A stretch of 64,000 bases of DNA, from the NCBI GenBank assembly GCA_037893245.1, contig JBAIAA010000102.1, positions 1,351,249 to 1,415,248 of the forward strand, in the 5' to 3' direction. Origin of the DNA: Crossaster papposus. Taxonomy: Eukaryota > Echinodermata > Asteroidea > Velatida > Solasteridae. The position numbers and the translations under genes are program-made. Under the pieces are notes generated by a model, which ran no database searches, was not told the origin of the DNA, and saw nothing but the letters and a program-made list of their open reading frames with translations. Shown here in pieces: positions 1 to 64,000 of this stretch. The stretch's first letter is position 1. Every line of letters starts with the position of its first letter.

Positions 1-57
1 TAGAAGTACACATATTCCTTTCTCAACAAACCCGAAAGATTCAAATATCGTTCTAAC

Positions 58-318
58 CTGTCTCGATATGAATGCCCCAACTCTGGTATAAAAAGAAGGA
101 TGGACCGATGGCCTCGACTGTTCCATTTGGAAGAAGACGATGAACTATAGACTCAGAGTACGAGTTTGTCCAGTACACAGTGTTATTGTAGACAGCTAAA
201 CCCAACGGATGAATCTCTATAAAAGAGCTGAGGTCTACGACAAGTGTCCGGTTGTTTCCTAGAAGGTCACTGCGCTCGATCTTGTCCAGGGAAGAATCAC
301 ACCAGTACAGGTAGTTTT
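58..318 (-). CDS. YWTD propeller exon d
   Basis: 261 nt with acceptor TTCCACAG and donor ACAG/GTTAGA, phase 1 to 1. It encodes NYLYWCDSSLDKIERSDL, a blade with VYWTNSYSESIVHRL, and a closing strand ending GIHIET. The next exon lies outside the window. Confidence 0.88.
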
Positions 319-3300
319 CTGTGGAAGCAAACTGGTTAACATTATTACCTCCTCCAAGGAGTTATGTTGTTGACGGCGTTTGTTGGGGTGTTGGGGTGTT
401 GGGGTGTTTGTTTGTTGGGGGGTTGGGGTTGTTTGTTTGTTTGTTTGTTTGTCTGTCTATCTATCTGTTCGCAGGAAACTGAAGGGGTTTTAACTATTAA
501 CTTGGTGGGTAGATAGCTTGTGGATCAAGACTGGATCCATAAAATGTTCAGATTGATCTGAATCCAGATCAGAAATCTGAATCACTTTAAATGAATTGTT
601 TATGTTGGGTGTTTTGAGGTTGGGCGACATATATTTATTTATTTATTTTCTTATTTACCCTAGGGAAACCTCTCAGTGAAACACTGTTTTCCAGAGGAGC
701 ACAGCAATTTTACAATTTGAAAAAAACACAAAATACTCAAAATAAAAGCAGAAAATATAAGAGGTACATTTTCCAATTAAGGGCACTGTACAACCAGTAA
801 CGCTGGGGCATGTTTCTGCACTCTCCGCAGATGCTCTTGGGCATCGGCACGACTGATGCTGGACAACTCACGACTATTTGTACGACTTGTCGTGGAGTCG
901 CACGACTAGTCTTGCGATTAGCCACGCATTAATATTTGTGCAATCAGGTCTACTCGCACGACAAGTCGTACCAGTAGTCGTAAAAAGTCATGCAACTGTC
1001 GTACGACAGGAGTATCCTACAATCAGCCATGACAACTGAATGAAATATGAAATGAAGTATGTCCCACGAGGCTACGACTATCGCACGACAAATAAATAAG
1101 ACTAGGCTGGGACAAGATGCAACAACTTCAGTCGCAGCCAGGGAATGAACAAGCTCAGAAACATCTCTGCAATTGATTTCGTTCCTGCGACAATCCAAGA
1201 TTATACCAACAACCACCCAAGACTTTTCTAAGATTGCCTGCAATTTCCAGTCGCGGCCTTGTCGTAAGTGGTTGTATCTCCTAGTGAGACTGATGGGGCT
1301 TTTAGTTGCTCTATACGTACCGTACTTGGCGATACAATTTGGCTGAACAAGACCCTGGTTTATGATTGTTATTCTGTTACTGCCGTTTAAGTCTGCTCGC
1401 TCGATCTTCGCTGATGGCAATCCTACGTCTGTCCAATAAATGTGCCTGAAGGGTTAAAATACATTGTACACGTTATACGTACAATACTTTCTCAGGAAAG
1501 GTGATAAAGAATACATTTATATACAGTGGAACGCCGCTATAATGAACATCACGGAATCCACAGATCCCGGTCCATCAGGTGCCCATTTTTCAAGATGGCG
1601 TCCGGTTTTTTTAAATAGCACCGGTTGTTCGACATTCGGGAATTAAAAACAGCCTAAATAGCAATCGATATACCTAGTGGATTTCAACAAATCTGTTGAT
1701 ATATATTTTCAACAATGTTTGGAAACAGAAATCGAGAACCAAGTATGGTGTTCGGTATAGCTGAATGTTTAGTATAGTGATGTTCGGTATAACGGCATTC
1801 AACTGTATAGGGCAGTTTCACGAAAAAGCCCTATATGCATTGACACTAGGAAAGGGCATGATGTGATTTTGCGTTCAAAGCATACAGTCAAGCAGGATAC
1901 AATTTAAACAAAAAGATTTCAAAAATCACATCCAAATGTTCAAAATTCACATCCTCAGTCAAATTGAAATCTTGGGTTAACCAGTTCGCGCCGGGATTAT
2001 TTTAACATCACTGAGCCGAGGGGCGGGGTTATTTTTAACGAAACTCGATCCGAAGCGGGTTCAGGCCGATAGTGCCGGGAAGCACACCCACGGATTTCCG
2101 GCCTTGCTCGCTGCTGACAGACATTTCCGACCTTGAACTTGGCGTGTTTATGCGTTATCCGTTTTGAATTTGGGCAAAACTGTGCGTTTATATACGTCAT
2201 CTGGCGCGAACTGGCTAAAGAGGATGCATGAATTACCCCATGAGCCAGGGGCTGAAATTTGACATATTGGTACCATCTCAAGGGACTAATCACCATTAAG
2301 ATTTTGTTGTTGCTGCATGTGTATAGTTGTCAGAAAAGTATGATAGACTTTTGTAAGTGGTAGCTTAATGTGGAATTTGGGACATTTTCTAAGACGTCAC
2401 TGATGGAGACGGAATCAGTACTTTTTACATCAAGCAATAACAATTAACAAACTTTATTTTACTCCATCAAATACTTGCTTGATTCTTAATGTCCTCTATG
2501 GTGTCCCAGCATTAAATGCCTTTAAAAGGTTACACTTAATTATATCAGCCATGCAAAGCAGGCTGATATATTGTATTCGTCGCAATTCTTCCCATTGTGT
2601 TATGTTTGCATAACAATTTTTTCCAGTTTTTGTTTGCTGGGCTAAATATCACATTGTTAATATTGTTCATATGATTTTCCATAAGGTTTTAATATGATAA
2701 CTGTGCCAGTAAGCAGCTTGGTGAATTTGAAGCTCACCAATACTGACTACTTGATGATATCCAGGGACAGTGTAATGTGCGCACATTTATGGGTTCACAA
2801 AGTTGTCATTTTGGATAATTACTACCATATGTTCACCGATTATTCAGTCACTTTGCTTTAGAAAATGTTATTGAAGTAAGGATATGTAAAGCAGACTCAC
2901 CAAAATAAACTTTTCAAAAAAATAATAATAATAATATAATGCAAATTATTCATATTTCCACCACTTGGATTTTTGGAGATTTTTAGTATGTCATTCTATA
3001 GCCATTAGAACTATTACTATTAGTGCACTGTGGTGAAAAATATTCTATTGCAATTTGTGTGAGGTCAAAAACTGTTTTCCCTGGACTAGTCCGAAGAGTC
3101 CGAACTAGTACAAGATCACCACAACACATATAGATTTAAATAAAAGCCAAGTTATTGTTTTTCACGGGAAAAATAAAGAACCGATCGTGCATGCGTGCCG
3201 TACGCTATAACATACGCAACGACCAGCGAACAGATACAATGATCAGCCCATACGGCGGTGTTACTTGGTTGTACCACGTATCACTACCGCGGTGGTGATA

Positions 3301-6300
3301 CAAGTACAACCAAGTACACCTATACAAGCACACCCAATCAAGCCCATAGCCCAAATCCATCACTGACCTGTTAAAATAATCTAACCTTTCAATCTATCAT
3401 GAAACAGTCCGGCATTTTAGAGTATTTTATCTCAACCTTTCTCCGTTTTTCAATCATGGAGCAATAAACTATGCATATGGGCGGCCAAAAGGGCCAAAAT
3501 CTAAAATATGTTCACAAAGGACAAAACAATAGACAAAGAACAAAATGGCAAGAGGACAAGTTTACAGAAGGACAAAATTAAAATCAAAAAAGGACAAAGC
3601 TGCAAGAGGACAAATTTGCAAAAATACAAACTTCAAATCAAACAAAGGACAAAACGGGAAGAGGACAACATTACAGAAATACATAATAAAAAGCAAACAA
3701 AGGACAAATCGACAAAAGGACAAAGTTACAAACAGACAAAGTCAAAATCAAACAAAGGACAAACGGCAAAAAGACATTCAAACAGGTCAAAAGGACGTCC
3801 GTATACACGCAAAGGACGTTTTCACAAAAGGACGTCCATATACACGCAAAGGACGTTTTCACAAAAGGACGTCCATATACACGCAAAGGACGTTTTCACA
3901 AAAGGACGTCCATATACACGCAAAGGACGTTTTCACGAAAGGACGTTCATATACACGCCGAAAGGACGTTTTCACGAAAGGACTAATATACACACACGCA
4001 AAGGACGTTTTCACAAAAGGGCAATCTTTTTTTTACTTAACTAATGTCCAACGCTGGGGGCGCTTCTTCCGACGTCCACTTCTGAAGTAAAAAATCATTG
4101 ATCTCCATTATAATAGACTGGATAGGACACCGGCACCGCGTATCTGTTTATGCACATACGAACGCGTGATCTGAAACAATGGCGGTGCGCTTTCTGCAGT
4201 AGGGTAAACGCGGCATGTGTATTCACTCTGGAAACTAGTCAAGTAGTTATTGAGTTTATCGGATTTGTATTCATATGGGGGTATGAAGAATTTAAGCGCT
4301 CTGCCAATAAAACCATTAAAAAACATTAGATTAACTAACGAATAACGATAGGGATTCATTTTTTTTCACACTTTCTTGATATGTAGGCCTACTATTTTTT
4401 CCTACGTAATGTACAGCCTACATTTTTGAATGAATATCATTTTCCTTAGGCCCTTCACTGAAATTGATTTCCAGTATATTGCTCTTTCATTTTATCACCC
4501 CTGTAGGCCATATAATAGTTCAGTTGGAGACAGACACAGGGTGAATTTATTTGGTCGTATTAAATTTATAAAATGACATACAACACTCATAGGGCCTATA
4601 ACCAAGAAAGAACTAAATTGAACCTCACACAAAAAATTATATTTGTATTTTAAATGCAAAACAAATTTATTACGAAAAAAACTTAAAAACAAGTACCTTT
4701 TTGTATTCGTGTTGCTCTCCTTATCATACCAACTTATATCACATTATATCACATTTGTATATATATAAGAAAATGAATGTGAATAAGTATAACTTCCGAT
4801 ACACATGAGTCAAAAAGAAATTATTTATGAAAATATTTTGGAAAGAAACATGAAAGTGCATCTATCGTTGGTCCACATATAAAAAAAAAGACACCATTTA
4901 AAAACCCAATTTCAAATTACTTTCAAACTGTGGACAGCTGCAAAAAAAAGTACGGTGGTACAGTATATAACGCAGTACGTACGATCTAGCGAACCGCGCC
5001 GTCCGATCCAGCGCACAGCGGACGTCTGAAGAAGCGCCCCCAGCGTTCGACGATAGTTAAGTAAAGAAAAGTTTGTCCTTTTGTGAAAACGTCCTTTTGT
5101 GAAAACGTCCTTTGCGTGTGTATGGACGTCCTTTTGTGAAAACGTGGGTGCGTGTGTGTATGGACGTCCTTTCGTGAAAACGTCCTTTGCGTGTGTATGG
5201 ACGTCCTTTCGTGAAAACGTCCTTTTGACATGTTTGAATGTCTTTTGGCCGTTTGTTCTTTGTTTGATTTTGTAACTTTGTCCTTTTGTCGATTTGTCTT
5301 TTGTTTGCTTGTTATTCAAGTATTTCTGTAATGTTGTCCTCTTCCCGTTTTGTCCTTTGTTTGATTTGGAGTTTGTATTTTTGTAAATTTGTCCTCTTGC
5401 AGCTTTGTCCTTTTTTGATTTGAATTTTGTCCTTCTGTAAATTTGTCCTCTTGCCATTTTGTTCTTTGTCTATTGTTTTGTCCTTTGTGAACATATTTTA
5501 GATTTTGGCCCTTTTGGCCGCCCATACATGCATGACTCAACGTAAACAGGTCACGAACTCACGGACACAGCACATGTTGAACTAACTATGGCTGTTTTTG
5601 CTGCTGGCTAGTTTAAATTATTTAACACATGAAATGAAATGAATAAAACCATACTGTGCAACGTTTGACAGATTCCTCAAACAGCCGTATGTTGCGTGAA
5701 AGTAAGAGGCTATAGCATAATAAGCTATAGCCGTGGACTTTTTTTGGTAAAACCTACGGAGACTGTTTTCAACTTTAACCAAATTAAATCCAATGCGGCA
5801 GAAGGTAACATTGTCCATTTTACCCTCCGCAACAGTAAGATCTGCAGGCCGAAGCTTCTAGCGGAGGATTTAACACCGTGAACTTTGACAATCACGTACG
5901 GTAACTTTTGACAATATTAAGTCCAATGCGAACGCGGCTTTAAAAGGTCTATCATATTTTGCTGTACTTTTCATATTTTTCTCTATTGCAAAAAAAATTG
6001 AATTTGTCCCTCAAAATGTTACCGATAATTTAGCTAGCCCATGGACTAAAGACAGTGGATGTGAATTTTAATCTAATAACAACTTAATACAGGATGTGAA
6101 TTTGGACTGCGGATGTGAAATTGGAGAGAGGATGTGAACTTAGAATGGGAATTGGAACTGTCACGACTGAGGATGTGAATTGGGAGCATTTGAATGTGAT
6201 TTAGAAATCTTTTGTTGAAATCACAAAAGGACCGTGTCCGCTTTGAATGCAAAATCACACCATCACCCAGTGGTTACGGCATGACATTGCAATCATTTAA

Positions 6301-8703
6301 TTTCTAAGTTTGGGCTTCCTAGAAATTCACAACAAGAGAGTAAATGTGTGAAATTCCAAATTTGTAAATTTGTGACGAAATATGTAATCTTTTGGTGTAT
6401 ATTTCAGTTGTTTTCAAGTATACTTTCCGATACTACTTAACTACCAGATATTATGATGATTCGGTATGGATATTTGCTGTATAACACAGACACTGGACAG
6501 TAAAAACTTCGCTAAAACAACTGAAGACTTTGGACAATTAGAATCTTAAAGGAATTATTAAGAAATATCTTACTTAAAGTAAACAATGATTGTAGGCATC
6601 CAGCAAAATGATTGCGCTGGATATCCTGTAATTTGTACGAAAAATTGAATTTTATATAAACAAAATAATTCGCGATCGCCGGACGGCGATCTCGAAAAAA
6701 ACAAGAACAACATATAAGAACCACTGCCCGACGCCGGGTCGGTTAAAACGAACGCTGTTTTTCTTGCTTAGCTTCCATGATTGTAAAATTTCGGACAGGT
6801 CAGTTAAACTATACTATTTTCAATCCCCATTGAGCTATAATAAAATTACTAGTTAAGAGAGCTTTGAATCCATTCTGCACGCAGACATTTTGAATTCATG
6901 TGCGTGTTGTAGAACATAATACAAATAGATGGATTTAATTTTAAAAGTGTACTCTAAATGCAACGCGCGTGCAAGTAGAACAGACGCAAACAACTTTGCG
7001 CGCGTCATGTCAGTTTAAAAAAAGTCACAGCAAAATCAACTGCAGCGCGCGGATACGCACGCGCATTTGCAATGTTCGGCGTTCATTTTGCTGATCTTGC
7101 GTTTTGTTTTGGGGCGTACCGGCTTCGGTAACGCACTGTATAGAATACAAACGCAGATATGCAAATAGCCGTACAAAAGCCGTACAAAATGTTGAAGTTT
7201 CCATAGGTTCAGTGTGCACAAACATGGATGCGCCCAGCTAGCTCGCATCACTTTGTACATTGAGCCAGCTCTCTAGTAATTTAATATAGCTCTATAATCC
7301 TCCAAATCCACCCATTCCTGATAATTTAAGCAATTACCAATGGTGTATTCTACCTTACTAGACCGAGTACTATATTCAAGTACTTATGTCCCAAATTTCT
7401 TTGATTAAAAAGTATCTTTACGCATCTAAAGTCCAAATTAGTAAATGTTTTTTCTAACACAGGCTTATTTTGTTGTCTACTCTATACTTTATTTGAAAAA
7501 AACCCACTTAATATTTGGTAGTAAACAAAGTACTCGGAAAGTATACTTAACTTCAAGTCTTGTATATTTTCAGAATATTGGTTCCCGTTTATTTTTGTTT
7601 ACACTAACCCATTGTCGTGGTCAACTACAATAGCTCGTGGATAATTCAGATAGTCCAGGATGATTTCTTTGCTTCCATTGCCATCCATAGATGTCCGCCC
7701 GATGTGTCTCAGGTCATTGTCTGTCCAATACACCATCCTTGCCACAACATCAAGAGCCAATGCGTCTGGAACTGTTGCACAGAGTTGTAATTAAAATGAC
7801 TCGAGTCAATGACTTGACTCAACTATAGAGTCTGACTCGACTCGCCTGCAGGCTGGCAAATGACTCGACTTGAGTAAAGGATAAGACTCAAGTCCCAAAA
7901 ATAAGAGTAATTAGGAACTAATCTTGCAAATATTTAATTGTTTTCCATGGTATTTCTCACCAAGAGCAGTTGTGTGATTGAGGCGTGAGCTTAAATCTCC
8001 GTGTCAGATTTTTATTAGTCAATATTAGCAGCATCATAATATTAATATTCATTATTAAATTAAACTACACCCCTCTAAAATAGATTTCCATTAACTTTTT
8101 TTATTCTAATAGCTTTACATTTCAATTGTTTACATTGTGCAACAAACGGGGTGAAAAGATTATCCGTTAAATATTGAAATTCAAATTGTCAGATTTGTTC
8201 GTCATCGAATCCTATTATGCTTTAAGAATGTCCATTAAAATGTTAGGGGTATTAGAAGAGGTACAAATATAATTTTGCAGACACTTCCCCATACTCTTTG
8301 TGCACTTAAAATCCCGATTATACTTAATCCCGATTAAGGTGAGACCTCTGATTGTGTTTGGTTGAAGTCTTAGGTTGATATCATCAAAGCAAACAATACC
8401 CTGCTCAACACCCTTAACATCCATCCCAGAACTTACTTCCATAAGCATGCATTCAGAACTAACCTTGTAAACCATCCACAAGTGTCGTTTGGTTGCTCCC
8501 GTCGATATGAGCTCTGGAGATCTTAGGTGACGACACTCTACCCAAGTCAGCCCAGTACACCATTTTCTTGTTTGGGTCGTAGTCAACGCTAACAGGACGT
8601 TCGACCTCATCAAAAGGGAGTAGAACCAAGTCATCTAAGGCACGACTCATGGTACCGGCGTAAATGGCTCCTTCATCGAGATCAGTCACGAGTGCAAAGT
8701 TGC
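58..8703 (-). CDS. LDL-receptor-type YWTD beta-propeller protein (partial, four exons)
   Basis: I joined four minus-strand exons: 8703-8464, 7771-7609, 1445-1321 and 318-58. All are bounded by AG/GT, and the junction phases agree (1, 2, 1), giving 263 codons. The translation carries blade motifs VYWADLG, VYWTDN, IYWTDVGLPSAKIERADL, LYWCDSSLDKIERSDL and VYWTNS, the pattern of LDL-receptor class B repeats as in LRP4/5/6. Such propellers are extracellular and normally bind secreted ligands. At least five blades are seen, so this is most of one six-bladed propeller. The EGF module that usually follows would lie beyond the left edge, and the signal-peptide exon upstream of 8703 was not found. Which LRP-like family member this is cannot be decided. 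The 6.2 kb intron between exons 7609 and 1445 is filled with repeats. Confidence 0.85.
360..470. repeat. GT-rich microsatellite
   Basis: Imperfect TGTTGGGG repeats followed by (TTTG)n, between exons c and d of the propeller gene. Simple-sequence DNA; no coding signal. Confidence 0.8.
830..1300 (-). repeat. Dispersed repeat, second copy at 18.7-19.15 kb
   Basis: The reverse complement of 1100-1290 aligns with 18705-19155, sharing CACTAGGAGATACAAC and CTGGCTGCGACTGAAGT. The outer part (835-1010) is rich in TCGTACGACTAGT-type palindromes. The 18.7 kb copy is interrupted by another repeat, so this copy shows the uninterrupted arrangement. Type unassigned. Confidence 0.6.
1321..1445 (-). CDS. YWTD propeller exon c
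   Basis: 125 nt with acceptor CCCTTCAG and donor GTACGT. It encodes HIYWTDVGLPSAKIERADL, NGSNRITII and QGLVQPN, a canonical class B repeat. A reading frame runs on past the donor toward 950, but there it is antisense to a repeat (952-1300), so the splice donor is preferred as the end. Confidence 0.88.
2930..3095. repeat. Dispersed repeat, related copy at 22.0-22.16 kb
   Basis: Shares CCACTTG-ATTTTT, TTTTAATATGTCATT-like and TTTCCCTGGACTA blocks with 22010-22160, so it is an interspersed repeat of unknown class. Confidence 0.45.
3262..3315. other. Near-perfect 53-bp palindrome
   Basis: ACTTGGTTGTAC and its complement flank a centre containing TATCACTACCGCGGTGGTGATA. It could form a cruciform or be a relic of MITE termini. 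No function is claimed. Confidence 0.6.
3476..5526. mobile_element. Fold-back (TU-like) DNA element with satellite-filled inverted arms
   Basis: The left arm 3476-4085 and right arm 4990-5526 are inverted copies starting TATGGGCGGCCAAAAGGGCC. Each arm contains degenerate ACAAAGGACAAA runs, then direct repeats of about 36 bp built on AAAGGACGTTTTCAC and GGACGTCCATATACACGC, ending at GCTGGGGGCGCTTCTTC. The arms enclose about 900 bp of unrelated AT-rich DNA. Long inverted arms made of tandem repeats define fold-back elements such as Drosophila FB and sea urchin TU. The open frames in the arms are simply stop-free repeat translation. No transposase was seen. Confidence 0.75.
6660..7345 (+). repeat. 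Dispersed repeat with GATCGCCGGACGGCGATC palindrome
   Basis: 6665-6790 and 7305-7345 match 23310-23430 and 23445-23520 respectively. Shared blocks include CGCCGGACGGCGATC, AAACAAGAACAACAT and AGCAATTACCAATGGTGTAT. This copy carries about 450 bp of extra sequence between the two blocks, so one copy is interrupted or the other deleted. Element class unknown. Confidence 0.55.
7609..7771 (-). CDS. YWTD propeller exon b
   Basis: 163 nt, entering in phase 1 and leaving in phase 2 at AATGG/GTTAGT. It contains MVYWTDNDLRHIGRTSMDG and the linker YPRAIVVDHDNG that completes one blade. The Gly codon is split across the intron and is restored by the first base of the exon at 1445. Confidence 0.88.
7790..7900. 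repeat. ACTCGAGTCA-rich repeat remnant
   Basis: Clustered TGACTCGAGTCA/GACTCGACTC motifs directly upstream of propeller exon b. This resembles the subterminal repeats of hAT-like elements; ends were not found. Confidence 0.35.
8464..8703 (-). CDS. YWTD propeller exon a
   Basis: Acceptor TATCAAACAG, donor GTTAGT, 240 nt, phase 1 to 1. It encodes the blade with VYWADLGRVSSPKISRAHI and ends LVDGLQ, which joins V-PDALALD of the next exon exactly as in LRP propellers. The residues before the YW motif (LVTDLDEGAIYAGTM) look like the preceding blade strand. Confidence 0.85.
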
Positions 8704-8759
8704 CTGTTTGATATAAGGGTGGATGGAGGTATATTTATGAAATATACACTTTCACTAGT

Positions 8760-9295
8760 ACCGGCCGCCCTGTCGAAGGTCAGGGGTGCCTTTTTAAAAT
8801 TATTTGTATCCAGACCTCAAACAAAATTAGTAGTAGATTTTGCTACTCAAGTACTCGCAAGAAAATTAATCGCGAGTAGTTGAGTACTCGCGAGTAGTTA
8901 ACAGATTTCTCATAAGAGCAAAAAGAATGAAACATGTTAGAACATGTATGACGTAAATTGACAACCCATTATTCAACAGTGAGCACATTTGAGTGAGTCA
9001 TTTATCTGAAATGTATTAGTGAAATTCTGGGGAGACATCGATGTGGATCAAATGATTTTCATGCTAGCTTCATTTATAACATCTAGACAAAAGGCAACTT
9101 TAGTGCATAAACAGCAAAGCTATAGGCTACTTTTTCTAAGTCAACACTATAAAAACAAGTTGCTAATCGTGAGTACCTGCTCTACTCACGCCCGGGCGAG
9201 TACTCAAGTAGATGAAAACTCACACATAATATATGAGTAGCACAAACTACTTGCGACTACGCAAGTACTTGTGTTACTCGCCCAGCAGCCTAAAA
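8760..9295. mobile_element. Nonautonomous repeat with AGTACTCG subterminal motifs
   Basis: Dense GAGTACTCG/ACTCGCGAGTAGT motifs in both orientations occur at 8840-8905 and 9175-9285, with AT-rich DNA between. That organisation fits a MITE of hAT type, but exact termini and target duplication were not resolved. No coding exon seen. Confidence 0.4.
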
Positions 9296-9489
9296 ATGAT
9301 AGACTTGTGCTTCGCAGAAATTGGTGACCTTGAAAAAATAGTCAATAATTAGACAGCTGCACCCAGATTATTTGCCTCCAAACGGTTAGAATTACTGACC
9401 TGATTCACAAATTTGAATCACGAACATTTGATAACGAAAAGGATGTTTAGATTTCAGGAACCAGCTCTTGATACATATGTCCAAGTTGT

Positions 9490-11100
9490 TAACTCCGATG
9501 TGGTAACTTTCCCACAGGACCCACAATAGCCTTCCTAAAGAAGAGTGTCTTGCACTCACTGCCCTGCGCCCTTGTACTGACATAATCATCAAACCAGCAG
9601 ATAAAGGCTCAGCCGTGGCCATCACAGATCGTTAGCAGTACATCGATGAGGCCCACCGCCAGTTGGACAATCGTACTAACTATATCTGCCTTGACTCTGA
9701 TCTCACAGGTACATTTTCTCAAGTAATACAGCAGGTGCTTGATGACATGCGATCACGTGACTTGTTGTCCAAGAAAGCTCACAAATTTATTTTACCCACC
9801 GACTGTAGAACTGCTAGGTTCCACTTCTTCCTAAGGTTCACAAGACACGTAAACCTGGTAGGCCCATCGTCTCAGGTAATGGCTCACCCACGGAACACAT
9901 CTTCTTGTTTATTGACAGTTTTTTCAAACCCCTTGTCTCCAGGATTCCATCATACATCCATGACACCCTAGACTTGTAATAACAACGAAAAATGTCCTTC
10001 TTATAGATAAGCAGTATCTACAGGTACATATACACTGCATTGGGTACTCACATATATGGCACCCTCTTTTGTATGTCTCATCATGGGTGATCTCAAGGGA
10101 CACATAATTATACTTGCCTCAGCACCGTGTCTTCCCTGGGTCTGGTGGAGATACATTGACGATACATTGGTCATCTAGACGAATATTGATGAGGACAGTC
10201 TGCTGACTTTCAGTAATCATATGAGTTCTGTCCACAGGACTATCAATGTCACACCAGAATACTGGCATTATCAGACTAACTTTCTGGATGTCACCATCCA
10301 CAAGGAGGCTCCACCGATCTGTATTCTAACCCCGCAGACACACAGTACATCCACTCTGCTGCAGTTATCACCCTAGGCATTGTAAGACTGGTATAGCATT
10401 TAGTCAGGCCCTCAGGATCAATTTGGATTTGTTCTAACAACTCTAATTTCTCCCGCCATTCACACGTACTGAATAATAACTTGGTTGCTAGGGGTCACAG
10501 GTCCCGCCAAGTTCAACGTGCCATTGCCAGAGCAGTTGTACCAAACAAATTTGGCTCTCAAGGTTTTCCCCCAGGATGATGCCAAACCCAAGATTCCCCT
10601 AGTCACCACTTTTCACCCCATCTCTCTCCTTCGGAAAATCACTAACGACAGCCATCACATTCCCCAAACTTCAAATCGCCTTGTGCCTGCCATCCCTGAC
10701 AGCTAGCCCTGAATTGGCTAATGCCCGCACGATCTACGAGACCTCATTGTTCGAGCCGAAGTTCCAACTTTGGATGCATCTATAGCTCCTTCCATCCAGC
10801 ACGGAACTTCCAGATATGTGACCACTCACTCTTCTGGTAGCACTTACAGAATTATAGGTAACATCACTTGCAGTACCTCTAGTCTATAATATCTCATCTC
10901 TTGCAGGTTTTGCGGATTGCAGTATGTTGAGTATAGACCAACAACTCCCTAAAAAGTGTTTCTACGCTCATCGATCGACTGTCAACGCCAAAAAACTGGA
11001 CATCCAATGTCGGTCACCACTTCTAATAGCCTAACTATTCCATTTCTGAGGCATAGAATCACTTGGCCATAAAAAAAGACTCAGTTTGCCTCAGCCGGGT
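9490..11100 (+). pseudogene. Penelope-like retroelement, decayed reverse transcriptase
   Basis: Broken frames on the plus strand read IIIKPADKGSAVAITDR, then YIDEAHRQLDNRTNY, a PK-HKTRKPGRPIVSGNGS stretch split over frames, then WWRYIDD at 10143-10163. YIDD is the RT catalytic box. KPADKG and GRPIVSG are typical of Penelope-like elements rather than LINEs. Farther on, ITCSTSSLIYNIS and CGLQYVEY resemble the region leading into the GIY-YIG endonuclease. Several stops and frameshifts (for example a stop just after YIDDTLVI) make it inactive. Penelope elements use RT plus GIY-YIG; no terminal repeats were identified. Confidence 0.75.
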
Positions 11101-12045
11101 GAAAGTTGGGATAAATCGTCTTTTGACTATTCAACCACATAGGCTCAACATCCAACTAGAAAATGATCAACTTATTTTTTACTTACGTCAGTTACACCCT
11201 TTGATCTTCAACCTGGAACCTCATTTATTTGTGGTTTCACCCCTTCAGTGTTCGTTTCCAACCCAGGTTTGCACCCCTTTATATATAAATTACTCCCTTG
11301 TTCTGTCTTTGATCCTACCCACTCTGACCCCATCTTTTATTCCCTTGGCCTTGTCCTTCTTTTGTTGGTTCTTCAACTCCTCTCGATGCTTGTATGTAGC
11401 CTTTATAATGTTTGTTTCATGTACACAGCCATTTTGTCTGGAGATCTTGTTAAAATCGAACAATTACGCCCTTTTAACTTTAATATTGGATTGATATAAT
11501 GTTGTTTGCTCACTTTATTGGTTCGTTGCTAAGAACTTTGTTAAATCCCTGACTACGCAGATTTATGATTATAGCAGATCTGTTATATTATTTGTATTTA
11601 CTTTGTTGGAATAGATTTGTTCTAAGTAAGAAAATCAGGTTGCTAGTAAACATACATCTAAAACTAGAAAAAAAACTGCACTCGATGCAGCCCAGACCTT
11701 GGCCCCAACCAACAATGTGCCCAACCCTAAAAAAGCTTTATCCCAACGTTAAATAATCATTCAAAGTGATTTAAATTCCTTATCTGCATTCAGATCAATC
11801 ATCGATGTCCAAAATGTTCATTTTTCCACCATAAAATTCAATGACATTGGTTCGTCGTGACGTCGTTTTAACATAAGAATTTTAGATCATGAAAATCGGA
11901 CTAACTGAAAATGCACGCTATTTTGATAGAGATTGTGATTTCATCCTTTGGGCAAAATGAACAAAAAATCGTGCATTTTATCAAAATTGTATCATTACCT
12001 CCGCCAAGGAAGACTAGGAAGTTATGTTTTTTTCTTTTCCAGCGT
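11100..12045 (+). other. No gene seen; AT-rich tail after the Penelope remnant
   Basis: Two overlapping hydrophobic frames (11063-11499) lack start context, homology or splice signals and are probably chance ORFs or the element's 3' tail. Nothing else is supported. Confidence 0.4.
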
Positions 12046-12084
12046 TTATACACTGTTAAAAATATATCTGTTAATTAACAGTAT

Positions 12085-12248
12085 ACAAATATTGACTGCT
12101 TTGAGTGGTATAGTAAAACTAGCCTCCCGAGGTGATCCTTGGAGCATTCTATTTTCCCGAGGCGAAGCCGAGGGAAAATAGAATGCTCCATGGGTCACCG
12201 AGGGAGGCTAGTTTTACTTTACCGCGAAATAAAGCAGTCAATATTTGT
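12085..12248. repeat. Long hairpin MITE
   Basis: CAAATATTGACTGC, GTAAAACTAGCCTCCC and AGCATTCTATTTTCCC are each followed in reverse order by their complements, giving two arms of about 70 nt around GAGGCGAAGCCGAGG. Nested in the CACT element. Confidence 0.65.
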
Positions 12249-12250
12249 TT

Positions 12251-12704
12251 TATAACACCTCACTCACAGATTCTGCACAATTTAAGCTTCCTGAAAGTAT
12301 AGTAATGACAAAAAATCTCCGAATTCAGTGTCAACTTAATACGCGCAAGCAGTGCGTTGTTTACGAAAGAAATGTACGTTAAATTTGCGTTTGAAAGGGC
12401 ACCCAACTATTTGTATCTTCGTTCCCTTTTTCTCGATCATACGTGTACTTTGTTGCCTTGATGAACGGGTGGGAGGGTGATAGAGCAATGTTTACGCAAT
12501 GCACCGAAACACACGTCTGGGTTTCAGTCACGCTTTCGTTGCTATGCGCATAGTACGTGTGTTGCTATGCGCATAGTACTTTTTCAGAACGAGGCTGCGT
12601 GGTATAGTCTTTTTGGAGCGCAAGTAAAAAATAGTAAAAATAGCAAGTGACACGTGACGCGCTCTCGGCCAATCAAGACACAGAATCTGTGAGTGAGGTG
12701 TTAT
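12251..12704. mobile_element. MITE with 25-bp TIRs
   Basis: TATAACACCTCACTCACAG at the left matches the reverse complement CTGTGAGTGAGGTGTTATA at the right; the full match is 25 bp. The inner right flank (GGCCGAGAGCGCGTCACGTG on the reverse strand) is echoed at 32195-32222 upstream of the recombinase gene, a probable relic of the same family. No ORF. Confidence 0.6.
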
Positions 12705-13670
12705 AATACATTCTATTGTCAATTGGCATTACAGAAGTTACTGTTTTTTAACAGTACATTCTACTGTTGTTTTTATCTCTGTTTATTAACAGAGATTCTA
12801 CTGTATTGGGTACTGTACACCTACATGGATTCCCCTGTTTTGCAACAGTGATTAACCCGTTGTTGTTTTGTCTAAAAACAAACGCTCCTGTTGAAGTACA
12901 GTTTTCTGTTGTCATCGATGAATAAAGTGGGAATGGGAACCAAACCTATAGAAGTAACTACATGTACATGTAGTTTTTACACATTAAACAATACTATTAC
13001 TACACTTATACAAATATATAGTACAAATGCTAGGGTTACCTACTAAACACTTGACCATTGTCGTGAGTTACTTTTATAATCAGCTTTTTGTGCAATGATG
13101 AAGTCACGCTTTCAAATGAATAATTGCAATATTTCAATGCAGAGGAAGATGGGATGCGATTCTTCAGCTTTATTCGCAAAAAATCTAAATTGTATCAGGA
13201 ATTGCTTTAATAATTACACAAAGTGGTCAAAAAAGTGTGTTTTGTGGTAAAACAACACAGTTTAACATGACTTTTGTTAACACTAATTTCCTCACTTATG
13301 ATTGGTCAGTTGCTGCGTAATGAGATTCATGTAGGAGAACAGTAGATTCGCTGTAAATAAATACTTGTGTGTATACTTGCTGTATATTTACAGCAAAATG
13401 TGTTGTTATGAAACAGTGATGTTGTTGTGTCTGAACAGAGACGGAAGGGAATGCTTGTTCAAAACATGATGTTTTTTGTTCCAGTACAAAACTTTAATTT
13501 AGCAGCGAACATTCTGTAACCAAACAGAGAAATACAGAAAAATGTACATAGACAGTACTAGTTTTGTTTCTATGTAAAGAAATCCCAAAACAGTAATATT
13601 TACTGTTATATTTTGACATTTTCAACAGAAAACAACTGTGAAGGTACACAATTTTTAACAGTGTAGGGAG

Positions 13671-13830
13671 TGTTTGTCTGTTTGTTACACAGGCACTTCA
13701 CGACTCGTTTTTTGTTATATTAGATCCAGTAGACTTTGGGACACATTACCAGTTAATATCGCTAACTGCCTTGCATTTGGGCTCAATAACGTGCTGTCAA
13801 TCTCGTGTGATAGTATATTGTACAATTTCA
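13671..13830 (+). pseudogene. LINE reverse-transcriptase C-terminal remnant
   Basis: A frame reading SRLVFCYIRSSRLWDTLPVNI resembles the conserved C-terminal RT tail of jockey/CR1-type LINEs (R-x-LWN-x-LP). The match is short and decays after about 50 codons. It is probably a 5'-truncated fragment. Confidence 0.35.
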
Positions 13831-14354
13831 CAACTTATGCAAACTCATTCACTTTTCTTGACTTTCCTATCTGCCTGTTTATCATGTTAATGTTGACATA
13901 TATACATGTATGTCTGCAGTTTTTATTGATTTTTTTTTTAAATATTTACATGTAGGCCCTATATTTAATATTACTGTCCATATTTGTTATTGCATTTTAC
14001 CTTTGTACACTTGTTATGAACTCTAAACACTTATGCTACCCGGAATAATTTCTTTGAAAATAGCTTCTCGATTGTCATCCGAACCATTCTTTCACTGGTT
14101 GGTGACAGCCCTCCTTTGCTATTGTCGCCATGATCAACGACATGATAAATCACTGCACGATCTCAAATCGAACAAAAGCCGAGAACCATGCCTGTGGGAA
14201 TGCCTGGCCAACACAATGGCACAGTGACAATGGCGATCGGCAAGTGTGGCTACAGCGCATGCGCATACTCGCTAGAAGCACGTTGGTGGCGTGGGTCAAA
14301 CACATTGATCTCCATTATATATAATATATAATTGTCCATATTCTGCTGTGCTAA

Positions 14355-14600
14355 CGCTTGAAGTCGGCGCGAATGGGAAGTGCAACACGGCGGACCCAAG
14401 ACGTCACTTCTGTGAGCCAATGAAATGTCCAGGTGTAGAGGTCAGTGGATTTACTCTATACATTTTTTATTTATAAACATTACGTCATACGTACTGTACC
14501 CACTGAACCTTACACCTGGACATTTCATTGGCTCACAGAGTGATGTCGTGGGTCCGCCATGTTGCACTTCCAGTTCGCGCCGACTTCAAGTGTGAACAAG
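14355..14600. mobile_element. Hairpin MITE (GAAGTCGGCGCGAA family)
   Basis: About 98-bp arms 14358-14455 and 14497-14595 are inverted copies containing TTGAAGTCGGCGCGAA, GGCGGACCC and GCCAATGAAATGTCCAGGTG. A single arm of the same family lies at 42235-42335 in a receptor intron. Confidence 0.75.
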
Positions 14601-14645
14601 CAATGATCCGTCCATGTGCAGAGGTCAGTGGGATCAATGGTCAAA

Positions 14646-14669
14646 CCATAGAGCTATATAGCTCTATGG
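14646..14669. other. Perfect 24-bp palindrome
   Basis: CCATAGAGCTAT followed by its exact complement ATAGCTCTATGG. Similar TATAGAGCT words recur nearby (16805-16845), so it is likely transposon debris. Confidence 0.7.
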
Positions 14670-14673
14670 GTCC

Positions 14674-14935
14674 AACCCACTGGGCCCAATTTCTTGGCTC
14701 TGCTTACCGTTAGCGAAAAATTCCTGCTTACTATAGCAGAAAATTCGGCTGTTACGGTAAACGTATTTCAAGCGTTAGCGAGGAATTTTGGTCTCTGAGC
14801 ATGCGTACAACCCGTAACTAAGGATTATGTGCTTACATTGTGCACATATTTTTTTGCTAGCGCGGTTAGCGGAAAATTGTGATTGTAAGCGCGGAATTAT
14901 GTGGTTAACAGAGCCATGAAATTGGGCCCTGATCT
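14674..14935. mobile_element. GGGCCCAATTTC MITE, copy 1
   Basis: Ends GGGCCCAATTTCTTGGCTCT and AGAGCCATGAAATTGGGCCC. The interior has GCTTACCGTTAGCG and GCGGTTAGCGGAAAAT. A closely related copy occupies 47430-47690, just upstream of the LRR-receptor start codon. A more distant relative is at 23530-24020. Confidence 0.75.
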
Positions 14936-14939
14936 CTAT

Positions 14940-17500
14940 AACTAGATAGGCCGAGCATATATTGATGGATAGCGAGCCGTGAAGTCACCGGCGGTCATGT
15001 TGCCTTCGTGCATACAGTAGACGCGTAGACACGTCGAGAGTGACACAGTGGCAGCAGTAATAGTAGCTAAAAATGAATAATTTTAAAAATCCTTTGCAAA
15101 TAAGTAAATTTATTATATAAACTCGCAGACAGTGATCAGTGATCAGTATAAAACATATCAGGACTACGGTTTTAAGAGAGATTTAGAAGAACATTGTTAG
15201 GCGAAAATGTTATATTTTCGTTTCCAGCGGGATTTTTCCATATTGTGGTCCTTTCTGAGAGAAAACCGGGATATTTCGAAAGAACAGTAAATTTATGAAA
15301 TCAGTTGGTCTAAGGTACCTTTCACATATGATTGAATTCAACAATACAGGTATTTTCAGACCAATTTTGTGCCCATTCCACGAAAACTGTCTCGTTGACT
15401 TGCACGTCAAACAGTTCATGGTGGTAATTTGTGTACACAACGTATTGTGATGGATGAACTATTTCTCGTGCATACATTTAATGTTCTGTAGAATTATCCC
15501 AATATCGCAATGGTCACAGTTTTTCCCCTCACAATTCTGGAAGTGTAGGCTATATTATGGTGGAAGGATGTAGACACCTATATTTCCAATACTATATTTC
15601 CAATTTCACCCACACATCTCTCTTAAAAACGTAGTCCCGACATACTTTATAGTGCTCAAATAAAATTTAACTCTAAAGAAATGGGTATGCCAAAAACATT
15701 GAGAATTTTGTTTTTCTAAAATACATGTAGCGTCATGTTGCAACATTCTTTCCCTGGCATTTAATTTATACCTGTATTTTTCTTTCTTTGTACACTACAG
15801 CTAATTGGTTTACCCAAGTCCACTTCTTGCTAATAAGATGTCGGGCTGTACAGCTTATTACGGCTGCAAAAGTCATAGGGCATACTTCTCCCATGTGACA
15901 GAGGGATAACAGATGACAGCGAATGTCAAAATTTATTTTGTTTAACCATCAGTAAACTACGGAAGCTTAATTGACCAACTACCTTTTCCAAGATAAGCTA
16001 TCTCGGTGTTCCACATTTCTTAGATGTGCTGTAAAAATATCGGAGAACTCTGCATCTTGGCATTTCATGTTTCAACCATAATGTACAGATAATAAAACAG
16101 TCGCAACAGTCACAAACGTATCTTTGTAACATGGAAATATACGTAATATGTTTAAGCTTTCGTATAGTGAACATGTGATTCATGAAAACTGACAAATTTG
16201 GTTAAAATTGTATTGTTAATATTCAAAACAAATGTTAAATTGGCATGGATTTACTCAGTCACTGTTAGCAGGGTAGCCCGCCCTGTGTACATGTTGCGCT
16301 GTTCTATCATAATGTTTATGCCGCCCTGTTAAAATGTTATGCCGACCTGTCAAAATTTGCTTTTCAATCACGGTTTTATTTTGCTTTCTTACAAAACAAC
16401 AATTGTGGTGTACAAATCTTTAATATCGTGTTCATATCGCACAAATATCTAGAAACACTCACGATTCGAAGTTAAAGCCGTACAAGGGTGTTTTATTAAA
16501 ATTAGGTCTGTGAAGAACGCTGCCAAATGTATCTTTGCATAGTATGAACAATTATTATTCTAAAATGACATCGCAAGCTTTTATTTTGGTTTTAAATTCA
16601 TAGAAAGTCTGGGGTAATTGTTTTATTTTTTTATTTTTATAACAGTAAGCAATACATATAATAAGCATGTTATCTGTAGTGTATCAATGCAAAACAAAAG
16701 CAAGCAAAATTGAATCCATTGTGTGACTTATATGTTATTATTAACACGTGTGATTGATATTTTTAATTGTGATTTATTTCAAGTTTCTCAAGTTCATAGT
16801 TTAAGCCATAGAGCTGTATCTTTATTATACCGCTCTATAGTTTAGGCTCAAAACCACATAATTATTGGGTTTTTTCTGTCCACTTGTCCAGCAAGCATTT
16901 TTGGGATCCTTCCTAAAATATTTACTAAACATTAGGTTGATTCCAAAATAAGCCTATTTAACATTGCAACTTGGCGCATACATGTCATTCTTGGGTGTTA
17001 TTATGTTTAACTTAATTTTCCTGATAAAACTGGAATGTTTTTGTGATGTTAACTTCGTTTCCTGTGATATTAAATTCGTTTTATCGGTCGTGCGCTATAC
17101 GAACGTGTGTACGCCGGCAATGTTTTTAATAACCCAATATGACCGCCGATGGCTTCACGGGCAGAGAGGCGCTCGACCTATCCAGTTATAGAGATCAGTG
17201 GTCAAACCTATAGCCAGCGAAATTTAATTGGGGTTTCACGTTTTATGGCGTTTTCTTCGTTTTTTACGGCGGTTTTTCGAGAGAGAAAAAAATTATAAAT
17301 CGGGTCGTGGCCCGTTCGGAGAGTCGGGAGGGGATGATCACCTACTAATTTTTTTTATTTGGCTTCAGATTGGTGTTTGATAAACGTGTATGATTTTTTT
17401 ACCATTACCAGATACAAAATCTAATCGCGCTGTCGGTCTGTAAACTGCTCCCTCTGTTGATATATATTTTTAAAAGCTCATTCCAACAGTAACGTCTTGG
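14940..17500. other. No gene recognised
   Basis: AT-rich sequence with only short, unsupported frames. I found no splice-consistent exon, domain motif or RNA gene here. Confidence 0.5.
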
Positions 17501-17539
17501 AACCAAGACTACATAGAAATATGCGGTGTGTATACGTAC

Positions 17540-18065
17540 ATGTGCATTTTGTGTGACATCGCAGAACTTTGCACACTGAGAAATCTGCGCGGAACTGGAA
17601 ATCTGCAGTAATGTGCGACATTATACAGACATGTGCGCGGAAAATATTTGACCTCGCATAAGTCTGTGCGGAAATCTTCAATAAAATTTGCGACATATCA
17701 GAAATCTGCTTAGATAATTATGTACGATCAAATGTGCCACATCGTTGGAATTTGCGTAGAATGCGCGATACTTGCAGAATGTATCATGTCTCTTCATGGC
17801 CACCATCGTGTAAGGATTGGGAAAGCGTCCGGTTTGCGAATATGTTCGGTTTGTAAAAAGCATCCGAGTTTACACAAAGCATCTATACTAGAAAAGCATC
17901 CGAGTTATATTTAAAAAAAATAACCAAACTAGAAATGCATCCGAATTATAAAAAAAACATCCAAGTTTGCAAAAAGCATCCGAATTAGGAGAGCATCCAC
18001 GAGTTTAGGTAAATAAACCGAGTTTAGGAAAGCATCCAAATTAGAAAAGCATCCGAGTTGTAAAA
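17540..18065. repeat. Degenerate short tandem repeats (AAATCTGCGC, then AAAAGCATCCGAGTT)
   Basis: 17545-17720 repeats GCGCGGAA-AATCTGC and GTGCGACAT words. 17850-18065 repeats an AAAGCATCCGAGTT unit about ten times at irregular spacing. No coding potential. Confidence 0.55.
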
Positions 18066-18104
18066 ACACGTCCGATCTAATTGTTGACACTAATTCTGCT
18101 TAAT

Positions 18105-18290
18105 GTTCCACCGCTATGACCCGGGTTAGAATCCTGCCTGAGCATGTGGTTTGGGTTTTCAGTCATTGCCTGATTGTATGGTTCCCCCCCGATAATATTT
18201 TTCCGGGGTTTTTCTCCCACCTCAAAAACTGTAACTTCTTCACGTTGTCTTTGCTCACAAGGCTTATCCTTTAATTAGCGCTATATCGCT
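18105..18290 (+). repeat. tRNA-derived SINE fragment
   Basis: CCACCGCTATGACCCGGGTTAGAATCC contains a near-consensus pol III B box (GGTTAGAATCC). The following C-rich body TTTTTCCGGGGTTTTTCTCCCACCTC matches the SINE at 23663-23900. The A-box half is missing. Confidence 0.6.
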
Positions 18291-18699
18291 GTTGGATGTT
18301 AAATGTAATTTTAAAACATCTTCACGATCTACAATGGCTGGTTTCGAGCGGTCTGTTCTTGGCACGCGAAACTCGTTCGTGCAAAACCTTGATGGAAAGG
18401 TGGTGTGATCCTCTTCCGAGTGATGATGTTCTTGGGTCGCGTTCCCGCAGTTCGAGCGCGAACGTATCGCCTATAAACCCAGCCATTATAAACACTAACC
18501 TGCATTTGCAAATCCGAACGCATCTATTGCTAGCATCAACTGAAGGTAAATCCGCAGCATTCCGCCCTCACCCCATTTTGGGCCCATGATGCATGGGTCG
18601 GATTTCGCGTGTAATCTGTAAGAAAATGTCGACCCATATTTAAATTTCACACGAATTGATTTTTGTTTTACCAATGCTTATAACTTGTCGGGTTTGTTT

Positions 18700-19160
18700 A
18701 TAAGCCCCAGTCCCACTAGGAGATACAACACATTACGACAAGGGGCCAATTTTATAAAACATGTAAGCACAAAAATGTTGTCTTGCTCAAGTCTTGCTCA
18801 GTAAAAACAGGTTACTGGCAAAAACTCCATGTGCCTTTCATGCTAAGCAAAAACCAGCTGAATACCAGCAATAAATAATATACATCACCTGAACATTTGG
18901 TTTGTAACCCTGTTTTTGCCAAGGAAGTTTTTTTTATGCTAAGCAAATATTTTAGTTTACACGTTTTATAATAATCTGCTCTAGGCTGTGACTGGAAATC
19001 GCAGGCAATAGAAAAGTCATGCATTCCACTAGTCTTAGGTGGTCGTGGCAGTCTTGGATAATTGCAGGACCGAAATCGGTCGCAGAGAGAGGTTTTTCAT
19101 CTTGTTAAAAAACCTGGCTGCGACTGAAGTAGTCGCATCTTGTCGCAGCCTCTTCAGAGC
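18700..19160 (+). repeat. Dispersed repeat interrupted by a nested insertion
   Basis: The flanks 18705-18733 and 18983-19155 are contiguous in the copy at 1100-1290. The intervening roughly 245 bp begin GGCCAATTTTATAAAACATGTAAGCA and end in ACGTTTTATAATAATCTGC, resembling the CAATTTCATAGAGCTGCTTA MITE family. Confidence 0.55.
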
Positions 19161-20260
19161 CACGCTGCGCAAGAGAGCCACGCTGCATGCGCACCGAATG
19201 AAAGCCACGCACCAAATAACAGTTCTCCCCTCTAGAACTCCCCTCGACGAAAGTAAACCACTGATCTCTATAGACTGGATAGGTCATCCCCGTGCAATGG
19301 TATACACATCTGAATGTTTTTGTTGACCCGTTTCTAATTCCGGGGTCCCACCATCCAATACTATGACCGCCACACCCAATACTAAATAACCCCTGAAGTT
19401 GGTTCACAAAAATGGCGCTGGTATCAAAACTACTAAACCTGAACCAGGAGTTTTTAGTATTATTTTCCTGTTTAACTGTCCATACATAATCAATGTCTAC
19501 TGGATATTGCGTCACAGTTTTCCCGAAGAGACACACGTGGATTTTGAAGAAAAAGCGTTTTCGAGATAATCGCAAGAGAAGTTTCTCCTATTTAATAAGA
19601 ATACAAAATACTTTGCCACAACCTTGTGCAGTAAGGACATATTCACATTATTCTGTGAGAGGTGGATCTTACGTGAACCCAGTAATTATAATTAACACGG
19701 TGGTTAATTAGCCTAAATTATTAGTAAAGATAGGTGTCTCTTCGCGAAAACGATTCACTTTTCCTACATTGAGACTCTTTCTGTTCACAAAAACCCAGTG
19801 GCCGGATTGCTAATCGCGAGCCAGATCTGTGTGCATTAAACGAACAGGCCCATGAAGTAAACTCGCCAGATTGTATAACTCGGTCACCTAAACTTGGAAG
19901 GTTTTTATCTCGGAACATGTATGTAATCTAAATATGTGCCCATCGATTACTAGTCCCTTTTGTCAAAGTACTTTTAAGTGGACTCAGGATAAAACGTTCC
20001 GTAACTCTAATATGTGCCCTAGGCTTGGCTTAATGCCAGCGCATTACTGACAATGCCGTGTGTATATACAAACTTTTTAGGTTTTATTTTTAACTTGCCA
20101 ACGTTTCGAAATCCTAGATACATACGTCATCGGGAAATGATCGATTACACTAAATAAACGTTAAGAAATAAAAAACAAATTGTTTGTTCGGAGCTCAGCA
20201 GGTAGTCAAGTCAAAATACTTAATTTTAATTTGTTGACCTCAAACAAATTGTAACAAATA
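19160..20260. other. No gene recognised
   Basis: Several short frames on both strands; none has homologous motifs or paired splice sites that I can support. Confidence 0.45.
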
Positions 20261-20321
20261 GTTGTTCACCACAGTGCACTTTTATAAGGTCCCTAGAATA
20301 AGGTGTTTCACGATATTATGC

Positions 20322-20468
20322 GCCATCTTGTTCACGGGGCAAATTAACACGCGTTGCCGTGTACGCATCGTCGATCTAAACTGTTGCGCTTCTAAGTTAC
20401 CATGCGTTCATTCTAAAATGTGCGGGCGTTTAGCAACGCGTGTTCATTTTGCCCCGTGAACAAGATGT
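20322..20468. mobile_element. Hairpin MITE
   Basis: CATCTTGTTCACGGGGCAAA and ACACGCGTTGC at the left are mirrored by GCAACGCGTGT and TTTGCCCCGTGAACAAGATG at the right. Confidence 0.7.
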
Positions 20469-20469
20469 C

Positions 20470-20850
20470 AACTGTCCCAAAATATGGGCAGTTGCCCATG
20501 AAAATTAGCATTACATGTACAAACAAAATTACCGATAAACCTGAAGCAGAAAAGAATGTTTAACTTATTAGAAACAATTTATAGATAAAGAGCAATTTAG
20601 CCGCCGGCCCGACCCCACCTGCCGGCCCCACCCGCCGGCCCCACCCGTTCTGTTGTCCCGACCGCAGAACCCGACCGCAACTGCTCATATTATGGGCAAT
20701 GAGGGCAAGCTGCCCATGTGGGCAATATGGAAATGCTGCTCATAATTATATGGGCAAGTTTCCCATATGGGCAAGCTGGGCAAGCTGCCCATGTGGGCAA
20801 TATGGGCAAGCTTCCCATATGGGCAATATGGGCAATATGCCCATTATGGG
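20470..20850. repeat. ATGGGCA-rich repeat cluster
   Basis: GGGCAATATGGGCAAGCTGCCCAT-type words recur at 20690-20850 in both orientations. A related word composition builds the minisatellites at 30.5-31.5 kb. Upstream is a short GCCGGCCCCACCC triplication (20600-20650). Confidence 0.6.
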
Positions 20851-20879
20851 CAACCGATAGAGCTATGATCAAATTAATG

Positions 20880-23300
20880 TACTAGCACTCTGTGAACCGG
20901 ATGCACAGAAAACGGAGCAACTAAGTTCGATCAGGGACCTACGTAACTACTAGATCATGGGACGAAGTCACAAAATCCTTTCAGAAAGTCATTTTCGTGA
21001 TCCCCAACTTGGTAGTTGATACAACTTTCGCAAATTGATCTTTAGGGCATACCTAACAACATTTGTGATGTTCATTTTTGCAAAAGTGGCACTTTGGAGA
21101 GTTATTTCACGTAAACAAGTTGATGGGGCAAAAATAGCATTGGTTTAGTTGGTTTTTCTCGCCTTTAATTTGCCCCCAACCCACTTTGTCCCATACCAAT
21201 ATTGTATTGACTCGAGCCAACTCGCCCCATAGAGCATGTACATCACAGGAAACAAATATGAACTGTTTACCACTGTTTACTCCCGGTTACATGTAAATCA
21301 CTCTCTTTGGCTTGATGGGTGCCCAGATTGATCTATTTAAGTGCGTTATTAGATATTTGATTGATAAATAAAATGGCGTATTCAATTTCAATCTGCAATA
21401 TAATTTGCAATTGTTTATTGTGATTAAAGTCAATGTTGCAATAACATTTGAAAGTTGTATGCACAATAATAATTACATTTAAATTGTGTAAATGCCTATT
21501 TTAGTACAATATTTTCTCAAAAAGAGGGAATATTCATACTCGGTAATAGATGTTTCAGTATGTAGTTATACTAATACGTTTCAACTAGGTTACACTTTTC
21601 AATTAGAAAGAGCCTTGAAAATAGTTGCCCTGTGGAACAGGAATAGTGAAAGTTATAAAAACGGCCAAAGCAGCTAGCTGCATGCTTAACAGCCGATGTT
21701 GTGCTTAACACACCCTATGCTTAAGCAACATCATGTTTTTTGCTACAGTTTGGTGGGTCATAACCCATGTTATTTCATGCACGTACGTGCTCAAATAAAT
21801 GTTGCAACGAAGATCAGACCACCACGTTCCGAACCAGTCGAATCAACTACAATTTTGTTCATTAATGTTTCTAAGGTGCCGTGTGTCCAAGGCTTGTTAT
21901 AAGGCAAATAGTAATTATTCCACTATTGTGTGTGGCTACACATCTCACTATAATTGCACCTTTCCGTCGGGATAAAATAACCACACAAAAAGCTCCTATA
22001 TAAATATATTACGCGGCAGGGATTAACGATTTATGCAAATTAGTCATATTTTAACCACTTGAATTTTTAAAGACTTTTAATATGTCATTGTGGGTACCTT
22101 TTAGAAATGCATTGTGATAATTTGTTTGAGGTCAATACTTATTTTTCCTGGACTAAGGCATGTGATTAACCCGAAGATTTGTGTAAACCAGAGGCCTGCT
22201 TTAAAATGGACTTCTTTTCCACAGTTCGGACAATGTTGTCCCATATTTCGCACCAAACACAGATTCAACTCAGTGAACTCACGAGAACTAAATAGTCACC
22301 TGATTCAAAGCTATTCAAAACGCGATCAGCTTATACGCAAGACTGCCAGCAGAACCCTTTCTATGTTTGTAAGCTTGGCGCCATTTTGTATGGGCACAGT
22401 ATACCCAGGACAAAATGAGACCGAGGGACTCGTATAGTTCCCCATACCTTTACACTCTTTAGACTATTGTTACCTAACGCACCCCCCCCCCCCCCCTCCT
22501 CCAAATAAACTAAACAGAATTTATGAGAAACCACAACATTCCGCAAGCACAACATTCCGCAAGCACAACATTCCCCGCTTCATATGTATTGTGTGCGTCT
22601 GAAAAGTTGGCACACAATTAAAAATGCAGAGTCAGGCTTGCAGGTGTGCGGCACCCTGGACATAATGCAAACACAAACACTGGCAAGGTCTAGAAATACC
22701 ATAGATTTCGGGGGAGGGGGGAGGGGTGGGGGGGGGGGGGGGGGATTTGCCATGATCAACTGAAATCTATGGGTACGGCGAAATGCGTACCGTTTGACAA
22801 AGTTAATCTCAGCCGTCGTGTTGTTTAGTATTACTCGAGTATAATTTACCCGTGGTGGTAGCTAGTCGCAAAGTTCAAGCCTTATCTCTGGCAAATGTTC
22901 TCCAAAGAGAATTACAAACATTTTCAAGAGGGACGCGCAAGAAATTAACAAATTGTTTACTGTTTAGGAGGTTTCTATGGTGGCCATGAAGGGACATAAA
23001 CGGCCGTTAATGTTGTTCGCAACTAGTCGTGAAATTATTCGCAACTGATCGTGAATTTGTTCGACTAGTTGTGAATAAATTCACGACTAGTCGCAAAACA
23101 TAATCACGACCAGTAGTTAATAAACTCACGTAAATATTTTTCCGAGTAACTTGAAGAGTTCAACAGTAAGCCTTTGTGCAAAAGTAAGTGCGCGTCACAT
23201 CACATCATAACGCACGCGGCAAATAATCACATGATATGCCCACTTGCTTTTGAACCCTTCAAGTTACATGTACTTGGAAAATACGACAAATTTACGACAA
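20880..23300. other. Gene-poor stretch with poly-C/poly-G tracts
   Basis: Contains the relative (22010-22160) of the 2.93 kb repeat, a GTTACCTAACGCACCCCC block (22463) related to 45008 and, in reverse, 51712, a G tract at 22715-22745, and CACGACTAGTCG palindromic words at 23020-23110. No exon supported. Confidence 0.45.
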
Positions 23301-23309
23301 AAATTGACG

Positions 23310-23520
23310 ACTAATCGCCGGACGGCGATCGCGAAAAAACAAGAACAACATAAAGACCACTGCCTGACGCCGGTTGAAAACGAACGGCGTTTTTTGTTTT
23401 GCTTTTCTCAGCATTCATGGAGTGATTAACGATATTTACTATAAAATGAAACCCCCCAAATCCACTCATTCATGCATGGTAATTCAAGCAATTACCAATG
23501 GTGTATCATACCTTTAAAGA
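23310..23520 (+). repeat. Second copy of the CGCCGGACGGCGATC repeat
   Basis: Matches 6665-6790 plus 7305-7345 without the extra internal sequence present there. Confidence 0.55.
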
Positions 23521-23529
23521 TAATAAGTC

Positions 23530-24020
23530 TGGGACCAATTTCATAGAGCTGCTTATACACAACATTTTTCTTAAGCACAACAAACCTTGCTTGGTAAATC
23601 AGTTTAAGAGCCAAAATTCCACGTGGTCGTTATGCTAAGCTAACAACAGCTTTAAGGGGAGTCAGGTTGGAGTCAGGTTGGCGTAGCGGTTCTTTCCTCG
23701 CCTTCCACCACTATGACCCGGGTTTTCCGTGGGTTTTCCCCAGGATATTCTTCTGGGGTTCCCCCCCCCCCCCCCCCCACCTCTAAAACATTACTGTACC
23801 CTCTTCTCATTGTCTTCTCTCTACTGAGGGCCCCAAATGATCAGCTTCTGCTGGATGGGTTACCCTCAATAAAGATGGTTGTAAATAAATAAATAAATAA
23901 GCTAAATACCAACCACAAATAATAAATATAGCGTGGAGTTGTGGCCGGTAAGCTGGTTTTACTAAGCAAGAATGTGTTGTGCTTAAGCAATTTGTATACT
24001 GAAGCAGCTCTATGAAATTG
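23530..24020. mobile_element. CAATTTCATAGAGCTGCTTA MITE carrying a SINE insertion
   Basis: The ends ACCAATTTCATAGAGCTGCT and AGCAGCTCTATGAAATTG are inverted. The body is interrupted by the SINE at 23663-23900. Confidence 0.6.
23663..23900 (+). repeat. tRNA-derived SINE
   Basis: TTGGCGTAGCGGTTCTTTCC resembles a tRNA A-box region and GACCCGGGTT is a decayed B box. A C-rich body and a terminal (AAAT)n tail at 23882-23900 follow. Related to the fragment at 18105. Confidence 0.65.
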
Positions 24021-24741
24021 CCTCTCCTAGGCCCAATTTCGTGGTTCTGCTAACCGCGCGAGCAGACAAATTATGTGCTAACCCTGTAAGTACAGAATCC
24101 TTAGTTACGGGATGTAGGCTTGCGCAGAAGCCAAAATTCCTCTTATATCCATTATCTACAAGTGCAAAGCCATCAAAATGAAACTGGTTTCAGATTCTCA
24201 CCTTTTTTTTTCGCGGGAGTTGCAACTAGGGAGACTTCATTGCAACTAGTGTGACGACCAAGCCCTACCCTTAGAACAATCTCCCCCTGTTACCACAGTG
24301 TGAAATCACTATGTTAACACACAGTGTTCACAGAGTCCCCAAATAGTCGTTTGGACTATGTGGTCACACAGTTATCACACTGTGTTCTCCGTCTGTATCT
24401 CCGATCCAAAATCACTATTAAGTTATACATTTTTCATTAATCTACAAGTTCCAAGCCTGGGGATAACAGTTTTACGGGTTTGCCCGTAAAATGAAACTCG
24501 TACAGTTCATTTACGGTTACTCACAGTATTACTACAGTAGTAGCGTGTCCTGTTGTTTGTGCGCGCCAGAGGGCGATTTTTTGTTTACGCTTCAAATGCC
24601 GTCAGGTTGAGCAAGTTGCCTCCCCCTTCCTTCTCTCTTTCCCCTCCCCTCCCCCTCTCCCCTACACCCACGCCCAAGCCTGGATACGTAACTGATATTT
24701 CCACTTTAAAAATACAGACTTTGTTTTTAGTGTGTGTATTA

Positions 24742-24929
24742 CGGAAGCCCGATCGTGCCAGGTTGAAACAGTGTAAACAATATTTGTATTGCGAAATAAC
24801 GCAATAGTTTTGCGAAATAACGCAATGGTATTGCGTTATTTCGCAATACTATTGCTTTATTTTGAAATACAATTTATCAAATCAAATACATTGTTTTCAC
24901 TGTTAAAACTTGGCACGTTCGGGCTTCCG
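24742..24929. mobile_element. 188-bp hairpin MITE flanked by TA
   Basis: CGGAAGCCCGATCGTGCCAG and the inverted TTGGCACGTTCGGGCTTCCG form the ends, with TA on both sides. The centre contains TTGCGAAATAACGCAAT in both orientations. The TA duplication suggests Tc1/mariner-type mobilisation. Confidence 0.65.
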
Positions 24930-24939
24930 TATTGTATTT

Positions 24940-25955
24940 CCTTCCAGCAGTTTTTATAGCTCAAAAGAGCAATTAAGCCGGGCTTCGTCGTAAATTATTG
25001 TTGGCAGTGCAAACTTTCGATTTACCGAGGAAATACTACATGTCCGTGTAGTTTTGATGGCAAATAATTTCGCTGAACCTGCTGTTAGTGGAACAAAATT
25101 TAACGCTAGAAAATTGATTATTGTATGAGCACTGAGGTTCGGGCCATTTCTTTTCCGACGGAAATGTCTCCGAAATCACGGCTCTATTAAAATATACCTG
25201 ACTACCGGTTAATTTCTTGATTATTGATCTGGGGAATATTTTGTTTATTCACCGTAAATTAAGGTAACAGCCCTGCGGGGTCAGGGGGCTACTACTACAA
25301 TTATATGTTTGATGCAAGGTTTTATTTGTATTTTTTTACATTGTTTTTTATTTTGGGTTTTTACCATTTTTCTCAATGATCAAGAAACATTTTATGTTCT
25401 ATATTTTAAATTTTCCCCCCAAATTATCAGACAAAGGTTGCCCTAAATTTACTAAAGTTTCCCATTTTACGGTACATTATTCAGACAGCCCGCCCGACCG
25501 ACAAACAGACAGACTATAACGACTCGTTTGAACTTACCTGTAAAGTGGTGCGACTCTATATAGCGAGAACGTGCTGACTACCACCCAGTGGTGTTGATCT
25601 CAGCTAGAAAATGAAGTTGATCTCGGTTTTTTGCGGAATAAAGTTCAACGTTTTTGAGATCCTTTATATTAATATACAGGGGACCTGGTGAGTAATTTCT
25701 ATATCAATAAAGGTGTCAATGTCAATGAATATAAATAGTTCAGGAGTTCAGCCAACTGAATCATACCACATTTTTGTTCCATTCAAATGTAAATAACCAC
25801 GGTGGTAATTCTTTCCCTTGAATTTCTTTTCTGGGATTGGAATTTATATGGAACACTAACTCGCGTTTCTCATGTTTTATTTTCTTATAGTTTCTTTTGA
25901 ATTGTTACTCGCCCTTCTTCGGATCCCATCAGTCATATCTTAGGTATCGTTATTT
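24940..25955. other. No gene recognised
   Basis: AT-rich; no exon or repeat that I can define. Confidence 0.4.
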
Positions 25956-25964
25956 TAAGGTCTA

Positions 25965-26795
25965 AACAGGAGCAAATTAGTCTCTCTTCTTTTATTGTTG
26001 CTAAACAAGTTTAATTAAATGTTTAAAGCTGCGGGTCAACGAAATTGAGCGATTTTGTGTGCACACTTCGGACAGCGCCCTCTTTAGAGCCTGAAAGTGT
26101 CTTCCTTGATCGCTGATGCATGCAAATCGCATCGTGATCACATTCGCATGTGGTTCTGCAAAAAGATACGTAGAGTTGGGGTTCCTTTGCCTTTGGTCAA
26201 TATTATGGCAGATATTATTATTGATACAGTTGGAAGTTTAATTAGTGCTACCAGTGCATCATTTCCAGATGATAATAAAGAACATCAACGTGTCTTACGA
26301 CGAAAGAAAGCACGACAACGGATGCGTCGGCTAAAAACCGACGGTGGCGTCAGTGATGCGATCGGACAAAAAAGCGCGCGCACTCGCGAAAGGGTACACC
26401 GGGGTCAATGCAGAAAGGTCACACAAAGTGCCCTCATGAGTCATTATAATGACAGCTCGGCTACTTCTCCCGCGGTCTCGGTAAAATTTTCCCGTGTCGA
26501 AAGTCCAAGTGCGAACAACGGTAACATTTGACCATTTTTTATTTTACGATCGTCTCAGTAAAACCTTCCCCCCCAAAAAAAAGTCCAGTGCGAACACGGC
26601 TTTAGACATTATTCACGACAAATTTCACGACTTGCCCCAAATATTAACTTGAGCGTACAAGTTGTAACGTGATTGGCTCATTGCGGGAAGAGAAAGCCCG
26701 GACCCAAAAATCCTAACGTGTGCGAACGTAGCCTTTGCTAAAGACCACTTTATTCGACAGTGCGCCCGCTAAAGACACGATTAGTCCAGCTCTCT
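25965..26795 (+). repeat. Dispersed element, long copy
   Basis: 25970-26098 and 26606-26795 match 58728-58858 and 58915-59105 nearly base for base (for example GCAAATTAGTCTCTCTTC and TTGTAACGTGATTGGCTC). The 500 bp between differ from the short copy and hold a 144-codon frame. The middle part ends in AGTCCAGTGCGAACACGGCTTT, a terminus-like word also found at 5915-5940 and, inverted, near 54990. Confidence 0.6.
26097..26531 (+). CDS. Unrecognised ORF inside a repeat (low confidence)
   Basis: A 144-codon frame with a basic middle (VLRRKKARQRMRRLKTDGG) and a hydrophobic stretch before it (MADIIIDTVGSLISATSA). It lies only in the long copy of the 25.97 kb repeat, not in the 58.7 kb copy. I do not recognise a family. 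It may be an accessory transposon protein fragment or chance. The first listed codon is not ATG; the first ATG in frame codes MHANRIVI-type sequence only in another frame, so the true start is uncertain. Confidence 0.2.
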   Translation: MSSLIADACKSHRDHIRMWFCKKIRRVGVPLPLVNIMADIIIDTVGSLISATSASFPDDNKEHQRVLRRKKARQRMRRLKTDGGVSDAIGQKSARTRERVHRGQCRKVTQSALMSHYNDSSATSPAVSVKFSRVESPSANNGNI

Positions 26796-27034
26796 AACTC
26801 GCACAGCAAACTCGCTTAAATGGGGCGTGACCTTTTCATGCAAATTAGACCATTCGCATAACATCTCACGCTGTCAACTACCCATTCAGCGGTCGCGCTG
26901 CACGCTGGCCCGCGTTGCAAATTTATTCAGCACAGCTTCACAAAGGAATTTCGTGCGGGCGCGTAGTACGTATTGACAATCGCAGTTCTGCGATCGCTGA
27001 TTGGCTCCCTATAGGTAAGCCTGCCGAGAATTAA

Positions 27035-27746
27035 AGGCCCTGTCACACCTTTGCGTATATCAAGTACTTATGAGTTCCTTATTAAAAAATTTCAATACGC
27101 AGCCGTACGCTCAAAATTTCAAAATGTTTCGATTACTTTGACTTATATGCGACGCACACCTAGCGTATAACGAATTATCAGCGCATCCATGGCGTATGAG
27201 GTACGTATGAGTTGCGTATACAGTGCGCAACACTATTTTACTGCTGCGAATAGCTGCGTATGCAGTGCGCATGCCGAGCGTATTCCAGACGCACCCTACT
27301 TATCCCGACCGCATGCCTGACGCACTTCCGACGAATGCCGAGCGTATTTCCGTCGCATGTCCGCCGCTCGCCACGCGTTATAAAAAGGCGGCGGCTTCCC
27401 GCTGTTGTCAGTACCAGTGCAGATTCCATAGCGTGAACATCAGCGTATTACCGCGTATGAACCGCTTATCCCCCACGAACACATAGCGTATTTGTACCGC
27501 GCTCGACCGATGCGGGACCGATGCGCTGCGTATTTACAACTTATGACCTGCGTAACAGCGTGCGCTGCGTAGTTTTGTGCTTGCCCAAAACTATCCGGCG
27601 TACTGGGCCGTACTGTGCGCATGCCTACGTACATAAAACTTACACAAAACGATTGAGATGCATATGAGGTGCATATTGTGCGTATGAAAAAAATGTCAAT
27701 GCGCAACTCATAAGGAATTAGGATACGCAAAAGTGTGACAGGGCCT
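27035..27746. mobile_element. 712-bp Harbinger-like MITE with TAA target duplication
   Basis: The ends AGGCCCTGTCACAC and GTGTGACAGGGCCT are perfect inverted repeats extending into TTTGCGTAT. TAA occurs directly on both sides (27032-27034, 27747-27749). A 3-bp TWA duplication is the hallmark of PIF/Harbinger. The interior is loaded with GCGTATG/CATACGC words. No transposase. Confidence 0.65.
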
Positions 27747-27749
27747 TAA

Positions 27750-29015
27750 GAAACAAAGATATTAACTGCTGGATGCAGTTTGCAAAGCGACTGAGTGAAT
27801 TAGGGAGCTGTTCTACAATCGTGTCGGTTTTTTTGGGTGCGTACGTCGTACGTACCCCCCCCCCCCCCCCCCCCCCGGGTACGGACCTGTACGTGCACAA
27901 TCAAATTTCGAATTCAGTCATCTTTGGCAAAGACTAGTGCGAACGACGTCGAAATGTATAACATTATAAGTGCGACGATCGTCGTATACTGCATGTAATC
28001 TGTGCTTTTAGAAAGACTAGTGCGTGAACGAGAACAATGTATGACGTACGTATGACGTAACTGTACTTGTTTGTTCTCCTTTTCCCTAATTTGATATGTC
28101 GTTCACGTTTTATAAACTAAAATGAAATACAATATTTATTTAAACATTTCTATCTACCTTCAGGCCTAAGTAAAAAAAAACGGCGCCAAAACAAAACATT
28201 TCAAGAAAATTTGAAATTATCACGTTTACCATCACCGTATGATATTCCATTACAGTTTTATAAGTCCTCATGCAGATTCTACAAAATCTCAACTCGCTTA
28301 TGTTAAACTTTCCAGAGATATTCACTGGCTAATTTCGAGTGAAACTTTCTATTGCATTTAATACTCACGACATCGACGACGAGTATCTTTTGTTACTTAC
28401 AAACTTTGCAATCATACGTCATATGGACATGTACATGTTGTAGGCACACAATGTATTATTGGCAAAGGTCAAATTACCCCACTGTAAGCTCCCACGAGCA
28501 AGCACAACACCCAAGACATAGTTCCCACACAGGCTTTGGTTCCCACAGTTTTGGGCCTAGCATGTCAAGTTATTTACCAGGCACATTTTTAGCAAACTTT
28601 CAGTGTATAGCGCCCTCAATAGACAATCTCATGAAAGGCAACTCTTGCAAGCACAATAAATGAAACTCCCAAAAATGATAAATTTTCTGGTAATTAGAAC
28701 AATATAGATTTAATGAAAACAGCTTGTTTTGTTCAGGGGTGGTTCATAAATCCTAACTTACTACAAGTACTGTTTTTTTTGGCTAAAGGAATGTTCGAGT
28801 AATTGTTCAAACTTGAAGACTACCACCCCCCCCCCCCCCCCCCCCCCGTCCCCCAAATCAATGTTGAACATATTTTTACTCAAAGGTTGGGTCGCCGGTG
28901 TGCGCAAAATCTGTTCAACAATGTATGGTGGTGGGGGGGGGGGGGGGGGGGGGGGACACCTGCACCACAATCTTAAAACTTCTAAATGTTAATCACACAC
29001 TGTGAAACTTCTCAA
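27750..29015. other. No gene; homopolymer-rich
   Basis: Includes C/G runs at 27857-27878, 28825-28848 and 28932-28955. The last two face each other as C- and G-tracts about 100 bp apart. No exon supported. Confidence 0.5.
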
Positions 29016-29020
29016 AGCAT

Positions 29021-30212
29021 CCCAGCAAACACATAACATTTTAACAACATTTGTTTAAAGTTGTAGTCAAAACATTGCTAAAATAACATACAAATAATGT
29101 TTTAAAAACGTTTAAATTGAAAACATTGTTTGTATGACATTTGAATAACGTTTTATAAATGTTTAAATGGAAACTAACTGTGCTAGTGAAGGACAGCATT
29201 TCGATAACATTTTAAAAACATTTTTAATAAAGTAATAATCAAAACATTTTATTAAATAGCGTAAAATAACGTTATCAAAACGTTTTACTTAATGGTATTG
29301 CAAACATTTTTTGTCTAACATTTTAATAATGTTTTACAAATGTTGAAATGACACATAATTGTGCCGGTGAAAGACAGCATTTTGATAACATTTTAAAAAC
29401 ATTTTTTTTAATTAATAGTACTCAATTTTTGTTTATAAAATCGCGTAAAATAATCATTACATCGTAATCATGTTTTATTTTGATGTCCTATTCACTCCTT
29501 GGTACTGCTGTAAACGTTATGACAACGTTGTAGAATGTTTTCTGCATGGCAATATTTTAATGATGTTAATTACATGTACAATAACGTTGTGACGATATTG
29601 ACCCAAAGTGGGCGTGGTGAAACTTGGTGAAACAATTTTGACCCTTGTTTTAACATGAACGTTTTGTTTCGCGTAATAGCAAAATGTTTTAGGGTGTTTC
29701 TATAGAGATAATTGTGTAATATGTAATTACTCCAAGTCTCAAAGGAAACAAATGCCAAAAAAAGGGAAAACAAAACAATTTAAAACAAATATTAATTGCA
29801 AACTGTGATTACAGACGGCGGTGATATTGGGCACATATACCATTTACGTAACGCTTACATTGTAGGAGTGGCAACCTCACAAGAGTAGTAATGTATTAGT
29901 CGTAATTATAATAATGTATTAAATAATTGCATATCATTACTTGAGCAGTATTTCTAACATAATATCGCTACACGAATTGCATAAACGATTACCCACTAAA
30001 TTTAGAAAACGCTGTTTTTAACATTTTAACATTTAAAAAAAAAATGTCTAATAACGTTTTAAAAACATTTTCATGATGTTGTCTCAAAATGTTGTTACAA
30101 CATTTTTAAAACACCACATTTTAACGTTAAAAAAACATTACATAAAAACATTATCATAACATGTACGAAAATTTGTTAACAATGTGTTTACAATGTTTTT
30201 GTGTTTGCTGGG
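29021..30212. mobile_element. 1.19 kb nonautonomous DNA element (CCCAGCAAACACA ends)
   Basis: The termini CCCAGCAAACACA and TGTGTTTGCTGGG are exact inverted repeats, next to AT/AT. The interior is dominated by AACATTTT/AAAACGTT words in both orientations. A related end (TTTGGTTAGCTGGG) occurs at 60280 inside another element. Superfamily not assigned. Confidence 0.65.
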
Positions 30213-30499
30213 ATGGCAGTACACACATTGGCTTCTTACACCTTTTACACATAGTACGACTTTGCTTCCGCTTGGCTTTCGTACTACAAACGACACAGTT
30301 GCGCTTTTTGCAGTCCCTCGATGACCTTCACCCGGAACTCCAAGCTAGTTATTTGTTTGTTTGTAGGGATGCTGTACATTACTCGGACACTCTCGATAGA
30401 AGTGACAATTAATTGATTGTACATATTGGGCATATTACAGCTTACCTTTTATAAACGCCAGCACTGTCTATTAGTATTATCAGCTCGCTAGGTCCTCAA

Positions 30500-30762
30500 C
30501 TGAAAGGGCAGCCCATATGGGGCAGCCCATTTTGGGGCAGCCCATATGGGGCAGCCCATATGGGGCAGCCCATATGGGGCAGCCCATATGGGGCAGCCCA
30601 TATGGGGCAGCCCATATGGGGCAGCCCATATGGGGCAGCCCATATGGGGCAGCCCATATGGGGCAGCCCATATGGGGCAGCCCATATGGGGCAGCCCATA
30701 TGGGGCAGCCCATATGGGGCAGCCCATATGGGGCAGCCCATATGGGGCAGCCCATATGGGGC
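30500..30762. repeat. 14-bp minisatellite (GGGGCAGCCCATAT)
   Basis: About 18 almost perfect copies. The unit contains both GGGCAGCCC and CATATGG, so single strands can fold on themselves. Confidence 0.9.
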
Positions 30763-31024
30763 ATTGCCCATTGTCAAGCTTCACATAATTCCCACTTCCT
30801 TCTCGGAAACGTAACATGAAACCCCTTTTAAGTGGGAATTATGTGAAGCCTGACAAAACAACCCCTTGAACGTTATTTTTTGTTGACTCGACGACGAAGG
30901 TCAGGGCAGGTCTTCGTACCCAACATTTATTCCAGTTGTGATCAACATCCATTTGAACACTAACTAAAAAGTACATTTTCAATAAGAGTGTCTGCAATGC
31001 ACACACATTAGCTAAAAAGTACCT

Positions 31025-31480
31025 ATGGGATGGGCTGCCCCTATGGGATGGGCTGCCCCTATGGGATGGGCTGCCCCTATGGGATGGGCTGCCCCTATGG
31101 GATGGGCTGCCCCTATGGGATGGGCTGCCCCTATGGGATGGGCTGCCCCTATGGGATGGGCTGCCCCTATGGGATGGGCTGCCCCTATGGGATGGGCTGC
31201 CCCTATGGGATGGGCTGCCCCTATGGGATGGGCTGCCCCTATGGGATGGGCTGCCCCTATGGGATGGGCTGCCCCTATGGGCTGCCCCTATGGGCTGCCC
31301 CTATGGGCTGCCCCTATGGGCTGCCCCTATGGGCTGCCCCTATGGGCTGCCCCTATGGGCTGCCCCTATGGGCTGCCCCTATGGGCTGCCCCTATAGGCT
31401 GCCCCTATGGGCTGCCCCTATGGGCTGCCCCTATGGGCTGCCCCTATGGGCTGCCCCTATGGGCTGCCCATCCCATAGGG
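31025..31480. repeat. 18-bp then 13-bp minisatellite
   Basis: About 14 copies of CTATGGGATGGGCTGCCC switch at about 31265 to about 16 copies of the shortened unit CTATGGGCTGCCC. The 13-bp unit lacks the GATGG part of the 18-bp unit. Confidence 0.9.
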
Positions 31481-31579
31481 CATATGGGCATATCTGCCCA
31501 TATGGGCTGCCCATATCTATAATTCTAAGTAATAGACAGTGCTGGCGTTTATAAAGGGTAAGCTGATAATATGTTTGGT

Positions 31580-32340
31580 TTATCCACACACCTGGAGGAT
31601 TTTTTCCCGTCAGGTCTATGTTTTATCTTCGCCATTGGTTGCAACCTTCAACTTACAAGCGCGAATTGATCCGAAGCATTGTCACGGCCATTTTGTGTAC
31701 TCAGTTTGGTGTGAAAGTTGACTCGTGCTTTGTCAGAAATCAGCGGCATGAGCTAGGATTCATTATTTCAACCACCCGGTGAAAATATTCTAGTCTATCT
31801 GCAGTCAATTCAATCAAGAATCAGTCGTTGACTGGTTGTTTTTAGAAATCATACCGAGTTTGCCATGGAATATAGGCGCGTGTCTTCATAAGAAGGATGT
31901 GCGTGGTTTGTCATGCAGTTTTTTTGAAAAGTATATAAAATAGGCCTATGTCCACTGAGTTGAAACGGCTGCCACTAGGTTTAGGTTTTAAACATTCTAT
32001 CTTGGATTTTGGGTATTTAAAAAAAAAATGAGCCAAATGCATTGCTAAGCAAATTAACATACTTTAATATTAGTTTTGCAGTTGAAGAGTGCACCGGGCA
32101 AGACAGCATTGTACATGGTTGAACGCGTTTAAGAAGTAACATTTTCTCGTGGCTTTATTTATTATTCATAAATACCTGGGACAGTTTAGGCATTCCTATT
32201 GGTCGAGAGCCCGTCACGTGGCCGGTATTAAACGGACGATAAAGACATGGCTGGAAGTGTTTAAACCCAGTTGGCAATAAAAGTGGCCTCTGCACATGGA
32301 CAACATTATTTCTACCTCGGCGTTGCGCGACTGGTTGCGC
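31580..32340. other. No gene recognised; recombinase upstream region
   Basis: Contains a relic of the 12.65 kb MITE terminus at about 32195-32222 (CTATTGGTCGAGAGC then CCGTCACGTGG). No exon supported. Confidence 0.4.
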
Positions 32341-32354
32341 GTCATTCCGTACTT

Positions 32355-32815
32355 GGAGTGACGTCACATTTTCGATAAATATTTATTTTAATCAAAGAAG
32401 CTAAATTGTTGCCCCGAAAGTGGGTGGGTTATGAAGCTCAGGGAAATTTGGGGTAAAGATAATAATTATGTTTAAACCCTTTTTTAAATGAGTTGTAATT
32501 TAAATCCATACAAGATGGATTAATAAATATAATCTTCTTGGCAAAGCCTGAAAAGTTGATGTAAAAATATCGTCTGCTTTCTCGGCGCTATTTTTGTTGT
32601 GACGTCATAATTTCTAGAGTTATTTACTTTTGTGAAAGAAGATAAATTGTTTCCCCCCCCCCCCCCAAAAAAAAGGTGGGTTTCGGAGATCAGGGAATCT
32701 GGGATGAGAAAATAATTATATTAAAACCATTTTTAAATAAATTGTAATTTAAAAATGCTAACCTCTTGATCGAGCCTGAAAAGTTCATGGGAAAATATCG
32801 TCTGCTTTTTATTTA
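32355..32815 (+). promoter_or_regulatory. Tandemly duplicated upstream module with CRE-like octamers
   Basis: About 230 bp at 32355-32580 is repeated, diverged, at 32595-32815. Each copy starts with TGACGTCA and ends with AAAATATCGTCTGCTTT. TGACGTCA is the CREB/ATF consensus. A TATATAA word follows at 32824, about 55 bp before the first candidate ATG. Placement suggests a promoter, but this is inference. Confidence 0.4.
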
Positions 32816-32879
32816 TCAATTTTTATATAAACACATTTTCACAATTTAATTCAACACTTTGGTACAATTCACTTTCAGT

Positions 32880-34646
32880 ATGTCAGACTATATTCCCAAT
32901 GCAAATTTTGACCTTGCTTTTGATTTCGACGATATCACTGACGATGAATTGATGGCTATGAATGAAAATGAGAGTCAAGAAGCAGAAAATAAAGAAAAAT
33001 ATGAAGAAAATCGGGCTGAAAGTGCTAGATTTGACCACCATGACTGATGCAGAGCTTTCAGCATTGGAAGGCCAAAAGAATGAGAAGAGCACCTCTTATG
33101 TTACAACATGGGGTGTGAAAATCTTGAGAGGTAGGTCTGAGAGTTTTTTGTTTTTACTTTATTGCTTAAGTATATGGTAAGGGCAATTTTATTATTTGGG
33201 GGTATTTTTCTGACATTTTAAAATAAAAAACAAGTAGCAAAGCTATCAAGCCATTATTTTATTTTGATTTGTTCAAGATTACTACAAAAAGAATGAATTA
33301 ATAAAATTAATGTAGGCCCCCCTAATCTATACTTGTGTACCAAACGATTGTATAAATGGACATGTATTTCTAGTTGTCCACACTTAATTTGATAAATGTT
33401 TATTTAATTGGCAGATTGGTGTCAGAGTGTTGGCGAAAGTCCAAATTTCGAAGGTCTCGATGTGATCGAGTTGGCCTCACTTCTGCGCCGATTCTATGCT
33501 GAAGCGAAAAAACAAGATGGAACAGCATACTCGCTACAGTCGTTAAGAGGAATGAGGGCTGCCATCCATCGCCACCTGACAAGTCCTCCTTACAGGCGCC
33601 CAATCAACATATTGCGGGATAGAGAGTTCTCTTCTGCCAACAACCTGTTCCAAGCAGTAATGAAGCGACTCAAGAGGGATGGAAAAGACCAAAGTCGACA
33701 CAAAAGTTCAATCAGGGCTGGGGACGTGCAGAAAATGTTCTCAAGCGGTGTGCTATCGCCATCCAATCCAACAAGTCTTCTGCGTATGGTTTGGTTTTAT
33801 ACCGAGCTGTTCTTCTGCAGACGAGGCAGAGAGGGCTTGGGTTCCCTGAAGAAGGATTCCTTTGCCTTCAAAACGGATGCAGATGGCAAAGAGTATGTCA
33901 CGATGACGCACAAGGAGGCAACCAAAAATCATCCCGGTGACCTGCAGCACGACTTTGAGGGAGAAAAGCGGATGTTTGCACAGCCAGGGAGCGATGTCTG
34001 CCCCGTTGCAGCTCTGAAGCTGTACCTGAGCAAGCTTCACCCAGGCCAGGAGGCTTTTTTCCAGCGGCCGTACTCATCAATGGATGAAGAAGCACATCCA
34101 TGGTACTACAAAGCACCACTTGACAAGAACAAAATCGGTACCATGATGAAGGACATCTCCAAAGAGGCCGAGTTGAGTCTGACATACACCAACCACTGCA
34201 TCAGAGCTACAGCAATTACAGCGCTGAATGAGGCAGGGTTGGACAGCCGCACCATCATGACATTGTCCGGTCACCGTAACGAAGCCTCCATCAAGCACTA
34301 CTGCCGTGATGCCTCCGACAAGCAGAAAGAGACAATGTCAGCTGCCCTCTACGACGTGGTTGATCCCGGCTTCAGCCGACGCTTCGCAGACGACACTTCA
34401 CTGCCACCGCTCACCGATGACAATTCGGGTCCACGGCCAACCACAGCTTCGACGGAGATCGCGACCGTGCCGCACAGCAGGGTCCCCGCTCTAAGTTCTA
34501 GTGTTGGGCCCCGTGAGTCCGTCGACTGCAATAACGTGGCCGTCAATCTGACGTCGATGTCAGCACAGGCCCTTTTTGCTAACTGTTCATTCACTGGCAA
34601 CGTCGTCGTGAATATGGCCCCACGAGCATCACCATCGTCACCATAA
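32880..34646 (+). CDS. Crypton-type tyrosine recombinase (DUF3504), two exons, probable frameshift
   Basis: Exon 33040-33130 joins exon 33415-34646 through AGAG/GTAGGT and TTGGCAG, restoring Asp in ILR-D-WCQS. From ATG 33040 this gives 440 codons. Catalytic residues are visible: Arg in CRRGREGLGSL (about residue 169), HxxR in TNHCIRAT (291/294), GH in LSGHRNEAS (317) and Tyr in KHYCR (326). This is the full R-HxxR-H-Y set of tyrosine recombinases. The N-terminal MTDAELSALE and the C-terminal LFANCSFTGNVVVNM are typical of Crypton-derived KIAA1958/ZMYM-like proteins. An acidic 55-codon frame from ATG 32880 (MSDYIPNANFDLAFDFDD) runs straight into this frame except for one extra C in CCACC at about 33034-33038. 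It is therefore either a frameshifted N terminus or a protein that starts at 33040. It could be a Crypton or a domesticated host gene. Confidence 0.75.
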
Positions 34647-34649
34647 ACA

Positions 34650-35500
34650 GTGACACATGACACTCAGCAATAATTTGCCAATATTTATTGATGATTTGGT
34701 CTAAAAATGAGTGTGATTTGCCAAATATTCGTGAGTGTCTGGCGGTTCGGATTAATTTGCGCGCGTGTGAGTGTATGACACGCGATCGTGCATTACATAC
34801 GACTGTTTAATGTCCAGTTATCAAAGTAAATTTCATTGTTAAAGTTCCCAATAAAATTATTGTCAGGTTGAGTTTTTATTTAAATGTGAAAGTGTTGTTT
34901 TTTAATATCGTTATTAAGAAATACAATTTTCAGGGTTAAGTAACTTGAATTAACAAATTGCCAAATGTGTTTTCTTTTTCTTTCTACACGACCCACTGGA
35001 GCGCCAAAGGCAAAACCTCGTCCTCAGGGATTACTTTAATTCCAACCAACCCCCGTCCCCAGGGCTTACTTTATTTCTAAACCGTACATCGTCTCCATAA
35101 CCAATAGTAAGAGCGGGTAGTGTTGGGCGCGTACAGCTCGACACTCTGAGAACGAGGTTGCCAATGCAGTGATGGCCATTTAGTCTGGTTTATAGTAAAT
35201 ACGCTTTATTGCATGTATTGTGTAGAGCGGCAGAGGCGGAAACATGATATTTGACAGTGGCCCGTGAACATGGATAGGGAAAAACACACAGAATGGCGAA
35301 ACACCGAAATTTACTTGCGACAATTTTCCGTGATTTTCGGGGCTTTTATGGCTGAATTTTACAAAAAAGGTATTTATGAATGGGAATAAATGTGTGTTCG
35401 GTCGGTATTAATCACTCTGTTTAATACCGCTTGGAGTCTGGGTGCTGATAATTACCCTCGCCGAAAACCGACCGAACACACATTTATTCCCTTAGTAGTA
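34650..35500. other. 3' flank of the recombinase gene; no further gene
   Basis: An AATAAA polyadenylation-type signal lies at about 34850 (CCCAATAAAATTATT), 200 bp past the stop. A hairpin with GGGAATAAATGTGTGTTCGG arms lies at 35380-35490. No exon seen. Confidence 0.5.
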
Positions 35501-35502
35501 AC

Positions 35503-35650
35503 ACAATCGGTTAGTGATACAGTATCGGTCAATTTGTGTGACATTATCGGTTAGTGATACAGTATCGGTCAATATTATTTGTGTGACATTATCGGTTTAT
35601 GATACAGTATCGGTCAATATTATTTGTGTGACATTATCGGTGACATTTAA
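35503..35650. repeat. 45-bp satellite (GATACAGTATCGGTCAAT), short array
   Basis: Three copies of a unit containing GGTTAGTGATACAGTATCGG and TTTGTGTGACATTATC. A longer array of the same unit is at 52075-52380. Confidence 0.8.
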
Positions 35651-35654
35651 AAGT

Positions 35655-37698
35655 ACAAAATGCTACTTCTTCCACAGTCTTGGTCCAATTACTAGGGACT
35701 TTTCGATTTGCACGTTTACTAGTAGACTGCGACGTATGCGGTCATTTGTGAAGCAGTGCGCATGCGCATCGACGAACTCGTCGTTCGTAGCAGAATTCTC
35801 GAACGCGTTCAACCTTGTTTTGCCGTCGTTGGAAAACTGTGACGACGTAGTGTGCATAGCGCGCGCCAAACATAAGGCATGACGTCACTGAGTGAGCGTA
35901 GTCGTAGTCGTAGAAATCGAAAAGGTAAGGTACAACATTTAGCGTGCCGCATACGTCGCAGTCTACTTGTGACCGCATACGTCGCAGTCGACTAGTAAAC
36001 GTGCAAATCGAAAAGTCCCTATTGTCAAACTTGGCCAGTTACATCTCTGGACCAAGCCTCATATAGGGTGTACACCAATAATTTGGCCAATGGTCACCTA
36101 ATGGTCAGCAGGGGTCATTTTCTTTAAAATTACGAAATGCTTCTTCTTCCACAGTCTTGGTTTAATTAATTTGGCCAATGGTCACCTAATGGTCAGTAGG
36201 GGTCAACATTTGGCCAATGGTCACCTAATGGTCAGCAGGGGTCATTTTCTTCAAAATTACGAAATGCTTCTTCTTCCACAGCCTTGATCTAATTAATTTG
36301 GCCACTGGTCAACTAATGGTCAGTAGAGGTCATTATATTGAAGCATATCAAATGTATTTTCTTCTATATTCTTTAGCCGATTTCAGTCAAACTTGGTTAG
36401 ATGCTTTTGAAATTTGGGAGTGGTAGTCATCACCAAGTGGTTAGTGCGAGGCGGTTCACACAAGCCTTACAAAAGACTATTTAGGCTGATATCCGTGCTT
36501 CCTGAAGCACATTAGCTCTAGTTCTTTCTTTCTTTCTTTCTTCGGGCAAACGCTCACAAACAAATCTGCCAAATTCAATATCTGCCAAATTCTTTGACCG
36601 ATTTCAACCAAATTTGGACAGGATCTTCCTTGACCCGAGTTCTATCTGTAGTGATCAGCAGGTGTGGTCAAACGTCACCTAGTGGTCACTAGTGGTCATT
36701 TTCTTTAAAAGTACAAAATGCTACTTCTTCCACAGTCTTGGTCCAATTATTGTCAAACTTGGCCAGTTACATCTCTGGACCATGCCTCATAAAGGTTGTT
36801 CACAGAATTTGGCCAGTGGTCACCAGATGGTCAGTAGGGGTCATTTTCTTCAAATTTAGGAAATGCTGCTTCTCCCAAAGTTTTGATCCAATTCATGTCA
36901 AACTTGGTCAGTTATATCTCTGGACCAAGCCTCATATAGGGTGTACACCGATAATTTGGCCAATGGTCACCTAATGGTCAGCAGGGGTCATTTTCTTTAA
37001 AATTACGAAATGCTTCTTCTCCCACAGTCTTGGTCCAATTAATTTGGCCAATGGTCACCTAATGGTCAGTAGGGTCAGAATTTGACCATTGGTCACCTAA
37101 TGGTCAGTAGGGGTAATTTTTCTTTCAAAATAACGAAATGCTTCTCCCACAGCCTTGATTTAATTAACTCGTAAAAGTTGTTCACAGAATTTGGCCAGTG
37201 GTCACCTAATGGTCAGCAGGGGTCATTTTCTTCAAAATTACGAAATGCTTCTTCTCCCACAGTCTTGGTTTAATTAATTTGGCCATTGGTCACCTAATGG
37301 TCAGTAGGGGGTAATTTTCTTTTCAAAATAACGAAATGATTCTCCCACAGCCTTGATCTAATGAACTCGTAAAAGTTGTTCACAGAATTTGACCAGTGGT
37401 CACCTAATGGTCAGTAGGGGTCATTTTTTGTCAAAATAACGAAATGCTTCTCCCACAGCCTTGATCTAATTAATTTGGCCACTGGTCAACTAATGGTCAG
37501 TAGAGGTCATTATATTGAAGCATATCAAATGTATTTTCTTCTATATTCTTTAGCCGATTTCAGTCAAACTTGGTTAGATGCTTTTGCAATTTGGGAGTGG
37601 TAGTCATCACCAAGTGGTTAGTGCGAGGCGGTTCACGCAAGCCTTACAAAAGACTATTTAGGCTGATATTCGTGCTTCCTGAAGAACATTAGCTCTAG
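35655..37698 (+). mobile_element. Helitron-like repeat with internal tandem array
   Basis: Repeats of GGTCACCTAATGGTCAG, GGGGTCATTTTCTT, ACGAAATGCTTCTTC and CCACAGTCTTGGTCC fill the interval. Two copies of a roughly 240-bp 3' module (36290-36526 and 37465-37698) both end GTGCTTCCTGAAG(C/A)ACATTAGCTCTAG before TT. In the first copy this is a clean GTGCTTC/GAAGCAC hairpin followed by a CTAG terminus next to T, the signature of a Helitron 3' end. No Rep/helicase protein is present. The 5' end is undefined. Confidence 0.55.
35695..36019. mobile_element. 325-bp MITE with TA target duplication
   Basis: GGGACTTTTCGATTTGCACG and its inverted copy end the element, TIRs run to about 50 bp, and TA flanks both sides. 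The same array unit without the insertion is present at 36736-36770, giving the empty site. Tc1/mariner-type mobilisation is likely. Confidence 0.75.
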
Positions 37699-38610
37699 TT
37701 TTAGAGATTGTATTTTGTTGGCAGCTGTTGTATGGTTCTCTCGCATCTACTGACAATGCGTTGTTGAAGTGATTTTGCATATTAACCAAGCAGCTGATGT
37801 ATCTGGTAGTTTGGCGTAGTTTGAATAAAGTGTTCTCGGCCCTGTACTCTAAATATATTCTCTGTACATGAAAGTGTGTCTGCCCTGATTAAACTAAACA
37901 GGCAGTTAAAAAAATAAAACACGAAATCCCAGAAACATTACGAACGGTGAATAAATGGGTTACTTCCCGTGGGGCTTCCAAGTATAGGAAAGGGAACAAT
38001 GCGTGTTTTTCCTTTTTGTACGAAACTTTAATGTACAACAATGAAATGGATAAAATCAGTATTTTACAGAAAAGGAACACCCTGTTGTCATAACAACACG
38101 TTTAACAGTTGTGCAACTGCTTAAAAGGAACAAAAGCTGCCCATTGTTTGAGTAAAATATTGTACATCAATTGCTGCCATAATTATAGTTGCCCCACCTG
38201 GGCGTTTTCTACTATTTGGCGAAGAGCCCGAAGAAGGCTGTAAGTTAATAGTAAATAAAACTAAGATTAGAAAAAAAACCATAAAAATACATAAATACAC
38301 ATACAAACACACACATAATACAAGAGTATTTCTTAGGTTATCTTTCTTTAAATCTTTTTTTTTGTACACGGCTTGTACTTAATTGTTAGTTTACTGAAGG
38401 AAGTTTTAAAAATAAAACCTGAAAATCTGAAAATCGCATATACAATTACAAAAATATTAAAAAATAAGATTGGAAAAATAAGCGCTTCTAACCCAAGTCT
38501 GATATAATTATTAAAATGTACATACTCAAAAATATTTGTATAAAGCAAAAAGAATCAAATTGATATACTTTTAAATTCCTGGTTAAAACATCAAGATTGC
38601 TAATTTGCAT
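37699..38610. repeat. Segmental duplication, copy 1 (3' flank of the LRR receptor)
   Basis: About 900 bp starting TTTAGAGATTGTATTTTGTT is repeated in direct orientation at 52963-54275 with few substitutions. It ends about 260 bp short of the receptor's stop codon. Small frames in it are not conserved as protein. Confidence 0.85.
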
Positions 38611-38870
38611 ATTACCATCAATCTCACAAAACTCTATAAACAAGCAACGATAAAAACAAAATGTACACATTAGTATTCAAATTTAAGCAACCTTCAATTA
38701 CTGCACATGGAGTACCATTGAATCATTGGTCCCCACTAGAAAATCTTGTAATGGCGATAAATGCATCTTTAGATCCATTGTTATCTATTAATTTATGAGA
38801 TGTCTTCGCTTATGATCTGCCAATCATGAATGCAATTGTTGATATTGTTGTCAGATTATTATTTTAGTAT

Positions 38871-40029
38871 TCATCCATCAGTCGTAGATGTGTTTTTTTG
38901 TGATGAGGGTGTGGTCTCAACTTTAATTTCTTCTTTCTTTTTCGATGATTTCTTCCGTTGTTTCTTGAGGCAAATGTCCAGGAAAGTGTAGAGATAAGGA
39001 TTAAGGGAGGAGTTGATAGGAAGAATGAAGACGACGCTCCAGACGAAGACCTCGGGATTGTTCTGGACAGCACCAGCCTGGAAGAGAATCCCCATGAGAA
39101 TGACGGGAATCCAACACATGAAATCTGTCATGACAATGGCCGCCATCTTGACCGCCATACGAACCTCGCTTTCGGCCCTCGCATTGCGGTTGCGCACTCG
39201 TCTGGCTGACACTTTGACTTTGACAAAGATGGCGACGTAGCATGCCAGAATAAGGCAGAAGCAGAATAGATTGACGCCTAAGAACAGAACGATAGAAAAG
39301 ACCCAGGTGGCAGACTGACTGGTAGGTACCGGTCTAGCGTAGGTCACTTCACCGATTCCTCCAATATTCACACCTTCTTCCCTTATCATAAGTCCTGCAA
39401 CTCTGGTGGTCAGCGGCAGACCAATGCAAACATCTGAGAGACCGTAAGCGTCAGACGTCTCGTCCGAAGCCAGAACGGTGGATACCACGGCAAGAATGAC
39501 TGTCAGGAGCCAGAACAAGCCCACGACAATCTTAGCTACCTTGGGAGTCAGACGGCGATTGGAGAAAAAAGGGAGAACGATAAACATAAATCTGGCGACG
39601 CTGATGAGGACTAAGAGAAACACGGACGCTTCGTTGGCCAAGATGGAGATGAAACCTGCCGCTTTACACGCGGCGCTGGAACGCCACTCGTCAGACACCT
39701 TGAAATAACGGCCCCCGTAATGTGCATCAGCCCCAGCAATGATCAACATGTACAAGCCCATCAGAGCATCGGCACCAGCTAGATTGAACACCAAGAAGGA
39801 ATTAATCACCACACCGGAACGGTTTCCAGTTTTCTCCCGCCACCTCCAAACCATAACGAAGAGATTGCCAAGGACCGCGCTGATGCCCAAGAACCACATG
39901 AAGACCTTCAAGACGTAATTGGATACCAGCTGACTACAGACAAAGAGTTCAGGAATCTCAAACCATTTCCTGCAACTTTCTTGTATTTCTGGCCCGAAGA
40001 AACAGCACAGGCGATAGTCGTTCGAGTAC
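38871..40029 (-). CDS. LRR-GPCR exon 10: seven-transmembrane domain and tail
   Basis: 1159 nt from acceptor GTGCGTTAG. TM1 VFMWFLGISAVLGNLFVMVW, TM2 VFNLAGADALMGLYMLIIAG, TM3 ISILANEASVFLLVLISVAR, TM4 IVVGLFWLLTVILAVVSTVL, TM5 VLFLGVNLFCFCLILACYVA, TM6 AAIVMTDFMCWIPVILMGIL, TM7 SVVFILPINSSLNPYLYTFL. The cytoplasmic tail is about 45 residues, very lysine-rich, then Ser/Thr-rich (possible kinase/arrestin sites). The open frame extends 5' to 40082, but that part is intron. Confidence 0.92.
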
Positions 40030-43000
40030 CTAACGCACAATTGAAACAAAAGTAAAGAATTATAAGCATTCTCCTTCACCATCAGCTACCAGGAGGTCAA
40101 GATCAGACTGGGATCTTTTGTTTAAAAAAAGAAAGAAAGAATCAAAACTGTTCGGGAAAAAAATGAGTTGAAAAGTTGAAACTGGAATTTCCAATGGTTT
40201 TTTTGCGCTTGCATAGTTATAAAGATTCGGTTCTGTCTTAGCCTTGGTCAAGGCGTTCATCGTTACCCGTCTGTACGTACAGCGCAGCGGTAATCGGAGC
40301 TCAAACAACGACCTCACGCGGCCACTATTATATGCAAAGTAACTGAAGATACTTGAACGCCTTGGATCATTGGTTAAGTTGAGGTTTTGGGGGCGATGCT
40401 CATTATGCTAATAGATTAAGCTGACCTTTATAGTCGTTTTCTTATTGGTCGATCGTTGCGTAGAAACTGCATAATTTGAGCTAGCGGTGAAAGGTCATAG
40501 CTAGCTCGCAAGTGTTTACGAACACCGCCATCGTTGACATATTTTATCGGAGAAAGTTGAGTGATTTTTACGAAGGCTTGTAGGAATTACACATGAAGAT
40601 TTGAACTGTCTTGCTTGATTGGTGAGGGTCGCAGTTATTTTCGCTCGTTTTGCTGGGTATTTTCTTGAATGTTGACAATGTTTTGGTCAAAACTAGTTGT
40701 GTTTAGCTACTTAGTTTTGAGTTTTCAACCGCGGTGACTGGAGAAGGCCGCGACTCTATTGAAACGTGTCGAACTCGGCCCTACATTATATCGCACGCAT
40801 CTAATCCAGCTGATCTGAAAACCGCGGAACTCTAATAATTAAATGCCTTGCCGGCTGAATTTTGCCAAGAAAATAATCTGAGGAGTTATTGAGGATATAA
40901 GACACTTGTCCCTGTTTAAATTACGATATTGCGATCACTTTGAAGGTTGGTTCTGCAGTCATAAACATGCCCCCTCCCCACAGCGTTGGACCATGCTTGG
41001 ACCATACAATGTGGCGATAACGCACAGACCAGCATGCCTGGGTTAATGCCGATTATGCGGCGATAAGAAACTGACCGAACACGCTGAAAACTGACGCTGA
41101 GTACCTGGCCGTACGTGCGAGCTCCGAGCAAAATGGGGCTCAGGCTGCCTGAAAAATGACGGATTTCCCATAACCTGTCGGCAAATTCACAAAAACACCG
41201 TGACCACGAAGAAAGGATTCTAATGGCCTTTCGCTGCTCGGGTCTAAAATCTTTGAGGGATAATATTTTTGCTGCAAAATTCAAACAACACGACAGATCT
41301 TCGGACGACAGACGACGCTGAATATCTGCCATTTTGTCTTAAATGTCATGCTGCATCAAATTTGATGACGTCGGGATTCAACCGCGTTGTGATTGGACAC
41401 TTCACATCTTAGCCCCGCCTATACTTAAATGTATTCGCATACGAGGTCATGCGCTGGAAATGTGGCGCAAAATATAGGAAAAACATAAGATTTCAAAAAC
41501 CCAATGATCCAAGGCGAAAAAGTAGCCTCATTTGATTTGCATAAATAGTGGCCGTATGAGGTCGCTGTTCGCGCTGTATTTTTGCACGGGGCGCAAGCTA
41601 GCAGCATATGCGGGGCGCGCGCACGGTGTATTTCTGGACGGATAACGACGGACGGATGACGACGAACTCGCCTTGACCAAGGCTAGTTCTGTCTAAATGT
41701 ACACGTATACTGAATTACAGTCGAAATTGGCACACTCACAGAAACGACAATCTGGACAATTTATCCTTGAAGACGTCGAAAGCACCGTCTTCAATTTCCG
41801 GTAGTCCGGAACTAGAGTTCATGTCCAAAATTGCCCTGAAAATAAGAAAATTTGAAAGAGAATTTGCCGATACCATGTGTGAAAACATGCATTTAAAATA
41901 GACAAACCAACACCTTTATAGAGAATAAAGGGTAATTTGTTATGCTTACAGTGTTTCCAAATTGCTGAGTCCGGCAAAGGCGTTGGCTTCGATTTTCCCC
42001 AGGCTTATACCAAATATAACACTACAGAAAAACAAAGGAGATTTGGAATTGAATATATACTTTTTAATTGTTTGTTGTGTATAACAGAACAACAAAACAT
42101 TTTCGTCAACAACACTTAAATGGACATCAGTTTAAATTTTAAAAAGCCACTAATGGTTAAACATTTGTAGCATTCAATTTCTGTAAATTCGTCTTATTTG
42201 GTGATACATGACCTCTACACATGGACGGATAATTGCCCATTCACGCTTGAAGTCGGCGCGAACGAGAAGTGCAACATGGCGGACCCACGACGTCACTTCT
42301 GTAAGCCAATGAAATGTCCAGGTGTAGAGGTCTACAGGTGTTTATGTAAAAGTTACGTCAACTACTTACAGCGAGGACAAACTGTCGAGCCCATCAAAAA
42401 CGCCATTCTTCAAATCTGATTCTGTATCACTTGTTGCCTGAATAACCCTACAAATAAAAGAGGGAATATGGATTGAATAATCAGTTTGAAATTATTGTTT
42501 GCTCTATCAGTTAGCATTTTCCGTGTGTTTTTCGATGTATTGCATCAAATTATTATGTATTATATCAAATATCAAGTTCTCAATTATACTACAAAACAAT
42601 GCCAACAAAAGTAGGTGAATAATGACAAATGCACCGACTGGGTGCGTAATCACCGAGCGGTTATAAGCACGGGACTCAAGCTCCAATGTCTCTGATCAGC
42701 ACAGAGTGTGGGTTGGAGTCTTGACACGTGTGTCCTTAAACAAGGCACCCAATCACTATTGCTTCGTCCTTCGGATGGGACGTAAAGTCGCGGGTCCCGT
42801 GTGTTGTGTAATGTGCACGTAAAAGAACCCATGCAGTAACACTTATCGCTAAGAGGAAGGGTTTGCCCCGGTGTTCCTGGCAGTGGCTGAAAAGTGCGCC
42901 GCAGCACCTTGTAAAAACTCTTACAAAGGTGCTACATAATGGGTCTCATTATTCTCATCAACTTCATTAACCTGTCTTTGAAAAATCATACAGCGCTTTG

Positions 43001-46000
43001 AAACACCCGTAAGAATTATGTGTAATGTATTATATTATTAATATTAAAGTGAGTAGATTTTCGTCCAGAAATCAAGGTTTTTCATCCAATTTATCGCAAA
43101 CCAACACAAATTTACTTACAACACCTTCAGCTGTTTAATGTTAGGAAACTTCTGGAAGGTCCCATTTTGAAGATTGTTCATGTTTACCCTGGATAAAAAC
43201 CTGTGTACAAATGTGTAGATGCGATTTATTGCGATATGTGCAATAATAATTGTGCATTAAGGATTATTATCGTACTGTTACAATTTGATTAATAATGAAA
43301 AAATTGTGATTGTACATTTTTTTAGGAGTTTATTATACGGGTATGGGTATGGGGGTCCGTTCAAGTTAGCAGTGTAATATACTGAAACGCAAAAGAAACT
43401 TACCACCTTTTAAACCTTTAAATAGCAACAATAACATTGCGTGTAGTAATGTGTGAACTTATTTGTGGACAATATTGTCCTTACTGTCAGATTAAACAGT
43501 GTCTGATGGTCACTTGAACCTTCAATGGTAGCTTCATGGCACAGCTGTTAAACAGCTGTTTTGACAGTCAGTGATTAGCCAAAGGGTATGGGATGATTGT
43601 AATGAGCTGCACGGAATGTCTTGATGTTGTTTTTAAAAAGGCCAGTGCAAAATGTGCATTTCAAGCAACATGCCACGATTGACAAGGGATCAACGGCAGC
43701 GTGCCCTGGGCATGCTGCATGGCGGACTGAGCTACCGTGAGGTGGCACGTCGTCTTGGCTGTTCACACCAGACGATATCGGCCCTGCTGGGCAGAAAAAC
43801 CCTCCACAACTCTGCAGATGACAGACCTCGATCAGGAAGAGTCATCACTGCAAGGCAGGACAGGCAGATGGTTCTAAGTCACCTTGCGGGATCGATTCCG
43901 TCCAGCACCCCGGACTGCAGCAGAAACTCCGGGGCGTGCAAATCCACGGATCTCTAATGATACTGCGCGAAGACGACTGCATGACTATGGTCTTATTGCC
44001 AGAAGACCATACAGATCGAGGCGCCGTGTTGACGGATGTCCATCGCGGCAACCGACAGAGATGGTGCCATCAGCATCAGCGGTGGACCTTGGCGCACTGG
44101 ATCATCCTGATGGGCGTTAGCGTGTCTGGAGAAGAACTGGCGAGCGATATGCCGATTGTTGCATGCGGCAAACCGACAGGTGGGGTGCCCCAAATGTGAT
44201 GGTGTGGGCCGCCATATCAGGCCGGTAACGGACGCCACTGGTGGTTGTGGATGGGAATCTTAACGCCCAGCGGTATGTGGATAACATCCTGCGACCTCAT
44301 CTGTTGCCATTCCTGCTAGACCACCCAGAACTGAGAACCTTTCAGCATGACACCTTTCAGCTCGTCCCCATGCTGCTCGCTTTACATCAACACCATGCAG
44401 TGGCCTTCGCTCTCCCCGACCTGAATCCCATAGAGCACCTGTGGGATGAGCTTGGGAGACGCGTAGTTGGCAGGGCCAGGACACGGGCAGAGCTGCTTCA
44501 GACATTAAGGACTGAGTGGAACAGAATCCAGCAGCAATCCATCCAAAGACTGGTAGGCAGTATATGCGCCGACGATGCACTGCCTGTATCCAAATCAATG
44601 GTGGCCACACACACTATTGAAGGGGAACTGACATTGCACCCTCTTCTGTTCTTTACTGTAGAACAAACTGATGAGATGGTGTATCTTGGTCAAAAACTTG
44701 ACATGTCATTAATAAAATGCCAATGTTTCAATTAGCAATTGTTGGTTTGTTTTAGTTTTAACTGTTACAATTTCATGACGTTTTAAACAAGTGGTAAGTT
44801 TCTTTTGCGGTTCAGTATAGTTCGTGTCCCTGTTGCATCTGACACAAAATCCATGTTTATATTCAGGACACAATCTATATGTGACGCCCACTAATACAAG
44901 ACAAGAGTATGAAATGTAAACAAGTTGGAAGTCCATTTCTATGGCACTTGCATAGAAAATTACACAGGTCATGTGTAACAGAGACGCTATAATTTATAAC
45001 CCCCCTGGGTTACCTAACGCACCCCCCCCCCCCCCTTAAAAACCCAAAGAGATTTCTTGAAAAACCACAACATTCAGCAACCACAATGACCACCACAAAG
45101 GAGGAGAGGGGGGGGGTGGGAGAGGGGGGGAGGAGGGGGGGGGGGGGGAGGAGAGGGGGGGGGGGGGGGGAGGAGAGGGGGGGAGGGGAGGGGGGGGGGA
45201 GGAGAGGGGGGGGGGGGGAGGGGGTGTTCCTCAGTCTTATTTTATATGCTAGAAGTGACACACTTCTGGACCCGTTATACAATGTATAGACTGGCCTGTA
45301 ATGTTCTATATTGCAACGTACAGGGCGTGTGTAGTATTCTCCAGTTTCGGCAGCACAAGGATATCGGGCAGGTACCATAGGCACAACACTCCCAAATCAT
45401 CACCTCTGACGCCGCAGCTACATACAGCGCTGATGTAGTTACACCTTCCTCTGCTAGGAGGTACAGGGCAGGACTGGGTTTCTGACGGATACAAACATTT
45501 AACTTTGGTATAAATATGCATAATTCGGGTAACAATTTACGAAGTGTTGGAAATAAATTGCCCACGATTGTCGGCAGTTAGTATTTTGGCCAAAGGCCAA
45601 TTTGCCCACCCGTTTTTTACGGTGATTAAGGGCCAAATGTCAAGCAATCTAGGTAAAGGTGGTTCTAAGCTGGTTTAGATGAGTTCATAAAGTGGCTATT
45701 AGCAATATCTTTCATAAGTATCTCATTACCCGAATACAAAGCCAATAAGGTTTCAACTTGTCGATGTTTACCAAAATCAATTCATTACCAATGTCATATT
45801 GCTGGTTGTCAGGGCATTTCAGACACGCAGACTCATCAAATCGGTCGTATTGCGAAGAGCCTGCAACCAATTGAGCCAAAAAAAAAAACATTGGAAAGAA
45901 CAAATCATAAATTCTAAATTATCTTATTGCAAAGTTTAAAACATCTTTTGAACATAGTTTCGTTATCGCTGAGTTGTGACAAACTGGTTTATCCCAGAAG

Positions 46001-47356
46001 CCTTTTTTTAAAGATCGCATACAAATTCAATGTTTTGTGCGCTTTAAAAAAAAAGAAATCACAGAGAACAGTGACTTATAAAATCAGTAAAGATAGCGTT
46101 AATTTACTTTCTCCGTTACTTACAATTCACCTGATCCGATTTGTCCTTGCAGTGCGCAATTCTATCGCATCTGGAACCATTACCCAAACAAGTTACGCCC
46201 TCGACTTGATTCACACATCGGAAATCATCTCTTCCGCAAAATCCTACACAAACAAAAGCACTATTTTGTTGTAATAAATTATAACAATACATAAAGCTTT
46301 AATATACATTAAATATACATGTAAAATAAATATGTAAATTAATATACATTATTTGCTAGTATTTATTTAGCTGCAGTCGGCTGAACGACAACGGTGATTG
46401 GGGCCGTAATTCAAATTGGTACTCAGCAAATTTGGATTTGAAATCGAAATCAGAGAATATCGTTTTCTCAGGATATGCAGCATTCACAGAGCAAAAACTT
46501 CATCAAGGAAGTTGTCAAACACATAGATTCCATTGCTTTTTTGAACACTTTTGCTGCTTAAGGCGATAAATAGACTCAACTGACAAATGATATACGATCG
46601 CGGGCAGTTTTAACTTGACTTTATCCTTCCGGCGCTCACCGTTTTCATTGATCAATTTTTCTTGCCTCACTCTCACTGAAAACCCTCGGCAGGACGACAT
46701 ATGATAACTCTGGAATTTCATCCAGGCCTCGTGGCCGTTTGACGTGACTCGAGCCCCGCCGACACCCGTCAAGTTCCCGGTAAAATCGGTGATGAAGTTG
46801 TCACGCACGATGGAGGCTATGTCCGAGACGTAGTTCCCGTTTCCGATTGCCAGTACGTCGTTTTCCGCCACCTCCATCACGTCGAAGTCGAAGGTGATCA
46901 CGGCTCCGCTGTCGACTCTGATGAGCCAGAAGCTGATGGTGTCGTCTGGGTAGAAGCCATGGGTGCCATCGGGGGACTTTAATGTCCACTCAGGAGCTTC
47001 TTCGGTCAATACAATCACATGAAGGCCGTCGGGAATCTGAGCTAAATTGGTGATATTTCAAGTGAATTAAAAATATATTTTAGATGGTATACGGTAATGT
47101 TTAGCCAAATGCCCCCCCCCCCCCCCCTTCCCCCCACCACCCCTTCCTTAAAACGTCACTGGTGAGAAAATGGCAACACCCACACTGAGTGTCGCGTGAC
47201 AAAGACACAAAGCAAAACACTTGACAAAACTTGATTTGTTTTTGGTAATGTTGGTATAACATACGACAATAAATTTAACAATTACTTACCTATTGAACTT
47301 TCCCATACGCAGAACAAAATGATCCCCAGGACAAAAATATATCTGTTCCCCAGCAT
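38871..47356 (-). CDS. CUB-LDLa-LRR G-protein-coupled receptor (GRL101/LGR-like), ten coding exons
   Basis: Exons (minus): 47356-47290, 47041-46640, 46243-46124, 45860-45789, 45481-45322, 43188-43120, 42447-42370, 42021-41950, 41835-41740 and 40029-38871. Every junction has GT/AG and matching phase. The total is 2295 nt, 764 residues plus stop. Order: signal peptide (1-22), CUB (about 23-150), LDLa (about 158-197), Cys-rich linker and LRR N-cap (197-273), about four LRRs (274-379, phase-2 exons of 69-96 nt as in LGR genes), Cys hinge SNDYRLCCFFG, then seven TM helices. FNLAGADALMGLYM (TM2), IVMTDFMCWIPVILMG (TM6) and NPYLYT (TM7) place it with glycoprotein-hormone/relaxin-type and GRL101 receptors. 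It acts at the plasma membrane; ligand unknown. The usual DRY at TM3 reads ARF. A GGGCCC MITE lies about 75 bp upstream of the ATG. Confidence 0.9.
40239..41685. mobile_element. MULE-like element in the receptor's last intron, 9-bp target duplication
   Basis: TAGCCTTGGTCAAGGCG begins both ends in inverted orientation, and similarity continues inward for about 200 bp (CGGCCACTATT, CCTTGGATCATTGG). GTTCTGTCT occurs directly outside each end (40230-40238, 41686-41694). Long TIRs with a 9-bp duplication point to the Mutator superfamily. It carries the helicase fragment at 41095-41332. Confidence 0.75.
41095..41332 (-). pseudogene. RecQ-type helicase N-terminal fragment inside the MULE-like element
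   Basis: From ATG 41332 the frame reads LSLKDFRPEQRKAI, the RecQ zero motif. After one apparent extra A in GCCATTAGAATCC the next frame continues SFLRGHGVFVNLPTGYGKSV, a Walker A box, and then stops after IFQAA. Domains downstream of motif I are absent. It is probably captured host DNA or the remnant of a helicase encoded by an autonomous parent element. Non-functional as it stands. Confidence 0.65.
41740..41835 (-). CDS. LRR-GPCR exon 9: last LRR
   Basis: 96 nt, phase 2 to 2: AILDMNSSSGLPEIEDGAFD then VFKDKLSRLSF. It joins the Cys hinge of the 7TM exon. Confidence 0.85.
41950..42021 (-). CDS. LRR-GPCR exon 8: LRR
   Basis: 72 nt, phase 2 to 2: VIFGISLGKIEANAFAGLSN then LETL. A textbook one-repeat LRR exon. 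Confidence 0.88.
42235..42335. repeat. Single arm of the GAAGTCGGCGCGAA MITE in receptor intron 7
   Basis: Matches one arm of the hairpin at 14355-14600 (CTTGAAGTCGGCGCGAACG, AACATGGCGGACCCACGACG, AATGAAATGTCCAGGTGTAG). The other arm is missing. Confidence 0.7.
42370..42447 (-). CDS. LRR-GPCR exon 7: LRR
   Basis: 78 nt, phase 2 to 2: VIQATSDTESDLKNGVFDGL then DSLSSL. A MITE arm lies only about 35 bp beyond its donor. Confidence 0.82.
42637..43045 (+). repeat. tRNA-derived SINE in receptor intron 6
   Basis: CACCGAGCGGTTATAAGCAC (A box) and GTGGGTTGGAGTCTTG (B box) form a tRNA-like head. A body with GGATGGGACGTAAAG, GTCCCGTGTGTTGTG and ACGTAAAAGAACCCATG follows, then a tail GCGCTTTGAAACACCCGTAAG with ATT-rich repeats. 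It lies between exons 6 and 7, antisense to the receptor. Confidence 0.7.
43120..43188 (-). CDS. LRR-GPCR exon 6: LRR
   Basis: 69 nt, phase 2 to 2: VNMNNLQNGTFQKFPNIKQL, a clear N-L-x(2)-G-x-F-x(3)-P-x-L repeat. Donor GTAAGT. Confidence 0.88.
43380..44817 (+). mobile_element. Tc1-like transposon in receptor intron 5
   Basis: The TIRs TACTGAAACGCAAAAGAAAC and the inverted GTTTCTTTTGCGGTTCAGTA are flanked by TA on both sides (43378-43379, 44818-44819). Size 1438 bp, typical of Tc1/mariner. Confidence 0.85.
43670..44650 (+). pseudogene. Tc1-type transposase, frameshifted
   Basis: The N terminus MPRLTRDQRQRALGMLHGGL plus SYREVARRLGCSHQTISALL is a paired-like HTH. Following frames give ISNDTARRRLHDYGLIARRP, then VVVDGNLNAQRYVDNILRPH and DLNPIEHLWDELGRRV, which holds the catalytic Glu of DD34E. 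At least three frame changes, and loss of residues around the second Asp and before DLNPIE, mean it cannot be active. Confidence 0.8.
45008..45230. repeat. Poly-C block and (GGGGAGGA)n tract in receptor intron 5
   Basis: GTTACCTAACGCACCCCC (also at 22463) is followed by about 120 bp of almost pure G/A on the plus strand. The run is strongly G-quadruplex/triplex-prone; on the transcribed receptor RNA it reads as C/U. Confidence 0.75.
45322..45481 (-). CDS. LRR-GPCR exon 5: Cys-rich linker and LRR N-cap
   Basis: 160 nt, phase 1 to 2, acceptor TATCCGTCAG, donor GTACGT. SCPVPPSRGRC, SAVCSCGVRGDDLGVLCLW and LPDILVLPKLENTTHAL match an LRRNT followed by the first LRR strand. Confidence 0.8.
45789..45860 (-). 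CDS. LRR-GPCR exon 4
   Basis: 72 nt, phase 1 to 1: the last LDLa Cys is completed here, followed by SSQYDRFDESACLKCPDNQQ. YD-FDE-C is the characteristic short Cys segment after LDLa repeats in GRL101-type receptors. Confidence 0.8.
46124..46243 (-). CDS. LRR-GPCR exon 3: LDL-receptor class A module
   Basis: 120 nt, phase 1 to 1: FCGRDDFRCVNQVEG, then VTCLGNGSRCDRIAHC and KDKSDQVNC. It has six cysteines and the terminal C-x3-SD calcium-cage pattern (D and S-D; the final E of SDE is Q). LDLa modules are disulfide-rich and bind calcium. Confidence 0.9.
46640..47041 (-). CDS. LRR-GPCR exon 2: CUB domain
   Basis: 402 nt, phase 1 to 1. It contains a CUB-like core: ITFDFDVMEV, ENDVLAIGNG, GARVTSNGHEAWMKFQS, SSCRGFSVRVRQ. 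The donor used is AACG/GTGAGC, which joins Gly to the LDLa exon. Reading on past it (to 46515) gives a basic tail and a stop, the likely unspliced artefact. Confidence 0.85.
47110..47160. repeat. Poly-C tract in receptor intron 1
   Basis: A C-run followed by CCCCCACCACCCC. Simple sequence. Confidence 0.8.
47290..47356 (-). CDS. LRR-GPCR exon 1: start codon and signal peptide
   Basis: ATG at 47356. The frame MLGNRYIFVLGIILFCVWES gives a short basic start and a hydrophobic core, then phase-1 donor AATAG/GTAAGT. The start is chosen because it is the only ATG giving a secretion signal in phase with the CUB exon. Confidence 0.85.
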
Positions 47357-47429
47357 TGTTGAGGTTGTATCGACCTGCTTGAGAGAGGACGGTTGAGAAA
47401 GATGGAAAACAGTTACATTTGTTACACCA

Positions 47430-47690
47430 GGGCCCAATGTCTTGGCTCTGCTTACCGTTAGCGAAAAATCCCGGCTTACTGTAGCAGACAATTAGGTGCT
47501 TACGGGTAAACGTATTTCACGCGTTAGTGAGGAATTTTGGTCTCTCGAGCATGGGTACATCCTGTTACATGTACTAAGGATTCTGTGCTTACAGGGTAAG
47601 CACATAATTTTTCTGATAGGGCGGTTAGCGGAAAATGGTGACCGTAAGCGCGGAATTCTGTTGTTAGCAGAGCCATGAAATTGGGCCCAG
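47430..47690. mobile_element. GGGCCCAATTTC MITE, copy 2
   Basis: Ends GGGCCCAATGTCTTGGCTCT and AGAGCCATGAAATTGGGCCC. It aligns over its whole length with 14674-14935. It begins about 75 bp 5' of the receptor start codon, so it may contribute to the 5' UTR or promoter. Confidence 0.75.
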
Positions 47691-47999
47691 TAATCTTTCG
47701 AAATTAGGAAACATGCATTGCATATAATTTAAGTCAACACAAGTTTCCAGAGTGTTCAATGCACTTTAAAGTGTATTTAACTTAATTTCTGTAGTTGTAG
47801 TTATAGGCAAAATTAAGTGGTTGTCCTTTAAGAAAGTCGTCGAGATATTCAGTGACGTCACGAAACGACTTTTTGTTTATCAAATGATAACTCCGGTTCC
47901 TTCCATCTGATGATCCTGTTGTTTGTCAGTCATATTAAAGGATATTTGAAGACATTACCCCCGAAAAATTAGCCGCATTGAGCAAACATTTCGTTAGTT

Positions 48000-48340
48000 A
48001 TGAGTACAAATGTCGGGCAGTGTCATGACAGAATCAGCCGCAGAGCGCCGAAATTCCGCTCGAGGGCGCGTGGACGCGCTTTTCGGGATGCGCTCGCTTT
48101 CAGTCGGATTCACCCCTCGGTGTTTCGTGACCAATAATTGGGGGCAGTTCCGATTCAATTTCCAGTTCCATTCGGGAATTTCCGGAAAAAGAAACGTCCA
48201 TTGCCACACACCCTGTGTTTAGTGAAAATCGGTCCAGCGGTTCTGAAGCTACGCTAGAGGGAAGATTTCAAGCTTCAAATTTGTCCAGAAATTCACCTTC
48301 TAGTGACGTTAAACAAGGTCAGTAATTTCTTTATGTTTGT
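48000..48340 (+). other. CpG-rich island-like stretch with possible coding exon
   Basis: Notably CG-rich against AT-rich surroundings. One frame runs open from about 48130 (GGSSDSISSSIREFPEKETS) to TCAAATTTGTCC and AGTGACGTTAAACAAG, where GTCAGT could be a donor. The composition looks protein-like (Ser-rich) but there is no recognised family, and another frame (ATG 48010, 70 codons) overlaps. Could be a first exon or a divergent promoter of the receptor. Confidence 0.25.
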
Positions 48341-48734
48341 AAAGTTTAATTAATTTTGGTTGTGAAACAGCTTCCAAATTGGCAGTTTTGTAAGTCCACT
48401 TTTCACGCTCGTGCGTTGTCATCCCCGTGTCAGTGAAGAGTAGTCTGGTTACAATCAATACATCGAGCGCGTAGTACACTAGGCCATCAGGTACCAGACT
48501 AGGCAACAAACGCGTCCGGTGTTTTTTTCATGCATGATTATTAACGTCCTTTTCTCCTTTTATTCTTCGACAAATTATTAAAAAATATAGTTAGAATTTC
48601 AGTGTGAAGATGTTGAAGTTTTGGAATTTTGTTTAACGTTAAAATCTGCATCTATTTCGTGATAAAACTTTTAGCAAACCGAACAGTGATGCTAAAAAGT
48701 AAAAGTTTGTTTTATTTTACCTTAGTAAACATGG

Positions 48735-49967
48735 GCGGATACAGGGGGGTCCAAGGGGTCCGGACCCCCTTTTTTCTTGAGTGAAAAAAAAAAAAAACAC
48801 GAAAAAAAACGAAAAAAATAAAAAAATGTATTTCACCTAACAAGCAACGTACATACATGTACACACACATGTACGTGTATTATTCTCAAACCACACACAC
48901 AAAATAACAATCATATAGACTATGATTTGACTTTTTTGGCTTAGTTTTTCGAGCCGCTAGTTTGTTTATTCCTTCTTATTGCATTTCAGGCAATTACATA
49001 TTTTAATTTTTTAAACGCTTTCATAAGCTTGAACGGGGCAGGCTTGCCCCAAATGCCATGCTTGGCTCACCACTGGGCCCATTTACTTGGCAGACTTGCC
49101 AATAAAAACACTGGAATTTCACAGTTTGAAGTGACGGTTGAGTAGCCCCAGCAGAACGAGTGCAATAGGCGCTAACCACAGTGTTTATATATTTGTCACG
49201 TGACCTAAATTTAAGCTAAATTTATGTAAATTACTAAACACTAAATTGGAACAAACACGCCGCTTTTTCCACCGTTTGTAGAGACGGTCGGAATAAACCC
49301 CGCTAGCACAAGCGGGCGTTTGGCGTGTAGTTTTTTAAAGATTAAACACAACTTGTAACATTTTATTTTAACATACAACTTTAAATTAAACTTACTTAAT
49401 AACTATTAGGGCTTGTAATTTGTTTATTATTTTAAATGGAGTCATTGCCGGTCGCTCCCAGCCAAATCCTGCCTATGTTAAGTATGCCTAAGGTTTATGA
49501 CCAATTAACCGTTACCTCATTTTACACGTGGTGTGAGTCAGTGTGCGCTGTTTTTAAATCCAAACTTCCAATACCGGTATCCATAATATACTCCTCTGGT
49601 CAAAATTTATTTCAAGTTATCATTCCAGCTAAAAATGGTAAATATTAGATTTTTTAAAAAAATGGTATAAAAATCAGGCTTCATATTGCCACAACATTAA
49701 CAAAAAATAGGTAGAAATTGGCCTCAGATTGCGCCAGAGAGCACCTAATAAACCAAATAATGTCAGGGCCCTTAAGCGGGCCCTGAACCCCGGCCGCAGG
49801 GACTTCGCGCTACGCGCTCGTGATGTGCGCTTCGCGTACATGCTTCCCAGTTACATGTACTCAAATTGTTACACACCCACATTTTTTTTTTACACACCCA
49901 ATTCACAAAATCCTGCCTAAGACCTTGGGTGGACCCCCCCTTTAAAAAAATCCTGGATCCGCCCCTG
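48735..49967. mobile_element. hAT-like nonautonomous element (GGGGCGGATCCAGG ends)
   Basis: GGGCGGATACAGG then GGGGTCC at the left is inverted relative to GGACCCCCCC and CCTGGATCCGCCCCTG at the right. CAGGGGCGGATCCAGG-type ends are common in hAT elements. An 8-bp duplication was not clear. Confidence 0.45.
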
Positions 49968-50272
49968 GTAAAGTATCTGTTGATGAGGAATTATTTAAAG
50001 TTTTAACTGTTAATCAGTGGGGGCCTACATGTAGGCCTAATGTTGTTGTTGGTAGAGGGCCTAAAGGGCATAATTTCGTTCGGTAGTACGTGGTACATTT
50101 GTGAAAAATACAAACTTCTTTGAAATGATTTTTGGTTGACCAGTACATGCAAGTTTGTTTGTTTGTCTATTATTTTGTAGCTTCATCGATTGTGATGGAC
50201 CCTTCTGATACAGACGATGAGTCGGCAGTTCAGCCATCAATGGTCAACCAGTCATGGTCCTTTACGCCATGA
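49436..50272 (+). CDS. Candidate small two-exon gene (unrecognised)
   Basis: ATG 49436 with an in-frame stop directly before it. Exon 49436-49637 (SLPVAPSQILPMLSMPKVYD, SFYTWCESVCAVFKSKLPIP) ends AATG/GTAAAT in phase 1. Exon 50181-50272 follows a strong acceptor (TTTGTCTATTATTTTGTAG) in the same phase and encodes SSIVMDPSDTDDESAVQPSM then a stop. Together 97 residues, with an AATAAA word about 70 bp downstream. I recognise no domain. Exon 1 lies inside the hAT-like interval, so it may be a transposon-derived or chance frame. Confidence 0.3.
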
Positions 50273-50299
50273 ATCAACTCCGGGCTAAGGTTATTACTT

Positions 50300-51480
50300 G
50301 ATCCACAGGGTATTGTTATTTGCAATATTTAAAGAACTCATAATAAACATACATGATCCTATAATCATTCATTGCTTTTAGTTATTGTTAAAAAAAATCA
50401 GAATTGTCATTTTTTGGTCAAGTTCAGAAACCTGTAATAAGTATAGCTTTACACAATTTTATTTCCATCCCACTTAAGAAATTGCTGTCTTAGTGTTAAT
50501 TAATTAATTTTTAATTATTACGATTTATTCATTCATTCATGTCATCTGTTTGTATGCAACATCATTGTGCCAAAACTAAACAACCATAAATTGTAAAGCA
50601 GACACATTTTTTTATCAGACTTTGTATTTTAAACTTACTGTTTACAAAATGTATAATTGTTTAATTGTATTCATGTTTTTGATTGTAAAGCGCCTGGGAG
50701 CATTTTTAATGGATTGGCGCTATATAAGTGATCATTATTATTATTATTATTATTATTATTGATAAGTTCATTTTAATTGTGCAAAACGGTGAACGAGGTA
50801 ATAACTCTCATTATTTATGCAAATGAGCTGTGTATGAATTGATCTTTAGAATCACTGTTCGGTGTATTTGAGAAATACATGTACCTTTTAGAGACTAACA
50901 CAAAATATTGCAAAATATTAACAAAAAGTTTCAAAATGTGCAAAATCCTTACATTTTCCATTATTTTGGTAATTAATTATGCAAATTAATAATTAAACAT
51001 TCAGTTTTTTATTTAAAATTGTAGTAAATGATAAATAAGGGCATACATAATGTATGTACACAATTTAAATGATAAAAAATAAATAATTAAAGATTTATGA
51101 CAGAAAATGCTCCGTTTGTATTTTCTTGTTGCCATTGCCTGTATAAAGAAAAACATAGGAATATGTCAAAGGTCAACATCAAATTTTTCTCCTAATTTGC
51201 TTAAATAAAATTGACGTATTTTGAGAACCGCTTTGCCAATTTTGAAAAAAAACTACATTTTTAGAATGCTGAAGACATGCTCTTTCGCCTCATCTATGTT
51301 TTGAAGCTCTGTGTAATATATTTCAAAATCACCTGAAATGTGGATGTGATGATTGAATCTTTATGTAGAACAGTAACTTACCCTGAAAGTATAATGAAAT
51401 CTGGAAGCCAACTTTCGTGTGCATATGGTACGTACAGCCAAGCCAACTGTCTTCAAACTACGAACGTGTAGTCCTACAAT
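50300..51480. other. AT-rich, no gene; SINE-type tail at 50685-50762
   Basis: GTAAAGCGCCTGGGAGC, GGCGCTATATAAGTG and (ATT)n at 50740-50762 are the usual 3' end of a SINE/LINE family. The remainder shows no exon. Confidence 0.5.
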
Positions 51481-51502
51481 GATATCCAAATAAACCTTGT
51501 TT

Positions 51503-51680
51503 AATGACCTTGACCTACAGGAAGTTCACACGTACATCCTATGTACAGGCACAGTCGACTTTCGTTAGCACGACAAACTCAACCGAACCTAGCAAAAGTG
51601 TTTGCATATAAATGTAAAGTTGGGCCTGAGGCATTTTGGTTGTTACAAAATAATTTGCATATGAAGCAAACCATTGTGGT
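51503..51680. repeat. Local duplication, copy 1 (pair at 54383-54547)
   Basis: GACCTACAGGAAGTTCACAC, GTCGACTTTCGTTA and TTTGCATATAAATGTA are shared with 54383-54547. Weaker similarity continues to about 51830 and 54850 (GCTGGGTATACTG). The two copies flank the 52.07-54.3 kb duplicated block. Confidence 0.75.
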
Positions 51681-51756
51681 GGTTTCTCAAGCATTCTTTT
51701 CAGGTTTTTAGGGGGGTGCGTTAGTTAACAACTAAAGTCGGAGTGAATAGGTATGG

Positions 51757-52047
51757 GTGACTAAAGGGGAAGTCCCTCTGATGTCTCATAACGTGCTGGG
51801 TATACTGCACTTCTCTATTGTAACAGTACCCGGTACTCTGTATCCCATTTTCACGGAAATGCAAACAATCGATGCGGTCAAAAGAAAAATGTTTTCGCAC
51901 TTGAAACTTAAAGGGAGACTATTTCCAGGAAGCGCCCAAGGCTACAAAACGTGTTTTAAACGAAATGATGTTAATCCGAAGGAGCATTCAAAAGCAGAAT
52001 ATAAACATGTTTGGAGACATCAGTTAGGACCGATATTTTACCCATAG
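51757..52047 (+). CDS. Unrecognised 96-codon ORF (low confidence)
   Basis: An open frame containing KGEVPLMSHNVLGILHFSIV and KRKMFSHLKLKGRLFPGSAQ, ending just before the 45-bp satellite. It has no family resemblance that I know. Its first part lies in the weakly duplicated zone, where the 54.7-54.9 kb counterpart is not open. Confidence 0.15.
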   Translation: MTKGEVPLMSHNVLGILHFSIVTVPGTLYPIFTEMQTIDAVKRKMFSHLKLKGRLFPGSAQGYKTCFKRNDVNPKEHSKAEYKHVWRHQLGPIFYP

Positions 52048-52074
52048 TGCAGTACACTTTACAGTCAATAAATT

Positions 52075-52380
52075 GTAACACAATCGGTTAGTGATACAGT
52101 ATCGGTAAATTTGTGTGACATTATCGGTTAGTGGTACAGTATCGGTCAATATTATTTGTGTGACATTATCGGTTAGTGATACAGTATCGGTCAATATTAT
52201 TTGTGTGACATTATCGGTTAGTGGTACAGTATCGGTCAATATTATTTGTGTGACATTATCGGTTAGTGATACAGTATAGGTCAATATTATTTGTGTGACA
52301 TTATCGGTTAGTGATACAGTATCGGTCAATATTATTTGTGCCACATTATTGATTATCGGTTGGTGATACATTATCAGTTG
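52075..52380. repeat. 45-bp satellite, longer array
   Basis: About six copies of GGTTAGTGATACAGTATCGG with TTTGTGTGACATTATC, the same unit and entry sequence (GTAACACAATCGGTTAG) as 35503-35650. Confidence 0.85.
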
Positions 52381-52962
52381 TAACACAGATTGCAACGTTT
52401 TTTCCCCGTTAATTTAAACGAATATCCGTGTTGGTGTTGCCTACCGTTTCATTTTACAGGAACAAAATTATACTTTGAACAACAAATCAAAATGCATTTC
52501 AAGAAAACAAATTCTTATGCGCGTAAAAGGCTATACGTCACTTGACAGAGCAGCGTTTGCACATACATGTAAAACCATACATTACATACATAGATTTACA
52601 ATTCTATGATTTAATACATGTATTGTTAAGGTGCTGAAAATTTACATTTACATGTACACAAGACAGCATCAAATAACTAGCTGGCCGAGTGTCCAACCTT
52701 TACCGGCAGTCCAATGTACGGAGATAAACGGCAGTAAGAATTATTTTGTTAAAGAAATTAATCAAGCCTCGTGTGACCGCCCAGAAGAAAACCCTTTAAA
52801 CTCCACGAAAAATAGTCTTTAAACAGTGAATACGGTAAATCATGTGCCGAGAAATGGGTAAAACGTTGCAAAATGCTGAAACCTAAATGGGGGTCTGTCA
52901 AGCTGCGCATCCTTTTAACACAGTTTACAGCTAACAAAACACACCTTTCTGATTTTGTTTAA

Positions 52963-54275
52963 TTTTAGAGATTGTATTTTGTTGGCAGCTGTTGCATGGT
53001 TCTCTCGCATCTACTGACAATGCGTTGTTGAAGTGATTTTGCATATTAACCAAGCAGCTGGTGTAACTGGTAGTTTGGCGTAGTTTGAATAAAGTGTTCT
53101 CGGCCCTGTACTCTAAATATATTCTCTGTACATGAAATTGTGTCTGCCCTGATTAAACTAAACAGGCAGTTAAAAAAATAAAACACGAAATCACACAGAC
53201 ATTACGAACGGTGAATAAATGGGTTACTTCCCGTGGGGCTTCCAAGTATAGGAAAGGGAACAATGCGTGTTTTTCCTTTTTGCACGAAACTTTAATGAAC
53301 AACAATGAAATGGATAAAATCAGTATTTTACAGAAAAGGAACACCCTGTTGTCATAACAACACGTTTAACAGTTGTGCAACTGCTTAAAAGTAACAAAAG
53401 CTGCCCATTGATTGAGTAAAATATTGTACATTAATTGCTGCCATAATTATAGTTGCCCCACCTGAGCGTTTTCTACTATTTGGCGAAGAGCCTGAAGAAG
53501 GCTGTAGGTTAATAGTAAATAAAACTAAAATTAAAAAAACACATAAAACTACATCAATACACATACAAACACATATATAATACAAGATTATTTCTTAGGT
53601 TATCTTTCTTTAAATCTTTTTTTGGTACACGGCTTGTACTTAAAGGGATCGTATACGTTTGGTAATTACTCCAAAAATTAATGGCAATAAAAACCTACTT
53701 GGTAAGAAGTAGAGCAGCTTTGGATAGTATAATGCGTTTTTAGAAACTTTTCACTTCGAAGTACTGCGGTTATGGAAAAAGATATCACTTTTTATCCCCA
53801 AAAATTTGAATCTGAGAAGCGTTACTGCAGTGACGTTTCTCAGAGTGTTTATTCCAATGCAGATTATTTTTCCTGCGTGGACAAACCGCTCCAGAATTTC
53901 GGCAATATCTCAAAATCGCTACCACCTTTTGAAATGAAATTTGTACAGGTTAGTTTTATGGTATATATCTATAACTATATAGGACTGAAACAAACAATGG
54001 GTTCCAATTACCAAACGTATACGATCCCTTTAATTGTAAGTTTACTGAAGAAAGTTTTAAAAATAAAACCTGAAAATCTGAAAATCGCATAGGCCTATAT
54101 ACAATTAAAAAAAAAAAAAAATAATACGATTGGAAAAATAAGCGCTTCTAACCCAAGTCTGATATAATTATTAAAATGTACATACTCAAAAATATTTGTA
54201 TAAAGCAAAAAAAGAATCAAATTGATAGTTCAGTAGTTTTAAATTCCTAGTTAAAACATTGAGATTGATAATGTT
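52963..54275. repeat. Segmental duplication, copy 2
   Basis: Direct copy of 37699-38610, interrupted by the 386-bp MITE at 53644-54029. Similarity stops at GATTGATAATG, before the position corresponding to receptor coding sequence, so no receptor exon is duplicated here. Confidence 0.85.
53644..54029. mobile_element. 386-bp MITE with TTAA target duplication
   Basis: AGGGATCGTATACGTTTGGT and its inverted copy form the ends. TTAA flanks both sides (53640-53643, 54030-54033). The empty site GTACTTAATTG is preserved at about 38378 in the other copy of the duplication. TTAA targeting fits piggyBac- or Kolobok-type transposases. Confidence 0.85.
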
Positions 54276-54382
54276 TTGCGCTAATAACCACGGATCTTGC
54301 CGTATGTCCGCAGGGCCGGGCTTTGAGCGCTAGTATTAGTAGAAAGCGCGTAAAAGCGCTGCGTGGCTCAGGATGTATTTCA

Positions 54383-54547
54383 ATGACCCAGTTGACCTAC
54401 AGGAAGTTCACACGTACATCATAATATGTACAGGTACAGTCGACTTTCGTTAATACAAACTCAACCGAACCTAGCAAAAGTGTTTGCATATAAATGTAGA
54501 GTTGGGACCGAGGCATTTTAGTTAATAACAGAATTTGCATATGAAGC
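54383..54547. repeat. Local duplication, copy 2
   Basis: Counterpart of 51503-51680. A poly-G run follows at 54554-54573. Confidence 0.75.
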
Positions 54548-54579
54548 GGGAGCCGGGGGGGGGGGGGGGGGGGTATATA

Positions 54580-55470
54580 TTAGCCCACGAACCGCTATTA
54601 CAAAGTCATGTACGTTTTCTCAAACGCCGGCTCCGGTGCAAACATTGAATCCAGCTGCATTTTGTCAACCACGCATGCGTGAGACCAGACCCAACAAAGC
54701 CGGGATTTGGAAAAGACAAAACGTTACTGCAAGCGCTGGCGCGCGGCGCGAACGAACACAAGGATCTTGGGCAAGACTAGTCTAAAATCGGAGCGTATTA
54801 TGTATCATTTTATGCCAGCTGGGTATACTGTGCACGTACTTCTCTATACGATACTCTCTGTAGTGTATTTTACGTACACGGCTTAAAATAACAAAACCTG
54901 AATACAATAGGGGCCCGAGCTTTAAGGGCACATATTCACAGACATTTATGTCCTTTTAACAGGTTTCAAAAGTTCGGAGTGTTTAGCCGTGTTCGCACTG
55001 GATAAACATTTTGGGTAATTTGACCATGACGCCGGGTAACATTCCGATGGGTTAAACTACTCTTGTGACGTCACTCTATTCAGAAAAGTGTCGATTATTT
55101 TAAAGAATGTACAGTTAACTGTACATTATTTTAAGAATTAACAGAAAAAGAACGACTCAATGGACACAGAAATTGCTATTGTTATATTTATTACAACTTA
55201 CAATAGTAAGAGCTATGTTGACAGTTTATCTAGAGCTTTCAACAGTTAATTATCTTGGAGGTCTCTTTGCCGTGTCGACGCGCTTATGCGGTTTCAGCCC
55301 GGCTGACTGCTCTCCTATGGTCCTCACTGGTTCTGGCCACCGAAGCCCTTGTTGTAGAGACGAGATGCTGCCATGCTCGATCGTATGGAGTGGTTCGTCC
55401 AAAAGCCTTGTTGCACAGATTTGCCACAACCTGGGATATCAACAATAACAAAAATAAAACTAGAAATGTG
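54580..55470. other. No gene recognised
   Basis: Contains GCCGTGTTCGCACTGGATAAAC at about 54990 (MITE-terminus word). Overlapping short frames on both strands at 55173-55518 lack homology. Confidence 0.4.
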
Positions 55471-56765
55471 TTTGTGGACAAACACAGAGCTGTTTCGCAT
55501 GTCTAAAATGACTTTCAATATTTGGGTGGTGGTCTAAGTGTCTGCCAAGTCTAAAGTCGATCGAATTTAGTGCCAAAGATATATTGGTTGAAAAAAACGT
55601 GTACAAATCCTATGGGCAAAATTAAACCTTTAATGTGACGTCACATGACACCCGATGATGCCATCATGATGTCATCTTAATTTACGTCTATAACACATTC
55701 TGGAATACTTGCATACCAAGTTTGGCCCCAATCAGACATGTACTTCCAGAGATAGAGGGTCCTAAAATCTGCCCCTTTAATGTGACGTCACATGACCCAC
55801 GATGACGTTATCCTGACGATTTTCCCCTTGGCCCTCCTGGGTTTGATGGTCGAGGTGTGTGCTAAGTCTGAAGTCGATCGGATTTACCAAATTGTCAAAT
55901 TCAATATTTTGAAGAAAAACGTGTACAAAACCTATGGAGAAAATTGAACCTTTAATGTGACGTCACATGACACCCGATGATGTCATAATTACGTCATCTT
56001 AATTTTCGTCTATAACACACCCTCGAATGCTTGCAAACCAAGTTTGACCCCAACCGGACTTGTACTTTCAGAGTTAGAGGGTCTTAAAAACTACACCTTT
56101 AATGTGACGTCACATGACCCGCGATGACGTCATCTTGATAATTTTTTTCTTGGCCCTCCTAAGGATGGTGGTCGAGGTCTGTGCTAAGTCTCAAGTCGAT
56201 CGAATTTGCAGAAGTGTCAAATTCAATATTTTGAAGAAAAACGTGTACAAAACCTATGGAGAAAACTGTACCTTTAATGTGACGTCACATGACACCCGGT
56301 GATTTCATAATTACGTCATCTTAATTTTCGTCTATAACACATCCTCAAATACTTGCAAACCAAGTTTGACCCCAACCGGACTTGTACTTTCAGAGTTAGA
56401 GGGTCTTAAAAACTACACCTTTAATGTGACGTCACATGACCCGCGATGACGTCATCTTGATTATTTTTTTCTTGGACCTCCTGGGGATGGTGGTCGAGGT
56501 GTGTGCTAAGTTTCAAGTCAATCGGATTCACCAAACTGTCAAATTAAATAGTCTGAAGAAAAACGTGTACAAAACCTATGGGGGAAAATTGCACCTTTTA
56601 CGTGACGTTACGTGACCAAGAATTATGTAATCGCGACGAATTTGTTCTAGGACCGTCCTTGGGTGGTTGTCTAAATGTATGCCAAGTCTCAAGTCGATCG
56701 GATTTACCAAAGTGTCAAAGTGTATTGGCAGAAAAAACGTGTACAAATCCTATGGGAAAAAGTGA

Positions 56766-56812
<47 letters not shown>

Positions 56813-56862
56813 TTAACGAAAACAAAAGCTGTTTCGGCTGAAAGGCCGAAACAGCTAATAAA
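55470..56862 (+). mobile_element. Satellite-bearing element with 3' hairpin (Helentron/pearl-like)
   Basis: Opens near AGAGCTGTTTCGCATG and ends with the perfect hairpin GCTGTTTCGGC-TGAAAG-GCCGAAACAGC (56830-56857) followed by TAAT. Inside is a dimeric repeat (period about 322 bp, half-units about 147 and 175 bp). Each half contains AATGTGACGTCACATGAC and a CCAAGTTT-type or AGTCGATCGGATTTACC-type block. A poly-A run at 56766-56810 separates the array from the hairpin. A core of roughly 160-bp tandem repeats plus a 3' hairpin is the layout of nonautonomous Helentron (pearl-type) elements of marine invertebrates. No protein is encoded. Confidence 0.5.
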
Positions 56863-56869
56863 ATGGATG

Positions 56870-58010
56870 CGCCAAACCGCATGTAACAAATTGCATCAAG
56901 GTTTGTCTAAAACATTCGAAAATGAAAATGGCCCAAGAACTTATTACGACTAAGAAAACAAATGGAGGATAAACCTTTTTATTAGCAAGGTCGAAGCGAT
57001 GGTTTGCAATTTAAAATATGTACATTTCTTGTAAATGGGAATAATTTTCGACGGAGATAGGTCATAGTTATGTCATACGTTCGAAGGTCCTAAAAAGTAC
57101 TACTAATGCACAACTTTAAAAGGTATACGTATAACACGTACATGTACTTTACATTCGCTAACTCGCCCATGTTGTCTTGTCCTGTCCTGTCGTATACCCG
57201 TGTAGCAAAAACGGCAGAAAAACCAACAGAAATTTGTTTTGTTCCGAGTCTGGTTTGACGTGTGATAATGAAACCGTTCAGGGTTTAACAAAAGGCTGGT
57301 ATACTTTCGACACGGAATAATGACTACTGACGCTATTGTTACACCATAAAAAGGGCTAAAATTGGTAAAAATAATAAGCCAAAACGAGCTGCTGATGAGA
57401 GCTAAGCCAAATGTTGAGAATAACAAGTTCTTGTTTCCTTTTCTTGCTTATTTTACATCATTACCTGATCCGTTAGGGGTCCAAATCAGCCACGAGTAGT
57501 AGGAAGTTTCTTCACATCTGAATCTGCCGCTTTAGTATAAATCCTCATTGGAGTATAAATCCTCATTGGAGTATAAATCCTCATCGAATATGTCCCAAAA
57601 TACTGGTGTAAATCGCCATCAAAATAAATCGGCAAGTCAGTTCTTGAGGTGACACAACATATATCCCAACGTATTCCTACTCAAAATTATGTACGGATCC
57701 TCACTGGAAGACATATTAGCGGAGTTAGCAAAGACACACCCGACGCACGAATGTATGGCATCAAATGACTTCGATGTCGAATGTACTGGGCATTTTAAAC
57801 ACCCTCATTTTACCCAACCTTTATTCAATTGTTTGGTTATGCAACACGGAGACTAGACAGGACAAAGCTTTCACATTCCTTAGTAGCTTGCACCACTGAA
57901 CAATGGAATTAAATCGTCTCATACTTTAAAGCATTAGTAAGAATTGACACTTGTTGTTCCTTTTAAATATTGACAATGGGTGTAAAAGGGACGTAGTTTA
58001 AGTCGGAGAA
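56870..58010. other. No gene; short GTATAAATCCTCATTGGA triplet repeat at 57533-57590
   Basis: A minus-strand frame of 107 codons (57103-57426) has a hydrophobic start but no recognisable domain or splice context. Treated as chance. Confidence 0.4.
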
Positions 58011-58014
58011 ACGA

Positions 58015-58110
58015 CTCAAAAGGTGGACATTCTTTGATTCAAATTGGGCTTGGAAGCTGCGCGTCCTCGCCCATTAGAATCAAAGAATGTCTACTTTTTG
58101 GTCATTTCTC
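58015..58110. repeat. Hairpin MITE relic
   Basis: GACATTCTTTGATTC and the inverted GAATCAAAGAATGTC lie about 45 bp apart. Confidence 0.55.
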
Positions 58111-58289
58111 CTTAACTTAATCTTCCCACCGCCGCACTTTGATTTAATTGACGCGGGTAGAATTGCCGAAACGATGGGTAAACTAACCGAGCTGGCTCCA
58201 AAACAACAAAGAGGGCGCCCTGCGTGATCTATGACCGCGACTTGAGGACCGGATCGTCTGTTCCCGACGCTAGCTCTCAACATTAAATC

Positions 58290-58560
58290 TTCCATCACCG
58301 GGTGATGGAAGATTTAACCGAGACGTCGCGTCCGCACTGGATTTTCTGGCTCGGTTAAACTGACCTGGTCAATCTTCTTGGGCACCTTTGGCTCGGTTAA
58401 ACTACCCACGCGGCGTGGGTAAGTTACCTGTGAGGAAAGTTACCCAGGCTGTTCGCACTGGACTTGAAATGGGTAAGTTACCCATTGGCTCGGTTAGTTT
58501 GCCCAAATTAAGTCCAGGGCTGACAGGGCTTAAGTGTCCCATCGGGGGCCCACATGGGGA
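58290..58560. repeat. Repeat rich in GGCTCGGTTAAACT and GGGTAAGTTACCC words
   Basis: GTCCGCACTGGA and TTCGCACTGGAC, together with repeated GGTAAGTTACC, resemble the CGTTCGCACTGGAC-ended element family. Frames through it are repeat translation. Confidence 0.45.
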
Positions 58561-58727
58561 AATACCGAAACGAAAAAAAATAAGACCTTTAAAGGAGCCG
58601 TCATATCTCACCTTAGAAGCAACTAAAAACTATACTGCGCACACTCACTCTTCTCGTTTGGCTCTAGTATAAGAGCGTTGATAATATTGATCAAGATCCA
58701 GAGCTATCGTTTTTCCAAGGGTTCAAA

Positions 58728-59105
58728 CAGGAGCAAATTAGTCTCTCTTCTTTTATTGTTGCTAAACAAGTTTAATTAAATGTTTAAAGCTGCGGGTCAA
58801 CGAAATTGAGCGATTTTGTGTGCACACTTCGGACAGCGCCCTCTTTAGAGCCTGAAAGTTTACCCCGGTGGTGCGCTTCCGGATCCCTCGAATATATAGC
58901 GCTTAAGCGATCATAGACATTATTCACGACAAATTTCACGACTTGCCCCAAAGTCGTAAATATTAACTTGAGCGTACAAGTTGTAACGTGATTGGCTCAT
59001 TGCGGGAAGAGAAAGCCCGGACCCAAAAATACTAACGTGTGCTAACGTAGCCTTTGCTAAAGAACACTTTATTCGACAGTGCGCCCGCTAAAGACAAGAT
59101 TAGTC
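58728..59105 (+). repeat. Dispersed element, short copy of 25.97 kb
   Basis: Both ends match the long copy. Between them only about 55 bp are present instead of about 510 bp. Confidence 0.65.
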
Positions 59106-59149
59106 CAGGGTCCAATTCCATAAAAGCATTCTAACTTAGTATATTACTA

Positions 59150-60549
59150 CACTCTAAAAACTGAAGTGTTAAAACCTAGCACTATCCAAGTGCTACATAA
59201 ATTCAGCACTTTAAGTTTTAAGATAGTGCTATAATAACACTTGGAGGCGTTCATTTCCAACACCATAATTGGTGCTATTCTAGCACTTCAAAGTGCTTTA
59301 ATACACAAACATCTAAAACATCTAAAACATCTAAAACATAGGATATTTGTTTGGTTTTACCTCGATAAACGTATTGTTTTGTCTAAACTTTTGACATGGT
59401 TGTTGCTTCGAGGGATCAAGTAAAAAATAAAGGCTAATTTGAAGAGACATCCTTTTGAATTTGTCATTTCTCTGTTCAATAAAGTAAAGTCTGCACAAGG
59501 ACCTAACTATCTTAAATTTGTCCAAAAATTGGTCCTTGTGTCAACTAACTTCATGAAAAATCACTGCCCCCAACCACCCCGCCCTGCCCCCACTGCCCCG
59601 CCCATTTAAAAGTAACGCCTAGGAAGGACTTATATTAGCACTTCATTGGTGCTGTATCGATTAGGAAATTTACCTACAGCAACTGACCAATCAGAAGGGA
59701 GGAAATGTGTGTTCACAATAGTCGATGTTAAATTGTGGTATTTAGTCCAACAATTCACTTTTTTGACCATGATATGTAATTATTCAAACGATTCCTCGAT
59801 TGAATTTTGATTTTTGGGCAAATAGTGAGAAAAAAATCGCACTACATTTTATTCGTATTCAAATGTTGACATTATTCATAAAAATTTGCTGTGACTTTTT
59901 CGTGGACAACAAAGCGAACTATAAAACTAACAACGGCAATAGCTAAGTTTGTAGTAAGTGTTCAGTAGGTAATATCTAATAGGAATAGGTTATTATTGTA
60001 TGTATGTGTAATTGCAATGTGTAATAAGTTAATGTAGTATTACGTAATCTGTACACGCAGTGAATATGTACATGTACATAATTAGAGTGTTCAACAGTAG
60101 ATTTTTGTATCTTGCCAATGTGCATTGAATGTTGTACGAATGTTATTTCACAACGTTTCTTTGTAACGTTCAAAGGACGTCAAGAGAACTCCACACATTT
60201 ACGTTCCCGCAACGTTTTTTTCCAAACGTTCCGGAAACATTACCGTAACGTTGTAAGAACGTTCATGGAACGTTTTTTGGTTAGCTGGGATGCTGACACT
60301 TCATCAAATGCTGTATGGATTGCACCTTGGGGTGCTGGATGTACACCAAGATGGTGCTACAAAGGACTTAAATCAACACTATATTAGTGCTGTATTGGTA
60401 GCACTTTCACAGCACTTAGATAGTGCTGCAATGCTGACACTTCATCAAGTGCTGAAATGGCACTTGAGGTGCAGTCCCTCAGGAAGCACCTGGATAGTGC
60501 TAAATCTAACACTTAGGGATTTATTTATAACACTTCAGTTTTTAGAGTG
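59150..60549. mobile_element. CACT-terminal (CACTA/EnSpm-like) element 2
   Basis: CACTCTAAAAACTGAAGTGT and its inverted copy ACACTTCAGTTTTTAGAGTG are the ends, flanked by TA. Subterminal regions are dense in AGTGCT/AGCACT words (59165-59300, 60290-60545). It has the same general plan as 12051-13663. An AACGTT-rich piece at 60130-60290 ending TTAGCTGGG is a nested end of the 29.0 kb family. No transposase. Confidence 0.6.
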
Positions 60550-60568
60550 TAGGTTTTAGCAAGATCTA

Positions 60569-61257
60569 GGGTGACGCGGGAGCGTCACACCCAACGGGTT
60601 CGCCCGGCTGGGAGTGACAGCTCCAAGGCACCCTTACTTTGCCAGTGCACCGATTTTGCGTTAATTTTATTCTTCTTTCTTCAGTCCGACTGGAATAACT
60701 CGCGATCGCTCCACGGAATCGAAAAGAACCCAATAACGAAAATGATCAGGAGATCAAGGGCATGAGTTCTATTGGGACAGAATTTAGATTTTCGACTTCT
60801 CAGAGGGGGTTGTCATACGAATCTGACCATCTGACAATGACAACAAAACAATGTGAATGAATTTCCTCAGTTCGACGACAGAGGGGGTTGTCATACGAAT
60901 CTGACCATCTGACATGTGAATGAATTTCCTCAGTTCGACGACAGAGGGGGTTGTCATACGAATCTGACCATCTGACATGTGAGGGTGACGCGGGAGCGTC
61001 ACACCCAACGGGTTCGCCCGGCTGGGAGTGGCAGCGCCGCGGCACCCTTACTTTGCCAGTGAACCGATTTTGCGTTAATTTTATTCTTCTTTCTTTCTTC
61101 TTCAGTCCGACTGGAATAACTCGCGATCGCTCCACGGAATCGAAAAGAACCCAATAACGAAAATGATCAGGAGATCAAGGGCATGAGTTCTATTGGGACA
61201 GAATTTTGATTTTCGACTTCTCAGAGGGGGTTATCATACGAATCTGACCATCTGACA
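60569..61257 (+). repeat. 414-bp tandem duplication starting GGGTGACGCGGGAGCGTC
   Basis: 60569-60833 and 60983-61257 are almost identical. Each opens with a GGGTGACGC/GCGTCAC hairpin, then GGGTTCGCCCGGCTGGG, and closes with AGAGGGGGTTGTCATACG. The closing part is itself repeated (60799, 60881, 60943, 61221). A TTCTTTCTTCAG/TCCGACTGG acceptor-like site occurs in both. No reading frame is conserved. Confidence 0.75.
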
Positions 61258-61269
61258 TGTGAATTTCCT

Positions 61270-64000
61270 CAGTTCGACGAAAACGGCACTAAAAGCATCT
61301 GTGAATGAATGCATTCCTAAGTGAAACTCGGTGCAAGAATGTGTGATATTTCTTGCGTTTTTGTGAGTTTCGGGCGTTTTAGCATTTGCTAGTGTCAGTG
61401 CGCATGTACTGCGCAATTGTGCGGCGTTGTTTGCAAGTGTGCGCTGCGCAAATGCCGCCAAAACGCTTGCGCACACAACCACAAATTTCAGCTCTGGTAA
61501 TAATTTTAGCTGTCTGAATCGCTTCAAATTATCGGCAATTTCGGTCAATTCTGTGTTTCTGTCTAACTTTCTTGCTTCTGCCGCAATTTTGTTTCATTTC
61601 CTGCTGAAAATTGTCAAACTATTTCGCTTTTTTGCAGCAGTCACAGTGTGCCCTTTGTAGTGAAGCACAACGGCAACTTGACGCTGGACAATATCATCAC
61701 AATCGCAGACGTTCGCCGATGACAACGACGACGCCGACTCGCAGGAGGGGGGGGGGGGGGAGGTTAAAAAAAGTAACAAAACACCCGAAATAACGAAGCT
61801 AAAACGTATTTTGGTTTCAAAAGTGACCAATTTAGACAATTAAGACAGAAACAACGAAGTAGCAGCTGCTAGTGACTAGTGCTATCTCCTCACAGGGTAG
61901 GAGCTAATGGGTATACGGAGAACAATGTAATGGTGTACAGTACTATCACTGTGCGAAAGGGATGGGTTTACGAAAATTTAACGACGCATGAAACGAACGA
62001 TGGAGGTGCACCCCCCCGTTTCGGCTAACAGTTTACCAACAGAGTGCGGGGTTATGAAAATGTAACGCCAAGTTTGCACGCTTTACGACGAGCAGAACAC
62101 GTTAATTGGAAATTTTTCGTGCACTAGTTTACATAATTCTATGCACATGGAATCAAGCCGAAACCGGGTGTATTCATTACACAGGATTCAGTTTGCTATT
62201 GGTTAGTCATAGTAAGAATGTTGAACGGCCATATTGCCGCTAAAATAATATGCTCACACAAGATGGCCGATTCTGTTTTAGAATATGTGCATACAAAACT
62301 GAAAGTATTTTCCTTAAATCGTTTTCACGCAAACAATCAATAACATTCTTATTATTTTCCTGGTTCGGTAGTTTACCTCTCTTAAATGTGTATATAAAAA
62401 TGACATGTTTACGCAACACGACTCGTCAGTGTACTAAGATTTTGTTTGTCATTTCGTTCCTATCAAGTTTTCTCAAATAATTTGATTTTACAGGTTTTAT
62501 ATAGTTAGTGCGAAACATCAAAGTGAACCAATTAGTACTGTGTACATCGGCTTTCATACGTACAGTGTACATGTATGTATACGTATGACCATGTACAATC
62601 TGCAAATACATCTCGTTATAATGTACAGAACAAAATAACCCGCATGTTGATAAACTGACCGGGTCTACTCAAATACCGGTAAAAGTATCATTACAAACAC
62701 ATGTACATTCAAACAGGATAGTGTCTTGTTAATAGTGTGAGTTTCCCCTGCCACTCTCTAAATCACCTTGTGTTTGTTTTAGAAACACCAAATATCTTGT
62801 TTTGTATAATGTTAATGTTTTTGTTTTCTTCGTAAAGCCGCCTTCAGTCCGCATACAGTGCTAAAGTGGTGTAAGATTTGTGCGCACAACGCTAAGTTGT
62901 ATCACTCGTTTATAAATTACACAGTGACTTCATAGTACAGGCCATACAGTACTGACACAGGCGTGCAGCATATCCATGCAGCGCTGTGTGATCTATCACA
63001 GCGAGTTGTGAACTTTTGTCTTTTTCCGTAGTGATTCGAATTACCTTAACATGCATTCGACCCAAACCGGCCCTTTACGTTTATAGCGAGTGCGAACCGC
63101 TAAACCACACCGTACGCATACTATGTTGGTACACTAGGTACATGTACGTGTACAGTATATACCAATTATTGATGCCCGGGCAAGCGTACTCCATAAAGTT
63201 GAGTTAGTCTTGCATACGCACTGTGGACCTCCGAACAATATAGGTCCACACGATGCGGGAAGAGGTTACGGTTTGTGGACTTGCACACGTCCACAATCCG
63301 TTTTTCAGTTTCCGAAAAAGAGCGCTAGAGGGAAAACGGGTTAGGGTTATATATAGAAAAGATAGAAGGGACAGCTGAGAGGCCCATAATCCAAATTTGA
63401 GGGTAAATTTGTTTTGGGGAAGCGAGAAAAATGAGTATTTAGTCAAAGTTTGTTAACTACACGAAGACAAAGGAATGTCCACAGTACGTATGTAAGGTAA
63501 AGCTAGTTGTGTGTGTGTGTGTTTGTTTTCCCGTAAATAAGCACCAACCAGCATATCAATACATGTACATCGCCTGCTAAAACAATTTCTCGTACTATCG
63601 TCAGCTAAAATGGGATGTACAGTAGCTGCGAAGATTCATCTGGGGACCAACACAAACACACATAAACTTGCTTTAATAGTAAAACAAGCTTAATAATTAC
63701 AAATTAAACTTGCATTAGACTTGTGCTGGGATGATCAGACTCTTTAGGCAACTTGTATTCTCAACTAAGGGATACTATTTATGTTTCATTATTATACATG
63801 GTAACCATTCAACCAAGGGTGTTTTTTGTATGGGGCACCACAAATTGAATAAATTAAATCATATATAAAACAAAATAAAACATTAAGTCGGGGTTCAAAC
63901 GTAAGAACAAAACTTTACACCCAAAATATACATTTGTAAATAGAAAAATTGACTCAATCACACACCAGACTAATTTCTTAATATAAGTTTGAAATTGATT
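61270..64000. other. No gene recognised to the right edge
   Basis: AT-rich with a G run at 61747-61760 and a (GT)n at 63510-63525. Short frames on both strands show no domain, signal peptide or splice-consistent partner. A distant 5' UTR or intron of a gene outside the window cannot be excluded. Confidence 0.45.

Follow-up and report, generated by a model that had tools for sequence, protein, structure and literature searches.

A relaxin-receptor-like gene with a CUB exon in the sea star Crossaster papposus is apparently functional and belongs to a family of related loci

The window analysed here is a 64,000-nt stretch of the Crossaster papposus genome (assembly GCA_037893245.1, contig JBAIAA010000102.1). 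The mitochondrial contig of the assembly indicates a sea star. A predicted receptor gene occupies positions 47356–38871 of its minus strand, with the start codon at 47356 and the stop codon at 38871. The gene consists of ten exons and nine GT/AG introns whose phases agree, and its 2307-nt coding sequence (769 codons including the stop, 768 residues) is open throughout (Table 1). Six near-identical copies were found elsewhere in the same 1.02-Gb assembly, several in tandem and several on one contig, and all six retain the nine introns, with GT/AG ends, at the same positions. As judged from the genomic sequence, a structure shared in this way lies far above chance expectation. The ten in-phase exons of the preliminary description are thus borne out, as is its start exon (47356–47290), the donor of which is kept in every copy.

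The same description gave a total of 765 codons including the stop (764 residues). From this total (2295 nt), which came without an exon list, we reconstructed an exon 6 acceptor at 43188, 12 bases downstream of 43200. The AG at 43188 is GG in all six copies, in which the acceptor at 43200 is conserved; the receptor is therefore predicted to have 768 residues, and the earlier model fell four residues short because the acceptor it implies is absent from the copies. Two other variants were rejected. A nine-exon model lacking exon 5 produces a phase clash at exon 6 and a total that is not divisible by three, and a 148-nt version of exon 5 has no GT donor and was replaced by the 160-nt exon.

Table 1. 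Exons of the predicted receptor gene and other features of the window
Feature	Position	Strand	Description
Exon 1	47290..47356	-	Start codon and signal peptide (MLGNRYIFVLGIILFCVWESSI); hydrophobic stretch at residues 7-25; donor GTAAGT kept in 6/6 copies
Exon 2	46640..47041	-	CUB domain lacking its first pair of cysteines; Pfam CUB 7.6e-5, residues 42-146
Exon 3	46124..46243	-	LDLa module with six cysteines in a single exon; Pfam 0.0061 (below cut-off); 92-97% identity in 6/6 copies
Exon 4	45789..45860	-	Start of Cys-rich LRRNT-like region; splice sites kept in 6/6 copies
Exon 5	45322..45481	-	Cys-rich LRRNT-like region, 160 nt; donor GTACGT kept in 6/6 copies
Exon 6	43120..43200	-	LRR 1; acceptor 43200 (earlier total implies 43188)
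Exon 7	42370..42447	-	LRR 2; Pfam and copy comparison
Exon 8	41950..42021	-	LRR 3; Pfam and copy comparison
Exon 9	41740..41835	-	LRR 4; Pfam and copy comparison
Exon 10	38871..40029	-	Hinge, complete intronless 7TM, C-terminal tail and stop; Pfam 7tm_1 4.1e-27; RXFP1 4.4e-34
Transposon in intron 5	43381..44816		Absent from the six copies; presumably Tc1-like, judging from its ends, TA target and HTH ORF
Element in intron 9	40239..41685		17-bp TIRs, 9-bp target duplication; absent from the six copies
Spacer pieces	51339..54984		Derived from the spacer that separates copies on C571 and on C775 and borders the C613 copy

From its N-terminus, the predicted protein carries a signal peptide, a CUB domain, an LDLa module, a Cys-rich LRRNT-like region, a short LRR block and a 7TM domain. 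The composition proposed earlier (CUB, one LDLa, a short LRR block and an LGR-type 7TM) agrees with the Pfam results and with the match to RXFP1, with the qualification that only CUB (23.4 bits against a cut-off of 21.4) and 7tm_1 exceeded the Pfam thresholds, whereas LRR_8 (E 5.1e-4) and Ldl_recept_a fell below them, at positions in the expected order. The six-cysteine LDLa exon shows a weak local alignment to the LDLa of RXFP1 and, as in RXFP1, precedes the LRRs. Genes for LGRs encode one LRR per exon, with phase-2 introns. Exons 6–9 each hold one repeat (25, 27, 25 and 30 residues), and the introns entering exons 6–10 are all in phase 2.

CUB domains carry conserved disulphide cysteines. 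The CUB of the window receptor lacks these, having a single cysteine, and by its sequence is degenerate; it may simply be decaying. Among ten other family CUB rows in our alignment, both cysteines of the first pair are present in seven and the second one of that pair in nine. A single-sequence AlphaFold prediction of the CUB exon alone gave a pLDDT of 34, too low to be informative.

When whole-protein searches were made against solved structures, the best relative was human RXFP1, with the LRRs and 7TM covered (E 3.9e-40). Exon 10 alone likewise matched RXFP1 best, followed by the glycoprotein hormone receptors. In a tree of 7TM exons, the window gene groups with 29 other loci of the assembly (support 97/95), and with C551 (100/100). 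This 30-locus clade is nearer to the side of RXFP1 and the RXFP-like locus C907 than to FSHR/LHCGR, a placement taken from a tree with long branches in which three rows are named and none is identified as type B, and it branches outside RXFP1 plus C907 in a tree whose root is not fixed, named outgroup rows being few. The receptor gene is thus, by sequence, not a one-off, with about thirty related loci in one assembly, a result new to this analysis. Three pairs are identical in the tree (C169/C1294, C11/C470 and C219_433k/C734) and may be haplotypes, in which case the true number of genes would be below 30. For the near-identical copies, mere allelism is disfavoured by an intron divergence of 7–9% in three of them and by the presence of several copies on one contig.

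At the DRY switch the window receptor reads ARF, with Ala in place of Asp/Glu3.49 and Arg3.50 retained. The same Ala is found throughout the window's group of seven, and Arg3.50 itself is missing in 16 of the 30 family loci. RXFP1 has EKY at this site and the glycoprotein hormone receptors ERW. Since Asp/Glu3.49 is replaced while Arg3.50 is kept, raised basal activity would be expected of the window receptor.

Relative to the window gene, exons of the copies gain or lose bases in multiples of three, apart from three lesions: in exon 10, C571_18k is 2 bases longer and C775_16k 5 bases shorter, and in exon 1, C775_7k is 2 bases shorter. C775_7k additionally has 39 extra bases and in-frame stops in its CUB exon. 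Ka/Ks values between the window gene and its copies were 0.08–0.34 for LDLa (four pairs, a fifth having no synonymous change), 0.26–0.53 for the LRRs (five pairs) and 0.32–0.47 for the 7TM (four readable pairs, the L014 value of 0.47 including a shifted tail). For CUB and LRRNT they were 0.79–1.24 and 0.79–1.19, respectively (five pairs each); a single comparison of C613 with C571_27k gave 0.57 for CUB. Exon 1, with few sites, ranged from 0.44 to 0.95 and was left ungrouped. L013 was omitted from these rows because its CUB is broken, and a pooled 7TM ratio was discarded because the frameshifted copy L011 distorts it. Fisher tests for different selection on the two groups of exons, a grouping picked after the values were known, gave p = 0.0056, 0.12, 0.017 and 0.0019 in four pairs with shared branches. 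These comparisons show constraint on the exons for LDLa, LRR and 7TM, and near-neutral evolution of CUB and LRRNT.

These data bear on the possibility that most copies, including that of the window, are unexpressed remnants of a repeat-driven expansion. Consistent with such degeneration, two of the seven copies (window included) are clearly broken, a fragment lies at C571:14455, two transposons have inserted in introns of the window copy and Ka/Ks of the CUB is close to 1. However, the window frame is open over 768 codons, all splice sites are kept and LDLa, LRR and 7TM are constrained, and we regard this explanation as quite improbable. The gene apparently encodes a real and functional cell-surface receptor.

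CUB exons were found upstream of 16 of the 30 family loci. With the window gene and its six copies excluded, a CUB exon lies on the same strand within 25 kb upstream in 9 of 26 loci examined, compared with ∼0.03 expected. Within the same limits none was found in the other 17, which include all 11 rows of the branch from C584 to C258. Eight CUB exons, from five of the nine loci and from C1326, where the CUB is 42 kb away and outside the count of nine, were all above the Pfam cut-off, as was that of C776; C169, C1294 and C177 make up the rest of the nine. The 9.9-kb stretch holding the C169 7TM exon (L015) contains no CUB or LDLa, and the CUB matches of this locus are ∼21 kb upstream. An assembly search with the window LDLa exon gave no match outside the window and the six copies. 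LDLa exons lie 18 kb ahead of C398, which, like C307_289k, may or may not be GRL101-like.

Because the gene model comes from genomic sequence, it could have merged two adjacent genes, one for a secreted CUB-LDLa protein and the other for an LRR-7TM receptor. This is very improbable, given that phases agree at nine junctions, that the exon order is the same in all seven copies and that CUB exons precede the 7TM in nine other loci.

Among the closest known architectures is that of RXFP1/RXFP2 and RXFP/LGR3 (type C1 LGRs), the best solved match, in which one LDLa is likewise followed by LRRs, a hinge and an LGR 7TM. The window receptor differs in its extra CUB, its four LRR exons and its single-exon 7TM, which lacks the phase-1 TM2 intron described for RXFP/LGR3 genes (PMC11863921). 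The echinoderm LGR4-type (dilp7 receptor), a type C LGR with one or two LDLa modules, resembles it in having no TM2 intron; no CUB is mentioned for this type in the accessible part of that paper (PMC11863921). GRL101 (type C2) shares the type C ectodomain of LDLa and LRRs, with 12 LDLa modules in Lymnaea and six in crown-of-thorns against one in the window, and again no CUB in the accessible accounts. The preliminary description had set the receptor apart from RXFP1/2 and many-LDLa GRL101, and the CUB and the single LDLa exon uphold this. The type A glycoprotein hormone receptors share the LGR 7TM, with a moderate match, and fall on a separate branch of the tree; to our knowledge they have no LDLa or CUB.

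The receptor could nonetheless be an ordinary one for an insulin/relaxin-like hormone, of GRL101- or LGR4-type, with an acquired CUB and an internal ligand. No solved structure comes closer to its 7TM than RXFP1, LDLa modules occur in type C LGRs (PMC11863921), and of the four relaxin-receptor-like genes reported for crown-of-thorns starfish, three fall in clades specific to echinoderms (PMC9759900). Against this, thirty close loci contrast with the report of a single ortholog per ambulacrarian species for each hormone-type LGR (PMC8286064), the LDLa count is one rather than many and the family lies outside RXFP1 plus C907. We consider this reading unlikely.

Alternatively, the family may be a repertoire for chemosensation, pheromone detection or gamete recognition that is expressed in tube feet, tentacles or gametes, with CUB/LRRNT tuning each copy. 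Near-identical copies, some tandem and some broken, and outer exons that evolve faster than the 7TM are consistent with this. Starfish putative olfactory GPCRs, arranged in tandem arrays, and sea-urchin surreal-GPCRs are also expanded class-A receptors (PMC5442662), and differential expression of a GRL101-like receptor is reported for the sensory organs of crown-of-thorns (PMC6267866). However, the words leucine, CUB and LDL do not occur in the main text on the starfish olfactory receptors, which thus describes no ectodomain such as that of the window receptor (PMC5442662). This repertoire is a serious but doubtful candidate.

We favour, with a probability of roughly 55%, an orphan class-A, type-C-like LGR in an expanded birth-and-death family that continually duplicates and loses members. 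The signal peptide would send the receptor to the cell surface, where the CUB and Cys-rich LRRNT would be exposed on the outside and would join the LRR block in binding a ligand, either a protein or a peptide; the LDLa would act on the 7TM by analogy with RXFP1, and the 7TM would couple to a G protein. An outer part that varies, joined to a signalling part under constraint, suggests that the copies differ in recognition and share one output. Points against the favoured reading include the sub-threshold LDLa and LRR matches, the one-cysteine CUB, the two broken copies, the 17 of 26 loci without a detected CUB, the post-hoc grouping behind the Fisher tests and the CUB value of 0.57 for C613 against C571_27k. 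A bolder version, which we hold speculative and unlikely, is a fast-turning sea-star repertoire in which shuffled CUB and LDLa modules ahead of the LRRs, diversifying CUB/LRRNT and an eroded class-A switch would have turned a hormone receptor into receptors that recognise cues, gametes or microbes, with altered or partly G-protein-independent signalling.

We found no description of a CUB-bearing LGR-derived receptor family in the literature searched, a scope outside which most subscription papers lie. The reported norm is a single ortholog of each hormone-type LGR per ambulacrarian (PMC8286064), yet crown-of-thorns has its four relaxin-receptor-like genes (PMC9759900). If true, such a family, expanded from an LGR and equipped with CUB modules, would represent the conversion of a hormone receptor to a repertoire, and its naturally occurring DRY-site variants would allow the role of that switch to be probed.

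The window forms the final 64 kb of contig C102 in an assembly of 1,023,315,904 bases and 1841 contigs. The gene model was rebuilt from the sequence and then compared with copies in the same genome (contigs are designated C plus a number, and suffixes such as _27k tell loci on one contig apart). The rebuild and the copies bore out the exons and ends of the ten-exon minus-strand gene of the preliminary description, but not its exon 6 start or its total length. GT and AG ends are found at all nine introns of the rebuilt window gene, as had been claimed. The earlier total of 765 codons (2295 nt) is obtained with exon 6 starting at 43188; this acceptor is unsupported, since the site is GG in all six near-identical copies, each of which keeps the acceptor at 43200. 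The supported coding total is 2307 nt, or 769 codons including the stop, giving a protein of 768 residues. By eye, the 25-residue repeat from exon 6 (start 43200) aligns position by position with the exon 8 repeat.

Exons of the receptor gene (47356-38871) in the rebuilt model
Exon	Positions	Strand	Encoded part	Remark
1	47356-47290	-	signal peptide	
2	47041-46640	-	CUB	
3	46243-46124	-	LDLa	
4	45860-45789	-	Cys-rich, LRRNT-like	
5	45481-45322	-	Cys-rich, LRRNT-like	
6	43200-43120	-	LRR	acceptor 43200 kept in 6/6 copies
7	42447-42370	-	LRR	
8	42021-41950	-	LRR	
9	41835-41740	-	LRR	
10	40029-38871	-	hinge, 7TM, tail	

The six copies were recovered by a 7TM protein search of the assembly: one on C613, three on C571 (which also carries a fragment at 14455) and two on C775. 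Their 7TM proteins are 92–97% identical to that of the window, and all six have the nine introns at identical positions with intact ends. Exon lengths differ from those of the window by multiples of three, save in three cases: exon 10 in C571_18k, exon 10 in C775_16k and exon 1 in C775_7k. The reading frame is entirely open in three of the seven genes (window, C613, C571_27k). In C571_2k a stop comes four codons ahead of the usual one; C775_16k has a frame shift close to the C-terminus, C571_18k a frameshift within the 7TM and C775_7k a broken CUB exon. Divergence of the window from three copies is 7–9% in introns and 4.6–4.9% in exons.

Two elements in the window gene are absent from all six copies. 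Intron 5 holds a transposon (43381-44816) with 25-bp inverted ends (one mismatch) and a TA target; it carries a plus-strand HTH ORF and is taken to be Tc1-like. Intron 9 holds an element (40239-41685) that has inverted repeats of 17 bp and a target duplication of 9 bp; its ORF at 40916-41338 resembles a RecQ-type helicase piece by eye, with no Pfam match. Elsewhere in the window, a plus-strand ORF of 412 residues (33408-34646) matches DUF3504 and phage integrase (tyrosine recombinase) and probably represents a mobile element, Crypton-like or of a related kind; LDL-receptor class B repeats on the minus strand (53-361 and 950-1453) are part of an LRP-like gene close to the window start; and a long minisatellite-like tract (30455-31554) contains open frames with MGWAAP- and GQPIWGS-type repeats.

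Among the domains proposed earlier, 7tm_1 (E 4.1e-27) and CUB (E 7.6e-5) exceeded the Pfam cut-off in the 768-residue protein, whereas LRR_8 (E 5.1e-4) and Ldl_recept_a (E 0.0061) fell below it; the LDLa exon has six cysteines. The best solved structure was RXFP1 (7tmw, E 3.9e-40), spanning the LRRs and 7TM, followed by glycoprotein hormone receptors; the RXFP1 LDLa and LRRs gave a weak colinear match with the window protein. Only one cysteine is present in the window CUB; in an alignment of ten other family CUB rows, the first cysteine pair is complete in seven and the second cysteine present in nine. An AlphaFold model of the isolated CUB exon was unusable.

A 7TM-exon protein search of the assembly gave at least 75 matches, of which the best 30 loci, window counted, cover most of the exon at 46–100% identity. 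A tree of 39 rows, 36 of them different, with long branches and few named outgroups, groups these 30 in a single clade (support 97/95), joined by C551 at 100/100. C398 and C307_289k branch outside this group, followed by RXFP1 plus C907 and, beyond them, by the FSHR/LHCGR side. Within the clade, three pairs of loci share identical rows and could be haplotypes. At positions 3.49–3.51, the 7TM alignment has ARF in the window and the six copies, NRF in C776, DRF or DRY in six of the best 30 loci, and Cys or Ser for Arg3.50 in the remaining 16, with open 7TM frames. RXFP1, the best solved relative, instead has EKY, and FSHR and LHCGR have ERW. Arg3.50 is widely conserved across class A, and loss of Asp/Glu3.49 is linked to raised basal activity.

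CUB exon searches of the assembly gave 21 matches with the window query and 101 with a C776 query. The window and each of the six copies have one CUB, broken in C775_7k. In 26 other loci (23 of the clade plus C79, C1151 and C551), a CUB lies within 25 kb upstream of the 7TM exon on the same strand in nine (C776, C169, C1294, C177, C222, C632, C307_804k, C58 and C307_784k), with ∼0.03 expected if placement were uniform; none was detected in this interval in the other 17, which include each of the 11 rows on the C584-to-C258 branch. Since all nine fall inside the 30-locus clade, a CUB was detected in 16 of the best 30 loci. The Pfam cut-off was passed by 8/8 fetched CUB exons, from five of the nine loci and from C1326, whose CUB, 42 kb from its 7TM, is not counted among the nine; the C776 CUB also passes, and the CUBs checked with Pfam come from all of the nine loci but C169, C1294 and C177. 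C776 and C222 hold at least four CUBs each, and LDLa exons over the cut-off are found close to the CUBs of C58 and C307_784k and occur in C776; the window LDLa query had no matches in the assembly beyond the seven copies. This map of CUBs and LDLa exons across loci indicates that several family members have the modules in repeated form and that the gene of the window is one of the short type. CUB matches scoring the same as those of C169, C1294 and C177 were also seen on C612, C720, C1105 and C1221, which have no 7TM match among the at least 75 matches listed; these may represent a duplicated or secreted CUB gene.

Nei–Gojobori type counts for the window versus C613, C571_27k, C571_2k, C571_18k and C775_16k gave Ka/Ks values, in that order, of 1.21, 1.20, 0.79, 1.24 and 1.11 for CUB and 1.04, 0.89, 0.96, 1.19 and 0.79 for LRRNT. 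Corresponding values were 0.34, undefined (no synonymous change), 0.12, 0.08 and 0.08 for LDLa; 0.26, 0.53, 0.33, 0.32 and 0.28 for LRR; and 0.33, 0.45, 0.32, unreadable (frameshift) and 0.47 (shifted tail) for 7TM. C613 versus C571_27k gave 0.57 for CUB and 3.32 for LRRNT. Fisher tests of CUB plus LRRNT against LDLa plus LRR plus 7TM, a post hoc grouping, gave p values of 0.0056, 0.12, 0.017 and 0.0019 in four non-independent pairs. The signalling part of the receptor is constrained, and the outer part (CUB/LRRNT) is either relaxed or diversifying.

RXFP/LGR3 genes are marked by a TM2 intron, according to one report (PMC11863921); the window gene lacks this intron and is therefore not of that type. 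RXFP1-like 7TM pieces were seen as four repeats on C15 and three on C157, with a break at query residues ∼150–192 that is perhaps the TM2 intron; the repeats are perhaps duplicated relaxin-type receptors or two haplotypes. The separation from GRL101 made in the preliminary description holds, since many LDLa repeats define GRL101 and the window gene falls outside that definition. Veenstra assigns each such LGR one ortholog per ambulacrarian species (PMC8286064), and a study of crown-of-thorns describes four relaxin-receptor-likes, three in echinoderm-specific clades (PMC9759900). No description of CUB-bearing LGRs was found in the literature searched.

As to the assembly itself, C8 (5.3 Mb; sequences L049, L051 and L052) has intronless COX1 matches at two sites in standard-code frames and is probably a bacterial chromosome. 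C1841 (16,330 bases) is mitochondrial; its COX1 frame reads STNHKD with table 9 and STKHKD with table 5, and nad1 and nad2 are reversed, as in asteroids. The table 9 reading, with the expected motif, and the asteroid gene order therefore identify a sea star.

The layout and the constraint are direct observations; the window gene product is most likely a G-protein-coupled surface receptor for a protein or peptide. The CUB, LRRNT and LRR part would bind this ligand, the LDLa would act on the 7TM in the manner of RXFP1, and the 7TM would signal through a G protein, its basal activity perhaps being raised. The predicted receptor would work like a type C LGR. Given tandem birth and death and a variable outer part, an outward-facing role of the family, directed at chemical cues, gametes or microbes, is plausible.
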